From Bedellia somnulentella (Eukaryota > Arthropoda > Insecta > Lepidoptera > Bedelliidae), in contig OY755187.1 in NCBI GenBank assembly GCA_963576735.1, positions 8,432,001-8,496,000 on the forward strand: 64,000 nucleotides of DNA. The letters run 5' to 3'. The translations under genes were made by a program, and so were the position numbers. The number at the start of each line of letters is the position of its first letter. Position 1 is the first letter of the stretch. The notes under the pieces were generated by a model. That model worked only from the letters and a program-made list of their open reading frames with translations. It did no database searches and was not told the origin of the DNA. Positions 1 through 64,000 of this stretch are shown piece by piece.

Positions 1-460
1 CTGTCAAAAACAAATGGGTGCGTTCATGTTAAATAAATAACACGTTCAAAAAAGGAACGCGAACAAAATTGTGAAGGAATGATTTTATTTTTTCGGACAC
101 AATAAAAATAAAATGCGTAAATTTAAATAAGGTTGATTCTTTTTTTAAATGTATAAGTTTTTCGAGAACCATTTTATTTTAAACGATCTGTAAAACTTTT
201 ACCTTGAAATGTGTCGAAATGTATAAATTTAGCGACCATAGAGTATTTTAATCTGGAGTTTGGGACATAGTGAGGAAATGATTTTCGGATGTTTCCATAA
301 GCAAAAGAAATCTTAGATACCTAGTTTGCTAGAAAGTCATTTAGGTATTTTGTATCCACTATAGCATACATAATAACAAAATAATAATCATTGCTTGAAA
401 TGCATACATACTTAGAAAAATCAATAAGGACATGAATTTCAAAATTTCGTTGGAATTACC
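1..460. other. AT-rich sequence with no recognised gene
   Basis: I see no coding potential, tRNA or terminal repeat here. Homology to a gypsy reverse transcriptase begins only near 460, so either element A lost its 5' part at this point or another sequence interrupts it. Confidence 0.5.
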
Positions 461-462
461 CA

Positions 463-1945
463 CCTACAGCACCGGGAGACATAGAAAAAACCGCGATTAT
501 TACACCATTCGCTTTGTTTGAGTTCCCCAGAATGATGTTCGGTTTGCGAAACGCAGCCCAAACCTTTCAGCCTTTTATGAATTTTGTACTTAGTGACCTT
601 GATTTCTTATATTCATACCTTGATGACGTAATTATCGGTAGTTCGGATAAAATAACTCATAAAAAACATTTAGACATAGTTTTTGAAAGATTGTAAAAGT
701 TCGGTATAACTATTAATTTAGCAAAATGCTCTTTTGGTCAATACAAGCTCGATTTCTTAGGATACGATGTTAGCCCCGCTGGAATACGACCTTTAGGTGA
801 CAAGGTACAGGCTATTGTTAATTATCCTAAACCGCAAACCATTCAGGATATATGAAGATTTTTGGGAATGGTTAATTACTATCGTGCACATTTACCGCAT
901 GCTAGTAGTTATCTTAATGAATTAAATAAGTATTTGTCAAGCGCGAAAAAGAATGATAAGTCTCCGATTGTTTGGACGGATTCCGCAAACGATGCATTTT
1001 CGCAGTGTAAAGCAGGTCTTCAACAGGCCGCTACATTGTCGTATCCCGATCCGAATGCGAAACTCGCTTTAATGACAGATGCCTCGAACACTAGCGTAGG
1101 TGCAGTTTTACAGCAGAAAAGTAATAACATTTGGGAACCGTTAGGTTATATGTCAAAAAAGCTAACAAACGCTCAACAAAAGTACTCAACTTATGACCGC
1201 GAACTTTTGGCTATTTTTATGGCTATTAGGCATTTCAGGAAATTATTTGAAGGTAGCCAAATAACTATTTATACTGACCATAAACCTTTAACATTTGCGT
1301 TTACAAAAATCACAAAAAGCGAAAATGAAATACCACGCCGCGCGAGACATTTGTCATTCATAAGTGAATTTACTACGGATATACAGCATATAAACGGACC
1401 CGACAACAGTGTAGCCGATGCTCTGTCGCGCATAGAAACTGTATTCTGTCCGTCAGCAATTAATTATTACGAATTAGCGGAATCGCAAAAAAAACGATGA
1501 ATACATATCACACATTTTGTCGAACAAAGATAGCGACACTAAAGTTAAATTAAAGAAAATATTTATTCCTTCATGTAACAAAGATATTTATTGCGAAATA
1601 TCAACATCCCAAGCCAGACCTTATTTAACACAACCATATAGACGCGTAATTTTTAATAGTCTCCATAATTTGAGTCACCCTGGAATCAAAAGCACAAAAA
1701 AAACGATTACTTCGAAATATTTTTGGAAAGGGATGAATCACGATATTACCCAATGGACTAAATCGTGTTTACAATGCCAACGAGCAAAAGTTAGTCGACA
1801 CACTTTCGCACCGCTTAAAAGCTTTGAAACAGCTGATCGGTTCGAACATATACATGTTGACATTGTAGGCCCGTTGCCTACGTCCCCCGACGGATATCAT
1901 TATTGCGTCACCATAATCGATAGATGCACAAGGTGGCCAGAATAG
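463..1945 (+). pseudogene. Element A Pol: reverse transcriptase, RNase H, start of integrase
   Basis: The segment encodes the second half of a gypsy reverse transcriptase, with the catalytic YLDD box at about 634-645, then an RNase H with 'MTDASNTSVGAVL', 'YDRELLAIFMAIRHFR' and 'TDHKPLTFAF' motifs, then the integrase zinc-binding region (H..H..CLQC) and the first catalytic aspartate ('HVDIVGPLP', near 1857). Two in-frame stops (TAA 694-696, TGA 853-855) and a frame change in an A-run near 1490-1500 make it a pseudogene. The coding sequence stops at 1942 because a hAT transposon is inserted there and continues at 4805. Confidence 0.88.
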
Positions 1946-2859
1946 TGATGGGCGATTGCCGGCAACATTGCCATGTTGCCTGGAAGTTGCCGGCAACGTT
2001 GCCAAAAAGTGGAAATGTGCGGCAACTTACCTGAAATTCTTAATTAAAAGTTTTTTTACTATACTATTTGTTATAAAAATATAATGCTTTATCGATACTA
2101 GTGCTAACATTTTGAAAATATCTATGATTAAACCTGAATTGCCAAATTTCGGCAATGTTACCGGCAATATTGCCAGCAACATTGCCGGCAACATTGGCAT
2201 CATGTTGCTGCGGCAACGTTGCCGGCAATATTTTAAGTAGAATCCAGTGACAACTTACATTATACTCCTAAAAAAAAATTTTTCTTTGTAAATTCATAAA
2301 AAAATATGTAAAAAATAATTGAAATATATATATTGTGTAAAAGATTAGCTGAATGGTCTGAAAATTTCATACACTTGAATTGGATCGATCGGTTGATTGA
2401 ACAGATCTAAAGTTTTTGTTCGAGCTATTACTTCTACTACTTAATTTTAAGGTAACTTTTTAAATAGTTTATCTGTAAGTAAACAAATAAAATCCAATTT
2501 GATGATAAATTTTATTTCTTTAGTTTTTTATACACGACTGAAAAAAATCCTTCAGCCAAAATTTCCTTTGCAGGCTTAAGACTGTCAGCCAAAGCACTAT
2601 ATGACGTTAAAAATATTTTATGTACCTTATTTTTTTTATTGTAGCGGCTGGCCCATTTAATATTTTTCAATCAATGTATTTACAATCATTCAATATATTT
2701 TTTTTACGTTTTTTTTTAAATTCCCAATCAAAATATTTACATTCATTTATTTTTGCCCATAATGATTGATTTTTGCATTCTTTTTCATTAGTTTTTTTCA
2801 GTATTCAAAATAACTATACGTAATTGAGTTTACCGTGTAACTAATAATTATATCATTTT

Positions 2860-3782
2860 TCAATCAAGTGATAACGGGTCTTCATTGAGATCCTGAAATG
2901 AATCACCCTCTAACGTCTCTTCAAGTACATCAATAAAATCGAAGTTTTCGTCTGATTCTTGAGTAGGCACAGTTACTAAAGTTTTTACTTTTGTCGTTTG
3001 TGTTTTTGGGTTAAGAAGTTTCCAATTGTGTGCGATAAAACTCAATTTTCCAGCTTGTTCTGTACATTAGTGAGTGAGTGAGTTTGTTTCTTTTACAGGG
3101 GTGGATATTAGCAAAGGTTGAAAAACTTCTTTCTACAGAATCAGATGTTGACGGGATGGATAGAATTCTTACAGCAGTTTTTCCCAAATCAGTCTGTGGG
3201 AAGAAAAGTGTCCACCAAGACACAAGTGACACTTTGTTAGCCGATGGCGACGACTAAATGAAATCTTTGCTATAACTATTTGTTCTATTGTTGTACTCTG
3301 CTAGTTCATTGAAGACATCTATACCTCTGTCGCCATTACATTGTGAATGATCCAAAATGAATTGACACCCATCTAGATTTTACTCAGTAGCTAAGGACAC
3401 TCCCTGATTATTTGGATCTAAAATGGCTGCAGCATAATGTACTGCCTTTAAAGAGTGGGTTTGTCGTTTTGAATACTTTGCACGTAGATCCTCAACTTCG
3501 TCTTTGCAGATTTCCTCAGTTATTGAACTATTAAGCACGCTTTTGATTACTTTAAGAGTTTGATGTACTAAATGGATCGTTCCTTAGTCCCCTTTTAATT
3601 GAACTATCCATTTGACGATTTACTGCCAAAGACTGTAATATCACTTTAGATTTTACGAAATTTTGAAGACAGTCTAAATAACTACCCCATCTAGTTTTGA
3701 CCGGTAATATAAGAGAAGTATTCGTCAATTTATCCTTCGCTAACTTAGTGAAATCTGCATTAAGGATGTGTGAATTTGACAC
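2860..3782 (-). pseudogene. hAT transposase remnants
   Basis: Three short - strand frames (3552-3782, 3011-3232, 2860-3045) are pieces of one transposase. The first carries 'LILPVKTRWGSYLDCLQ', like the region before the hAT RNase-H insertion domain. The second carries 'STSDSVERSFSTFANIH', the classic C-terminal hAT dimerisation block (S..ERSFS..). Stops and frame changes separate the pieces, and no N-terminal BED finger or full catalytic set is readable. The gene is dead and probably supplied only binding ends. Confidence 0.75.
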
Positions 3783-4301
3783 ACACTTAACTATGCCACC
3801 ACGAAAACAAACATATTCTTGATATGGCTTATCTTGAGAACATCACCAATCACTAAATGCAGCGTGTGTGCAATGCATCCGAATGACATGATATGAGAAT
3901 AATTGTCACTTATTATTCGAGCACATTTGATCACATTTGCCGCATTATCAGTAACGATGGCAACAAACTTTTGAGCACCAAGTTCTTTTACATATTTTTC
4001 AGCTAGATATTCGGAAGTGTGCCTGTTATTCTTTGTATCAATAAATTTATAGAAATAGGGTCTTGGTGTGTATACAATAATATTTAATATAGATTCGTTT
4101 CTTAAATTAGACCACCCATCGACAGCGAGATGTAGTACTTGCGCTTCTTGTATTTTATTTTGAATAGTTTGCTATAATTTTGAATACTCATCATTTAAGA
4201 GTGTACTGCAGCTCAGAATGTTCTACTAGAGCAAGCATCAATAAAAATAAGTTCAGTATTTTAGTAAACAAAAAAAGCATCGGTGTATACAAAAACCATT
4301 C

Positions 4302-4586
4302 ACAGTGTGGTGTACATACATACATACATACATATACTCACGGCTATAAATCCCTTAACGGGGTAGCCAGAGCTTTGGAATGATAAATTCCTCAGCCACT
4401 TTTGGAAGTTGATTGGGGAAAAGATGATAATAATAAACGTTTTTGGTGACGGGTCTCCCACCACATCGCCCAAAAATCACTTAAAAAGCCCCTATACCCT
4501 TAGTCGCCTCTTACGATCACCCACGGGTAGAAATGGGGTAGTGTTATTCTAAGCCGACACTACACGACACGACAGTGTGGTGTACA
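4302..4586 (-). mobile_element. SINE-like retroposon, CATA-tailed, with 15-bp target duplication
   Basis: The insert (4317-4571, read on the - strand) begins near GTAGTGTCGGCTTAGAATA and ends in a TATG-type simple repeat. It is flanked by ACAGTGTGGTGTACA at 4302-4316 and 4572-4586, which shows target-primed retroposition into the hAT. Further copies lie at 29413-29653, 30835-31073 and 38088-38329, and its 5' end matches the start of the RTE-like LINE at about 52706. It has no coding capacity. Confidence 0.85.
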
Positions 4587-4855
4587 GTGTATTATGTGGT
4601 ATACATAGTACCAGGCCACTATAGATACCCCAAATGATAGTAATTGATGATTCGATGTACCACCAAACGACATAATATAAATAAAAAATATTGATTTGAT
4701 TCTGGCAACGTTGCCAAGATTGCCGGCAATATTGGGAATTGCCGGCAACATTGCCTTGCCGGGAATTGCCGGCAACGGCAATGTGGCCACCGCGCCCATC
4801 ACTAGGCCAGAAGCTATTTCCATTAAAGATATCACTGCCGAAACCATTGCAAATG

Positions 4856-5580
4856 TCATTTTTAGGGTTCCGTAGCCAAATGGAAAAAACGGGACCCTTA
4901 TAGATTCGTCATGTCTGTCCGTCTGTCCGTCTGTCCGTCCGTCCGTCCGTATGTCACAGCCAGTTTATTCCGAAACTATAAGAACTACATTATTGAAAAT
5001 TGGTGCGTAGATGTATTCTTTAAACCGCATTAAGATTTTAAAATAAAATCTGAAAAAAAACCAAAATTTTTAGGGTTCCCCATACCTAGAACTGAAACTC
5101 AAATTTTTTTTTTCATCAAACCTATACGTGTGGGGTATCTATCAAAAGGTATTTGAAAATAATGTTGAGGTTTCTTATATCTTTTTTTTCAAAACTGAAT
5201 AGTTTGCGCGAGAGACTTTTCCAAAGTGGTAAAATGTGTGTCCCCCCCCCCGTAACTTCTAAAATATGGGCATGATAAAACTGAAAAAAATATATGATGT
5301 GTATTACTATACAAACTACTAACGAAAATTGGTTTGAATGAGATCTAGCCAGTAGTTCTATTTTTAAACGTCATAAATCAAGTTACTTACCTAATTTATT
5401 AATTTTTACTGAAATATATAACAATAATTTTACTATCACAGGCCTTACGCATAAAACGTGAACCATTGTTTTCTTATAGTAAATCAGTGATAAGTAAATA
5501 ACATTTTAAACTAATCATTTAAAACTTGTATATTACTATGTTACCTACCTGCTGCTAGTGCTGCTACGGAACCCTTCATT
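4856..5580. mobile_element. Non-coding TIR element of the 'gggttccgta' family
   Basis: The element spans 4861-5575. Its ends are inverted copies of AGGGTTCCGTAGC, and TCATT stands immediately outside both (4856-4860, 5576-5580), a possible 5-bp target duplication. A TCTG/TCCG-rich stretch at 4913-4955 is typical of a TIR family common in lepidopteran genomes (from memory, superfamily not assigned). It has no transposase and interrupts the integrase of element A. Confidence 0.75.
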
Positions 5581-6244
5581 AGCGAGTCCATCTCGCTCTT
5601 GGCCGCTTTTTAAAGAATGGATTTGTCGTTATGGTTGTCCGATTAAGCTAACAAGCGACCAAGGTCGCCAATTCGAGAGCAGTCTATTTTCAGAACTAAT
5701 GAAACTATTAGGGATACGCAGGATACGCTCTACCGCGTACCATCCCCAAAGCAACGGCGTAGTCGAACGATGGCACCGCTCTTTAAAAGCAGCACTTTCG
5801 GCTCGCCTTATTGCATGTGATAGTTCATGGGTAGACCAACTACCAATCGTATTACTCCGACTTAGAGCAGCTTATCGCAGTGACACTGGTTATAGTGCAG
5901 CGGATATTACATTCGGTCGCAATTTACGTTTGCCAGGAGATTTTTATGACTCTAATCGAATTAACCCTAGTACCGATTCTTACAACTTAGTTGATAATAT
6001 TCGCGACGCAATTAGCAAATTTAAGCCGGTTGTTAAATCGCATAGTAACTCTAGATCATTTTTTGTACATCCCGATTTAAAAACATGCGATTATGTATTT
6101 ATAAGAGACGACACCATACGTAGGCCTTTGAAACCCCCTTACGACGGTCCCTACCGCGTTATCAAAAGAGGACCAAAGGTTTACAAACTGCAGATAAATA
6201 ATAGGCTAACTTCGATTTCCATAGATAGGCTTAAACCTGCGTAC
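5576..6244 (+). pseudogene. Element A Pol: integrase core and C-terminal domain
   Basis: This resumes the integrase broken at 4860. It carries the second catalytic aspartate ('LTSDQGRQFESSLF', about 5650) and the catalytic glutamate ('AYHPQSNGVVERWHRS', about 5735-5780), so with the aspartate near 1857 the D-D-E triad is retained. The C-terminal part has the 'PYDGPYRVIKR' and 'SIDRLKPAY' blocks of gypsy integrases. The apparent stop at 6248-6250 is not the real terminus: it comes from the first bases of errantivirus B's LTR, and the frame continues beyond B at 14725. Confidence 0.85.
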
Positions 6245-6513
6245 TGTTAGAAATGAAAAAATGAGACCCTTTTTAAAAAGAAAACTTATATTGAATTTTT
6301 AAATAACTAGGTACATGAACACACTGGATTTTGAATATAGTTAGAATTTGATGTTGACCGTAGGATGATTGGATCGGGACTGAACGGAGCGGATAGGAAT
6401 CGGTAAGGGAAAAGGAGCTGAGTCAGGATTATGTTGAGTTCAGTTGGTTATTGCTGTTAAGGAATGAAAGGAGTATAGGTCAGCAATACAGGGTGCATAG
6501 GGTGGATATAACA
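6245..6513 (-). repeat. 3' LTR of errantivirus B
   Basis: This 269-bp direct repeat of 14456-14720 has ends TGTTA...TAACA. It carries small indels relative to the 5' copy (an A-run and three extra bases near 6280) and one visible G/A difference near its end. Confidence 0.92.
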
Positions 6514-6563
6514 GCCCCCCGGATAAGAGGAAACTACGAGGAAAAAGAAACATCTCGGAGTTT

Positions 6564-8447
6564 CTAAAAGCGGCATCTAATGCGAGGTGAGTTAGAGTCA
6601 GGAAGATCAGAAGCTGATTCTCCATCAACTGGAGGAAGGTGTGAACGACGAGGAGTAGGTATGGGAGTAGAGCTGTGTGGAATGACAGGAACAGGATCTA
6701 GATTGGAGATAGGAACAGGAGCTGTTGTATGGATTGGTCTTACAGAGATTGGTAAATTGAATTTAAATGTACGTAATATTATATAAATGATTATCATTAT
6801 TACTATTAAACATATGATCCAAATGAAAATAGAATAATGTGTCCCGTATTTTAAAATATGAGGTTTGTTTATGATTTTATTCAAAGATTTAATTACATTT
6901 TGATTATTTCTATTATAGTCTTGAATCTTATCAAGATTAGTAGCAACAAGTGAAATACGAGGTATACTGTTCTTTAACAAATACGTCTTATCAATATTAC
7001 AGCATGGTTCATTAATTAAATTAAAGTTGATTATAGGACGTTGAATTAAAATTTTATTTATAAAAGATTTTGGAATGAGTTTAGTATACTTACAATAGGC
7101 TTCACATTGACTTGGAAGTTCAAGTATACCTAAGCCTTGTATATTTCTATCTAAGGTTTCATTTATACAATTGATAGACAATTTTACAGGGTCGGATTGA
7201 ACAAATATCCATTTATTATTTATCAAAGGTTGCCATACATCTAATTCACCAAATAGTATTTTGTAATTACATTGTTTAGGCATGGTAGTTAAACTTTTGG
7301 ATAACATCTCACTTTCACAGATGGGATTATCATTAGAGGAGTATATAATCGAAGCTTCACAAACATAATACATTAAATTTATAGATTTACATTCTTTGTG
7401 AATGTCATCATAAACAGTATATACGGATTTATCTATTGATATGGCAACATATTTATTTGTAGGTATTATCGTTACAAATGAATCGGATTTTGATAAATTA
7501 TGAGGTACAGGTAAAGGAATGGCATGATACATATTATATTCTATAGAGTTAACAAGTAGAACCTTCAGTACAAAATTAATCTTATTATTATAATAGTAGC
7601 TTACTATATCAGATACATCAATTAATTTATTATTATTACCTAAATCTAGAACAATTGGTAAATATTTGGAATCAGGTAAATGTAAGTAATTATTAACTAA
7701 TTCGTAGTATAATTCTTTAGGACTCAACATAGCAGGGTAAAGCACATTGTTTTTGCTTGAAATAATACTATTAATTAAATCATTAATTTTAAAAGATAAT
7801 GATAACAGTGCGCTATCGAGAATGTTAAAAACATGATTAAACATAGTTCTTAAAACTAACTTATTCGAAACTAAACTTACATTATTCACATTATCCGTGA
7901 TAGAGTTAATAGCATTTCTTAATCTTAATTCATTTATTTTAATTTTATTCAAAGTATTGTTAAAATCATTTATGGAAGATTGAGTAACTAAAATATTTTC
8001 TTTAACTAGAGAGGCTAATTTAATTTCATCTCTCTGTAAGGATGATATAGCTTTATCGTATCGAATAGCATCATTTTCATCAAGTGTTCCAATTATATGT
8101 TTGAAAACAGTTCCAACACCACCAAACCAAGCTGAGCGTTTATCTCTATTGTTTGTTAAATAATTAATTGCGTCAAAGTCTCGGATTATATCATGGTATC
8201 TGGTAGTAAGGGGAGCTAATATATTATGACATTCAGAATCGTTAAAAGCATTATATGATTTACAAAGAAATCTAGTGGTACCTATTATTTCATTAATAGC
8301 ATTAATATGGGGTTGTAAATATCCAATATCAGAAGAGATTATAATATTAAGATGACCGTTTACTGTCTTCATGGGACCTAAGGGTTCAAAATATATTCCG
8401 GAACTATTATGAATGTATTTGACAGGATCTGGAAGGGCTTGAGTCAT
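6564..8447 (-). CDS. env: Errantivirus envelope glycoprotein (baculovirus F-like), uninterrupted
   Basis: This 627-residue frame is a class of fusion protein shared by insect errantiviruses and baculovirus F proteins, which act at the virion and cell membrane. A furin-type site RDKR (residues 101-104) is followed directly by a glycine-rich fusion-peptide-like segment (SAWFGGVG). A strong hydrophobic stretch at about 538-558 is the transmembrane anchor, and the last 65 residues form a proline-rich cytoplasmic tail. There are no internal stops. The first methionine is not followed by a signal peptide. A splice acceptor-like sequence (pyrimidine tract plus AG, - strand, about 8455-8480) lies just upstream, so the leader may come from a spliced 5' exon, as known for gypsy env. 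Function is untested. Confidence 0.88.
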   Translation of the reverse strand: MTQALPDPVKYIHNSSGIYFEPLGPMKTVNGHLNIIISSDIGYLQPHINAINEIIGTTRFLCKSYNAFNDSECHNILAPLTTRYHDIIRDFDAINYLTNNRDKRSAWFGGVGTVFKHIIGTLDENDAIRYDKAISSLQRDEIKLASLVKENILVTQSSINDFNNTLNKIKINELRLRNAINSITDNVNNVSLVSNKLVLRTMFNHVFNILDSALLSLSFKINDLINSIISSKNNVLYPAMLSPKELYYELVNNYLHLPDSKYLPIVLDLGNNNKLIDVSDIVSYYYNNKINFVLKVLLVNSIEYNMYHAIPLPVPHNLSKSDSFVTIIPTNKYVAISIDKSVYTVYDDIHKECKSINLMYYVCEASIIYSSNDNPICESEMLSKSLTTMPKQCNYKILFGELDVWQPLINNKWIFVQSDPVKLSINCINETLDRNIQGLGILELPSQCEAYCKYTKLIPKSFINKILIQRPIINFNLINEPCCNIDKTYLLKNSIPRISLVATNLDKIQDYNRNNQNVIKSLNKIINKPHILKYGTHYSIFIWIICLIVIMIIIYIILRTFKFNLPISVRPIHTTAPVPISNLDPVPVIPHSSTPIPTPRRSHLPPVDGESASDLPDSNSPRIRCRF

Positions 8448-8495
8448 GGATATGCTGAAATAAAATTAAATGAAAGAAATTTTAATAGAGTGAAA

Positions 8496-9235
8496 TTAGT
8501 TAGAATGAGAATGGGCTAGTTTGACTTCGTCATAATGATGTGTTACATGTCGTCTATTAATGAGAAGGGATAATGTGTTGTTACCAAGGATTTTTATAAT
8601 TTTGTATGGTCCTTTCCAAATGGGTGATAAAGATTTTCTTAGACGTAGGTGATTTTTAAGGTAGACACAATCTCCTGCTTTATATTGAACAGGTCTGGTC
8701 TTTCTATCATAATAGGTCTTAGATAGTTCTTTCGACTTTTGAATATTTTCTATAGCTTTGTTTCTAGAATATTCAAGACGCTGTTGAAGCACTTTAACAT
8801 AGTCAGGGTAAGTGACATCAGAAGTTTGGGTAAATAAGGGAATTGGGTATAAATGGTTTATGTCCATATAGAAGTTCATAAGGAGTATAATTAGTTGTAG
8901 AATGGACAGTTGTATTATAAGCTAACATTGCTGTGTAAATATAAATATGCCAATTATCTTGATTATCATTAATATACGATTTAAGATACTCTTTTAGAGT
9001 TGAATGAGATCGTTCAAGAGCACCTTGAGTCTGAGGATGATAAGGTGAGGACCATAATTGTTTGATTTTTAGAAATTGACAGGTTTTCTTAAAGAGATCT
9101 GCTGTAAAATTAGTTCCCTGATTGGTGAGGATCATTTTCGGGATACCGAACAATGAAATAAAGTGTATAAGACATTCTGAGGTTTCTTCAGCTGTTGTTG
9201 ACGAAATAGGGTAAGCGGTAGAAAATTTTGTTAAG
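8496..9235 (-). pseudogene. pol: Errantivirus B Pol, integrase C-terminal half
   Basis: Two overlapping frames (9153-8818 and 8879-8496) carry the end of the integrase core and its C-terminal domain. 'SPYHPQTQGALERSH' contains the catalytic glutamate, and 'WKGPYKIIKILGN' is the C-terminal beta-barrel block. The second catalytic aspartate position reads asparagine ('ILTNQGTNF'), which alone should abolish strand transfer. A frame change separates the two pieces near 8820-8880, and another separates them from the upstream pol frame near 9260. Confidence 0.85.
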
Positions 9236-11134
9236 TCATCTTGAAGGGTAAGGATAAAGCGAAGTTTTTTTTTTATTGGTTTCAGGAAGGGGACCTACTA
9301 TGTCAAGACTAATTCTTTCAAAAGGCTGAGTTGAAGTGGAAGTGATTTGCATGGGAGCTCGATTTATTCGGCGTAAAGCTTTATTGGTTTGGCAAGATTC
9401 ACAGTTCTTAACATAATTTTCAATATCATTCCTCATATGTTTCCAGTAAAATTGATCTTGGACTCTCTTTAGCATTCTATTTGCACCTAAATGACCAGTG
9501 ACAGGTATATCATGATTCTCTTTAAGGATTTTTGGGATTTCACTTAATGTGGGATAAATCAAGTTGTTATGATAAATATTAATTTCAATTTTGGTTTTGT
9601 TAAACACATATAAAAGCATGTTATATAATTTCAAAGGTAAATATTTGTCAAAAGGATTTTTAAAGTCAGTGATAGCAATTCGTAAGTCAGAAAGTTCGAG
9701 TTGTAGAATAAGTTCATTCCTTAGGTTTTTCAGTGATTTATATATATCATCATAAGAGCCTTGATCAAAGTGATGTACTTTAATAAATATAAGGTAAACA
9801 TTTTTATTTTGATACTTAATTTTAAGAGATGAATATAGCGTTCTTTCGCAGTTTATGATTTCATCTGTATTTTCGATATTTCCCAAAATTTGTTCGATAT
9901 AAGGATTAGCTTCATCAAGGTCAATTGAAACGGGAATAACTAAATTTTTACAATCACTTTCCAATATACTCTTGTTGTGTTCAATAATGGTCACATCAGT
10001 TTCAAAGTTTTTGCCATTAGTGTTTTTGAGAAAATCAGAATAAGAGTCGTCAGTAAAATCTATATCTACAAGAGGATCAATTGCTGTTTGGGTATTTGTA
10101 CTTTCAGCGCTAGAGTCGGTGAATGGAATTGGTGTCGGTAAGTCATTTACGCTAACAAATTCATTGTTTGTTGCAGGTAAACTTTCATTAGAGGGGTTTG
10201 GACTAGAAAGATTGAGATTTAATTGATCATCGACTAAGATTGGATTAACAGGGTGTCTCGATAGAGCATCAGCATTGCAATTAATTTTTCCTTTTTTATA
10301 TTCAATGTCATAGTCAAACTCTTCCAATTGTAAGCGCCATCTACCTAAACGAGAGCCTGGTTTTGAACAGTTGAAAAGCCATTTAAGTGGCTTGTGGTCA
10401 GTTATTATAGTAAAACGATGACCGAAAAAATAGGGTCTAAATTGTTGAGTGCCAAAGATAATGGCCAAGCATTCTTTTTCCGTTGTTGAATAATTGATTT
10501 CTGCTTTATTTAAAGTGCGAGATGCGAATGCTATAGGTCGATCTTGACCGATAGGACCTTGGGATAATATAGCAGAAATAGCAAACTGAGAAGCATCACA
10601 TGTGAGAAGAAAAGGTTTAGTAAAGTCGGGATAAATAAGGACTGGAGCAGAAACAAGTTTTTCCTTAAGTTTTTCAAAATTAAGCTGCTGTTCATTTTTC
10701 CATTCAAAGGCGACTCCTTTCTTGCAGAGGTTAGTAAGTGGTTTGGAAAATTTCGCAAATTCAGGGATGAATCTTCTATAATAGGACATTAAACCTAAGA
10801 AAGATTTTATATCTGTTTGAGTTTTTGGAATGGGATATTCTACCACTGCTTTAATTTTTTCTGGGTTTGGTTTGACTCCATTTTCATTTATTACGTGACC
10901 AAGGTATGCGACTTCTTTATGTAAGAATTCACATTTGTCCGGTTGCAGTTTAAGGTTAAATTCTCTGAGTCTAGCAAAAATAAGTGAAAGATTGTTTATA
11001 TGGGATGTTAAATCATGGCTATATATCACGATATCGTCCAAATATACGAAGCAACGAGAGCCTTGGAGACCGGCGAGACAAGAATTCATGAGGCGTTGAA
11101 AAGTGGCTGGAGCATTTTTGAGCCCAAAAGGCAT
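9236..11134 (-). pseudogene. pol: Errantivirus B Pol: RT palm, RNase H, integrase N-terminus
   Basis: A long open stretch starts at 'MPFGLKNAPATFQRLMN' and includes the RT catalytic box 'FVYLDDIVIYS' (about residues 33-40), an RNase H ('LTCDASQFAISAIL', 'TEKECLAIIF', 'TDHKPLKWLF', 'NADALSRHP'), a connecting acidic region, the integrase HHCC finger ('GHLGANRML' to 'CESCQTNK') and the first catalytic aspartate ('SLDIVGPLP'). Its start is not a true initiation site: the frame is cut from the upstream RT by a frame break near 11184. It ends in an A-run near 9260 where the frame is lost again. Confidence 0.88.
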
Positions 11135-12700
11135 TCTGTTGAATTGAAAATGACCCTGAGGTACCGAGAAAGCAGTTTTTCAGGATCTTCTACAGGGATT
11201 TGGTGAAAACCAGAGGCTAAATCTAATGTAGAGAAGTATTTGCTATGTCCGAGTTGATCTAATATTTCAGTTATCTGAGGAATTGGATAAACTTCACCTA
11301 TAGTTATATCGTTAAGTTTTCTGTAATCTATAACTACACGCCATTTCTTTTCTCCTGAGGCATCTAATTTCTTGGGTACAACCCATATGGGTGATGACCA
11401 AGGTGATTTGGAAGGTGCTATTATTTCGTCATCTAACATTTTATTTATTTGTTTCTCAACTTCCCTTTTATGGACCTCTGGAAATCGATAAGTTTTTGTA
11501 TGAATTGGTACTTCGGTGGTAGTCCTAATTTTATGAGTGAGAGCTGTTGTGTGTGTGAGTTTGTCATTTGGTAAATGGAAAATATCTGAATAAGTCGAAC
11601 ATAAGTCAATGAGGGATACCCTTTCTTCGGTATTAAGGTGATTTAATCTTAGAAGGTTAATTACATCATTAGTTCTTTTGGAAATACCATTTGTGGGTAA
11701 AGCATAGGAATTAGTAAGAACTGAATAATCAATAGGTTGAAGATGAAGTTTCAAATCGGAATTTATGGATATTGTTTCATTTGTAGTATTAGCAATTGTA
11801 ATATTAACTCTATTATTTGGTTTAACTTTAACTATGGAATTCGATACAAAGATTTGATCTGAAATGTGTTGATCGAAGACAATCCCTTCCTTTAATTCAG
11901 GGTTAGAAACAGAACATTCTATAACAAACTCAGATCGAGGGGGTATAGTATAAAGAGGTTCTGAGAAATTTAAATTTATTAAATTGTTGCCAATTTTTAG
12001 GACCTATTTACCATAATCTATTTGACACTCAAAACTATCTAGAAGATCATTACCAACTATGCCATCATGTGATAAACTTATATCTCCCACAACGTGAAAC
12101 TCGTATGTATCAGAGGAATTGGGAAAAATGGGCATTTTAAAATTCCCAAGTGTAGAAGTAACATTATCTCCGGAGTCAATACCTTTTAAAGTAATTATAT
12201 TTTTATTCAGCTTGGGTGGTTTAGATATCGAATTGAGTTTTATGAGGCTTACACATGAACCAGTGTGTATAAGGAATGAAAGGGGTCTATCTGATACAAC
12301 AGTTTGTATGATAATGTGGGGTAAATACCTCTTATCAGAGTTTTTTAAAATTTCGTATATCCTACTAGGTTTTCCTAGTGAGAGGGCATCTTTCGATGGG
12401 GACAAAGGGAATTCACAAGTTTTTTCAGAAGAGCAGAGATCAAGCGTTTGAGGATTCAGAGGGTTCAGTGGATTCAGAGGATTCAGTGGATTCAGAGGAT
12501 TCAGTGGATTCAGTGATGAGTCTTTTTTTGACATTGGAGTAGGTAAAATAAGATCGTTAGATGCAGAGGGAATGAGTCCTTTAGTATCAATCATTTTATC
12601 GAATTTGGGAGGACTATGATTCAGCGGATTCAGTGATGGATTATTAAATGTACTAAAGGACTTTGTTATACTTGAGGTACCATTTTTAACAATGTGGATT
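11086..12700 (-). pseudogene. pol: Errantivirus B Pol: protease and RT N-terminal half
   Basis: The frame is open from about 12700, overlapping the end of gag, as in retroelements that make Pol by frameshifting. It carries an aspartic-protease segment and the RT fingers ('IDYRKLNDITI', 'YFSTLDLASGFHQIPV'). Three defects are visible. The protease motif reads 'FLIHTGSCVSLI', with histidine where the catalytic aspartate belongs. One in-frame TAG lies at about 12004-12006. The frame is lost in an A-run near 11184. The leading part contains a stretch of LNP tripeptide repeats. Confidence 0.85.
12447..12514 (-). repeat. 9-bp coding minisatellite (LNP repeats)
   Basis: About seven tandem copies of a 9-bp unit (ggattcagt/ggattcaga on the + strand) encode repeated Leu-Asn-Pro in errantivirus B's Pol just before the protease. 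A related short stretch lies at 12619-12633. The unit length keeps the frame open whatever the copy number. Confidence 0.85.
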
Positions 12701-12731
12701 TTGTTTCCCGGGCGGTACTTCTCGGGAAAAC

Positions 12732-13769
12732 TTATTCGTTTAAATTACTGTCCGTTTGACTTTCCTCAGTGTCGTTATTCTCGCATTGATTAATTGTATA
12801 TGTTCTGCGAGGAGGGCTTTGACCTGGACGATTTTGGAACCCACTTGTTTGAAATCGGGAATTGTTGTACAGTCGTTTGCGACAGTTTTCGATAGAATGA
12901 CCAATTGCTTTGCAATATCTACATGTCATTTGGCTACTCGGTCCCGGGTTATTTTGATTGCCTCCATTGTAATAATTATTTGAGCGAGAAGGGTTAGAGA
13001 CAAAAGGACGATGATTATTGAAGTTGTTAGATGATCTTATATTAGAAAATGTATTGTTTGTTTGGGTTCGGGGGGTAGGAGATGGTCGCTTATTCTTAAT
13101 AGATTGTAATATTTTCTCTTCCGATATTGCAATATTTATAGCCTCATTTAAAGTTTTGGGAGATCGCGCTTGAACTATATTAGAAAGGTGGGGGGGGTAT
13201 AAACCCATCAGGAAATGATGGAGAGCTAACTCTTCCATTGCTGTGGTTTTACCGGGTATATCGCCCTTTCTTGATGAAGAAAGGACAACTTCGGTTAAAA
13301 GTTGGGATAAACAGGTTTCTATTTTTAAGGAAAATTGAGTAACGCTTTCACCATTTTCTTGAATCGTTTCTTGGAGTTCTGTTAACAAATGTGTATAGTG
13401 CTTTTTCTCAGCAAACTGATTCACTAAAAACTGTTTTAATTGTTCCCAATTAATGAATTCCTTAATGGAGCATGCTACTTCGGCCTTACCTTGCAGTTGG
13501 CTTAAAATATATTTAAATATAATAATTTTCTGGCTGTTTGATGCTAATTCATAAGCATTATTACAATTATTTATAAAAGCATTTAGGGTTTCACGAGACC
13601 CATCAAAAGGTTTAATAAATTTGAGTAAAACGCTCAACTCAATATCAAGTGTTGGTATAGGTTTTGATGATGCAGATGTTTTACCCTTACTAGGGGTTGG
13701 TGGAGGATCAATGGTCGAAGCTAAATCAGTTAGGCTTAAAGATGACATTTTTTTATCGGTTTCCGACAT
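12732..13769 (-). CDS. gag: Errantivirus B Gag, intact
   Basis: This 345-residue frame has the length and layout of insect gypsy Gag proteins: a helical capsid-like middle section and one CCHC zinc knuckle, C-x2-C-x4-H-x4-C ('CRYCKAIGHSIENC', residues 283-296), followed by a polar tail. The knuckle should bind genomic RNA for packaging. It is the first gene after the 5' leader, and pol overlaps its end in another frame. There are no internal stops. Confidence 0.88.
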   Translation of the reverse strand: MSETDKKMSSLSLTDLASTIDPPPTPSKGKTSASSKPIPTLDIELSVLLKFIKPFDGSRETLNAFINNCNNAYELASNSQKIIIFKYILSQLQGKAEVACSIKEFINWEQLKQFLVNQFAEKKHYTHLLTELQETIQENGESVTQFSLKIETCLSQLLTEVVLSSSRKGDIPGKTTAMEELALHHFLMGLYPPHLSNIVQARSPKTLNEAINIAISEEKILQSIKNKRPSPTPRTQTNNTFSNIRSSNNFNNHRPFVSNPSRSNNYYNGGNQNNPGPSSQMTCRYCKAIGHSIENCRKRLYNNSRFQTSGFQNRPGQSPPRRTYTINQCENNDTEESQTDSNLNE

Positions 13770-14455
13770 AATTATCCTTTTGTTTTAAATAATAATAGTT
13801 AAAATAATTCAAAAATCAAATATCAGATACGAAATAAACCAGAATATTATGAAAAACAATAAAAAATAATAATAATAATATAGTATTGTAGAATCGAGAA
13901 TAAAAACAAACGAACAAAATAAAGTCAATGAATATTCCAATTAACACTTAAAAACTTTCGTACTTGACCGACTAGCTACGAGTACACTGATAAGGCGCTG
14001 TGTAATTCGTAGAACTGTCGCCTAGACGCTGTGGAATGCGTGGCGTATCCGTTGAGCTCGCTGATAATCGAAGTATTCAGATTGTATTGAGAGAGACAGG
14101 AACAAAGTGATAAAGTTTGGAAAAAACTTTTGTAAGTTTTTAATCATCATCATCTTGTGATGATGATGATTAAAAGCATGGCGTTGCTTGGATGCATAAA
14201 TGATTCCCTGGTTTATTGAGTAGAAACCAGAACGGAGCACTTGGATTATTTCACTGTTACACTCCACTTTGCACTTATTTTGTAAATTGAAAAAGGTATT
14301 GAATATAGCACGAAAACTTTGAGTTAATTTCTTGAATATTAGGAACACTATTCTTTATAAATTTGCAACTGATTTGAGGCACTTGATACACTTTTGAGTT
14401 TTATTCAATTAAAATAGGGACCCGTAATTTTGCCGGATCCCACCGCTGCCACCAA
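13770..14455 (-). promoter_or_regulatory. Errantivirus B leader with tRNA-Leu-type primer-binding site
   Basis: Next to the 5' LTR, 14437-14454 reads ATCCCACCGCTGCCACCA on the + strand. That is the 3' end of a leucine tRNA including CCA, so the - strand genome would be primed by tRNA-Leu, with one base separating it from the LTR. The remaining 650 bases are AT-rich leader with short ORFs I do not consider genes; a short inverted repeat (ATCATCATC...GATGATGAT) lies at about 14144-14172. Confidence 0.8.
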
Positions 14456-14720
14456 TGTTAGAAATGAAAAATGAGACCCTTTTTAAAAAGACTTATATTG
14501 AATTTTTAAATAACTAGGTACATGAACACACTGGATTTTGAATATAGTTAGAATTTGATGTTGACCGTAGGATGATTGGATCGGGACTGAACGGAGCGGA
14601 TAGGAATCGGTAAGGGAAAAGGAGCTGAGTCAGGATTATGTTGAGTTCAGTTGGTTATTGCTGTTAAGGAATGAAAGGAGTATAGGTCAGCAATACAGGG
14701 TGCATAGAGTGGATATAACA
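14456..14720 (-). repeat. 5' LTR of errantivirus B
   Basis: This 265-bp LTR matches 6245-6513, has TGTTA...TAACA ends and is followed by the GTAC target duplication at 14721-14724. Confidence 0.92.
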
Positions 14721-14724
14721 GTAC

Positions 14725-14907
14725 GTAATAAACAGTGACGATAACGATGCCCAGGCGATGGCGCCTGCTGACGCGGCTCGAGACGCGCCGGTAGCCGATC
14801 CGCCGACATCGACTTCGACCACACAAAACGTGACGCCAAACATTTTAAAAACACGAAGTGGACGCTTAATCAAGCCTCCTTTGCGTTTTATAAATGAGAG
14901 CACTTAA
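14725..14907 (+). pseudogene. Element A Pol C-terminal tail, separated by errantivirus B
   Basis: After B and one copy of GTAC, the frame that stopped artificially at 6248 continues open for about 60 codons to a TAA at 14905-14907. It ends in an arginine/proline-rich block ('RSGRLIKPPLRF') of the kind found at the extreme C-terminus of many gypsy Pol proteins. This explains an otherwise unassigned open stretch and confirms that A's integrase is longer than its interrupted copy suggests. Confidence 0.8.
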
Positions 14908-15060
14908 AGTAGGTTAAGATTATTCATTTAATGTTTAGGTTAGGTTTGCATTTTTATTGCAAATAATCGTGTTATAAATAACAATACTTTCGTATATTTA
15001 ATTTTATTTCGCACCCATACTCAGCTTGTAACACAGATAGTAATTATATCTTTATTTACA

Positions 15061-15372
15061 ATGGGCAATTATCAAGAAAAAGAATTCATTGTCAACCAGC
15101 AAAGTGAAGTAGCCGATAAAGTTAAAGAACATTTTAACCAATTGAGCATTTGGCTAGTCGTAATTGCTAGTTTGTTATCAGCAGTTATACTATTTTATGT
15201 TTGGAAACGGAGCTGTCATACTTTGAAAGGGTGGTTGCGCAAACAAGCCACTAGTGTAGCGCTATCCTAGATGCAGCATCAGCATCAGAATCAGTTTAGT
15301 CCACCAACTGCAAACGTCAATATGAACCCCGCGACATCTGCTGCTGATCCTGTTCGCGTTGGATACGCATAA
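15061..15372 (+). pseudogene. Small single-pass membrane protein ORF of element A
   Basis: A 69-residue frame (15061-15270) begins Met-Gly, continues through a polar helix-like segment, has one hydrophobic stretch (about residues 29-48, 'LSIWLVVIASLLSAVILFYV') and then a basic tail with 'KRSCHTLKGWLRK'. After the TAG at 15268-15270 the same frame stays open to TAA at 15372, so the ancestral protein was probably about 103 residues. It sits 3' of pol, where env lies in errantiviruses, but has no fusion-protein features. The ORF at 23617 in element C has the same plan (Met-Gly, one membrane segment, basic tail with 'CHT'). The function is unknown to me. Confidence 0.7.
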
Positions 15373-15807
15373 GTTAATTATAAGATGTTTTTGTTTTCTT
15401 CAAGTGTTTGAAATCTTAATAATATACTATATAGTCTCTAAGTTAAGCAGTGAACAGTGAAATAAAGTGCGAACATTCAATTCATATGTGCTATTAGGAT
15501 TAAAAGAAACATGTGTTTCTCTTAGACTAAGTTGTAATGTAAATTATACGTAGTGTAATGTTTTGTCTAGCTACGATATAATAAGTAAGTACGATATAAT
15601 ATTGTAAGTAAGTAATTGGATCCAATTGTTTAGACTAAGCATCCGGTAGCCGGTATTCAATGTAGCGTAAGATAAGAAATTGTAACTTTTAACTTTTAGC
15701 TTATACAGCGTAGGTATGTAGACAGGTATCTACTTCTTTTCTTGTATTGTGTAAACTTGTTTCAAATATATTTTTTCTGTGCTAAATAATTTTTAAAGAG
15801 GGGAGTA
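15373..15807 (+). other. Element A 3' untranslated region and polypurine tract
   Basis: This stretch is AT-rich and non-coding. It ends in 'aaagaggggagta' directly before the probable LTR, a good polypurine tract for plus-strand priming. Confidence 0.6.
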
Positions 15808-16019
15808 TGTAGGTGGTCCACCTCCACACATGTAAACCATATTATAACAATGTATCATATTGATTGTCAGCACTTTTAAGTAAGCTGGCCAGTCAGTCAG
15901 CGACGTACCGCACTGTTATCTAGACATGTATTTTACAAGATTAATAAATATGCATTAAGTGAACACGCATTTCATTTGGGGTCACCCACACCTTCTTGTA
16001 GAGACCAAGGGTCGCTACA
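15808..16019 (+). repeat. Probable 3' LTR of element A
   Basis: The segment starts TGTAG after a polypurine tract and ends CTACA, giving inverted TGTAG...CTACA ends over 212 bp. It contains an AATAAA signal near 15940. No 5' partner is in the window, so the boundaries are inferred. Confidence 0.6.
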
Positions 16020-16632
16020 GATGGACTCTGAATTCCTAGACCACTAGAATAGCGAACCTGCGCCGCGCTCTCGGATAGTCAGGGAAGTGCGATTCTAACT
16101 TTAAACCGAGAACTACAAGTGTGTTTTGACCTGTTTGTTGCCGTTATTATTTTAAAATTAATTATAAGATCTATTAACTGTAAAATGTTTTGTATTATTT
16201 TTTATAATAACGTGACAATATAAAGGTAGTGTTTTACTTACTGTACTAGTAATACACTTACTTAAATGGTGGTGCCTTACCTGTTTTTCAAAGTGATGGG
16301 ACAGTCCTGAGGCTGTTTTTTCTTTGAATATATCCAATAAAATGTTAGTAAATTATATACAATAGTGTTTGGTTTACTATATTAGTAATACACCTACTTA
16401 CCTGTTTTTCAAAGTGATGGGACAGTCCTGAAGCTGTTTATTCTTTAAATACATCCTGGCAAATAAAATGTTAGTACAGCATATAAAGGTAGTGTTTTAC
16501 TTACTATACTAGTAATACACTTACTTAAATGGTGGTGCCTCACCTGTTTTTCAACAGGTTGGGAAAGTCCTGAGGCTGCTTTTTTTTCTCTTTGAAAATC
16601 TCCTGGTAATTAAAATAAAGTACATCATAATA
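16020..16632. repeat. Minisatellite of ~130-bp units
   Basis: Three imperfect tandem units (about 16218-16360, 16365-16480, 16483-16625) share 'ataaaggtagtgttttactta', 'tagtaatacac', 'cacctgtttttcaa' and 'cagtcctgaggctg' blocks. A fourth diverged unit continues at 17902 on the far side of the mariner, so the mariner inserted into the array. 16020-16217 shows nothing recognisable. Confidence 0.7.
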
Positions 16633-17903
16633 GGTCTTTACCTATGAAATTGCCGTTCTGCAGTACTGGCCATTTCAAATCAAAATAAATTTTGTTTGAC
16701 TAAGAATTCTAATTTCAAATTAATTTTATTTTAAAAACATGGAATTCTTTTTCCAAAAGTAGTCATTTGTTTATTGATTAGAGTTACGTTTTCATCGCAT
16801 TTCAATCTTTTTCGTCATCATGGATACGTTAAAAATTCGAGTAATTATGGAATATGAGTACCGTCGTGGCAGCAACGCGGCACAAGCGGCACGCAACATC
16901 AATGACGTTTACGGAGCTAACACTACAAACCAACGCACCGCCTGTTATTGGTTTGCTCGCTTCCGTTCTGGAAATTTCGACCTGAAAAATGAACCTCGTG
17001 GTCGTCCGAAGACTTTGGTCGACAATGACGAATTAAAGGCGATTGTGGAAGCTGATGTTACACAATCTACGGCGGAATTAGCAGCAGCTTTCGATGTTAG
17101 TGTCAAAACAATATTGGTCCATTTGCGTCAAATTGGCAAGGTAAAAAAGCTTGAGAAATGGGTGCCCCACGAACTCAATGATCGCCAGCGCGAAGTACGC
17201 GTCGAGACGTGCCTTGCACTGCTCAACAGACACACAAATGAAGGAATTTTGAACCGCATTGTTACCTGCGACGAAAAATGGATTCTGTTTGACAACCGCA
17301 AGCGCTCAGCAGGTTGGATCCTGGTTCAGCACCTAAACAGTGCCCTAAACGAAAACTTACCCCTAGAAAAGCGTGTTTGGTGGTCTAGCGCCGGTGTGAT
17401 TCATCACAGCTTCTTACCAAACGGGGTGAGCATTACTGCAGATGTGTACTGTGAAGAACTGAACACAATGATGGAGAAGCTGGCACATCTCCAACCAGCA
17501 TTGGTCAATCGCTCGTCTCCGCTGCTCCTGCACGACAACGCGCGACCTCATACTGCACAGCAGACGGTCTCCAAGTTGCTAGAACTGGGGTTGGAAGCTC
17601 TCCATCATCCACCGTACTCACCAGACCTTGCGCCTACAGACTTCTACTTTTTCCAGAATTTGGATAACTTCTTGGGGGGAAAAAAATTTAATACCCGAGA
17701 GGCAGTACAAAATGCCTTTGAAGAATTTGTTGCCTCCCGTCTAGCTGATTTCTTCAAGAAGGGCATCAATAAACTGCCACTGCGTTGGCAAAGATGCATT
17801 GATTGCATGGGTGATTACTTCGATTAATACAATTAAAAAATACAAGAAAAAAAATCGTTTAAATTTTTTCATACAAAACGGCAATTTCGTAGGCAAAGAC
17901 CTA
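16631..17903 (+). mobile_element. mariner transposon
   Basis: The element runs from GGTCTTTACCT (16633) to AGGCAAAGACC (17901), with imperfect inverted ends of about 25-27 bp and the TA target dinucleotide on both sides (16631-16632, 17902-17903). It encodes one transposase on the + strand. Confidence 0.93.
16820..17827 (+). CDS. mariner transposase, open but with an internal out-of-frame stretch
   Basis: The 335-residue frame has an N-terminal helix-turn-helix region and the three catalytic aspartates in mariner context: 'VTCDEKWILF', 'LLHDNARPHTA' and 'YSPDLAPTDFYFF', plus 'WVPHEL' in the linker. The start is the first ATG, about 190 bases from the left end. Residues about 165-188 do not look like mariner. 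Over 17317-17385 the expected 'DPGSAPKQCPKRKLTPRK'-type sequence is found in another frame, so two compensating indels keep the ORF open while scrambling this segment. The protein is probably inactive or altered. Its sequence resembles moth mariners, though the subfamily is not certain. Confidence 0.9.
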   Translation: MDTLKIRVIMEYEYRRGSNAAQAARNINDVYGANTTNQRTACYWFARFRSGNFDLKNEPRGRPKTLVDNDELKAIVEADVTQSTAELAAAFDVSVKTILVHLRQIGKVKKLEKWVPHELNDRQREVRVETCLALLNRHTNEGILNRIVTCDEKWILFDNRKRSAGWILVQHLNSALNENLPLEKRVWWSSAGVIHHSFLPNGVSITADVYCEELNTMMEKLAHLQPALVNRSSPLLLHDNARPHTAQQTVSKLLELGLEALHHPPYSPDLAPTDFYFFQNLDNFLGGKKFNTREAVQNAFEEFVASRLADFFKKGINKLPLRWQRCIDCMGDYFD

Positions 17904-18099
17904 ATATAAAGGCGATGCTTTGTTCACTATATTAGTAATACAACTGTTCATAATGGCTCAGAAAAGGCATTGATAGCATGACAATTCCCTGCTGAAATAA
18001 AGTTCGTCAGTTCTAAACATCTCATTCACTATAAAAAAAAATTTTTTCAAGAAATATCTTTGTGTCAATTTTAGACTCTGACTCCTCTTCTAATGACTA
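17904..18099. repeat. Diverged fourth minisatellite unit
   Basis: 'ataaaggcgatgctttgttcactatattagtaatacaa' repeats the start of the units left of the mariner. The rest up to 18099 has no recognisable gene. Confidence 0.55.
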
Positions 18100-18814
18100 A
18101 TGCCAATGATGGACAGCGACATACCAGATGCTGTTAGGTATGCCCCAGAAGCAGACAGTGGACTTGCCACTAATAATCCATTAGTGGAGGATGTGATCAA
18201 TATTGATATTACTGGGGATGAACCCGGCCCATCTGAAATAACTCCAGAAGAAGTACTGGATAGTAATTACCCTAGAAATTCTAGGTGAGGACCCTACCAT
18301 TGTCACCACATATGGTAAAGACATCCAAAAGGATTTAGCCATCCGACTACAGCACATAACTACCACTGGCCTTACCAAAAATGAACGGAAGGAACTTATG
18401 GAGAAGTATCCGATTCCTAGTAATGCGAAACTGATTGACGCACCAATATTAAATGCTGAGATGAAAGCACCAGCATGTCTTTCTGAAAGCGTGATGAAGC
18501 GTGATCAAGCAATTTTCTACAAACAGAAACAAATAAGCGCTGCAATAGCTGGTCTAAGTGAGGCACTAAGCCTTATGATTGCATCAAAGCAGAAAAACCC
18601 AACCCTGCTCAAGATTCTGATGGATGCTGAACGAATCCTCTGTGACATACAGCATGGAGACTCAATGCTAAGAAGGTCTCACATAACATCAGCTCTTAAA
18701 AAAGATATGAGAGACCAAATTCGGCTGACCAAGGTAGACAGCCATTTGTTCGGTGAAAATTTACTAGAAACTGTAAAGTCTGCAAAAGCAATCAGCACTA
18801 GTGCAGCATACTAA
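18100..18814 (+). pseudogene. DIRS-type gag-like protein
   Basis: An acidic N-terminal piece (18100-18288) continues in another frame from about 18265 to 18814 with 'YGKDIQKDLAIRLQHI', 'ELMEKYPIPSNAKLIDAP' and 'KRDQAIFYKQKQISAAI'. These blocks recur in insect DIRS-like gag ORFs. A frame change near 18270 breaks it. A plausible C-terminal Gly/Pro/Arg-rich continuation lies at about 19080-19195 after a non-coding insertion. Confidence 0.65.
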
Positions 18815-19178
18815 TACTGTTAATGTTTAAATATTGTTTTGTAATGTAGTTCATTTATATTTAATTTAAAAAAGAAAAAAAAAGTTCTCTGCAGTATAAT
18901 CAAATTAATTATTACAAAGTAAACATAACCTGTTTTTTCCTTAAGCTAGCAAGATATTATGTGTGAAGATTTGTAAATGGCTAAAAGATAATTCATTAAG
19001 TTTGTATCATAAAGTTTTAATGCTGTAAATCTTCCGAATAAAATAAAATAATAAAATAAAAATAAAAAAACTGAAATCAAATGCAGCTCCTAAGCTGCCA
19101 CAGAAGAGAGGCTTTTATAATACAACAAAGCATTTAAACCAGGAAGGTCCTTACCCAGCACGCAGGCAGCAGGGACCC

Positions 19179-19213
19179 CCAAGGACGAGTCACTACCAGT
19201 GACTCGTCCTTGG
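19179..19213. repeat. Perfect 16-bp inverted repeat with 3-base loop
   Basis: CCAAGGACGAGTCACT, then acc, then its exact reverse complement, sits at the junction of the gag-like tail and the RT region. It would form a very stable hairpin. It also stops the frame, so it may be a templated snap-back mutation rather than a function. Confidence 0.9.
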
Positions 19214-20341
19214 CACCATCAGCAAGGAGGCAGCCATCAAGCTCGTCGAAGCAGTATCGGCCGCCGGCGCAACACCAGGGCCCACCACCGCAGACTTACA
19301 GCCACGACTACCGTCGTTGACACCGGTAAATACACATGCTGGTCGTTTATCCCTATTCCACCAACAGTGGTCGCTTATCAAAAACGATCCTATGATATTA
19401 TCCTTTATAAAAGGTTACAAAATTGAATTTACCCGGCCAGTCTACCAAACTAGTGTATTTACAGAACCAAATTATTTTGACTTTGCAAATACTCTTTTTG
19501 CTTAGAGTATAGATGAGCTCTTATCTATAGGAGCTATTTCCATATGCTCTCCATGTGCAGGTCAATTTGTATCTAGTTTTTTCTAGTACCTAAAACCTAA
19601 CAATAAATATCGTTTTATATTAAATTTCAAAAAGCTGAATAAATTTGTTAACACAAACCATTTTAAATTAGAAGATTTGCGTACTGCAATTAAATTAATA
19701 ACGTCTAACTGCTTTATGGGGACCATTGACATAAAAGATCCATTTTTTTGATTAAAATTAATCCATGTTCAAGAAAGTAGCTTAGGTTTTTGTATCATAA
19801 GAATCTATATGAATTTAATGTTCTACCATTCGGACTAAATACAGCTCCATACATATTTACAAAAATTATGAAGCCAGTAGTTAGTGTTTTGAGATGTCTA
19901 GGATATTTGACAACAATTTATTTAGATGACTATTTAGCAATTGGGAACATTTACAAGCAATGTTTAGACAACATTCAAACAACCAAGAAATTATTGAGCT
20001 CATTAGGTTTCTTAATAAATGAAAACAAACGTTGTGAATTACCTACACAAGTTTGTAAATTTTTGGGGTTTCTTATAGACTCAAAGAATCTACAAATTAT
20101 GTTGCCAAAAGAGAAGGTCCTACGAATTAAAAAACAAATAGATAAATACCATTCCATCAAATATTGTAAAATTAGGGAATTTGCAAGTTTTATCGGACTT
20201 TTAGTTTCAGCTTGTCCAGCCAAAGAGTATGGCTGGCTTTATACTAAGGCTTTTGAAAGACACAAGTTTTTATGTTTGTTAAGATCTAATAATGATTATG
20301 AAAAAATCATGAATATACCTAGTGAAAAATACCGGGGATAG
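19214..20341 (+). pseudogene. DIRS-type reverse transcriptase
   Basis: The N-terminal part ('AGRLSLFHQQWSLIKND' near 19340, 'FIKGYKIEFTRP') is followed after stops by an open frame from 19790 to 20341 with 'LPFGLNTAPYIFTKIMK', the catalytic 'IYLDDYLAIG' (about 19917-19944), 'CKFLGFLIDSKN' and 'KIREFASFIGLLVSACPAKEYGWLYTKAFER'-type sequence. The last block distinguishes DIRS-group RTs from gypsy RTs. Several stops between 19500 and 19790 make it a pseudogene. Confidence 0.75.
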
Positions 20342-20903
20342 AATTAATAACGGCACAACTTCTAATGTATATCTTGTTTATTCGACAACTGACAAGTGAC
20401 AGAGAAGAAAACTATTCACTTTACAACCAAATACTTTTCTAAATAAAACGTGCCAGTACCCTACATTACGCCTCCACACATAATGACAAAGTACCAAATA
20501 TTATTACAAAGAAAATGAGAACAATTAAACATCGTAACAATGAGCTTCAAGAAATATTCGATAACATTTAACCAATTTTATATCTTTAGTAACTACCCAT
20601 TATACAAATTAAAACATATTATCTTTTGAATTATTAGAACAACTTATAAGAACAAACAAAAACATTTTAATCATTTTCGAACCCGAATGTAAGGGGTGGT
20701 TTACGTATACGATCTGTACGTCTCACCTGCGGCTGCGGCGATACGGATTGTGGGGACAATGACGACGAATGAGGGGACTTCAATAGAGTTGAGTCTGATA
20801 TAGTAGCACTACTTGTGTCATTAGTCGCGGAATCCCCTTTCGCCTCTACTCCTTCCCCGCTCAAATCACTTGCAGCTACCTCATCCGACAAAACTGGTGG
20901 CAC
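20342..20903 (-). mobile_element. 3' end of an LTR retrotransposon (Pol tail and LTR remnant)
   Basis: The - strand frame 20903-20667 is Ser/Pro-rich and closes with 'RRTDRIRKPPLTFGFEND', resembling LTR-element Pol C-termini. Downstream on the - strand (20666-20342) there is about 190 bp of AT-rich sequence, a purine-rich GTGTGGAGGCG, and a possible LTR starting TGTAGGGTACTGGC. No second LTR is present. Gypsy is more likely than copia, with low certainty. Confidence 0.45.
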
Positions 20904-21219
20904 AACGGTGTTCTCTTAATTTGCAATGAACGAACAAACGCACACACGGCCTTTTGTTCTACAGTAGAACGACAAAAAGCAATATTTATATTTTTGAATA
21001 TTATATTTTTTTTCGTTTCACACCGTAGTTCATTCTTTTGTCTATCAATTAGCACTAAAAAAAGGTCTCTATGCAAAGGCCTAACCGCGTGCGCGCAGGT
21101 AAAGAACCGGTCATTAGTTGCTCTTAGGAACACGTTTATGTCGGTTGTGAGAAAACGGTATTTTAAAGTTTTTTTTTCTTACATAAAAGTTCAACGAAAG
21201 TTAAATTTTTTGCCTGGAA
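20904..21219. other. Upstream flank of the Transib-like gene
   Basis: No gene is readable. It should contain the left end and promoter of the Transib copy, but I could not identify a convincing CAC-starting terminal repeat apart from a weak 'CACAACGGTG' near 20899. Confidence 0.35.
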
Positions 21220-22258
21220 ATGGAAGCTAGTGGTAAGTTCTTGATATTCAATGTATTTTTACTTAAATAAATCTACCTATGTTGTTGTTAGGTACAGTGT
21301 TAGTAGTATATAAAAAAATGAGGAGTTTTTTATTTTAATATTTGGTTATGTTTATTATATACGTCTTAATGATGTTATTATATCATAACATCGTAATGTA
21401 ACTATTAAATTCACTATATAAGTTTGTTTCAAGTGCTCAAATCTGCCCCCATCATAATTATGACGTTTTGTTTACAGGTAGTCGAACGTCTGGAAGCGGG
21501 CCAGACCCAGCTACTGTTTCTTTTTCACGGAAAGAGTTATTATCTCATCTCCAACGTAATAAATATCTGAGCCTAGGAAATACTCAATGTGTAGAACACT
21601 TATGTGACTATGTTGTGAGTAAGTTGAGTGAAAACGAACGATATATAATAAAAAAGACTTTGCAGAAAAATATGAAGAATTTTGTTACTAGTTTGCTAAT
21701 GAAATATCGTAAATGCAATAGATTTGTTGAGAAACTTTAAATCAAAGAAAAAAAATGGATAGAACAAGAATTTACAATACCTATGACACCACCACGTGAT
21801 AATATTTTGCCAGAACTTCAAAAAGGTAGACCAAAAGTATTTGTTCAACACAGTTCGAAACAAAACAAAAACAAGAGCTGTATCTTCTTTAGTAACTTTT
21901 GAAGACTCAAACAAGTTGGCCTTCGCAACTCAGAAATCTCTGCTTAAATCAGGTAAAATAAATGCAGCAAAGGTAGTCGAAATAGCTGCTTCAGCGACTC
22001 CTAAACGACTTAAAAGGATGAAAGAAGCGGGATTGTCAGGCGAGCATCAGTGTTACGAGTTTAAAGCTTATTCGCCGAATGAAGCACTCGCGTTGATGAT
22101 TGATCGTAGCATGAACAAAGATGATTACATAAAGTTACAACAGGGGGCTAAACTTCGGGGGTGTAATCTTTACCTTTCATACAAAGCTATTCAGAAAGCG
22201 AAACTGGAATGTTATCCCGATTCTAAAACAGTGCGTATTTCGGAAAATGGTGTCGAAT
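21220..22258 (+). pseudogene. Transib transposase N-terminal part, with spliced first exon
   Basis: A short exon (ATG at 21220) ends at a GTAAGT donor (21233). After a 245-bp intron with a TTTACAG acceptor (ends 21477) the frame continues at 21478. The following protein is the N-terminal region of RAG1/Transib-like transposases in insects: 'GRPKVFVQHSSKQNK', 'SPNEALALMIDRSMNKDDY' and 'LECYPDSKTVRISENG'. A TAA at 21738-21740 and a frame change near 21880 break it, and a hAT interrupts it at 22258. The family is recognised from conserved blocks and from the catalytic motifs further downstream. Confidence 0.7.
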
Positions 22259-23254
22259 TAGTGTTGCCCAAACGCAAGAACAAGACGAGACTTAGCCAGT
22301 CTTGGTCTTGGTCTTGCGCCAATACACCTGGTCTTGGTCTTGCGCTCCCAGTCTTGGTCTTGGTCTTGCAGCAAGAGTCTTGCAAGTCTTGCAATTACCT
22401 ATTAGTCTATTACTATTTATTAAAGTTTACTTTAAATCCTAGAAAAACGTATTAGAATTGGAACATTGTGAGCTTGAATGAATATAGCCATAGTAAAGAT
22501 TAAGCAGATTAATAAATAACTGAAGATTTGATAAGAAATTCGAAAAATCAACTGACCTATATGTCGTTTTTCATGAAAGTAACTGGAATTAAAATAATTC
22601 CTTTATTGATAGTACGTTTCCTTGCTTTCTACCGCGCCGCCGCCTCGCCACGTTCCGGCTCTATGATAAGGACGCCGCCGCAAATCAAACAATAATATAA
22701 ACCTACGCTACGCCGCGCCCTATGGCGGCAATCAAATAGTGTCAAATGTTATGATTTCGGCGTGGCGGCAACGATTGTTTTAGATTTCAAAAGAAGCCGC
22801 CGGCGCGTGTATCATAACCATGTACTTCCGAAAAGCGGCAAATTTCTTTGAGAAGTAAGTACAAAACCTTTGATGCCGCATTATCAAAGTGCCGATGGTT
22901 AAAACATAACTATGCATGCACTCAGTTTGATTTAATAATATTTTTATTCGCTATGTTTATGGTATTAGTCGTAATGCGCATAGGTCCAGTTTTTCATAAA
23001 GAATTCCTAAGCGTACCTACCTATCCACCGAACTGTTACACCTAACTACTCAGTGAAATAGCGCTAAGTCCTAGCTGCAAGACGCAAGAGTCTTGCAGGC
23101 TATGTCTTGTTCTATCTAAGTCTTGCACGGTCAGTCTTGGTCTTGGTCTTGCTAAAAATACGCGGTCTTGTTCTTGGTCTTGGTCTTGCAAAAACGCAAG
23201 AACAAGACCAAGACTGCAAGACCAAGACTGAATTTGGGCAACACTATGTCGAAT
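22251..23254. mobile_element. Non-autonomous hAT element with GTCTTG subterminal repeats
   Basis: The element spans 22259-23246. It begins TAGTGTTGCCCAAA and ends with the exact reverse complement, and TGTCGAAT is duplicated at 22251-22258 and 23247-23254. Both ends carry dense runs of (GGTCTT)n/(CAAGAC)n-like repeats for about 130 bp. The interior (about 22420-23050) shows no transposase. Without it the Transib frame reads through at the insertion site. Confidence 0.9.
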
Positions 23255-23434
23255 GTACTCTACAAAGCTTGTTGGACATGACATTGGATAGGTTGACTGT
23301 TGTTCAAAAAGATGTTTTCGCTCGAATTAAAGAAGATGACGTAGATCAAGTGAAAGTGCTGTGCAAATGGGGTTTTGATGGAAGTGGAGGACATAGAATC
23401 TACAAACAAAACTTCAGGGACTCTTCTATACTAT
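23247..23434 (+). pseudogene. Transib transposase fragment with first catalytic aspartate
   Basis: The frame reads through 'LQSLLDMTLDRL' and 'CKWGFDGSGGHRIYKQNF', whose DG is the first acidic residue of the RAG1/Transib triad. It stops at 23434 where gypsy element C is inserted. The same region is found at 44204 and 45512 in two further copies. Confidence 0.75.
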
Positions 23435-23554
23435 TGTAGTGGTAGTATACAACATGTATCTATATAATGTATTCTGTGTAACCATAACAATAAATAAACA
23501 GTTCTATACGAGCACTCAAGTGTTTCATTCGTCTCCACGACACACCTCCGTATA
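23435..23554 (+). repeat. 5' LTR of element C (120 bp)
   Basis: TGTAGTGGTAG...CTCCGTATA is identical to 29131-29250 and unusually short for a gypsy element. It contains AATAAATAAA as a possible polyadenylation signal. It must also carry the promoter, although no clear TATA-initiator pair stands out. Confidence 0.93.
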
Positions 23555-23575
23555 TGGCGACCCTGCCAGAGAGGC
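23555..23575 (+). promoter_or_regulatory. Element C primer-binding site (tRNA-Arg-like)
   Basis: TGGCGACCCTGCCAG starts at the first base after the 5' LTR. Its complement ends in ...CTGGCAGGGTCG-CCA, compatible with the 3' end of an arginine tRNA (isotype from memory). Element D has the same 15 bases. Confidence 0.7.
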
Positions 23576-23616
23576 GCTGCCGCGCCTTTTAACCAACCGA
23601 ACATTACTTTAAAAAT

Positions 23617-23901
23617 ATGGGAAAATCACAATCGAAAAGTGAAGAGACAATTGTGGTACAAAATTCAATAGGAGGAAATAATGAATCCTATATTGAACAA
23701 ATTAAATTTCATTTATCGGCTACGAATGTGCTCCTACTATTTATCGTTGTAGTGATTGGTCTGTTCCTGATACGATATATTTATAAATCATATAAGGAGT
23801 GTCACACCAGCTGGATCACGAGAGAAATCAACCGAAATGCTGTAAGGTCTTCGTCGAATTCATCATCGCGAATACCACAAGTTCAGCCAGAGCATGTATG
23901 A
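23617..23901 (+). CDS. Small single-pass membrane protein, first ORF of element C
   Basis: The 94-residue protein starts Met-Gly-Lys-Ser-Gln-Ser, which could be myristoylated after loss of Met, although lysine at position 3 is not ideal. It has one strong hydrophobic segment at residues 38-56 ('VLLLFIVVVIGLFLI'), then 'YKSYKECHTSW', a basic stretch, and a Ser/Pro-rich C-terminus. It lies between the primer-binding site and gag, 248 bp before the gag ATG, and has no stop or frame damage in a copy that otherwise looks young, so it is probably maintained by selection. Element A carries a relative at the other end, after pol. I do not know a named family. Confidence 0.75.
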   Translation: MGKSQSKSEETIVVQNSIGGNNESYIEQIKFHLSATNVLLLFIVVVIGLFLIRYIYKSYKECHTSWITREINRNAVRSSSNSSSRIPQVQPEHV

Positions 23902-24149
23902 GAACTTAGATGTGCGCTTCCAGTCTACGCCTATCGGGAAATAGCGGACGGACGGTGTCAGTGACGTTAAATATTGCTAAATAAGTGATGGAGTGAGTTC
24001 ATTTTATTATTTAATTTGATGATTAATTAGATGATTTACATTGAAATAATTATTAGTTTAGATTTTTTTTAACAATATGTGAGCATTTATTTTTACACTA
24101 TATTTTATTGATAAATATTTAGAATATTTTATATCATTAAGGGTTACAT

Positions 24150-25334
24150 ATGGCTAGTACTTTACAAACATTATATTCGAAACTAAAGGATATAAAGACA
24201 TATTTAATTAAAATTGGACCTTCAAGAAGGCAAGGAAAAATATTAACACTTAAGCTAGAAAATGCCAAAACTTTATATGAAGAGTATATTAGTAGTTTAG
24301 AAATTATTGACATAGATATTAAGTCGGGAAAAATATGTTCGGAAACTGTTCCCCACATAGAAAAATATAGTACAAATATTAATCAGTTATATTGTGAAAT
24401 TCTAGATTTGTGTAGTTTAAAAGTGGAAGGAAAAATGGATACTTTCAATTTGAAAACCGCCCTTACCTTATTGCCTTGTATGACCAATGAAGATACAAAT
24501 ATTAAACAACTTATAGACAATATCGAATATTATTCATCAATTTTGTCTTCAAATGAGTGTAAACAAAATTTAATTAATTTTGTACTGAAAAGTAGATTAT
24601 CTCAAGCTGCTAAATTAAAATTACAGTCTAGCTATACCACCGTACAGAGTTTAGTCGCAGATATGCGTTCCGAATTATTGCCAAAAAAGTCTGCAACTGC
24701 GATACAACAAAAAATATTAAAATTAAGACAGAATGAGTCATCTATAGGTGATTACGGGAAAGAGTTGAGTGAGTTATTCGTAGACCTGACGATAACGCAA
24801 GCCAGCGGAAACGAGGACTGTTACAAAATATTAAAACCGATTAATGAAAAATTCACAATTAAACAGTTTGCCGATGGTTTACGGAATCGTAAAATTAGTA
24901 CCATAATTACTGCTAGGAATTACAGCCACCTGAAGGACGCCATCCAAGCCGCCCAAGATGAAGAAATAAATATGGTTCCTGGGGAAATTTTAGGTATGTA
25001 TTCAAATAATACTAACACTTACTATCGCAGTCAAAGGGGACATAGAGGTAATTTTAGGGTATCTCGGTACAACCACGGTAACAGGTACTCATACAATAAG
25101 GTACAAGGACATTCCCATCCGCATCAACTACGTGGAAGATTTCTACCCAGAGGCAATAGTCAGCAGAGAGGACGACAGCCTATGCCGCCGCAAAGACGTA
25201 CGTATTATAATAATAGTTCACGTTATCAAGGAAAACGGAATTCTCATAATTTACACGTTTTCACTGAAAATGAGAAACAGGATTCTTTAAATCATATCCA
25301 GGAAAATTCGTCAGACGAGTTTTTTCGTGACTAA
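24150..25334 (+). CDS. gag: Element C Gag
   Basis: A 394-residue Gag-like protein with a mainly helical first 280 residues (capsid-type, with 'KQFADGLRNRK' near residue 240) and a basic, Arg/Gly/Tyr-rich C-terminal region (about 285-355: 'SQRGHRGNFR', 'RGRFLPRGNSQQRGRQ'). No CCHC knuckle is present; the RG-rich tail probably replaces it for RNA binding, as in some other gypsy lineages. The start is the ATG in 'catATGGCT'. Its last codons read GAG TTT TTT CGT GAC TAA, and pol begins in the +1 frame across them. Confidence 0.82.
   Translation: MASTLQTLYSKLKDIKTYLIKIGPSRRQGKILTLKLENAKTLYEEYISSLEIIDIDIKSGKICSETVPHIEKYSTNINQLYCEILDLCSLKVEGKMDTFNLKTALTLLPCMTNEDTNIKQLIDNIEYYSSILSSNECKQNLINFVLKSRLSQAAKLKLQSSYTTVQSLVADMRSELLPKKSATAIQQKILKLRQNESSIGDYGKELSELFVDLTITQASGNEDCYKILKPINEKFTIKQFADGLRNRKISTIITARNYSHLKDAIQAAQDEEINMVPGEILGMYSNNTNTYYRSQRGHRGNFRVSRYNHGNRYSYNKVQGHSHPHQLRGRFLPRGNSQQRGRQPMPPQRRTYYNNSSRYQGKRNSHNLHVFTENEKQDSLNHIQENSSDEFFRD
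25320..25334 (+). promoter_or_regulatory. Candidate +1 ribosomal frameshift site at gag/pol junction
   Basis: The gag frame reads TTT TTT CGT GAC TAA. Slippage of the phenylalanine tRNA from TTT to TTC over the C at 25326 would enter pol at 25327. Pol has no ATG at its start and overlaps gag by 8 bases, so frameshifting is the simplest way to make Gag-Pol. UUU-CGU is the core of the known +1 site of influenza PA-X. Efficiency is untested. Confidence 0.6.
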
Positions 25335-28300
25335 TAATCATAAAATTTTAACATGCGCTAGTGATTGCTATGTAAATATATTATCACATAGGAATAAAAA
25401 CTATAGTTATCTTATTGACTCAGGAGCATCATTATCAGCTTTGAAATACAAGTACGCGTTGGAGCACAACATTCCAATCCATAAAGAGAGCATGATCATA
25501 AACGGAATCGGGGGAAAAGTACATGCTATAGGATATGTTTATTTAAAGTTACGTTTAGGCAACCGATACGTTAGTCATAAGTTTTATTTATTTAAGACTT
25601 TGCCTATTATAGCGAATGGAATTCTGGGACGTGACTTCATGAGTAGATTTAAAGCTAACTTAGATTTTGGTAACAGTATATTAACGCTATTTATGAATCG
25701 GAGTAGGATAACTTTTACGATTAATAGAAATAGTAGTTACAGTTTTGAAATACCAAAAAGATGCGAGTCGATACATTATATTCCTATTGACTTGAAGGAA
25801 GATTGCATTGTGTGTGCGGAAGAAATTCAGGAAGGTATTTTTTTAGCGGGTTCTGTAGTAAAACCTAGAAACGGTTTGATACCCATAAAAATAATTAATG
25901 TAACAGAAAATGATTTTATTTTATCGAAATTAAAACCAACAGTATGCAAGCTTAGCGATTACAATATATGTTCTTTTGATAGGTCTATTAACAGTGCCGA
26001 TAGAGTTAAGAAATTATTTTCGGAATTGCAATTAAGTCATTTAAGCAAAGATGAACAAACAACTATAAAAAATATGTGCGCGAAGTATGCCGATATATTT
26101 TATCTTTCGGGAGATTCTTTGAATACCACTGATGTGTATACGCATAATATTATGTTAAAGCCTAACACGAGTCCTATTTTTACAAAACCATATAGATTAC
26201 CTTTTACACAAAAGTCGGAAATAAAACGGCAGATAGGGAAAATGTTACAAGAAGGAATAATTGAGCCCAGCAAAAGTGATTGGTCGAGCCCTGTTTTGTT
26301 AGTTCCTAAAAAGACTAATTCAAGCGGAGAAAAACAGTGGCGTTTAGTAGTAGATTACCGGAAATTAAATAATTGTATATTAGACGATAAATATCCTTTA
26401 CCGGATATAACAGAGGTATTAGAATCTTTGTCTGGAAGTGTATATTTCACACATTTGGACTTACATCAAAGTTACTATAATGTTAAATTAGAGGAAAATT
26501 CTAGAAAATACACTGCTTTTTGCTCAGGACAATTTCAAATGACACGAATGCCGATGGGGCTAAAAACTAGTCCAAATTCATTCTCGAGAATGATGAATAT
26601 AGCATTATCGGGTTTAAATCATGAAAAATGTCTGGTATATTTGGATGATCTTATTATATTTGGAAGGAATTTGGAAACTCATAATAAAAATTTGCAGGAC
26701 GTGTTCGAGCGACTGAGAAAAGTAAACCTAAAACTTAATCCGAGTAAATGCGATTTCCTTAAAAAACAAATATTGTACTTAGGCCACGTGATATCTAGTG
26801 AAGGCATATTACCGGATCCAAATAAAATTAAAATAGTTAAAAACTACCCCCTACCATCTAATATTGACGAAGTAAAACGATTTGTAGCCTTCGCAAACTA
26901 TTATAGAAAATTCGTTCCAGATTTTGCTTCTATTTCTAATCCATTAAATGCACTTTGTAGAAAAAATGTTCCATTTATCTGGAGTGAAAAATGTCAAAAA
27001 GCTTTTGAAAAATTAAAACAGTGTATCATTTCGCACCCAGTACTTGATTATCCTGATTTTACAGATAACAATAAATTTATATTACAGACCGATGCATCAA
27101 ATGATGCTATAGGAGCTATTTTATCGAATAGCAACGGTCGGCCCGTAGCTTTTTCTAGTAGGGTATTGAATAAAGCCGAGAAAAATTACCCAATAATAGA
27201 GAAAGAACTTTTAGCTATTGTATGGGCTATAAAATATTTTAGGCCGTATTTATATGGTAAACTATTCACAGTGAAAACCGATCATAGGCCGTTAGTTTAT
27301 CTTTTTAATATGAAAGACCCGTCAAGTAGGTTAACAAAATTTAGGATAGCCTTAGAAGAGTACGACTTTGAAGTAGAGTATGTGAGGGGTTCGGACAACG
27401 CTGCTGCAGACGCATTGTCTCGAATAAGAGTGACCTCGCATGAGTTGAAAGATAATCATGAGTGTGTTAATGTCTTAACGCGAGCTCAAGCGAAGAGGAC
27501 AAAGAGTAGCAAGGTTTCTTTGGGGGATATGGTAAGCACTAGTTCAAGGTCTGATCAGCCGAGAATTGTGAATACACATATAATGCCAAAGGAATCAGTT
27601 GAGCTACAATTCATCGATAAAAATACCTTAAATAAATTAAAAAATGAAAAGTTAATAACTAGCGAAAGTAAAACATTTTGTTACTTAAGATCTAGAAATA
27701 TAATTTACATAAAATATGCAAACTCTGCATCACAAATCTCGCGAGCCGAATTTGTGAAAGAGTTAGACTTATTGTGTGCACAGCTAAGTATAAATGAAAT
27801 ATGCATATTAAAAACAAGTGAAAATGGAATATTTATAAAAAAGCTTGTCGAAGAAATAAGTAAAAATAAGAATAGGTCCGGACCACGAATTTGCATTTTA
27901 AATAATGTAATTAGAATAGAAGAGAAAGATGACAGGCGAGTCATTTTGAATGATTTTCATCTCTTACCCAGCAGTGGCCATGCGGGAATGAGAAGAATGA
28001 CCAACAATATTAGGAAATATTATTATTGGCCTGGTCTAGATAGAGACGTTAAAGAGTTCGTTAAGCGTTGTGAAAAGTGCCAACGCCAAAAACATAGTTT
28101 ACCGGTCAAAGAACCAATGGTTATTACCACGACGGCGAATACAGCATTCGAAAAAATATATTTAGACTTAGTAGGTCCTTTGGGAACGGATAACAACAAC
28201 TACTCGTATATTTTAACATTACAGTGCGAACTTACAAAGTATACAGAGGCATACCCATTAGTGACAAAACAATCTCAAGAAGTAGCAAAATGTTTTATAA

Positions 28301-28956
28301 ATAATTTTATTTTACGTTACGGGATACCACGACAAATAGCTTCCGACAAAGGTAAGGAATTCATTTCATCACTATTTCAAGAAGTGTGTCAAATACTAAA
28401 AATTCAACAATTGAGTTCCACTGCCTACCATCATCAATCTATAGGTGCGCTAGAGGTAACACATAAAAATTTAAAATCATTTCTCCGCATACAAACAGAG
28501 AACCACCCCGAGAGTTGGAGCCAATGGTTACCGTTCTGGTGTTTCGCATACAATACCACTGTCCACTCGGAAACACGTTTTACACCGTATGAACTAGTTT
28601 TTGGTAAGTTATGTTCTTTACCCAACAACTTGACTCATTCCGTAGACCCTTTGTATAACTTTGAGAGTTACCCATGTGAATTAAAGTACCGTATACAAAC
28701 ATCTCAGAAAATAGCGAGAGAAAATTTACTTTCCAGTAAAATAAAGAGGAAAATAGAATATGATAAATATGTTAATCCTATAAGTTACAATGTAGACGAT
28801 TTAATTTTAATTAAAAATGAAGTAGGAACAAAAATGGACGCATTGTATACCGGTCCATATAAGGTAGTTAAGGATATATCGCCAAATGTAAAAATATTAA
28901 ACAATGGAAAAATTGAAATTGTTCATAAAAATAGAACAAAACCTTATTATGTATAA
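25327..28956 (+). CDS. pol: Element C Pol (protease, RT, RNase H, integrase)
   Basis: This 1209-codon frame is uninterrupted. Domains in order: aspartic protease 'YLIDSGASLSAL' (about residue 32) and 'GILGRDFM' (about 98); RT with 'VDYRKLNNCIL', 'MPMGLKTSPNSFSRMM' and 'LVYLDDLIIFG' (YLDD about 438-442); RNase H with 'QTDASNDAIGAIL', 'IEKELLAIVWAIKYFRPY', 'TDHRPLVYLF' and 'ADALSR'; integrase HHCC finger from 'SSGHAGMRRM' to 'CEKCQRQK' (about 880-920), and a D-D-E triad in 'LDLVGPLG' (about 944), 'ASDKGKEF' (about 1004) and 'GALEVTHK' (about 1040). The C-terminus has 'YTGPYKVVKD'. All catalytic residues are present. The frame opens with GTG, not ATG, so it is made as a Gag-Pol fusion. Confidence 0.95.
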   Translation: MTNNHKILTCASDCYVNILSHRNKNYSYLIDSGASLSALKYKYALEHNIPIHKESMIINGIGGKVHAIGYVYLKLRLGNRYVSHKFYLFKTLPIIANGILGRDFMSRFKANLDFGNSILTLFMNRSRITFTINRNSSYSFEIPKRCESIHYIPIDLKEDCIVCAEEIQEGIFLAGSVVKPRNGLIPIKIINVTENDFILSKLKPTVCKLSDYNICSFDRSINSADRVKKLFSELQLSHLSKDEQTTIKNMCAKYADIFYLSGDSLNTTDVYTHNIMLKPNTSPIFTKPYRLPFTQKSEIKRQIGKMLQEGIIEPSKSDWSSPVLLVPKKTNSSGEKQWRLVVDYRKLNNCILDDKYPLPDITEVLESLSGSVYFTHLDLHQSYYNVKLEENSRKYTAFCSGQFQMTRMPMGLKTSPNSFSRMMNIALSGLNHEKCLVYLDDLIIFGRNLETHNKNLQDVFERLRKVNLKLNPSKCDFLKKQILYLGHVISSEGILPDPNKIKIVKNYPLPSNIDEVKRFVAFANYYRKFVPDFASISNPLNALCRKNVPFIWSEKCQKAFEKLKQCIISHPVLDYPDFTDNNKFILQTDASNDAIGAILSNSNGRPVAFSSRVLNKAEKNYPIIEKELLAIVWAIKYFRPYLYGKLFTVKTDHRPLVYLFNMKDPSSRLTKFRIALEEYDFEVEYVRGSDNAAADALSRIRVTSHELKDNHECVNVLTRAQAKRTKSSKVSLGDMVSTSSRSDQPRIVNTHIMPKESVELQFIDKNTLNKLKNEKLITSESKTFCYLRSRNIIYIKYANSASQISRAEFVKELDLLCAQLSINEICILKTSENGIFIKKLVEEISKNKNRSGPRICILNNVIRIEEKDDRRVILNDFHLLPSSGHAGMRRMTNNIRKYYYWPGLDRDVKEFVKRCEKCQRQKHSLPVKEPMVITTTANTAFEKIYLDLVGPLGTDNNNYSYILTLQCELTKYTEAYPLVTKQSQEVAKCFINNFILRYGIPRQIASDKGKEFISSLFQEVCQILKIQQLSSTAYHHQSIGALEVTHKNLKSFLRIQTENHPESWSQWLPFWCFAYNTTVHSETRFTPYELVFGKLCSLPNNLTHSVDPLYNFESYPCELKYRIQTSQKIARENLLSSKIKRKIEYDKYVNPISYNVDDLILIKNEVGTKMDALYTGPYKVVKDISPNVKILNNGKIEIVHKNRTKPYYV

Positions 28957-29130
28957 TAGTATAACAATGTATAATTTCTTCATTTTTTTTTTTCAACAAG
29001 TATATTAATGTGTAATAGTTACTGATGTAACTAATATGTAACCAAACTTTTTTTTTTCTCATTTTTTTAGTGTGTAATCAATGTAATCCTTTCAATATAA
29101 GTTTTTTTTTTATTTTTTTAAGGGGGAAGG

Positions 29131-29250
29131 TGTAGTGGTAGTATACAACATGTATCTATATAATGTATTCTGTGTAACCATAACAATAAATAAACAGTTC
29201 TATACGAGCACTCAAGTGTTTCATTCGTCTCCACGACACACCTCCGTATA
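29131..29250 (+). repeat. 3' LTR of element C
   Basis: Identical in length and sequence to 23435-23554. It is preceded by the polypurine tract and followed by CTAT. Confidence 0.93.
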
Positions 29251-29397
29251 CTATATGGCGATTCGAATATAATTTTATGCAGTGTTGTGCCCTTGGAAAT
29301 AACAACCGAAAATGATCAAGGGAAAATTGTATTTTCGAAGGCTATAAGCTATAAGTGCTTCATCTACACGCTTTTGTCGTCCTTTAATTTTTAGAAT

Positions 29398-29668
29398 TAT
29401 GCGTGAAACAAACTTTCGCCGTGTAGTGTCGGCTTAGAATAGCACTAACCCGTTTCTACCGATGGGTGTACGTAAAAGGCGACTGACGGTATTGGGGCTT
29501 TTAAGGGATTTTTGGGCGATGCGGCTGGAGACCCATCACCAACAACCTTTACTTTACCATCTTTTCCCCACTCATATTTCCAAAAGTGGCTGAGGAATTT
29601 CTAATATCTAGCTCTGGCTACCCCTTCTAGGGGTCTATAGCTGTGAGTATATGTATGCGTGAAACAAA
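29398..29668 (+). mobile_element. SINE-like retroposon copy with 15-bp target duplication
   Basis: Insert 29413-29653 is flanked by TATGCGTGAAACAAA at 29398-29412 and 29654-29668. It starts 'gtgtagtgtcggcttagaat' and ends 'gtgagtatatg', the same family as 4317-4571 in the opposite orientation. It sits inside the Transib pseudogene. Confidence 0.88.
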
Positions 29669-30684
29669 GGAAAATATAACGGACTTATATAATACCGTTC
29701 AATCGCAAATTAAAAATGTACAGCCAAAAGAATTACAAATTGGAGCCAAGCATTTAAAATTTAATTATATTCTTTTGCCTACCATGTTTGATGGCAAAAT
29801 TATAAATATACTCACAGACCATAAATCTACTCAAAGCTGCTATATTTGCAAAGCTAAAGCCAATGATATGAACAACATTAAAAGCGTCATTAAACGACAA
29901 TCTGACATAAGCACGTATAAATTTGGACTGTCCGTGCTTCATGCTTATATAAGAACAATGGAACTGTTGTTACATATAAGCTACAAACTAGATATAAAAA
30001 AATGGCAGGCGCGCGGAGATAGCGAAAAAAATATAGTTAAAGAAAAAAAAAATCTTTATCAAGGAAAATTTATCTTGAAATGGGCCTGCAAAAAGCAACG
30101 ATGGAAATACCGCTAGACGCTTTTTTGCTGATCCAGAAAAAGTTGCTCACATAACAGGGCTTGATAAGGATCTCATTCGAAATTTTTCTATTATTTTGAG
30201 TACCTTATCCAGTGGATACGATATTAATATTAGAACATTTAGAAAGTTTTGATTTGAGACTGCCGAAAAATATTGTTCACTATATAATTGGTACAATATG
30301 AGCGTAACTGTCCATAAAGTCCTAATTCACGGGCCTGACATAATCCAGAGTTTAAGTTTACCAATAGGAACTTTAACAGAGGAAATACAAGAAACACGCC
30401 AAAAGGATTTCAAAAATTTTAGGCTGTTTCACACTAGAAAAACTTCAAGGATAAATACAACCACTGACATTTTTTATTTAATGTTAGTTTCAACGGATCC
30501 CGTTACTGTTAGTTTACGACAAAAACCAAAAAAGAAGACAAATCCTTTTATCAAAGAAGTATCAGTTTTTTTCAATATTCTGGTGTTAAAGACTCGCTTT
30601 TATTCGAGGAGATTGACGATGTTGATTCAAGCGAGGATGAGCTCGAAAATAGTGCTGGTAATTGATTGTTCTGAAATTACTTAG
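29655..30684 (+). pseudogene. Transib transposase C-terminal part with second and third acidic residues
   Basis: The frame 29655-30116 has 'LPTMFDGKIINILTDHKS' (second catalytic aspartate), 'SCYICKAKA' (zinc ligands) and 'FGLSVLHAYIRTMELLLHISY'. After a frame change, 'GNTARRFF' and 'ITGLDKDLIRNF' appear near 30093-30190. From 30298, 'VHKVLIHGPDI', 'PIGTLTEEIQETRQKDF' and 'FHTRKTSR' carry the glutamate that corresponds to RAG1's third catalytic residue. At least one internal stop (TGA at about 30250) and frame changes disable it. All three triad residues are still present across the pieces. Confidence 0.78.
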
Positions 30685-31289
30685 TGTAGGTTAATTGTTC
30701 AAATTTTTACTGTGTTATTGTAACTTTGTTTTGGTGAAAATATTAAAAATATTATTTTAATTACACGTTTCATTTTAAATATTATTTCTTTGAGGTGGTA
30801 AAAGTTGGTATCTTATCACTCCTTTAGGAAAGACATAAATACATACATATGCTCTCGCCTATAAATCCCTAGAAGGGGTAGCCAGAGCTAAGGAATTGGA
30901 AATTCCTCAGCCACGTTTGGAAATTTTAGTGGGGAAAAGATGGTAAAATAAAGGATTTCGGTGATGGGTCTCCAACCACATCGCCCAAAAATCCCTCCAA
31001 ATCCGTTAGTCGGCTCTTAAGTACACCCACCGGAAGAAATGGGGTAGTGTTATTCTATGCCGACACTACACAGCAAAAAAATTTATTAAAATTATATTTA
31101 AGTATGTAAATTAACGCTAAAATAATTTTAAGACATCGAATATTTTTGTCTTCCTAATAATGGCAAAAGGCCGTGTGTTTGGTTAAAAAAAACCATCAAA
31201 GAATGCATTAACTTTGTTAAATAACCGTAAAGATGTTGAGACATCAGTACTGCTGGATTTATCTCAGCGTTTATAAGTAACGGAAACAT
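30685..31289. mobile_element. Transib downstream flank and another SINE-like copy (30835-31073)
   Basis: The SINE-like family (reverse orientation, 'catacatatgctctcgcc' to 'gccgacactacaca') occupies about 30835-31073. I could not find its target duplication. The rest is AT-rich with no gene. Confidence 0.7.
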
Positions 31290-32040
31290 TTAACACCGAA
31301 ATGCCACATGTTTGGGGTAAACAGCAAATTGTACATGACAGACAAAAACAACTTTTTTCAAACTTTTATCCCTTAGCCAATTTTGATTTGCAAAGTGCAT
31401 AGAAATAAGCCTTTTGGAGCTCCCATTGATAAAAGAGGCAGGCACATTCCGCCGAATAAAACTCCAGAAACAAAAGTAACAGAAGTGAAAGATTTCATCA
31501 ATTAAATATGATTCACACAAGACATAAAAGCGAAACGAGGCAGTACTTTCCTCCTCACTTAAATTTGTCAATAATGTATTCTGAATACAAAAAAGGAATG
31601 TTGAAGTTCCAGTTGCAAAATATACATTCGAAAAAATATTTAATGAATATTTTAACCTCTCTTTCCATGCTCCAGAAACTGACTCATGTGAGCGATGTGA
31701 CAGTTTCAAAGTGAAAATTAAGGCTGGCGATAACAACGATCTTTCTAAAAAAAGCTTACTGTCGCCAAAAAACTTCATTTGCGAAGAATATGCAAAGGAA
31801 AATTTAAAACTTGCGAATGCGAAACAGGATAACGATACTACTGTCATAATCTTTGACTTAAACAAACTGTAAAGACTGACTGTAAACAAGGATGCCCTAT
31901 AGCAGATGGGACTTATATATAATTTAGTGATGAATCATTGCAAAAGACACCAATTGTTTGAAAATTTCAGCAACCAAAAATAATAAAAAAAAACTATAAA
32001 TGTAACGAATTTTGATTAGAAAATGAATTGTTGGAGGTCC
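31290..32040 (+). pseudogene. Decayed coding fragment with a CxxC motif, family uncertain
   Basis: Reading the + strand in several frames gives 'KPFGAPIDKRGRHIPPNKT', 'KVTEVKDFIN', 'SFHAPETDSCERCDSF' and 'KNFICEEYAKENLKLANA'. The order and wording resemble a family of uncharacterised transposon-linked proteins widespread in insects (from memory, no name). Stops in all frames make it a pseudogene. The long - strand frame 31290-31889 is its antisense shadow. Confidence 0.4.
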
Positions 32041-32836
32041 CAAAACAAAATATGCTGAGGATTATTTTTGTAAACTCAATGTTGACGAACGCAACGGATC
32101 CATGTTGTGTCAAAAGAATCCTGAAGATTGCGGCTGGACATTGATTGACAATACTCTGAAACCAACATGGTTCACTGGTGAACCAACGCTGATGATAGTA
32201 GAAGATTTTTTATCAAAACCAACGCACGCGGTGGCCCGAGGCATTCCCAATGAGGGTATTTACAGCGTCAACAAGAGCCAAGGTAATTTACGAGGGTTGG
32301 CTCACGCGCTTCGGATGTCTAGTCAAGATGACCACGCACCAAGATCGACGTTCGAAAACCGAAACGAACGAACAACTAGCCATTACCCGTAGGCTAATGG
32401 TTTGGTCGCTGGCACAGAAGCATGAAAGCAGGGTTGATGTCTCTCTGAACACCGGGCCGTGGATCAGCGAGCTACCAACGGTTCTTTTTGGTCTTCGAGC
32501 AGCTGGACGCAGCAAATATAACTTCGGTAAGCCACTCAGGCTACCAAACGTTTTTTTTGAAAACGACATCAGCTAGTTATGTTGACGCAACTCTTGAAAA
32601 TATTCGATCAGCGATTAACAACTTAAAACAAATTTCTAACTCGCACCGCGATAATTGTAAATGGTTCATATATCGCGACTATGCAGTCATTTTTTCGCAA
32701 AAGACGAAACAGTTTGAAAACCTTTAAAAAAACACCATACGACGGACCTTATGAGGTTATCAAAAGTTTTGGAATTACAATTAACTAACTGGCGTGCAAA
32801 TATATCAATCGACAGGCTCAAACCCGCGTATATTCT
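32041..32836 (+). pseudogene. Decayed Ty3/gypsy integrase fragment
   Basis: After an unassigned piece (to about 32210), the text 'YEGWLTRFGC', 'GPWISELPTVLFGLRAAG', 'FGKPLRLPNVF', 'KTPYDGPYEVIK' and the final 'IDRQAQTRVY'-like end parallels element A's integrase C-terminal half, in at least three frames. It is an older copy of an A-like element with internal deletions; the catalytic residues are not readable. Confidence 0.65.
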
Positions 32837-33124
32837 AAGGTTAGGTTAGGTTAGGTTCCCCCCCCCCACACGGTGAAGCCTTGTCGTGGCGTTGGGACTC
32901 CGTAGCCTCGGGCAATCAAGGCCGTGCCGCGAGTCCGCTTCTCTCCTCTGCTTCCAGAGGAGCGAGAGCGGACGGTGTGAGAACCTGGTGTCTGCCTTGT
33001 ATCAAGCGGCCAGGGTTCTGTCTTTTGGGTAAATCGGTCCCAGCGTTTGCCCACATTGGGCGGCTGGTGACGGAGGGGCGGCAGTTAGAGGTGAGTCGAA
33101 AATATTAGATCAGGTAAAAATATC
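32837..33124. repeat. TTAGG/GGTTA repeat, C-run and GC-rich segment
   Basis: Three to four GGTTA units (about 32838-32857) run into a 10-C tract, then about 230 bp of unusually GC-rich sequence with no homology I can name. GGTTA is the insect telomere repeat. The junction directly follows a gypsy fragment, so this is interstitial. Confidence 0.6.
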
Positions 33125-33128
33125 AGGT

Positions 33129-33253
33129 TGCAATGTATTAATTAATAGACGTGTTGCTTGGTTGAATATAGGTTTTTTACTACTTAAGACTTAGGACTAA
33201 CATACAAGATATAATGGCAAGAGGGGGGCAAGATGCACTCACACTACACTACA
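33129..33253 (-). repeat. 3' LTR of element D
   Basis: A 125-bp direct repeat of 35205-35329. Read on the - strand it starts TGTAGTGTAGTG, close to the TGTAGTGG start of element C's LTR. Confidence 0.9.
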
Positions 33254-35204
33254 CCTTCCCCCTTTGCAAACGAAAAAATATTTATTCTTAACATATTTTT
33301 TTAAACAAATTATTATTAATGAATCTTATATCGAATAAAAATTTATCTATGTAATGAAACTCAACTATTATACTTAATTAAATCTATTAGTAAAATCCGG
33401 GATAAGTCGAACAAATCGTAGGCCAAACAATTTGCCGCGTAATCACAATCAAGTATTTTTTTTCTGTCAAGACATGTCATAGTACTTTTACCACATATAT
33501 TATTTTATACATTTCACCTTCACAATAGTCATTAACTTTATTATATATCATTTATTTTTATAATATTCTCTCTTATATTTTTATCATATATTTAAAATAG
33601 CTGTGGACAACCATGCTTCCATCTCAAGTCATTTATTTTTTATTTATATTTCATTTCTTATCAAGATACTAATATTGTTATTGGGTCGGCCGCCCTTTTA
33701 CATAATATAATTATTCATTACATGATATAATTCATTCATTTCTTTTCATTACAAGGTACAAATATTTTTACTACATTACATGCGTATTTATATACTTATT
33801 CTACAGTCTCTCTCTTTTAACACTCTTTTGGTGTCCAATTTTCTTCACGAAGGGTATTCAACCGAGTCATGATCAGATAAAAAGGATTTAGAGATCTGCT
33901 TTGTACCTTGGTGTACCTTGTATGACTTAATATACTTCTTTCCGAAAACTTTCATTATTCTACATTCAATATTTAGTTTTCAATTGGTAAATAATCGAAA
34001 TAACATATGAGTGATCAAGTCAAATGTACATCAAAAACTTATCAATTGAAACTACCTTTCTACAAACTGCTTTTCATAAACTTTCAAACCAGTCAAACTT
34101 ACTTTAGCTACATTCCATTACCTTTTTAAATCATAACAATCACATCACCTTACCAGCTCAATCATACCACACACAGCGATGACTTCATAGAATTCTTCAC
34201 GCCATATATGTATGCAACGCTATCTCTTCCATCACCGTACCAAAACCAAAGCAAATATCAACCTAGCAACCACTATAATTTTAACTCAATATTCTTATTT
34301 TCATCATTTTATGAACATTTAACTTAAATTCTTTATAAACTATTTAATTTGTCTTTACTCTCAGATTTCTTTTCATTTTTACCATCGCAATATATAGTTT
34401 TTTTAGTAACATTTTCTTATACGTATTACATTATATTAGTGAAATCAACTTGTTCTCATTATGCTTTATTAACTTTAAGTTTCAATATTTATGTTCTTTT
34501 CATAAATAGGCAATAGCCAAGACAATCTTATAATTATAACATATTCAATGAAAACATTTTAAAAGAGAATCGTACAGGTAATATACCAGACATAATTGGT
34601 TTATTTATTAAGTAATTACATAGTTCACATTTTGTCAACAAAGATTTATCCTTCGAATATTAGCGCTAAAACATAAGTACACATATTGAATGTTGACCTA
34701 AATTTTAATTAAATCGGTATCAATAAATATATTTCCATAAAATATGATTAACCTAAGAAAATAAAAAAAAAGGACCAATAAACTTAACGTTTCATTATCT
34801 TATTAATTATTAATTAAAACTAGCTAATCGATTTTAATACACAAATCTTACTATAATTACGCACCGTACCACTGATTGTCATTTCCAGTCACTCAACATT
34901 ATTAAATATTCGCACAAAATATTTCCAAGGTGATAACCACGTCCTCTGATAACTCAATGGAAAGGAAGCTGGTCCCATTTTTCAGTCCTGGATAGGTCGT
35001 ATTGGTTCTTCAGGTTTGGCTATGTATAACATTCTTCAAATTTAAATGTGTCAATACGAATTATTCTTTTGCCAATCTTGTAAAATTTAATTTCTTTGTT
35101 GTATTGTATAACACTTATATTTCACCACTTTGCACTTTACTTAGAATATAAATTCATGTTCCCGTGTTCAGCGCAGCCGCTAGGCCGCACTGGCAGGGTC
35201 GCCA

Positions 35205-35329
35205 TGCAATGTATTAATTAATAGACGTGTTGCTTGGTTGAATATAGGTTTTTTACTACTTAAGACTTAGGACTAACATACAAGATATAATGGCAAGAGG
35301 GGGGCAAGATGCACTCACACTACACTACA
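35205..35329 (-). repeat. 5' LTR of element D
   Basis: Identical to 33129-33253. It adjoins the primer-binding site at 35190-35204. Confidence 0.9.
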
Positions 35330-35333
35330 AGGT

Positions 35334-35824
35334 ATATATCCATTGAACGCAATTTCTAATCTTCCTAATCCAAGGACTAGAGAGTAAGTCACGTAAAAGT
35401 ACTCTGTGTCGTCCGCGCGATGCGAATCATAACTGTCGCACACGACTCGCGCGCGATCGGCGTGGGCTCGGGCAACATCGTCAACGGTCAGGGGGCCCCA
35501 GAACTAGGTTAATTCCGGTTCCGGTTCGGCAAAAACAATAGCTTTCTTTTTCTAAAATAAAAGAAATGTTCTGTCTTTCTTCGTTATTAACTTTAGTTTT
35601 TTATTAGTTTGTATTTAAACAAACTTCAAGTACTTAGCTACTCTTAGTCGTTACATTAATTTTATTCGTTGCGCTTAGTTACTTAGTTAGGATAGTCATT
35701 TTGCTCGATTACACTGTGTCGTTCGTAGTATTCTTTTGTCGTGTGTGTGTTTTAGTTTGTTGAGTGAACTTTACTGAAGAAAATAATTAAATAAACCTAC
35801 GTATTATTTCGTATTTATAAAATT
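35334..35824 (+). other. Upstream region of a hAT fragment
   Basis: No gene is readable. A GC-rich stretch (35400-35500) and 'ttccggttccggttcgg' near 35514 precede an AT-rich leader to the BED-finger ORF. The latter could be the hAT 5' terminal region, but no matching opposite end was found. Confidence 0.35.
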
Positions 35825-36090
35825 ATGGCTCCTAAGGGAAGTAGTGTTGCGTGGGACCATTTTTTGGTCAAGGACAAGGATAAGTACATGGCCGAGTGCA
35901 AAATGTGTAAGACTCAGTTAAGTTTTAAAGGTTCTGTAAACTTGACAAAACATTTGAAAAGGAAGCACCCGTTAGTCAATTTAGTCACACGAAATTCTTC
36001 GACGTCAACTTCTATACCGCTTAACTCGGAACCCTCATCATCACAAGTAGAATCAACCCTTCCATCTACATATTTGAGATCTGCAAACAT
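35825..36090 (+). pseudogene. hAT transposase N-terminal BED zinc finger (fragment)
   Basis: The ORF begins 'MAPKGSSVAWDHFLV' and has a BED-type finger C-x2-C...H-x4-H ('ECKMCKTQLSF' to 'LTKHLKRKH'), then a Ser/Thr-rich linker, and is cut after about 88 residues by a LINE fragment. The rest of a hAT transposase occurs downstream on the opposite strand, so the locus has been rearranged. Confidence 0.75.
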
Positions 36091-36360
36091 GTGAAAAATA
36101 ACCCTAATCTATTTCCTACCAAGCAAAATGTACCTATTAGCATTACACTTCGTAACAGAGACAAGTTGACTCTGCCTACCTCTAACCTTGCAATGCACGC
36201 ATCTAGTCCACATTCTATGGCAATAAAAATCTATAATAAACTGCCAAAACCTCTAAGAGAGGAAGCAACTATTGTTAATTTCTCAAAAAATCTTAAGGAG
36301 CTACTAATAAATAAATGCTATTATAGTCTAAGTGAATATCTCAATGATAAATTATAATTA
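36091..36360 (+). pseudogene. Non-LTR retrotransposon ORF2 C-terminal end (Jockey/CR1-like)
   Basis: 'NRDKLTLPTSNLAMH', 'IKIYNKLPKPLREEA', 'NFSKNLKELLINKCYYSLSEYLND' is the standard closing sequence of insect LINE RT proteins. The open frame begins at the junction with the BED fragment and has no RT core, so it is a 5'-truncated insertion. Confidence 0.7.
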
Positions 36361-36828
36361 CTTCGTCCTCTCCTCTAATTGCTGTGCCCAACAGGGTCCA
36401 CAATGCTGTAACATAATTACATACTTACCATCTAAGAAAACCATTGTGGAACGCAATAAATCTATTGAGTGTTGAGTATTGAAATTAATACTTGTATGGG
36501 AACCACCCAGAAGAACGCATTCAAGCAGTGCGGACTTAAGCTCATTCTCATATTTGTTAATATGATGGCCAGTAATACCTAAAAATGAATCATTGGTACT
36601 TGAAGTCCAAATGTCAGCTGTAATGCATATTGACTCAACATTTCGAAGTTCGACCATTTTTAAAGCCCGCAAACTTTCATAACGGCTCATAATTATATAA
36701 AACGGAAATTCAGATTGAATCAGTTTTCTGCGCTTGGCACTGGACTCTCTCCATACATTCTTCACCTCAGCACGCTGACGTTGGGATTGGGGTAATTTTT
36801 TATAGAGTTTTTCTTCCTCGCAGCCCAA
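36358..36828 (-). pseudogene. hAT transposase fragment (catalytic-domain start)
   Basis: It includes 'ESICITADIWTSSTNDSFLGITGHHI' (split by me here to positions about 36530-36620), the hAT block containing the first catalytic aspartate in 'TADIWTS'. It ends after 'ALLECVLLGGSHTS', where homology should continue into the segment now found at 39120-39420. The order is therefore scrambled. Confidence 0.72.
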
Positions 36829-37903
36829 ACCTCAGTGGCCTGAGCCCCCGTTCCTACTGAAGTAGTCTTACGGGGTGGCAGGCAGTCTCATAAAGACACT
36901 GCCGCTAGAAAGGAGTTGTACTAGGTAAATTTGATAACAGTTACTCCTGTTCCTAATCCACAAAAGTACCTAGTCCAAATACCTAATCCACATAGTACTC
37001 CGTATTGAGTGAATGTGACGCAGTACTTTACTTACTGGGTACCACTGTGAATAGAATAGAATAAAATAGAAAAAATCTTTATTGCACATCAAACACAAAT
37101 TTACAAAAGTAATAATATGTTCAAACAGTTTACAGTGAGATACAATTGGCGGTCTTATCGCTAAAAGCGATCTCTTCCAGACAACCTTTAGAAGGTAAGA
37201 TCGATAAATTAATTATTTGGGTAGATGCACAAAACAAGGCCAAAAAAACATAATAAGATATTAAGCTTACTTAAAACTAACTTATTTAATTTAAATAACA
37301 ATATAAATATTAATCATACAAAATAATATAGATATTTAACGAACATGAACACATACATAATTAACTACATACTTTTATATATACAAGCAATACAAATACC
37401 TATTTATAATGTAAGTTCCCTAGTTAGTATAAGTTGAGTAAGGTCCCTATATCCAGTGAAGATCGCCGGTTAACGCTTGGTGCAGGCTGCTTCCAAACGG
37501 CGGCTCTTCTGGAAGTCGTTGGGGGAGGCTTATGTTCAGCATTGGACGTCCAATATATGATGATGATGAATCTTCCCTTCATACTTCCACAGGCTTAGGA
37601 CTGTCAGCTTAATTTTAGTTTCAAGCAGGCGTATTTAAAAGAGTTCAATTCATTTTATGTACATAGGTTTATTTTTTTTTTGTTAATTTTTTTTACTTAT
37701 TTATATTTTTTTTACTTCTTTGTATTTTTTTAGTTCAATTAATTTAAATGTACTTTTTTGGTTTCTTTTTGTCTTTTTTTAAAGTTACGTTTCCACAATT
37801 AAATTACAATGTATTTAACTTCTTTTTTAGTTTAGTTTTTACAGTATATATATTTATGTACAATGTATCACATGCCTAGCCTACCTAGCTACAACAAACT
37901 GCA
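36829..37903 (-). other. LINE 3' ends and AT-rich spacer
   Basis: 36829-37040 shows nothing recognisable. About 37050-37215 is the 3' UTR of a lepidopteran-type LINE on the - strand (complement of 'tttattgcac', AATAAAG signal, TATTC-like tail). About 37440-37575 is an RTE-type 3' end on the + strand ('ggcttatgttcagcattggacgtcc' region with an atgatgatg tail). 37576-37903 is T-rich. Confidence 0.6.
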
Positions 37904-39420
37904 CTACGTATTTTGTTGAAGAAACATCAACTGTTGCACTTTTCGAGTGCCTAGTCTTGTTCGTCTGTCATTTAGAAGCAGGCCGCAAGAAGAAAATAAT
38001 CTTTCGCAAGGAACACTCGTAGCCATTGCATTTAGTTTTGTGATAGCCAGAGCGTGTAGATGCGGATACACATCTTTCCTTTGTTTCATACATATACTCA
38101 CGGCTATATTTCCCTACAAAGGGTAGCCAGAACTAAGGAATCATAAATTCCTCAGCCACTTTTGGAAGTTGAATGGGTAAAAGATGGTAAAAATAAAGGT
38201 TTTTGGTGATGGGTCTCCAACCGCATCGCCCAAAAATCCAAAAAAAAACCCCTATACCCTTAGTCGCCTCTTACGCCACCCGTGGGTAGAAAAGGGTAGC
38301 GACATTCTAAGCCGGCACTACACGGCAAGTTCCTTTGTTTCCACCACTGTAATGGAGAGATTTTTTCATGAGGCAACACAATTTTGTCTTCTAAATATCT
38401 TTGCACCTCTATGATTGCCCTCGACGACGCAGTTCCTTTCGGTTGGATATTTTCATTCTCTGTGTGTTATGTTGCCATACCGAAGAGATCTGCACCTCCG
38501 CTGAACTAGAGGGACATTCTTGAGTAGAAGTAAACTCCTCTAGCTCCATTGAACCTTCTACGCTCTGGGGTGAATGCGAAAGGCTGTCTTCTTTGTGAAT
38601 TTGAGCAGTCACGAGCTGTATAACATTTTGTTTTGTATTATCCGCTACACTTGGATCCTCGAAGTACAGCTTGAATCTAGGATCCAGGAACGTACAAACC
38701 GTGAAAGTGCGGCTTTTATCCAAGTTAAAAAACCTAGTTTTTATAGCGCCTAATAAGTCTTGTTTCAATATTTGCGCAGTGTCGAGATATAAACTTGTAT
38801 CCAAATTTTCCAAAGAGGCTATAAGTCCCGTTGTGATAGGTAAAACAATACTTCCGGAAACATATTTTTGAGTGCTTACTTCTTTCGTCACTTCTTCGCA
38901 AGGTTTTAAAATTTCGCAGACATTTTCGCAGAGTTTCTAATCAATTTGTGATAACGTCATAGCACTGGCATTTAAATTAGATAACGAACTATTAATTTCT
39001 TCTTTTATTTCGAGAATCCTTTGCATCATGTAAAAGATGGAGTTCCATCTTGTACTAACACTTTGCAATGGTCTTTTAGGAATCTTTCCTGCCTGCTCCT
39101 GATATTTCTTCAATTTTTCTTAAGCTTTAGCGGATTTTTTGAAATAACTGACAATTGCTTTTATTTTGCTCTCTAATGCAGACACTTCCTCTGACTTCGA
39201 CATCGCTTCTTGCACGGCGAGATTGAGAGAATGGGCGTAACAGCCAAAATGCTTCCAGCCTAAATCCTTTTCTATGCCTTTTTTAATATTGGATCCATTA
39301 TCCGAAACTGCCAGCAGAATTTTGTTCGCCACTTGCCACTCCTCTGCCACTCGCAACAGCTCCGTTGCTAAATCCCTCCTAGCTTGATAAAAGAATGTTC
39401 GGATGAGTTAAGCTACCCGT
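37904..39420 (-). pseudogene. hAT transposase, middle and C-terminal part, split by a SINE
   Basis: Order on the - strand: 39356-39120 with 'AVSDNGSNIKKGIEKDLGW' and 'CYAHSLNLAVQ' (second catalytic aspartate region); 38891-38409 with 'VCTFLDPRFKLYF'; and 38087-37904 with 'MATSVPCERLFSSCG' and 'LLLNDRRTRL', the dimerisation block. Stops and frame changes occur between blocks, and a SINE-like element is inserted at 38088-38329. The N-terminal half is not in place and is probably represented by 36358-36828 and 35825-36090. Confidence 0.78.
38076..38341 (-). mobile_element. SINE-like retroposon copy with 12-bp target duplication
   Basis: Insert 38088-38329 is flanked by TTCCTTTGTTTC at 38076-38087 and 38330-38341. 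It is the same CATA-tailed family as 4317-4571 and lies inside the hAT transposase. Confidence 0.85.
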
Positions 39421-40628
39421 TAATGAGGCTAATTAATAAATCCTTTGAAGAAGGCATATTCCCAGCCCGGGTAGCATGAGTTGTCATCTGAGAAGTGAGA
39501 GCCATGTCAGAAAACATCTCAGTTACCCAACCTATGTCATTTTTGCGAGCATGAGCGTCAGTATGACAGACGGATGAGATCTGAGAGCCCTGTCACCGAA
39601 TCGATGAGCATTGTTGCCATCATTGGTCTGTGAATATTTTTTCTCTATTTTATTCGATCTTTTTGAACCAAAATAGTAGCTAAATCTGTCATATTTCATT
39701 CATTTTACGTCAAATATTGACATTTTGTAACCAAACAAAAACAACGTAAACAAACATAAATATTTAATTTCTCAATACAAGCTTCCAAATTTTCAATTTA
39801 AATCAAAAGTTTTAATATTACAAGTTTAGTTTGTAGGGAATGTCTGACTAAAATTCCTTACCATGATAGGGGAATCATAAAATATTAAGTAAGTAATTAA
39901 GTTTTATTATTCTATATATGTATTTTTTAACTAGAAAGTGAGCAGCATACTTTTAATGATTTGTGTTGTCTTTTGTTTGCAGATATAGCACAGTTATATA
40001 AGTGTTTGATGAGAAAATTGAAGAAATGCTGTGCAGCCTATGGCACATATTGCCTATAACATCTTAGTTCCATCCCGCCAGTCCATTCCCAGATTCCCAT
40101 TCGCCAGTTCCATCGCGCAGATGGGCATTATTTAACTTAACAACCTTCTCTACATTTCAATTTCAACAATATCCTAAATTCCCAAAAGCTAGTGAAGCTC
40201 TGATGTATGGAAATAGTCTTGTTGAATGCTCCTGTTTATTCAGAATTTGAGTATGCATCCATACTTAAAGAGCATTCTTATGACTGCAATGTGTATAAAC
40301 AAGCTGTAGTGTTTCTATAGGGAAAATATGATGTTAATAGAATAAAAATGTGAAGTACAGATGAGTCTGAGAACAGAAACTATGATGTTGAGCGGTTGTT
40401 TAAAAGTATTTATTCAATAAATAAAGTTAACTCCACAAAATGTGTTTTACTAGCAAATAAAGCCCATTCATAGGCAGCTTTTACTTTTACACTTGAGATG
40501 AGATTTCAGTAGTAAAATGTGCATGCATATATTCTCCTATAGATTATTTCCCATTGCAGTAGGCAGAGAATATTTATTGCCTCATCAATAAACTTACTCA
40601 TACTTACAACCATTATTCCCACTGTTGA
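39421..40628. other. AT-rich sequence, no gene recognised
   Basis: I see no transposase, RNA gene or repeat boundary. A repeated gagatctgag/ctgagaa vocabulary occurs at 39480-39610. No clear target duplication for the viral insertion that follows is visible. Confidence 0.4.
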
Positions 40629-42635
40629 ATAGCAATACCACACCCCACGGTCAGTTCACAATCCTCTAGTAAATCTGGATCATCGGTTAGCAATTACACC
40701 ACAGAAGACGATGAAGTGCTAGAAAGCGAAAAGGACCCTCCCATGACCGATTACAGATTTAAGATGATAAACCATATGCCTATGAAAGATATGTCAACAA
40801 AAAAAATTTGTAAAAGCTGGGGAATACCAGAGCTTTCTTACAACTGGGATTTAGTGGATCTAGAAAGCAAAAAGTTTGTCAGAGTCAGATATTCATATGA
40901 CACTGGAAGTGACGTTCATAAATTCCTTAGGGCAAGTGCTGAAATACCTATGAACTCCGACATGTTTATCATTAAAGCAGGGAACACTACTGGTAATTGG
41001 ATGAACAAGAACAAAAGAGCTTTTGGGGAGCAAAAAGTTACTAAATTTCTCCTAGAAAGAAAAATAGTCTTAGAAAACCACGGAATCAAAGATGGGTTGT
41101 ATTTAGCACCGGTAGAGGTCACTTCCTTGTTTAGCAGTTCTTGGTTAAAAGAGGCAATTGCAGAGTGGGAGGAGGACCTGTTGGCTGATCAGTTCGAAAA
41201 TTACACTGAATCCCAACTCTATAGACAAGAACAGCCCCCTAAGACAATAACACCATCAGATCTGTTGAAGTATTTATCACCGATATCAGAGGGAAGTCAC
41301 CCGTCGGAATGTATAAAATGGAAAGGAAAATTGCTCCCAGAACCATTTTGTGTAAATATCCATACTAGAGAGCATAGGGATGCTGATATTATAACTCTCA
41401 TGTTAACCAATTTTAAGGAAAATTTGGATAAAGGATATGAGGTTGAGCGGGTTAATATGAAAGATAATAGTGTATTAGTAGAAGAAATCTTAAGTGAGCT
41501 GATAGACATATGGAACGAGTCTGACCACAATACATTTTCATTTATGAACCGAGCATCTTCTCACCTCTGTGCAAACATTCGAAGTTCACTTGGAATAGGG
41601 AAGAAAGGACTAAAACATTCCCCTTTTGTAAGTGATATGAAGCAACCCAACTACAGTGAAAATGTCCCTCTTAAATATAGCCCATGGATCGAAGAAGTGT
41701 TCATATCAATGGGAGAGACAGATCAAATACCCATGGGCTACACACCATGTCCTGAGCTGCTTCCTTTAAGTCCAACTGATGACCATATACTGCCCATATT
41801 GTGTGAACCAGCAACAACAAGAGTGTTTAAGCAGATACTGACCAGTAATCTTGGGGTTCAAATGTCGAAGATGACAAACCTATATTCCAGATTAGGAGGG
41901 GCATACACATCAAAAGAGGTATACGGGAAAGAACTGTTGAAGAATGTGGCAATTTTCCCAATACTTGCTAGTTTATCTGAGGAAAAGGACAAGTCCTCTA
42001 TGGAAAGCGAGTCAGGCAGATTGAGACTTTGTTCTGGTCTTATCATAAGAGCCCCATATCATGCAAGGAGGCCTACAGATAGAATTATGGTAATTACTAT
42101 AGAACTAATGAAAGCAACAGAAAAAAGTCTTCTTTTTATCCAATACGTTAAGAACTGTTTATTGTACAAAACGAGGGAGTATGTAATAGTAATTCGACAG
42201 AATTCTTTTATGAAAGAAGATTCAACTTATAATGCATTCGTCACCAATTCTTTATTCACACCAGTTAACATGCTGGGGTGTTTAGCATTAGAGAATCCTA
42301 ATATAGCCAGAAACGAAAATATGGAGGATCTTATTAGTGAGACTCTAGAACGGGGGGAGAAATGGTTCTTAGATAGGGCTATTGAAGGAGTATTGTTTGC
42401 CATGATTGGTAACTCACGCGATGAGGGGTATTTTGCATGTCTCCGTAAGATGTTTCTGGTAATATTGACATGGAGGAAGGGAAAAGCTGCTGCTAGTCTC
42501 GACATAGAAACGTTCTGTAAAAAGGCAAATGAGTGCTTGATTGACAATCCGATTTCTATGTACTTTCATCGAACATTGCTCTTTGTTCTTTCAATTTATA
42601 AAAAAAGAGGGATTCGAATCAGGGGCAACGAGTGA
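40629..42635 (+). CDS. Endogenous orthomyxo-like virus PA polymerase subunit, open frame
   Basis: The frame is open from 40629 to the TGA at 42633-42635 with no stop. The first ATG in frame is at 40743; codon 40716 is GTG. About 630-640 residues compare with roughly 700 for a complete PA. I recognise the protein as PA-like from the order and wording of its C-terminal domain: 'RLCSGLIIRAPYHARRPTD' (about 42023-42080), 'AFVTNSLFTPVNMLGCLALE' (about 42235), 'RKMFLVILTWR' (about 42447) and 'KANECLIDNPISM' (about 42523). The likely relatives are arthropod quaranjavirus-type viruses. PA is the endonuclease-bearing subunit of the trimeric viral polymerase. The N-terminus appears truncated and I cannot place a full set of endonuclease residues. 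A 17-A run at 42678-42694 suggests insertion of a polyadenylated viral mRNA by LINE machinery. Whether it is expressed is unknown. Confidence 0.75.
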   Translation: MAIPHPTVSSQSSSKSGSSVSNYTTEDDEVLESEKDPPMTDYRFKMINHMPMKDMSTKKICKSWGIPELSYNWDLVDLESKKFVRVRYSYDTGSDVHKFLRASAEIPMNSDMFIIKAGNTTGNWMNKNKRAFGEQKVTKFLLERKIVLENHGIKDGLYLAPVEVTSLFSSSWLKEAIAEWEEDLLADQFENYTESQLYRQEQPPKTITPSDLLKYLSPISEGSHPSECIKWKGKLLPEPFCVNIHTREHRDADIITLMLTNFKENLDKGYEVERVNMKDNSVLVEEILSELIDIWNESDHNTFSFMNRASSHLCANIRSSLGIGKKGLKHSPFVSDMKQPNYSENVPLKYSPWIEEVFISMGETDQIPMGYTPCPELLPLSPTDDHILPILCEPATTRVFKQILTSNLGVQMSKMTNLYSRLGGAYTSKEVYGKELLKNVAIFPILASLSEEKDKSSMESESGRLRLCSGLIIRAPYHARRPTDRIMVITIELMKATEKSLLFIQYVKNCLLYKTREYVIVIRQNSFMKEDSTYNAFVTNSLFTPVNMLGCLALENPNIARNENMEDLISETLERGEKWFLDRAIEGVLFAMIGNSRDEGYFACLRKMFLVILTWRKGKAAASLDIETFCKKANECLIDNPISMYFHRTLLFVLSIYKKRGIRIRGNE

Positions 42636-42677
42636 TCAAATGTGTTTTTTATTTGGATGATTAAGTGATTTTTAGGA

Positions 42678-42694
42678 AAAAAAAAAAAAAAACA
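42678..42694 (+). other. Poly-A tract ending the viral insertion
   Basis: An uninterrupted A-run follows the PA-like stop codon by 42 bases. This is the expected 3' end of a retroposed mRNA. Confidence 0.7.
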
Positions 42695-43130
42695 AATGAA
42701 GGATAGCAGGCTGTTGTGCGCCTGCTGCTCGATCACGAAGTTGATCCACGTTGTAGGGACCTCTCGAAGATTGTGGTGGAGTAGACTAAATAAAAAGCCG
42801 ATTTGCTGCGACTAGGGTTTACTGCTTTTAAGTATAAAATAAATTATATAATATATTGACTTTAACAAATAGCTTCTCGTCTTCTCCGTGTCTTCTTGGT
42901 TGAAGTGATGAAATAAGGGGTTTTACAATATGTTATCCTAGTATTTATATAATTTTATTTGACATCTGTTTGTCTCTACTGTGAAAAAGGTGACGCGCCT
43001 CTGGCTTCTCCCATGTTTTCAGCCAGTGTCAGCGCGCTTCTGTTGAAACGCTTCAACACCCACCTATATGTATATCTCTTTTGTTACTTAATTTGTATCC
43101 ATCTGCTCTATTTGCCCTAAATAAAATAAT
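42695..43130. other. Non-coding sequence of unknown origin
   Basis: Mixed-composition sequence with AATAAA-type motifs but no gene. Parts (42800-43060) have an LTR-like look, but I find no second copy. Confidence 0.35.
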
Positions 43131-43394
43131 ATCCCACCAAAAACATTAAATGTAAAAAAATGCCAAGTCTCTCGATGCAGTTTTTCCATCTTAAAAAGTT
43201 TTGAGATCTCATAGAAGCCAAGTCCTATTCAAAATATTTCGTAGTTATAAATCAACATTTAGTAATTGTATCAATAGTTTTCTTTATATTATAATTATAG
43301 TGACTTGGCAATGAGCACAAGAAGAAACAAATAAAACGGCATACTCGTATTTGGAGGAGTTGAAAGTTACACACACCGCATGCGTAAACATTAA
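43131..43394 (-). repeat. Inverted copy of the module at 44838-45099
   Basis: This 264-bp segment is the near-exact reverse complement of 44838-45099 (from 'ttaatgtttacgcatgcgg' to 'tttttggtgggat'). A partial third copy in direct orientation is at about 43640-43840. Confidence 0.85.
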
Positions 43395-43640
43395 TATCAC
43401 AAAATTAATTTTCTTTTGGTTTATCCGTGTCGTCCCAACCGAATTTCGGCAACGGCAGTCAGTCTTAGTGCACTCTCGATTCATTTACTTTTATAAAGCG
43501 ATGGCCCGTAAGGTATTCTTAATTATTGTATTGGAGCATGTAGTCGGTAGTGACCATCATGATTCACACATAACAAATAATCTGATCACTGGTCTCGTCA
43601 GTAACATTTGCATATAATTCCAGGCAGCAAGCAGCTTTTA
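43395..43640. other. Spacer between repeat modules
   Basis: It contains 'ttatccgtgtcgtcccaacc' and short ORFs without homology I can name. No RNA gene is visible. Confidence 0.35.
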
Positions 43641-43869
43641 ATTTGTGCTCATTGCCAAGTCACTATAATTATAAATAAAGAAAACTATTGATACAATTAC
43701 TAAATGTTGATTTATAACTACGAAATATTTTGAATAGGACTTGGCTTCTATGAGATCTCAAAACTTTTTAAGATGGAAAAACTGCATCGAGAGACTTGGC
43801 ATTTTTTTACATTTAATGTTTTTGGTGGGATCTCATTTATTTTTTGTAATGCATTTCTTTCTTTTACTT

Positions 43870-44170
43870 TTAGGTGACCTGACAATTTCTTCTATCTCTT
43901 CTGTTTCTTCTCTGAGGCATCGTTACTTCTAAGGTAGACAAGTCTGGGCGATATATACTTCGGAGTCGATTATATTCAGCTATTGCTGTCTCCTGAGCTT
44001 TGATACTACTAAAATTCACATTTATTAAATGTAATCCACCCAAACTAGTCACTCTTGAAAGGGCCACGTATGCTTGTTTGACGACTGAAAACTCCCTTAC
44101 ATGCTGTATGACAACGAATGAAATAAACACGACCCATCTCCAGGAATGTTACCCGACGGTCATGACAATT
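43870..44170 (-). pseudogene. Helitron helicase C-terminus (copy a)
   Basis: The - strand frame gives 'VVKQAYVALSRVTSLGGLHL' and 'IAEYNRLRSIYRPDLSTLEV', the final motif region of the PIF1-like helicase domain of Helitron Rep/Hel proteins. Only the last 80-90 residues are present. Confidence 0.72.
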
Positions 44171-44177
44171 AATTAGG

Positions 44178-44837
44178 CAAAAGCCGAAGTTCACCTGCAA
44201 AGTTTGCTTGACCACACAGCACAAAGGCTAGTTAAAGTTCAACTCGAAGTAATAAATGGAGTATTGATTAAATATGGAAACACAAAACTCTACCTGAAGT
44301 CGAAGTGGGGATTTGACGGAAGCAGCAGTCAGTCTAAATATAAGCAGCAATTTATAGAAGATGCGGCCGTGTCAGATGCAGATATTTTACTCACATCACT
44401 GGTTCCATTACAGCGTGTGACGAAAACAAAGAAAAGTGAGACAATTCTTTGGCAGAACCCACGATCTTCCTCCACTCGATTCTGCCGCCCGATACGCTAC
44501 TAGATGCTGAAGGAAAGTCACACGGTCCTTAAAGAAGAAGACTACTACATCAACAGACAAAAAGCTGCTCTGAACCCTACGCAAATAGACATCGGCAATC
44601 GAATGGTAAACATTGAGCACGTCTTAATGGAGACAATGCTAGATGGAAAAGCTGCCAATGCACTCTCAGACAATAAATCTTCCCAGACTTGCAACATATG
44701 TAAGGCAATACCTTATGCTATAAACGATATTGATGCTGTCATACAGAGGCCATGCAACGAAGAATTGTATTCATATGGGTTGTCAACGTTGCACGCCCAT
44801 ATTCGGCTGTTCGAGTGTGTGCTCCACGTATCATATT
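44178..44837 (+). pseudogene. Transib transposase fragment (copy a)
   Basis: Two consecutive frames, separated by one TAG at 44501-44503, carry 'LKSKWGFDGSSSQSKYKQQF', 'ILWQNPRSSSTRFCRPI', 'LMETMLDGKAANALSDNKS', 'CNICKA' and 'YGLSTLHAHIRLFECVLHVSY'. Both aspartates of the triad are present. The fragment ends abruptly at 44837, where the repeat module begins. Confidence 0.78.
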
Positions 44838-45099
44838 AATGTTTACGCATGCGGTGTGTGTAACTTTCAACTCCTCCAAATACGAGTATGCCGTTTTATT
44901 TGTTTCTTCTTGTGCTCATTGCCAAGTCACTATAATTATAATATAAAGAAAACTATTGATACAATTACTAAATGTTGATTTATAACTACGAAATATTTTG
45001 AATAGGACTTGGCTTCTATGAGATCTCAAAACTTTTAAGATGGAAAAACTGCATCGAGAGACTTGGCATTTTTTTACATTTAATGTTTTTGGTGGGATC
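44838..45099 (+). repeat. Repeat module, forward copy
   Basis: Reverse complement of 43131-43394. It joins the Transib fragment of copy a to the Helitron end of copy b. Confidence 0.85.
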
Positions 45100-45480
45100 T
45101 CATTTATTTTTTGTAATGCATTTCTTTCTTTTACTTTTAGGTGACCTCACAATTTCTTGGACGTCAGCTACTGCTTTGCTTAGAACCCATTCTCTATCTC
45201 TATCTCTTCTGTTTCTTCTCTGAGGCTTCGTTACTTCTAAGGTAGACAAGTCTGGGCGATATATACTTCGGAGTCGATTATATTCAGCTATTGCTGTCTC
45301 CTGAGCTTTGATACTACTAAAATTCACATTTATTAAATGTAATCCACCCAAACTAGTCACTCTTGAAAGGGCCACGTATGCTTGTTTGACGACTGAAAAC
45401 TCCCATACATGCTGTATGACAACGAATGAAATAAACACGACCCATCTCCAGGAATGTTACCCGACGGTCATGACAATTAA
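45100..45480 (-). pseudogene. Helitron helicase C-terminus (copy b)
   Basis: As copy a but with a longer tail ('REWVLSKAVADVQEIV' and a lysine/arginine-rich end), showing what copy a lost. Confidence 0.72.
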
Positions 45481-45485
45481 TTAGG

Positions 45486-46570
45486 CAAAAGCCGAAGTTC
45501 ACCTGCAAAGTTTGCTTGACAACACAGCACAAAGGCTAGTTAAAGTTCAACTCGAAGTAATAAATGGAGTATTGATTAAATATGGAAACACAAAACTCTA
45601 CCTGAAGTCGAAGTGGGGATTTGACGGAAGCAGCAGTCAGTCTAAATATAAGCAGCAATTTATAGAAGATGCGGCCGTGTCAGATGCAGATATTTTACTC
45701 ACATCACTGGTTCCATTACAGCGTGTGACGAAAACAAAGAAAAGTGAGACAATTCTTTGGCAGAACCCACGATCTTCCTCCACTCGATTCTGCCGCCCGA
45801 TACGCTACTAGATGCTGAAGGAAAGTCACACGGTCCTTAAAGAAGAAGACTACTACATCAACAGACAAAAAGCTGCTCTGAACCCTACGCAAATAGACAT
45901 CGGCAATCGAATGGTAAACATTGAGCACGTCTTAATGGAGACAATGCTAGATGGAAAAGCTGCCAATGCACTCTCAGACAATAAATCTTCCCAGACTTGC
46001 AACATATGTAAGGCAATACCTTATGCTATAAACGATATTGATGCTGTCATACAGAGGCCATGCAACGAAGAATTGTATTCATATGGGTTGTCAACGTTGC
46101 ACGCCCATATTCGGCTGTTCGAGTGTGTGCTCCACGTATCATATAGAAAGGATCAAAAAACATGCCGCGTAACTAAGGACCTCAAAGAAAACGTAGAAAA
46201 AATAAAACATTACATTTTTGATGAATATCGTCGTCGAACTGAGCTCCTCGTCGATTCAGTAAAGCAAGGTAGCGGCTCGACCAATGATGGGAACACAGCA
46301 CGCAGGTTCTTTGAAGACCTAGCTCTAAAACATGATATAACTGGGGTTGACAAAGATCTTATCACAATATTCTCTTCACCAAGTACCCCTGGTACAAAAT
46401 GCCTTCTAGTGTGCACAAAATATTAATCCACGGAGCTGACGTTATTGAATCCCTTGTGATTCCTATAGGTCAGCTTAGCGAAGAAGCTCTATATAATCTC
46501 TCTATATCTAATCCTCCTCTCTATCTAAGCTCAAATTTACAACGTGTATTTACCGATTTGCCATAGGCGC
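45486..46570 (+). pseudogene. Transib transposase fragment (copy b), longer
   Basis: It repeats copy a and continues past its break with 'YRKDQKTCRVTKDLKENV', 'STNDGNTARRFFEDLALKHD' and 'ITGVDKDLITIFSS'. Then, in another frame, 'VHKILIHGADVIES' and 'PIGQLSEEA' carry the third acidic residue. Directly after this glutamate motif the sequence departs from the family ('LYNLSIS'), consistent with a deletion. The N-terminal third, found at 21220-22258 in copy 1, is absent here. Confidence 0.78.
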
Positions 46571-46662
46571 ATTCCGTAAGTTCAGTACCATGCTAGGAAC
46601 ACAAATTAATAGGTTAAAAAAAATTATTTAAAAAAATACTTTTCATACAAAATAAATGAATA

Positions 46663-47690
46663 TTGTCAGATGTTTCGATGGAAGTAGTTGTGTCTCACAT
46701 GGCGGCACTGGACGGTTGTTCTTTCAATATTTTTACTGAGAGCCAAGATTTAAAACAGCAATTTAAGAAGAGTGGCTGTAAACTACCTGCTTCGTCAAAA
46801 ACTAAAGCAAAGATAGTGTTCACTCAAGCCGAAAAAGTAAAATCAGAGATGAGACACCACATCATGGAACTGAAACTAGCTGGACATAGATTCGCTAGAC
46901 TAATAGACGTCGTTACGTAACAAGCGATAAATGAATATAAATGTACACAGCAGAGGATTTGGCGGTTTCAACTTCAAAAATCTTGGCCTTGTTATAATAA
47001 CAGGGACGATGCCGGCCATTACGGCAATGAATATGTTGCGAGACCATCTGGCTAAATTTGAAGTAAATTTAGATGAAAATGTCGTTAGCCTCACTTCCGA
47101 CGGTGCCATCGTTATGGTCAAAACTCATTGCAAAAACCATTACCACCTATGCCCTACTCACGGAGTACAGCTAGTGGTGCTTGATACTCTATACAAAAAT
47201 GCCAAAGAACCTCAACCAGTACCGATCCAGCATGCATTAACCAACGATTCTGAATCTGAAACAGATGACGAAGAAAGTCTAGAAGCTGAACAGAGTCGTT
47301 TTATAATTAGAGAACGTCCGAGTTCAGTCACATCCAAGCTTGTACAAGGAGGTTATAGAAATTGTCCGACGCCTTGTTAAAACAATAAGCAAATCTCATC
47401 TCAAAGCAGGCGCAATTAGAGAATATATCGTAAAAGAACATGGTTAAGACATACAGATTCAACTTGATTGTCGTACGCGATGGTCGAGCATGTCAGATAT
47501 GATAGCAATATTTCTCACACTAAAAGACTGTGTATTCAAAAGCTTGATAGATTGGAAGTCCGACATTTCATGATGAGAATGAAATGTCTTTCATTTCATG
47601 AAAGCTTAAACGTCGTAAAGCTGCTGTTCTAAAGCTGTGTAGACGCGACTCTACTCTTTACACTGCTGATACTGCATTAAGATATATGCT
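46663..47690 (+). pseudogene. hAT transposase N-terminal and central part
   Basis: 'FKKSGCKLPASSKTKAKIVF' precedes a frame change near 46905, then 'GLVIITGTMPAITAMNMLRD', 'VVSLTSDGAIVMVKTHCK' (catalytic aspartate in 'LTSDGA') and 'LCPTHGVQLVVLDTLY'. Further text to about 47640 ('CRTRWSSMSDMI') is in other frames. The BED finger is missing. Confidence 0.72.
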
Positions 47691-47696
47691 TAAAAC

Positions 47697-48083
47697 TGTT
47701 TCTTGGCGACATGATAGTCCAGCGGGTAAAACACCCGCCCGAAAAATAGAAGGGCGTGAGTTCCAATCCTGGGACGGGCCTACACCAATTTGTCTTTTCT
47801 AAAGTCATATGTGTGGTTAATTTATCATGGTTGCTAACGGTGAGGGAAAACATCGTGAGGAAACCCACATGGCTGAGTTGTACTTAGTCATGTGACAGTG
47901 TATTCGTACAAAACGGCGATAGGCCTGCCCCCTATCACGTGAGTACACTGTCTAAGCAAAACGTGGGTACCTTTCTCTGGAAACTAGATGCCGCTTGCCA
48001 TATGAGTTCAGGAGTATTGGTACCTCTGCCAACCCCTTCGGGGATAAACGGCGTGAACGTTTATGTTATGTTATGTTTCTTGG
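47697..48083 (+). mobile_element. tRNA-derived SINE with 10-bp target duplication
   Basis: Insert 47707-48073 has A- and B-box-like elements ('tagtccagcgggt', 'gagttccaatcctggga'), then the lepidopteran core 'aacatcgtgaggaaaccc' (47851-47868), then a long 3' region and a TTATG repeat tail. TGTTTCTTGG is duplicated at 47697-47706 and 48074-48083. Confidence 0.85.
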
Positions 48084-48169
48084 GTACTAATAAACTTGCA
48101 ACAAAGGTATCAAACAAAGACGTCTGCTGTTAGCTGGAGTTTTACACTATTCAGACGATTTCTATAACG

Positions 48170-49892
48170 AAGTCAGCTTTGCAAACAGTTGTCAATGCCT
48201 ATGTTAAGTATGAACCAGTCTGGTCTGACCACTTACCATTAGTTATTCAATGTGACATAAACATAATTAATACAAAAATATTGACATGTAATTTTAACGA
48301 ATTTAATAGGATAAAATGGGGTAATAGAGAAAGCGATCAAATTGACATTTACAGTAATCTTTGCAATGATGGTTTAAAAAGAATAGATTTTCCTCAAGAA
48401 TTTTCAAATTGTTGTGATAATAAATGTAATTATTTTAAACATAGACTTTATATTGATAAATTGTATAATAATATTATTGATGTTTTATGTAAGGCCGCAA
48501 CTGATAGTTTTGTTAGTAGGGTGAGAAAGAAAAAGCATGTTATAGGATGGAATAAACATGTAAGGGAAGCTCATGAGGTGGCTAGGGATAAATACAAAAT
48601 ATGGGTATTCAGTGGTAAGCATACAGAGGGCACTGCCTGGAATGAGATGCGAGAAAGTAGAAAAACGTTTAAGTCACGCGTCAAATGGTGTCAAAATAAT
48701 GAAGATCAAATTAAAATGGATATTCTCGCATCTCACCATACTCGGCAAGACTTTGGCCGAGGGTCTGGATGGACAGGAGATGAAGACCAGATTTACGGCT
48801 AAAGATGTTAAAATCTGCATTCAATCTATATCAAGAGGTAAGTCTCCTGGACATGACAGCCTCAGTGTCGAACATCTCAAGTATGCTGGTGTTCATCTGC
48901 CCCGTGTACTTGCGATGTTTTACTCTTTATGCCTGAGTTACTCCTACATACCCGAGGATATGATGAGGACAGTGGTAGTCCCTATTGTTAAAAGTAAAAA
49001 TGGAGATGTGAGCGACAAAAATAACTACAGACCGATCTCTTTAGCGACGATAATGGCTAAAGTACTCGACAGTTTGCTTAATAAAGAACTTGATAGATAT
49101 TTAAAAATACATGACAATCAGTTTGGATTCAAGGCTGGACTTTCAACTGAAACAGCAATCTTATGTCTTAAGCAAACTGTCAAGTACTATACTGGGCGTA
49201 ATACACCTATTTATGCTTGTTTTCTCGATTTGTCGAAAGCATTTGACCTGGTTCATTACGATGTTTTATGGGATAAACTGTCAAACATATGTATGTCAGA
49301 CGAAATTCTGGAAATATTTAAATATTGGTATTTGAACCAGGTAAATGTTGTTCGATGGTCGGATGGGGTGTCTGAACCATATACGTTGGAGTGCGGATTG
49401 AGACAGGGTGGGCTAACTTCTCCAAGGCTCTTCAACCTATATGTGAATGCGCTTATAGAGGAACTGAGCAGCACACACGTCGGATGCCACATTGATGACA
49501 TTTGTATGAACAATTTTAGTTACGCTGATGAAATGGTGCTGCTGAGTGCGTCGGTCTGTGGTTTGACAAAATTGATAAAAATATGTGAGAGCTATGCACT
49601 AAAACATGGTCTTGTATATAACGAGAAGAAGAGCGAATGCATGGTGTTTCAGGTCAAGGGCAGAGATTTAATAGAAATTCCGCAGATAAAACTAAATGGT
49701 AAAGTACTACAAAGAGTGTCTACATTTAAATATCTCGGTCATTGGGTCACCAGTGATCTGAAAGACGATGCAGACATCGAAAGAGAGCGAAGAGCGTTGT
49801 CTGTGAGGGCTAATATGCTTGCTCGCAGATTTGCCAGGTGTTCTAGAAACGCAAAGGTGACACTCTTCAAATCTTCTGAACTCAGTAAATAA
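48170..49892 (+). pseudogene. Non-LTR retrotransposon RT fragment (CR1/Jockey group)
   Basis: The first frame (to 48802) starts at the last motif of an AP-type endonuclease ('WSDHLPLVI') and crosses a linker. The second frame (to 49892) is an RT with 'GKSPGHDSLSVEHLKY', 'NYRPISLATIMAKVLD', 'FLDLSKAFDLVHYDVLW', 'GLRQGGLTSPRLFNLYVNAL', 'FSYADEMVLLSAS' and 'FKYLGHWVTSD'. The catalytic box reads YADE instead of YADD, and a frame change near 48740 separates the halves. The 3' end of the LINE is missing where hAT sequence resumes. Confidence 0.8.
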
Positions 49893-50165
49893 TCTCGCAC
49901 GAATCAAAAACGACATTTTGATCTTGCTGGATTCATTAAAGTTGAGAAAGCCGTGTACGATAATGGTGGAGATTGTGGTATTTGTTTAACACAGGCACAC
50001 AATTATATTTTAAGTGTTCTTCCCACAAGTGTTGAGAGCGAAAGAGTATTTTCGTGTGCCGGGTACTTTTGTAACCGCCTACGAAGCTCGCTCTGAGACA
50101 AAAAGTTAGATGCTCTGATACTGTTGAGAACACATTATCAAGAGTATATATTTCTTCTTAGTTTA
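49893..50165 (+). pseudogene. hAT transposase dimerisation domain
   Basis: 'QAHNYILSVLPTSVESERVFSCAGYFCNRL' (quoted blocks near 49990-50085 are 'LPTSVESERVFSCAG' and 'NRLRSSL') is the C-terminal hAT block. One stop (TGA at 50095-50097) lies within it. It completes the protein begun at 46663. Confidence 0.78.
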
Positions 50166-50265
50166 AGTTGATTTAAAGATCTCAATTACCAAAAACTACT
50201 ATAACGTTATGTAATGTTTTTTGACATGAATTCCTCATGTGGGGATCATTACTCATAAATAAAAG

Positions 50266-50335
50266 ATGTTATTAAAGGAAAGAAAAATTTCGACACTGTC
50301 GACAGTGTCGAAATTTTTCTTTCCTTTAATAACAT
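50266..50335. repeat. Perfect 70-bp palindrome
   Basis: Two 35-bp arms meet at gtc|gac (50300/50301) with no spacer. The arm sequence (atgttattaaaggaaag... to ...ttcgacactg) is the same left flank that precedes each tRNA-like unit at 50710, 51025 and 51340. Confidence 0.92.
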
Positions 50336-50643
50336 ATTTTATTTATACTATAACGTAAGTATACAGTTTTTTAATTAAAGTTGAAATTTTGTTCTTTAAG
50401 AGCCCCTTAGTCATACCTCTTATCCATACAAACGTAGAACAGAGCTAACTCCCTGAGTTTTTGACGGATCTTCCAAATTCAAAGAGGTTAGACCTATTTT
50501 CATTATCTCTGACAGAAGAGAACTTGTTCATTTTGTTCATTGCGTGTTGTTGAATCTTATATTCTACATAATTTTATAAGTTCGTTATTTAATAAGCTGC
50601 ATTGCATTTGCAAATAGCTAGCACTCGTTGATTTTGGTACAAT
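50336..50643. other. AT-rich spacer
   Basis: I see no gene. A related 'ttgatacaat' vocabulary recurs at 51640-51660. Confidence 0.4.
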
Positions 50644-50734
50644 CTACAATAATTTAATGTTTTTTGGCATGAATTCCTCATGTGGGGATTATTACTCATA
50701 AATAAAAGATGTTATTAAAGGAAAGAAAAATTTC

Positions 50735-50807
50735 GACACTGGCGGGGTTCGAACCCGCGACCTTCGGGTATACGCCCCCGTCGCTCTGCCAACTGAGCTA
50801 CAGTGTC
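50735..50807 (-). tRNA. tRNA-like sequence, unit 1 (probably pseudo)
   Basis: On the - strand: 7-bp acceptor stem GACACTG/CAGTGTC, A box TAGCTCAGTTGGCAGAGCG, D stem GCTC/GAGC and T arm GCGGG-TTCGAAC-CCCGC. The anticodon arm is irregular (four pairs CGGG/CCCG and an 8-base loop, no normal T33), so I assign no isotype. Confidence 0.4.
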
Positions 50808-51049
50808 AGTTGGCATCCAGCGCGAAATTTCTCTATCCTTTGTTTCTTTTTTACACGTTCAAGTAGTGTTTGCGTTTCCTACCTCCGAATTTTAACTAAT
50901 TCGGACGGCCACTTGTCTACCTTTTCAGATAGAATGCAAATGTTGGAAACGCCTAACTATCACATAATTTAATGTTTTTTGACATGAATTCCTCATGTGG
51001 GGATTATTACTCATAAATAAAAGATGTTATTAAAGGAAAGAAAAATTTC

Positions 51050-51122
51050 GACACTGGCGGGGTTCGAACCCGCGACCTTCGGGTATACGCCCCCGTCGCT
51101 CTGCCAACTGAGCTACAGTGTC
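51050..51122 (-). tRNA. tRNA-like sequence, unit 2 (probably pseudo)
   Basis: An exact repeat of unit 1 shifted by 315 bases, with the same acceptor, D and T arms and the same irregular anticodon arm. Confidence 0.4.
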
Positions 51123-51499
51123 AGTTGGCATCCAGCGCGAAATTTCTCTATCCTTTGTTTCTTTTTTACACGTTCAAGTAGTGTTTGCGTTTCCTACCTC
51201 CGAATTTTAACTAATTCGGACGGCCACTTGTCTACCTTTTCAGATAGAATGCAAATGTTGGAAACGCCTAACTATCACATAATTTAATGTTTTTTGACAT
51301 GAATTCCTCATGTGGGGATTATTACTCATAAATAAAAGATGTTATTAAAGGAAAGAAAAATTTCGACACTGGCGGGGTTCGAACCCGCGACCTTCGGGTA
51401 TACGCCCCCGTCGCTGTCGAACTTCGTTCGAACTGGGTTCGAACCCCGCCAGTGTCGAAATTTTTCTTTCCTTTAATAACATCTTTTATTTATGAGTAA

Positions 51500-52705
51500 C
51501 AATCTACAATATTGAAAAGTTTATTATTTTTGTTTTTTCTTAGTAAAATAACTTAATAAAAGGCTGTTTAAACTAAGTCAAGAGTTTTGTTGATTTATTT
51601 AGTTTTTATAATAAAGATTTTATTTGATAAAACGAATACTCATCGATTTTGATACAATGTATAATATTGGAAAGTTTTCTTAGTAAAATAACCTTATAGA
51701 AGGCTGTTTAATTGAACTTAGTCAAAGGTTATTTATTTAGCTTTTATATATGTTTGATTTGATAAAACAATTTAAGGCTTATTTATTTTATTCCGGAATC
51801 GAACTAGTAGTATCGTAACTCAGTTCCGGTATCGAAACTCATCCGATATTACATGCCCTAGCGAACGCGTCCGGTGTCGTTGACGATTACGCTAAAATGA
51901 CGGTTCGTTCGTTGGCGTGTCCGTGAGTGCGATGAATTTGGCTCGGCGCGTCGTCTAGTGTCAACCTTAAGAGTCGCTGCTCGTCGTGCTAATGAACTGA
52001 TGTGCATTATTCAAAATTTAGAGCACCATGATGTTGAATGGCTCGATGAGAATGACGTAGACATTCCAAAATCGGATGTAAAAGAGCAGACACACAACAC
52101 TGAGCAGTAATCCAATGTCATCGAAAACTTAGAATCATGGATTCGGGTTTCATGGACTGAAGACTGGTAATTTGAATTTAATATGTGTACCAGAAATTTA
52201 AAATAAGTTTGTTCGTAAGATTATAATATTTTTATCTCTTACTATATGTTGAATAGATCAGAATAGATCATGCTGCATCAGTAAAATCTAATCTCTATAC
52301 TAAATGTATTTTCTTATTTTTAAAACTATAATATATAAAAAACACATGTTTATCTGAAACATGTTTACGTAAGCATGGAGTGAGGGGGTAAATATTTGTA
52401 ATAAATCTGCTTACGTAATATTTGAACGGCCCTCAAGACCTTAAAGTAAGTTTTCGTTAATTTATATTTTGTGTACATATTTTCGTAGCAGTTACTGGCT
52501 TTATAAATAATGAGGTAAATATGACTACACTATTTTTTATAATTTTGCTGGGTACTGATTATGAAATTTTGATTGTGTAGAAGTTTTAAATTTTTCCTAT
52601 ACATATTTATGTGGCCATTGATGGCCATGTGCATATTTATCATCACTTAGATCAGTACATCTATTAAACTTTTCATGATTACTTTTTATTTTTTACATTT
52701 ATTGG
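51500..52705. other. AT-rich sequence with a ~150-bp imperfect duplication and a short coding remnant
   Basis: 51502-51650 and 51651-51790 repeat 'cttagtaaaataac...aaggctgttta...aacttagtcaa' imperfectly. 51958-52110 reads as a 50-residue open stretch (a 'LRVAARRANELM' start and acidic 'WLDENDVDIPKSD') that I cannot assign. The rest holds no gene. Confidence 0.45.
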
Positions 52706-53713
52706 CTGTGTAGTGTCGGCATAGAATAGCACTACCCCATCTCTTCCCGTGGGTGTCGTAGAAGACGACTAAGGGAAAAGGGCTTTTTCATCTTCGCCCC
52801 TACACCAATCCAAGGTCTGCCGTGCCGAGGGATGCGTGGCCAGGGGTGAGCCTGGTCGTTAGCGTGCCGCCGTCCCGGAGCCTGGTGAACTCCGGGTACT
52901 AAATAACCTTACCTAGTTAAGCGGGGCTCTGGCTAGGCGGACAATATATTTCCCTTGCTTTTCGTGGGGACCGAATGTGTTTGCAAACTACGCCCCTAAA
53001 CCAATCCAAGGTCTGCCGTGCCGAGGGATGCGTGGCCAGGGGTAAGCCTGGTCGTTAGCGTGCCGCCGTCCCGGAGCCTGGTGAACTCCGGGTACTAAAT
53101 ACCCTTACCTAGTCAAGCGGGGCTCTGGCTAGGCGGACAATATATTTCCCTTGCTTTTCGTGGGAACCGAATGTGTTTACAAACTACAATTAAACGCGGT
53201 GGCGGCAATGTGGCTCGCCACTCATCACGCCGTGGCTCCTCACGGGGCGAAAAGTGGGCTAAAGAGACCCGCTTTAGTACGATGAATGTGTGTGGAGGGA
53301 TGCATGAAACATTAGATGAAGAATGTTTGATTATGGAAGAAAGAAAACTAGATTTTCTGTGTGTAAATGAAACGAAGCGCAAGGAAAAAGAGGTTTCACA
53401 ACTTGGCCCATTTACAGCTATCTGGTCGGGAGTTGCCGAGAGTGACAGAGCTTGCCAAGCCGTGGGACTTCTGATATCTGAAAGGATGGCTAAGTGCATG
53501 AAAGATTATGCGTGTGTGAGTCCAAGGCTCCTATGGATAAAGGTGAAGGTTGGGCTTGTCCGGATGCGCATAATTTGCGTGTATGCTCCGGACATGTCCA
53601 GATCACTATCCGAGAGGGAGGAGTTTTGGAATCTGTTAGACGATGTTGCGAATGGGTATGATGAAAATGAGAAAATTAATATGTTAGGAGATTATTTGAA
53701 GGTTGTGGACAAA
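52706..53713 (+). mobile_element. 5' end of an RTE-like LINE with tandem leader monomers
   Basis: It starts 'gtgtagtgtcggcatagaatagc', the same start as the SINE-like family, then two ~196-bp tandem monomers (52795-52990, 52991-53188; 'cgcccctaaaccaatccaagg' to 'gtgggaaccgaatgtgtttac'), then an endonuclease ORF. It is truncated at about 53710, where a THAP-type gene begins. Confidence 0.75.
53171..53710 (+). pseudogene. RTE-like AP endonuclease domain
   Basis: The frame contains 'RFSTMNVCGGMHE' (N-V-x-G motif), 'KLDFLCVNETKRKEKEV' (E-T motif), 'IICVYAPDMSRS' and 'LGDYLKV', where the usual GDFN is altered. These are the first two-thirds of the apurinic-type endonuclease that nicks target DNA for LINE integration. 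The RT domain is absent because the element is cut by the next gene. The frame has no stop before the junction. Confidence 0.75.
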
Positions 53714-53793
53714 ATGCCGGCTTGTTCGGTGGTTTTTTGCAAGAACACGAGCATAAAAGTAAATTATAACAAGGATGGAATCTCATTTCACAT

Positions 53794-54586
53794 GTAAGTA
53801 CCAACAAATTAATGTTTTTCATTAAAAAGTCATTAGAAAATATTTGTTTGCAGTATTGATGAAATACGTCAAAAGATACTCATCATATTGGTCAGTTATC
53901 GTTGTAACGCCTTATAACAAAAACCATTGCTTGCTTAGTACGGATCACTCCACGATTCGCCTGGTCAAACAAAGCTATGTATGTTTGTTCTTGAGATAGT
54001 TTCACTGACATGAAAACTGCGTGGTGCGGTCGGTGCTGGCTTCCATGAGTTAGGGATGGGGTATAACGGCGCGGAATGTTTGCGGTATCGATATTTTATA
54101 ATAACTCAGCAGTAGTTATTTTATTATAATATTTTAAAAATCGATTTACCTATTTATTAAAACATTATTTTAGATTAATCATGTAAATAAATTGATTAAA
54201 ATATTAAACTTATTATTATCCAATTTTAGTTTACGGAAAATTAAAGTATTGGGAATGGGCTGCTTAACTTTAAAAAAGTCAGTATGTTGGAGAATGTATA
54301 AACCATAAACACGTTTTTTTTCTAATAAATTGGCCGCCATTTTAAACTTTTTATTTTATTGACAAATTTCATTAAAAAACGATATTTAAACAATAAAACA
54401 TACGTAAATTGGTGTTAATCACGATGTAAAACAAACCCCTTTGGAAAACTTTGAACCTACTATTAATTTGGGCCTGATAATTGTTACCGATAATTTACAA
54501 TACTACATCATACACACGGCACACCGTTCATAGAAGATAATGCGAATTTTATCATTCTGTAATATGTTGTTTTTTCATGATTATAG
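53794..54586 (+). other. Intron 1 of the P-like transposase
   Basis: Bounded by a GTAAGT donor and a TTATAG acceptor. The interior is AT-rich with no further feature. Confidence 0.6.
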
Positions 54587-55016
54587 GTTTCCAAAGGATC
54601 CAACAATAAAAGAAGCATGGATAATTGCAACAGGGAGAGGTCCTAACTGGTTTCCGACAAAAAATCCACAATATGTTCTTGTCACTTTGACAATAAATGC
54701 TTCCAGCCATAAGAAAAAAAGCGTCAACTATTCGAATCGGCTATTCCAACATTAAAGTTACGAATGATCTGGACCAATACTGATAACGAGGCTTCTATAT
54801 CTAATGAATGTATTCCAAATATGGTACGTTTTGATATTTTATCGCATGTTATATATATTAGATTTGTATTTAATTAAAACATTTAGATGTAACATTTTTT
54901 GAAATAGATTTAAGACTATGTTGTTTTTATTACAGGCCGTTATTTTAACAATGGAACCTGATACATCCAAAGAGTTCGTTTATTCTGAGGTGGATAATAA
55001 AGATATGGTCAATTTG

Positions 55017-55555
55017 GTAAGTCATTATATTTGATTTTTTTATGTATGCTCAATACTAGCTGCATGTTATGACGAAAATTTACTAATTTCGAGTGTCATT
55101 ACTTATTTGTTTAAGAAGATGTTTTGAGCAGTCGGATTTTGGTTTCAAAATTAATTTATTGACCGACTTTCAAAAAAGGAGGATGTATACAATTAGACGC
55201 GTATATGTTTTTAAATTTTTTCGAGACATTGATCGCGACATCGATGCCCGTGAATCAGCGGCTTGGTTGAAATGGCGCGAGATGACGTGGGTAATATGTG
55301 ACCCGAAAATTCCGTTCAAGCTGAAACTGTCTTTTACGGCAGTGAGGCATGGCTGGTGGAGTAGCGGCATCGGCGGCTGTTACATGTCACGAAAAAGAAC
55401 ATGCTGAGGTGGCCCTTGATAGTATATACATAAACTCTGAAACCAATACACTAATTTTATGTGTAGTCGCGTTAAATAGAACTGGATAATATTATTGTTT
55501 TAGAAGACTGAGAAGATTGTGCAGCGTGTTAAAATTTTATAACTTTTTGTTACAG
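55017..55555 (+). other. Intron 3 of the P-like transposase containing an RTE RT remnant
   Basis: The intron runs from GTAAGT to TTACAG. Inside, 55160-55420 is a degenerate RTE-type RT end ('ESAAWLKWREMT', 'ICDPKIPFKLK', and 'RMLRW'-like text), preceded by 'ttgaccgactttcaaaaaaggagg', a phrase common in lepidopteran repeats. Confidence 0.55.
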
Positions 55556-56805
55556 ACCGTTTCACCATTACCAGAAAACTCGGGAGCTACACAAACTGAC
55601 TTAAAAGATCAACATAATTACACTTTGGATATTCAGGATACAGAAAAATTTCGTAAAAGTCATATGCATTTCAAGGATCAAAAAATGAAAGTCCGTCTGG
55701 CGTCGCAACTATTTAGCAATAGTGTTGCAGATGCCCTGAAACTTTGTTGCCCACTACAAATGGATGGTTTTGAAGATGTAGAAGGTACCATGAAATATTT
55801 AAAAATCATCAATGACTTGTTTGATGTCTTGAACTCGAGGCATATTGCCCAAAAACATTTTAAAAAACCTGTTTGCCTAAGAAACAAAGACGAAGTTTTA
55901 GATCTTTTGGAAAAGGCCAATCTATATTTAATGTCTTTGAAGCTTCCAAATGGTACAAAAGTCATCAGCACACCATGAAAAACTGGTTTTATTGGTTTCC
56001 TGGTATGCATAGAAAGCTTCAAGGCATTATATGTTCAACTCGTTGAAAAAGAAAGAATACTTGAATATATTCCCGTTCACAAGATCAGTCAAGATCATTT
56101 AGAACTTATGTTCGGACATATAAGATCTCATGGTGGATGCAGCACAAACCCAACGGCGCGGCAGTTTCAAGCCATATATAAGAAACTGCTTGTTAAGTTC
56201 CGACTTAAAGTCAAAGTGTTTTTTGACTTTTTTTGACTCTATAAGAGGTTTCTTTTTAACGTGTTTCATCAGTTTTTAACAGCATAAATATGTCAATTGA
56301 ACCGTCTAAACAAGATGATGAAGACAAAAAAGATGAGTTATCGTTGCTTTACGAACAAGCCACGTTTGATGACGAAATTAGTGTACTTGTAGAAGACATA
56401 AAAAAAATTAGTATTCAGGTTGTATCTTATATCGCAGGATTCATTGTACATCGATTGATTAAATTGTTAAAATGTGATACTTGCTGCGGCGGTTTAATTG
56501 CTGATAATATAGATGGCAAGCAACTTAATTTTATAAAATTAAAAGACAAAGGTGGGCTCATATACCCCTCTAAAGATGTAGTGACCATTTGCATGCGAAT
56601 GGAAGTGATAATAAAAAAATCTATTATTTGTGAAGATAAGATAAAACTTACATCAAAATATTTTAAACAGGAGTTAATGTCAAAATCTTTAAAGCATTTT
56701 ATTGGAATGGATTTGTTTAAAAACATAAATTTTCATCAATATAACCAATCACCAATGAATAATCATTTAATTTTGCTCATTAAAGCCGTGATGGAAGATA
56801 TTTAA

Positions 56806-57146
56806 ATGTTAGACTGCATTACTGAACGAAAAACGCTACTCCAAAATTATCTAAGCGCCAAGTTCTTAACAAATACTTACATTTTACTGGGCAATAAACT
56901 GTTATACCTACCTGAATCAACCTATGCGATTGACTTGACGTTGATAATTTTAAAGTACCAGTGCGCTAAGCTGCTGTGAATTATTTTTGAACTAGTCAAT
57001 TATTAAATATTTTTATGCAAAGCATTTTGTTTCATTGTATTGAAAAAATATCTTTTGAAAATAAATATATGAAATAGGAGAGAGGAATTTATTACAGCTG
57101 AAAATCAATCTATCAGCTATCAATTATTTTAATGATGCACGAAGAG
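56806..57146. other. AT-rich spacer
   Basis: I see nothing recognisable. It may be the 3' UTR or terminal region of the P-like element. Confidence 0.4.
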
Positions 57147-57330
57147 GCGTAATAGTTCAGTGGGGAGTGGCCCGCCTTGCGATCGAAAGGTCACTGGTTC
57201 GATCCCACCCTGTACCATTAATCTTTAATTCTAATTTAGAGTTTATGTACGGATTCTAGATTGAACTATCACGAGCTTACGGTGAAGGAAAACATCGTGA
57301 GGAAACCTACCTGTCATGATTTTCTATGAC
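57147..57330 (+). mobile_element. tRNA-derived SINE (second family member)
   Basis: The head has A-box 'tagttcagtgggg' and B-box 'ggttcgatccc', and the body has 'aacatcgtgaggaaacct' (57290-57307). The 3' end and target duplication are unclear because piggyBac sequence follows within 40 bases. Confidence 0.7.
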
Positions 57331-57339
57331 GACGCCATC

Positions 57340-57974
57340 CTAAGTGGTACGATAATAAACCAGTCATATTGATGTCAAGTCTTGATGCTGCTGGTGAAGT
57401 TGATAATTGTCGAAGATAATATAGCAAAAAAGAGAAACGTTATATTATGGTAAACAGACCCAAAGTAATCAAACAGTATAATGCGAAAATGGGAGGAGTA
57501 GATCTTATTGATCGTTGTTTAGCTGTGTGTCCTTCGAGAATGAGAACTAAAAAATGGACAGTAAGGGTTATTTCACATTTCATAGATCTTTCTATTACGA
57601 ATGCCTGGATAAAATATAAGAAAGACAGATTAGCAGATGGTGTACCAAAGCGTAAAATACTTCAGTCACGTGCATTTAAGATGGCTATAGCAGAAAAAAT
57701 AATAGAAGATAGCATATCAATGGAAGTCGAAGAACAATCTGATGAAGGATCTGAGCCATTCAAACCAAGAGGAAGACCACCGATAAATCCTCTTCCTTCT
57801 TTAGCAAAGCGACAACATGGGGCTGTTCATTTGCCAGGCATGGGAACTTTACAAAAAAGATGCCGAAACAAAAATTGTGGAAAAAAAAACACAGAATTTT
57901 GCTTAAGTTGTGAAGTATCACTTTGTCTCACGCCTAAGAGAAACTGTTTTGCTGCTTTTCATAATAACAAATGA
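57340..57974 (+). pseudogene. piggyBac transposase C-terminal part
   Basis: Homology starts near 57340 ('WYDNKPVILMSS'), crosses a stop at about 57420, and continues in the open frame 57447-57974. There 'VIKQYNAKMGGVDLIDRC' is the DDE region of piggyBac transposases with a catalytic aspartate, 'KKWTVRVISHFIDLSITNAW' follows, and the end is a cysteine-rich zinc domain ('KRCRNKNC', 'CLSCEVSLC'). The N-terminal two-thirds is missing. The last 175 residues are undamaged. Confidence 0.85.
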
Positions 57975-58689
57975 TAATTTTTGAATTGTTTTTTACCTTC
58001 CGCTATATTTTTTTACCTATTTATAATCACTATGGTCAGACTGATTTCTAAGAATTTTATACTATTTAGATGTAAGTTGATTTTTGTACCCTTCCTACTG
58101 TGATGATTGAAGTAATTTACCTAAGCAAAGACTGATTGTAAAGCTATTTATATTATATATATTTTAGTAATAGGTATGTTAACTTAAGTTATGTTTAACT
58201 TGTAAAAGATAATAACTTTTAAAAACAGATATTTAGATGTACGTTGAATTTACTGTGATGATTGAAGTAAATAATGTAAAGCTGTTATTACCTTGAAGGT
58301 ATGTTTACTTGAGCTGTGTGTAATTTGTTAAAGCTGATATATTTTATAAATGAAGAAATTCAATTTTAATTTGGTAGCGTCAAAATCAAAAAAGTGAAAT
58401 TTTATTAACAAATCAAAATAAACAATTTGAGTTGCGCAGTATTGTCGTTTATGGATCTCCATGGCAACTATACGATCTCCTAGGCGACCATAATCAAATT
58501 ATTGCCTTAAAATCCTTATTGGCCAAGTCAAGAGCGCTGATGCAAAATATTGTGACGCAACGTCAAACGTCACATGTATTTGTTTACATTTTTATAAATA
58601 ATTGACATTTTTTACATATTTTATTAATTTGTAAATACTTATATGTAAGAGAAACTGTTTTGTAATGTAACTTATATGTAATTCGTTTT
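57975..58689. repeat. AT-rich region with an imperfect direct repeat
   Basis: 'atttagatgtaagttga...ctgtgatgattgaagtaa' (about 58066-58118) recurs at about 58231-58270. It is probably the piggyBac 3' region. No gene is visible. Confidence 0.45.
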
Positions 58690-58781
58690 TTTTATGTCTA
58701 GTTTTAGCTTAACTGTCCCCAACCTACAGCTAACGGCATCAAGTCTCGACGATGGCTCGACTTTAGTGAAATGTCCCCATT

Positions 58782-60956
58782 GTGATCAATCACGGTTTTT
58801 TAAGGGAATTAAAAGGTCTAAATATACATATAGGAAAATGCCATAAAACCATTAATAAAAATTCATCTTTTCAAATTCCTATATATATCAATAATGTGAG
58901 TCATCATGATTCATTATCACAATCATCATTTCGTTCGACAGAAAAACCATCATCATTTTATAACAAAGTATCTTTCTGGAAAGCATGCATCCCTATTGTA
59001 AAAAGAATTCCCCGTGGAGCTAGAAACAGCATGGCAAAATCACTGGCATTTACCATAAAAACCGTGGTTGATAACAATGACCTTGAAAGCTGGCAATTTT
59101 TTTTTGCTTTTGCATATTCTGTTCTGGCATTCAATAAAGGCGAAAACTATAAAAACATCTCATTGACAAACAAAATAAAAAACAATTGTAAAAAACCTTT
59201 ATCTGATCCAGTTATACAAAATTATAAATTACTTAATAAAAATTATTCAGGTTCAACAATAAAAAAAGTGGAAACAAAGTTAGGCGACGGGGACATTAAG
59301 GGAGCTGCTAAACTTCTCTTTTCAAGCGATGCCATCGCCCAAGATGATTCGGAAACTTTGGATTCTTTGCGAGCAAAGCATCCAGCACCTTCAGAGTCAT
59401 CCACTATGCCTGATCCTCTCAAAGTAGTGATTGAGGTTACTTCGACGGAAGTACTAAATGCGCTACTTTCTTTTAGAAATGGTTCTGCTGGTGGTCTCGA
59501 CGGATTAACTCCGCAACATTTCAAAGATTTGCTAAGTTTTTCCGTCGGGGAAGCTGGTAGAATTCTTCTAGGGGAAGTGACGCATCTGGTAAATCTATGC
59601 TTGGCTGGAAAGGTGTGTGAATCTATCACTGACCTTTTATACGGTGCAAACCTTTGTGCCCTTAAAAAAAAGATGGAGGTATCAGGCCAATTGCTGTAGG
59701 AAACACCATCCGTCGCTGGGTTTCAAAACTATGTTACAAAAATATTAATTATGCATCCGACTATTTTCAGCCAGTTCCAGGATGTCCGTAATGCGTTCAA
59801 CTCCATAGATAGATCTGCTTTGCTAGCAGCAATTAAAGACAAAACTCCCCCTATTTATAATTACCTTTGGCAATGTTACAGTAAACCTATAAAATTAATT
59901 TACCGTGGCAAAATTATTAATTCATGTGTTGGATGCCAGCAAGGCGATCCTCTTGGTCCGGCTGTGTTTAGTTTGGCTATACACCCACACATTAAAAACT
60001 TAGCCTCCAAGTTAAATGTGTGGTACCTTGATGATGGCACCATTGGAGGTGAGGCAAACGAAGTTTTAAACGATTTAAGTAGCATCTTTGAAAATTTTAG
60101 GCATAATAGTTTAGAACTTAATTTTGATAAGTATGAGTTATACTTTGGCCCAAATTTGAATCATGATTTAATACCAGAAATAAAAAATAAATTTAACCTG
60201 TTAGCTCCTGGTATAAAAATAATTAAATCTGAAAATCTTCGCCTCTTAGGTGCCCCTATATTAGATGATTTTATTCCCTTTTTTGTAGATGAAAAAATTT
60301 TGAAATTTCACGAATCTTCATCTCTTTTAGAAAAATTAAACCCTCATATAGCATACACGATTATAAAATATTGTTTATTTGTTCCAAAATTTACATATAT
60401 ACTGAGATGTTCTGGCATTCGGAGGCAAATCTCAGTACTTTCGGATCTTGATGGAATAATAAGAGAAACTATGACTAAAATTTCTAACATTCAAATTAAT
60501 GACCGTTGCTAGATGCAGGCCACGCTGCCTATTCGCCATGGCGGCATCGGCATCCGCAGCCTGTCAAGTATAGCCTTGCCTGCCTTTTTGTCGTCTGGTT
60601 TCGGAATCTCGGATCTTTTCTCACGCATCACTGAGAAAGTAAGCGATTTTTCTGAGATTCCGGGTCTCACAGAAGCCAAAAGGGCATGGTTACATACAGT
60701 CGGGTCCAACGCCAACGTCCCACTCAATCTGTCATCTCAGAGGTCTTGGGATGAGCCGCTCTGCCATCAAGTTCAAGCAAATCTTTCAATTACAGCTCTT
60801 GACTTGGCGGAGCGTGCTCGCCTTTTGGCTTGCTGTGAGACAGAATCGGGACATTGGTTGAACGCGTTACCTTCTGCCAATCTCGGAACTTTGCTCGACA
60901 GAGCCTCTTTTTCGTTATCCTTAGTTTTAAGGTTGGGCGCTAAATTAACCTCGTAA
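58782..60956 (+). pseudogene. LINE F ORF: linker and reverse transcriptase
   Basis: 58782-59699 holds the N-terminal linker ('ARNSMAKSLAFTIKTVV') and RT motif 1-2 text ('GSAGGLDGLTPQHFKDLL', 'LYGANLCALKKK'). After a frame change and an internal deletion, 59780-60512 carries 'DVRNAFNSIDRSALL', 'CQQGDPLGPAVFSLAI' and the catalytic 'WYLDDGTIGG'. 60513-60956 ('IRHGGIGIRSL', 'SLVLRLGAKL') continues the thumb/linker after a TAG. Key catalytic aspartates are intact but stops at 59697 and 60510 and the deletion near 59770 disable it. Confidence 0.78.
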
Positions 60957-61159
60957 CGCCCGTTGTATCACTAGAGAAACAAAACTCCTGTGATTAATAG
61001 TAACTATTAAAAAAAATAAAGCCATAGGAATAGTTCTTGTTAAAGATATCATTAATTTTAATAATGGGCAGTCAGCACATATTTTTTTTTGTTCCATTAG
61101 AGATACATTGGATAGAACTTACAAGTCATAACAATTTCTATACGGGCGTTACGAGGTTA

Positions 61160-61723
61160 AGTGAACAACAGCGCTGCCGCTGTGGTGCATTAGTGGAAGA
61201 ACTAGGGCTCCATGGATTATCATGTCGTCGCAGCGCTGGTTAACGATATTATCAGACGGGCCCTTGCCACCATCAATATACTAGCGATCTTGGAACCATC
61301 TGGATTGTTGCTCGATGATGGCAAGAGACCGGATGGTATGTCGTTGATTCCCTGGAAAAATGGGAGGACGCACACAAGCGTGTCGACACACTGGCGCCTT
61401 CCCATTTGTCACGGTCTGCCGTTCGGGCTGGAGCTGCTGCGACATACTCTGAGGGTCTAAAGAGGCGTAAATATGGCTTCCTGGATGACAGTCATATTTT
61501 TATCCCTTTTACCGTGGAGACCTTCGGTCCATGGGGTTCAGATGCGCGTAGACTTTTTAAAGAAATATCTACGCGCCTAGTTGAAGCTAGCGGGGATCCT
61601 AGGGCTGGCACATACTTTGGTCGGAGAGTAAGTATTGCAATACAGAGGGGTAATACAGCCAGCCTCTTGGGAACCCTACCCCCTAGTGGCAGCGATTTTG
61701 AAAACATTTTTTATATTGTTTAA
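61160..61723 (+). pseudogene. LINE F ORF: CCHC motif and restriction-like endonuclease
   Basis: 'CRCGALVEELGLHGLSC' is a zinc-binding motif. It is followed across frame changes by 'EPSGLLLDDGKRPDGMSLIPW' (blocks 'LEPSGLL' and 'KRPDGMSLIPW', about 61296-61355), 'SHLSRSAVRAGAAATYSE' and 'FIPFTVETFGPWG'. The RPD...segment fits the PD-(D/E)xK core of R2-type endonucleases. An insertion of about 200 bases (60957-61150) separates it from the RT. Confidence 0.65.
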
Positions 61724-61870
61724 TTTAATTTCTGCTGTAAATATATAATTAATTAGTCACGTTTAAGTTTAGTTTTATATTTGTTAAGTGTGTACATATA
61801 TTATATTATTATTTGTTTCAATTGAGTTATGTTCTATTCTATTCTTAATAAATAAATATCATATAAAAAA

Positions 61871-62560
61871 AAGACCAACCCATAAAGAAAAAAAATTGGT
61901 AGGAAGGTATGATACCTACTATTTTTTTATAATATAGACTGATTATTGATACTATGGTAACGTAGTTTCTACAGGAGCTATGAGTTCCTTGGCATAATTA
62001 TTTCTATGATTGTTTAATTATGCAGCTAGTTTTATGGTAATTTTCTACAAAATTTTATGTTTAACGAATTTTGAAAAGTATTGTTTAATTTTTAATCCGC
62101 CTAAAACCCTAATTGAAATAAATAACAATTTAAAAAGTTTCGTCTTACATTATTTTTCAGACGCATAGGGACCGAATCGTCTTTTTAAAGGACAAATAAT
62201 ATTAAAATAAAATTTATCTCTAATTATACTACACAAAATAATAAAAATATATTTTTTTGGGGAAATCTTGTATGAATTCATTCTTATAACAAAATTCTAA
62301 GGTGCAGGACTCACTGAGGTAGAAGTTTTACGCCTTTATGAAGTACATTCGGCCACAATGACAACTTTTACACGAAAATTCTGGGACTCAGGAGGTTAAA
62401 TATTTTAACTTAAACTAACTATATAGTATAAAAAGTTTTTATTTAATATGCTTAAATTATAAAAAGAAAATTTGATGAGTCCGTCGTGAATTTGGACGTT
62501 ACTGTAAGTAATTTATGATTGCATATTTTTATTATTTTCTAATGTATGTTAATGTATTAC
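61871..62560. other. AT-rich spacer between LINEs
   Basis: No gene or repeat boundary recognised. Confidence 0.4.
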
Positions 62561-62564
62561 ATTT

Positions 62565-63850
62565 GTTTGTCCTCACTGTCCAACTGACTCCCTTCGCCGT
62601 TTTACAAAACGGGGTTTGGCCATCCACATTACCCGTAAACACAGACCAAGACCGCTTTTCCGCTGCCACTAGCTTCACAGGAACCCCAGTCTATTGACCA
62701 TACGTTGCCGTCAGTGACTGCTGCTAGCCAATCAGTGGGTGACAGCTTCCCCCACTTGCTTCGAAAACTTGGGTGCATACAGCGCCAGAAACTTAGCAGC
62801 CGGGAAATTACGTACTATTATTAACAAATGCCTCCAAAACAATTCTGTAGATGACTGGTATAGCTTGCTCTCTTTTGCTTATATAGCGTTAAGGGTCCCA
62901 GAGGACAACAATGGTACAGAATCTCAAACAAGTTGAGTAAGGAAAAATTAAGATGAATCTAAATTAGATTATCTCTCCAGGGATACCCAAAAAAAGCACC
63001 ATCTATATTTATAAAGCAATAGAAAATAAAGTCTATGATGGGGACCTGAGGAGGGCTGTTAGATTGCTTACCTAGGAGTGTATTCTGGCGCCTGCGGATC
63101 CTACCACTTTGGCCAGTCTGCGCGATAAGCAACCTAACCCAGGAAGGTCAATCACAACCCGTTGAGTCGGAATCAGAGCAATCTACCCAATGACTCTCGG
63201 TCGCCATTAAGGATGTAGTTTCTGCTATCGGTTCCTTCCACGCCTGCTCGGCGATGGGTTTGGACGGCTTACGTCCGCAGCACTTAAAGGAGCTTATATC
63301 AGTTACGGCTGGAGATAACGGACCTCTTTTGTTAGAGTCGCTGACTAGATTATGCTGCTTTCTTCTTGAGGGAAAGTTGAACCATGAGGTGTGTCCATTT
63401 TTGTATGGGGCATCTCTTTGTGCACTCATAAAAAAGAATGGCAGTATACGACCAACAGCAGTGGGTAGTGTTGTGCGTCGCTTAGTAGCAAAGCTGGGCT
63501 GCCGTGCGGTGCGGGACCCAATGGCGGCCATGCTGCGTCTACATCAGCTTGGTTTTGGGACTCCTTTGGGTTGCGAGGCAGCAATACATGCTGACCGCGC
63601 TTTTGCTTTAAATCCTGAGCATGCCTGTGACGTAATCTTAAAACTTGATATAAAAAATGCCTTTAATAGCGTCGAGAGAGACGTGTTGCCGAGGTGAAGG
63701 ATAAAATTCCTTTATTAAGTCCTTTCCTGGCTTCTCCCACCAATCTTTTTTACAATGGCGAAAGGATTGCTTCACAAGTTGGTGCTCAGCAGGGGGACCC
63801 TCTTGGTCCATTGTTATTTAGCCTGGCCATCAATTTTCTTAGCACCCATC
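62565..63850 (+). pseudogene. LINE G: zinc finger and RT of the same broad group as LINE F
   Basis: A finger-like start ('RRFTKRGLAIHITRKH', about 62590-62640) is followed by 'RNLAAGKLRTIINKC' and 'DDWYSLLSFAYIALRVP'. After stops, 63254-63697 has 'AMGLDGLRPQHLKELI', 'FLYGASLCALIKKNG', 'RPTAVGSVVRRLVAKLGC', 'LHQLGFGTPLGCEAAIH' and 'LKLDIKNAFNSVERDVL'. 63694-63840 has 'AQQGDPLGPLLFSLAIN', then the element is cut before the YLDD box. It is clearly a different family from F at the protein level. Confidence 0.75.
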
Positions 63851-64000
63851 GATCCGGATGGCGTAATGAGAATAATTAAAACTTTAAAAAACACCAAATC
63901 TACTGGATACGATGACATAACAACTAGAATAATAAAATTGTGTACTGTGCTTCTGTCGTTTCCTTTAGGTCATATAATAAACTGCTCGTTTAGTGAAGGT
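63845..64000 (+). pseudogene. Start of a Jockey/CR1-like RT fragment at the window edge
   Basis: The frame 'DGVMRIIKTLKNTKSTGYDD' and 'ITTRIIKLCTVLLSFPLGHIINCSFSEG' (split blocks, 63850-64000) matches the first RT motif of Jockey-like LINEs. It runs off the end of the window and begins exactly where LINE G breaks. Confidence 0.65.

What the first reader, a model, noticed from the sequence alone, without database searches (positions are those of the whole stretch)
40629..42694. Long uninterrupted orthomyxo-like PA polymerase frame with a poly-A tail in an insect genome
About 2 kb of open frame resembles the C-terminal two-thirds or more of an orthomyxovirus PA subunit, without any stop, in a window where most other old genes are broken. 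A 17-A run 42 bases after the stop points to LINE-mediated capture of a viral mRNA. Either it is a recent integration or the frame is under selection (antiviral co-option or piRNA source). Endogenous orthomyxo-like PA genes seem less often reported than glycoprotein or nucleoprotein ones; that comparison is from memory.
Basis: partly seen in the sequence, partly recalled or inferred. Interest (0 to 1): 0.92.

Follow-up and report, generated by a model that had tools for sequence, protein, structure and literature searches.

The report
Insect flu-like virus gene in moth
A moth or butterfly chromosome carries most of the PA polymerase gene of an influenza-like insect virus, copied in from the viral messenger RNA and still readable, most likely because it arrived recently rather than because the insect uses it.

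Summary
Window 40629-42635 (+) is one open frame of 668 codons. It aligns collinearly with PA of Lepidopteran orthomyxo-related virus OKIAV1731 (residues 125-751 of 753, 62% identity). A 41-nt 3' tail and 16 A follow; the viral N-terminus is absent. This is a 5'-truncated, polyadenylated retrocopy of a viral mRNA inside a 17.6-Mb contig of a lepidopteran genome. It is not an assembly join: contig C92 carries the same 3' junction and flanks, also with an open frame.

Recent integration explains the open frame: beyond roughly 1-3% neutral change it would probably have broken, and 0 of 32 invariant PA sites are hit. Selection, expression and piRNA output were not testable.

Elsewhere in the genome lie a divergent PA fused in frame to a copia gag (C31) and a PB1 array whose longest copies carry stops (C27). 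Related PA sequences occur in Scirpophaga and Heliothis protein sets. The window element is a new member of a known kind; the copia-PA chimera is the more surprising lead.

The parts
40629..42635 (+). Open frame, 668 codons plus TGA: 5'-truncated orthomyxo-like PA; the first in-frame ATG, at 40743, gives 630 aa (40743-42635)
   Evidence: the C92 copy has an ATG frame of the same 630 aa length
40637..40733 (+). Viral serine/acid-rich linker (frame residues about 3-35), aligned with the linker of OKIAV1731 PA; virus/host 5' junction at about 40629-40641. Bases 40637-40731 are replaced by 11 bp in the C92 copy
   Evidence: alignment; match start at 40635; C92 comparison; no upstream viral N-terminus
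40734..41228 (+). Remainder of the endonuclease-like region (right boundary approximate, chosen by me); the E-x-K of the metal site reads R-V-R, as in OKIAV1731
41229..42632 (+). PA C-terminal region (468 aa folded); predicted fold pLDDT 84.3, pTM 0.85, matches influenza PA chains
42636..42676 (+). 41-nt 3' untranslated region of the copied mRNA
42677..42692 (+). A16 tail (also A16 in the C92 copy)
42697..42708 (.). Candidate 3' copy of a target-site duplication (TGAAGGATAGCA); 5' candidate TGAATAGCA at 40626-40634; not significant
   Evidence: 7-14% of 8811 control places score as well
36444..43132 (.). Chromosomal block that carries the PA copy and recurs on contig C92 at 99.3-100% identity, apart from the 95-bp/11-bp difference

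Best explanation
A polyadenylated PA mRNA of an extinct or unsampled relative of Lepidopteran orthomyxo-related virus OKIAV1731 was reverse transcribed in the germ line of a moth or butterfly, most likely by a LINE reverse transcriptase primed at the A-tail. Synthesis stopped about 95 codons short of the viral start, giving a 5'-truncated retrocopy. A 6.7-kb block containing it was later duplicated, or exists as a second haplotype, on contig C92. The frame is open mainly because the insertion is young; the copy most likely evolves neutrally and makes no useful protein. Shown: PA identity, truncation, 3' A-tail, host context, second copy with the same flanks. Inferred: LINE agency, youth, neutrality.
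For: Collinear 62% match to viral PA 125-751 with 2 gap letters; grouped 100/100 with OKIAV1731 and a Scirpophaga protein, end branch 0.31 against 0.41 for the virus itself; A16 tail and 41-nt 3' UTR; the viral N-terminal 126 residues give no match at E<=1 in the window; among the 120 listed relatives of a LINE frame in the window, those that show a species name are moths or butterflies (placing the genera in Lepidoptera is my knowledge); inside a 17.56-Mb contig; second copy with matching flanks. Youth: stop-creating fraction 4-5%, so a neutral frame has only a 5% chance of staying open at 0.7-3.4% divergence, by the indel rate and kappa assumed; violations at viral-conserved sites 0 of 32, 1 of 55, 3 of 81, bounding neutral divergence near 4%; the two copies differ by 16 of 3349 bases in the outer left flank, 0 of 837 in the inner left flank and 5 of 2401 in the PA part plus 3' flank.
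Against: No significant target-site duplication, so a non-LINE route, such as end-joining of a cDNA, remains. The second copy also keeps its frame, which selection would predict too. No age from an orthologous empty site or a related species was obtainable. No nucleotide sequence of the parent virus was found (0 confirmed loci in 2 scans of viral contigs), so substitutions after integration could not be separated from viral ones; the age bounds treat all conserved-site hits as post-integration.
Confidence: 0.8

Rival explanations
1. The copy has been co-opted: a PA fragment lacking the first ~95 residues binds PB1 of infecting relatives and poisons their polymerase, and selection keeps it open.
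For: Frame open in both copies; PA-C fold predicted with confidence; no excess of hits at conserved sites; related PA-derived proteins in other lepidopteran protein sets. Precedent for co-option of a non-retroviral EVE in insects: PMC10636211 (abstract and outline seen).
Against: Youth alone explains the open frame. Of the differences between the two copies, two codons change the residue and two sites are silent, too few to show constraint. The flank and PA-part divergences between copies do not differ significantly (16/3349 against 5/2401, P 0.12). No expression data. The first ATG of the frame is not homologous to the viral start.
Confidence: 0.08
2. The locus works as a piRNA source against related orthomyxoviruses.
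For: Insertion in a TE-dense stretch. EVE-derived small RNAs directing RNAi are described for arthropods in the abstract of PMC10675110 (listing).
Against: TE frames in the window lie on both strands, so no one-directional cluster is evident; no small-RNA data are available. A piRNA source needs no open frame, so it does not explain the finding.
Confidence: 0.12
3. Assembly artefact: a viral cDNA or contaminant joined to host DNA.
For: None found.
Against: An RNA virus leaves no DNA to assemble without reverse transcription. C19 and C92 share the 3' junction, A16 and both flanks (837 bp at 100% upstream of 40637; 3' flank to 43132). The 5' junction itself differs between them (95 bp against 11 bp), but from the same host base 40636.
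Confidence: 0.01
4. Capture by an LTR retrotransposon through template switching rather than by a LINE.
For: The same genome holds such a case: copia gag fused to another PA on C31, followed by copia RNase H-like sequence.
Against: At the window locus no gag, LTR or pol sequence was found next to the PA: the 11 flanking frames between 36361 and 47377 given to Pfam hit no retroelement model, and the copy ends in A16.
Confidence: 0.08

Closest known systems
PA of Lepidopteran orthomyxo-related virus OKIAV1731 (Orthomyxoviridae, unclassified; P0001)
   Same: 62% identity over residues 125-751; same R-V-R in place of the endonuclease E-x-K
   Different: Window copy lacks about the first 95 residues, sits in a chromosome and ends in A16
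PA-derived hypothetical proteins of Scirpophaga incertulas (P0002) and Heliothis virescens (P0015)
   Same: Same clade, 57-58% identity to the window; annotated in host protein sets (P0002 on a 656-kb contig), so probably insertions too (inference)
   Different: P0002 and P0015 group together (91/99; 93/99 with P0016 and P0017), apart from the window copy; shorter and ending in non-PA sequence
Orthomyxovirus-like EVEs: Ixodes glycoprotein (PMC2987831), ixodid PB1 and NP (PMC10675110), Campodea PB1 (PMC6938034), firefly (PMC6191289, segment not seen)
   Same: Fragments of single orthomyxovirus transcripts in arthropod genomes (passages)
   Different: Different segments where named; the Campodea PB1 copies carry stops or frameshifts; the window copy is open over ~83% of PA
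Orthomyxoviridae-like sequences in Colorado potato beetle data (PMC9963324)
   Same: Stated to occur in genomic data; table names HA, nucleocapsid and PB2 (passages)
   Different: Whether the tabled contigs are genomic or transcriptomic was not visible in the passages; PA not named
LINE-made processed retrocopies (recalled)
   Same: 3' A-tail, 5' truncation
   Different: Source is a viral mRNA; target-site duplication not established

Membership tests
Orthomyxovirus PA polymerase subunit | Sequence match to PA over most of the length | tested here: met
   Pfam PF00603 above cut-off for the C-terminal piece; 62% to OKIAV1731 PA over 627 of 753 residues
Orthomyxovirus PA polymerase subunit | PA C-terminal fold | tested here: met
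   Model pLDDT 84.3; Foldseek best hit 8rn2_A E 7.6e-18, TMq 0.71, 14% identity
Orthomyxovirus PA polymerase subunit | Complete N-terminal endonuclease with its metal-site residues | tested here: not met
   N-terminal ~95 residues absent; E-x-K reads R-V-R, a loss already in OKIAV1731. It is a PA fragment. That these residues form the metal site is recalled knowledge
Non-retroviral endogenous viral element | Viral sequence covalently inside host chromosomal DNA | tested here: met
   Internal to a 17.56-Mb contig; same 3' junction and flanks on C92
Non-retroviral endogenous viral element | Absent at the orthologous place in a related species (dated insertion) | not testable with these tools
   No relatives of this genome are held
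LINE-mediated retrocopy | 3' poly-A tail | tested here: met
   A16 at 42677-42692
LINE-mediated retrocopy | 5' truncation | tested here: met
   Viral residues 1 to about 94 missing
LINE-mediated retrocopy | Target-site duplication | tested here: inconclusive
   Gapped TGA(AGG)ATAGCA pair; 7-14% of control places score as well
Domesticated (co-opted) viral gene | Frame kept open longer than neutral expectation | tested here: inconclusive
   Open, but youth suffices
Domesticated (co-opted) viral gene | Expression and purifying selection across species | not testable with these tools
   No RNA data or orthologues

The most novel reading that the evidence does not exclude
Lepidoptera repeatedly capture the PA segment of orthomyxoviruses, by LINE retrocopying (C19) and by copia gag-PA fusion (C31), and some of these open frames make truncated or fused PA proteins that interfere with infecting relatives: a recurrent PA-based antiviral co-option.
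Probability: 0.07. Interest if true: 0.85.

Novelty: new member of a known kind. Interest (0 to 1): 0.5.

Why it matters
It documents infection of a moth or butterfly germ line by a now-unsampled orthomyxovirus. It also shows PA, a segment that none of the EVE passages I read names, entering insect chromosomes as mRNA. The genome holds PA captured by two apparently different routes, plus PB1 copies with stops as a decay yardstick, so the question of co-option or chance becomes testable with small-RNA, RNA and population data from one species.

Tried and rejected
Target-site duplication: candidate not better than 7-14% of 8811 control places. Nucleotide relatives of the virus: 2 scans of viral contigs; 4 and 3 stretches matched a pattern, 0 confirmed. 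Viral N-terminus upstream of 40629: no match at E<=1 in the whole window; the near-field search gave only weak rows, best E 0.44. C92 as a plain allele of C19: not settled; the full-length C92 flank piece occurs twice, both times on C92, among 41 reported places (40 of 218 candidates were scored, so others could be missed), which favours a duplication. RNase H-like tail of C31 by Pfam and PDB: no family and only two weak unrelated chains; confirmed instead against a copia polyprotein in the same genome. PB2, NP and the PA family model did not complete for the genome, nor were DNA searches with window 43200-44800, window 38000-40600 and the C31 PA part; no absence is claimed from them. Papers: 10 searches used; OKIAV1731 is named in no held paper.

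Full report
WHAT IS THERE. Window 40629-42635 (+) is open from stop to stop for 668 codons and ends in TGA. Longest open stretches in 20 simulated sequences of the same size and dinucleotide make-up reach 118-184 aa. It is the second longest open stretch in the window, after a 1221-codon retrotransposon frame, so the surroundings are not uniformly decayed. Searched in three pieces, the C-terminal piece passes Pfam's cut-off for Flu_PA (26.6 bits against 23, E 2.2e-6), the N-terminal piece matches Flu_PA weakly (E 0.11), and the middle piece hits nothing. The C-terminal piece finds PA chains 8z85_A and 8p0b_A by sequence at 2e-4 and 3e-4; 8p0u, listed with the same sequence as 8p0b, is titled Thogoto virus polymerase.

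RELATIVES. A protein search with residues 364-668 gave 14 proteins among 1875 candidates. Twelve bear the name of a virus's PA, one is a Scirpophaga incertulas hypothetical protein (P0002), and one is unnamed (P0013). The closest is PA of Lepidopteran orthomyxo-related virus OKIAV1731: 62% over window residues 36-664 against viral residues 125-751 of 753, with 2 gap letters. A second search with the middle piece gave 3 of 191 candidates: a Heliothis virescens protein (P0015) and two unnamed ones (P0016, P0017). In a tree of 15 rows the window frame, OKIAV1731 and P0002 form one clade at 100/100. A tree of 14 rows with P0015, P0016 and P0017 added, and P0005 and P0012-P0014 left out, keeps the clade at 100/100 and places those three with P0002 at 93/99. 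The order among window, virus and that subclade is unresolved.

HOST. A LINE reverse transcriptase frame at 48573-49892 has 1644 relatives at E<=1e-20, of which the best 120 are listed; the listed rows that show a species name are moths or butterflies (Loxostege, Plutella, Helicoverpa, Maniola, Papilio and others), many rows showing no species. The assembly has 549 Mb in 486 contigs, and the window lies at 8.43-8.50 Mb of a 17.56-Mb contig. No species name is available.

HOW IT GOT THERE. The stop is followed by 41 nt and then A16 at 42677-42692. The match to OKIAV1731 PA starts at viral residue 95 and window base 40635, in a low-complexity linker where the alignment is loose, and the viral N-terminal 126 residues give no match at E<=1 in the window by BLAST. 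A 3' A-tail with 5' truncation is what target-primed reverse transcription of an mRNA by a LINE leaves (established knowledge). Katzourakis and Gifford likewise infer integration from mRNA because their RNA-virus EVEs span single transcripts (PMC2987831, passages). A gapped target-site duplication candidate scores no better than 7-14% of control places, so LINE agency is inferred.

SECOND COPY. Contig C92 (23,404 bp) carries the same block, window 36444-43132, at 99.3-100% identity. Within it window bases 40637-40731 are replaced by 11 bp, so the difference starts at the virus/host junction. The C92 copy keeps A16 and a 630-aa ATG frame, the length of the window frame from its first ATG at 40743. 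Over 2401 aligned bases there are 5 differences: two codons change (Y42F; K59E with two base changes) and two sites are silent. Three of the 5 lie in the first 74 bases past the break (P 0.0003). The left flank differs at 16 of 3349 bases in its outer part, plus two gaps, and at none of 837 in its inner part. On C92 the block is bracketed by a repeat pair of 1946 bp (99.7%) and 717 bp (100%), as in a tandem array cut by the contig end. The full-length bracket piece was found only on C92 (2 of 41 reported places; 40 of 218 candidates scored), which favours duplication over a simple allele.

WHY IT IS OPEN. Of all single-base changes, 4-5% would create a stop. Depending on the indel rate assumed (0 to 0.15 of substitutions) and on kappa 1 or 2, a neutral frame this long stays open with 5% probability at 0.7-3.4% divergence. 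At sites invariant among 13 other PA rows (12 viral, P0013 unnamed) the window violates 0 of 32; with one or two deviants allowed, 1 of 55 and 3 of 81. Those rows, each left out in turn, violate 0 of 32 to 8 of 40, 0 of 55 to 18 of 65, and 3 of 83 to 37 of 99. The conserved sites bound neutral change near 4%. Recent arrival therefore suffices; selection is neither shown nor excluded.

WHAT IT COULD DO. The C-terminal 468 residues fold confidently (pLDDT 84.3, pTM 0.85) as influenza PA (best Foldseek hit 8rn2_A, E 7.6e-18, TM 0.71 by query). Of ten viral PAs aligned, seven (P0006-P0012) have E-V-K at the endonuclease site; OKIAV1731 and the window have R-V-R, and P0003 and P0004 differ too. The loss is therefore viral and not decay after integration. 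With the first ~95 residues also missing, no cap-snatching activity is expected. A PB1-binding decoy is conceivable (inference) but untested.

ELSEWHERE IN THE GENOME. A search with OKIAV1731 PA gave three places: the window, C92, and C31:2544574-2546409 (-) at 31% identity inside a 791-codon open frame. That frame begins with copia gag (PF14223, 1e-23), then carries PA in frame (PF00603, 5.5e-7) from a methionine at the expected viral start. The endonuclease motifs are kept, and about the last 115 residues are missing by comparison with P0008. Four other contigs share 97-99% identity with its leader and gag; on the two fetched (96-97% over 700-850 bp) the match ends about 7-11 codons before the PA start. 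The sequence right after the PA matches the C-terminal end of a copia polyprotein at 42%, E 1e-30. No repeat of 60 bp or more straddles the frame within 16 kb, so no LTR pair was found. This looks like template switching by a copia reverse transcriptase (inference). At conserved sites it violates 2 of 24, 5 of 39 and 9 of 57, against 0 of 24, 1 of 39 and 3 of 57 for the window. PB1-like sequence occurs at 9 places, all on C27; eight lie in an array at 3.68-3.71 Mb, of which six carry stops and two shorter ones (340 aa) do not.

COMPARISON WITH WHAT IS KNOWN. Orthomyxovirus EVEs are known from ticks (glycoprotein; PB1 and NP), Campodea (broken PB1) and a firefly (segment not seen), and orthomyxo-like sequences are reported from potato-beetle data (passages). 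None of those passages names PA as an insertion, and a search for 'polymerase acidic' with 'endogenous viral elements' and 'arthropod' listed 7 papers, virus surveys or software by title; subscription papers are not held. The window element is therefore a new member of a known kind.

VERDICT. The capture of a viral mRNA is well supported; the LINE route and the youth are likely; co-option is unproven.

Noticed in passing
L008 1459-3834 (-), G000:C31:2544532-2546907: 791-codon open frame fusing a copia gag in frame to a divergent orthomyxo-like PA from about its start methionine, followed by copia RNase H-like sequence; the copia leader and gag are 97-99% identical on four other contigs.
   Followed up: partly
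G000:C27:3679297-3710614 (L022-L029, L032): Array of orthomyxo-like PB1 sequence: 8 matches in 31 kb, six with internal stops; two stretches about 4.2 kb apart are 99% identical over 2.5 kb.
   Followed up: partly
L004 2099 to L005 7404 (contig C92): The PA-bearing block sits in what looks like a tandem unit of about 9.25 kb; the second unit holds a 1393-bp insert at a short duplicated target, and the contig ends where a second PA block would begin.
   Followed up: partly
window 40637-40805: The 95-bp/11-bp difference from C92 starts at the virus/host junction, and 3 of 5 base differences cluster in the first 74 bp beyond it. Unexplained: repair scar, or conversion by another copy.
   Followed up: partly
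window 6564-13769 (-): Errantivirus-like element: RT/RNase H with integrase zinc finger, a 627-aa frame matching Baculovirus F protein (E 5.6e-39), and gag and protease matches below Pfam's cut-offs.
   Followed up: no
window 50734-51122 (-): Two tRNA-like genes 315 bp apart with equal scores; ARAGORN could not assign the amino acid. Surrounding sequence recurs at 99-100% on C31.
   Followed up: no
P0002 (Scirpophaga incertulas protein): Annotated host protein that joins PA-derived sequence to a PF13359 domain (a DDE transposase family, name recalled); may be a gene-model artefact.
   Followed up: no
P0001 and window residues 72-112: OKIAV1731 and the window copy have R-V-R where seven of ten aligned insect orthomyxo-like PAs have the endonuclease E-V-K; P0003 and P0004 have also changed there.
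   Followed up: no
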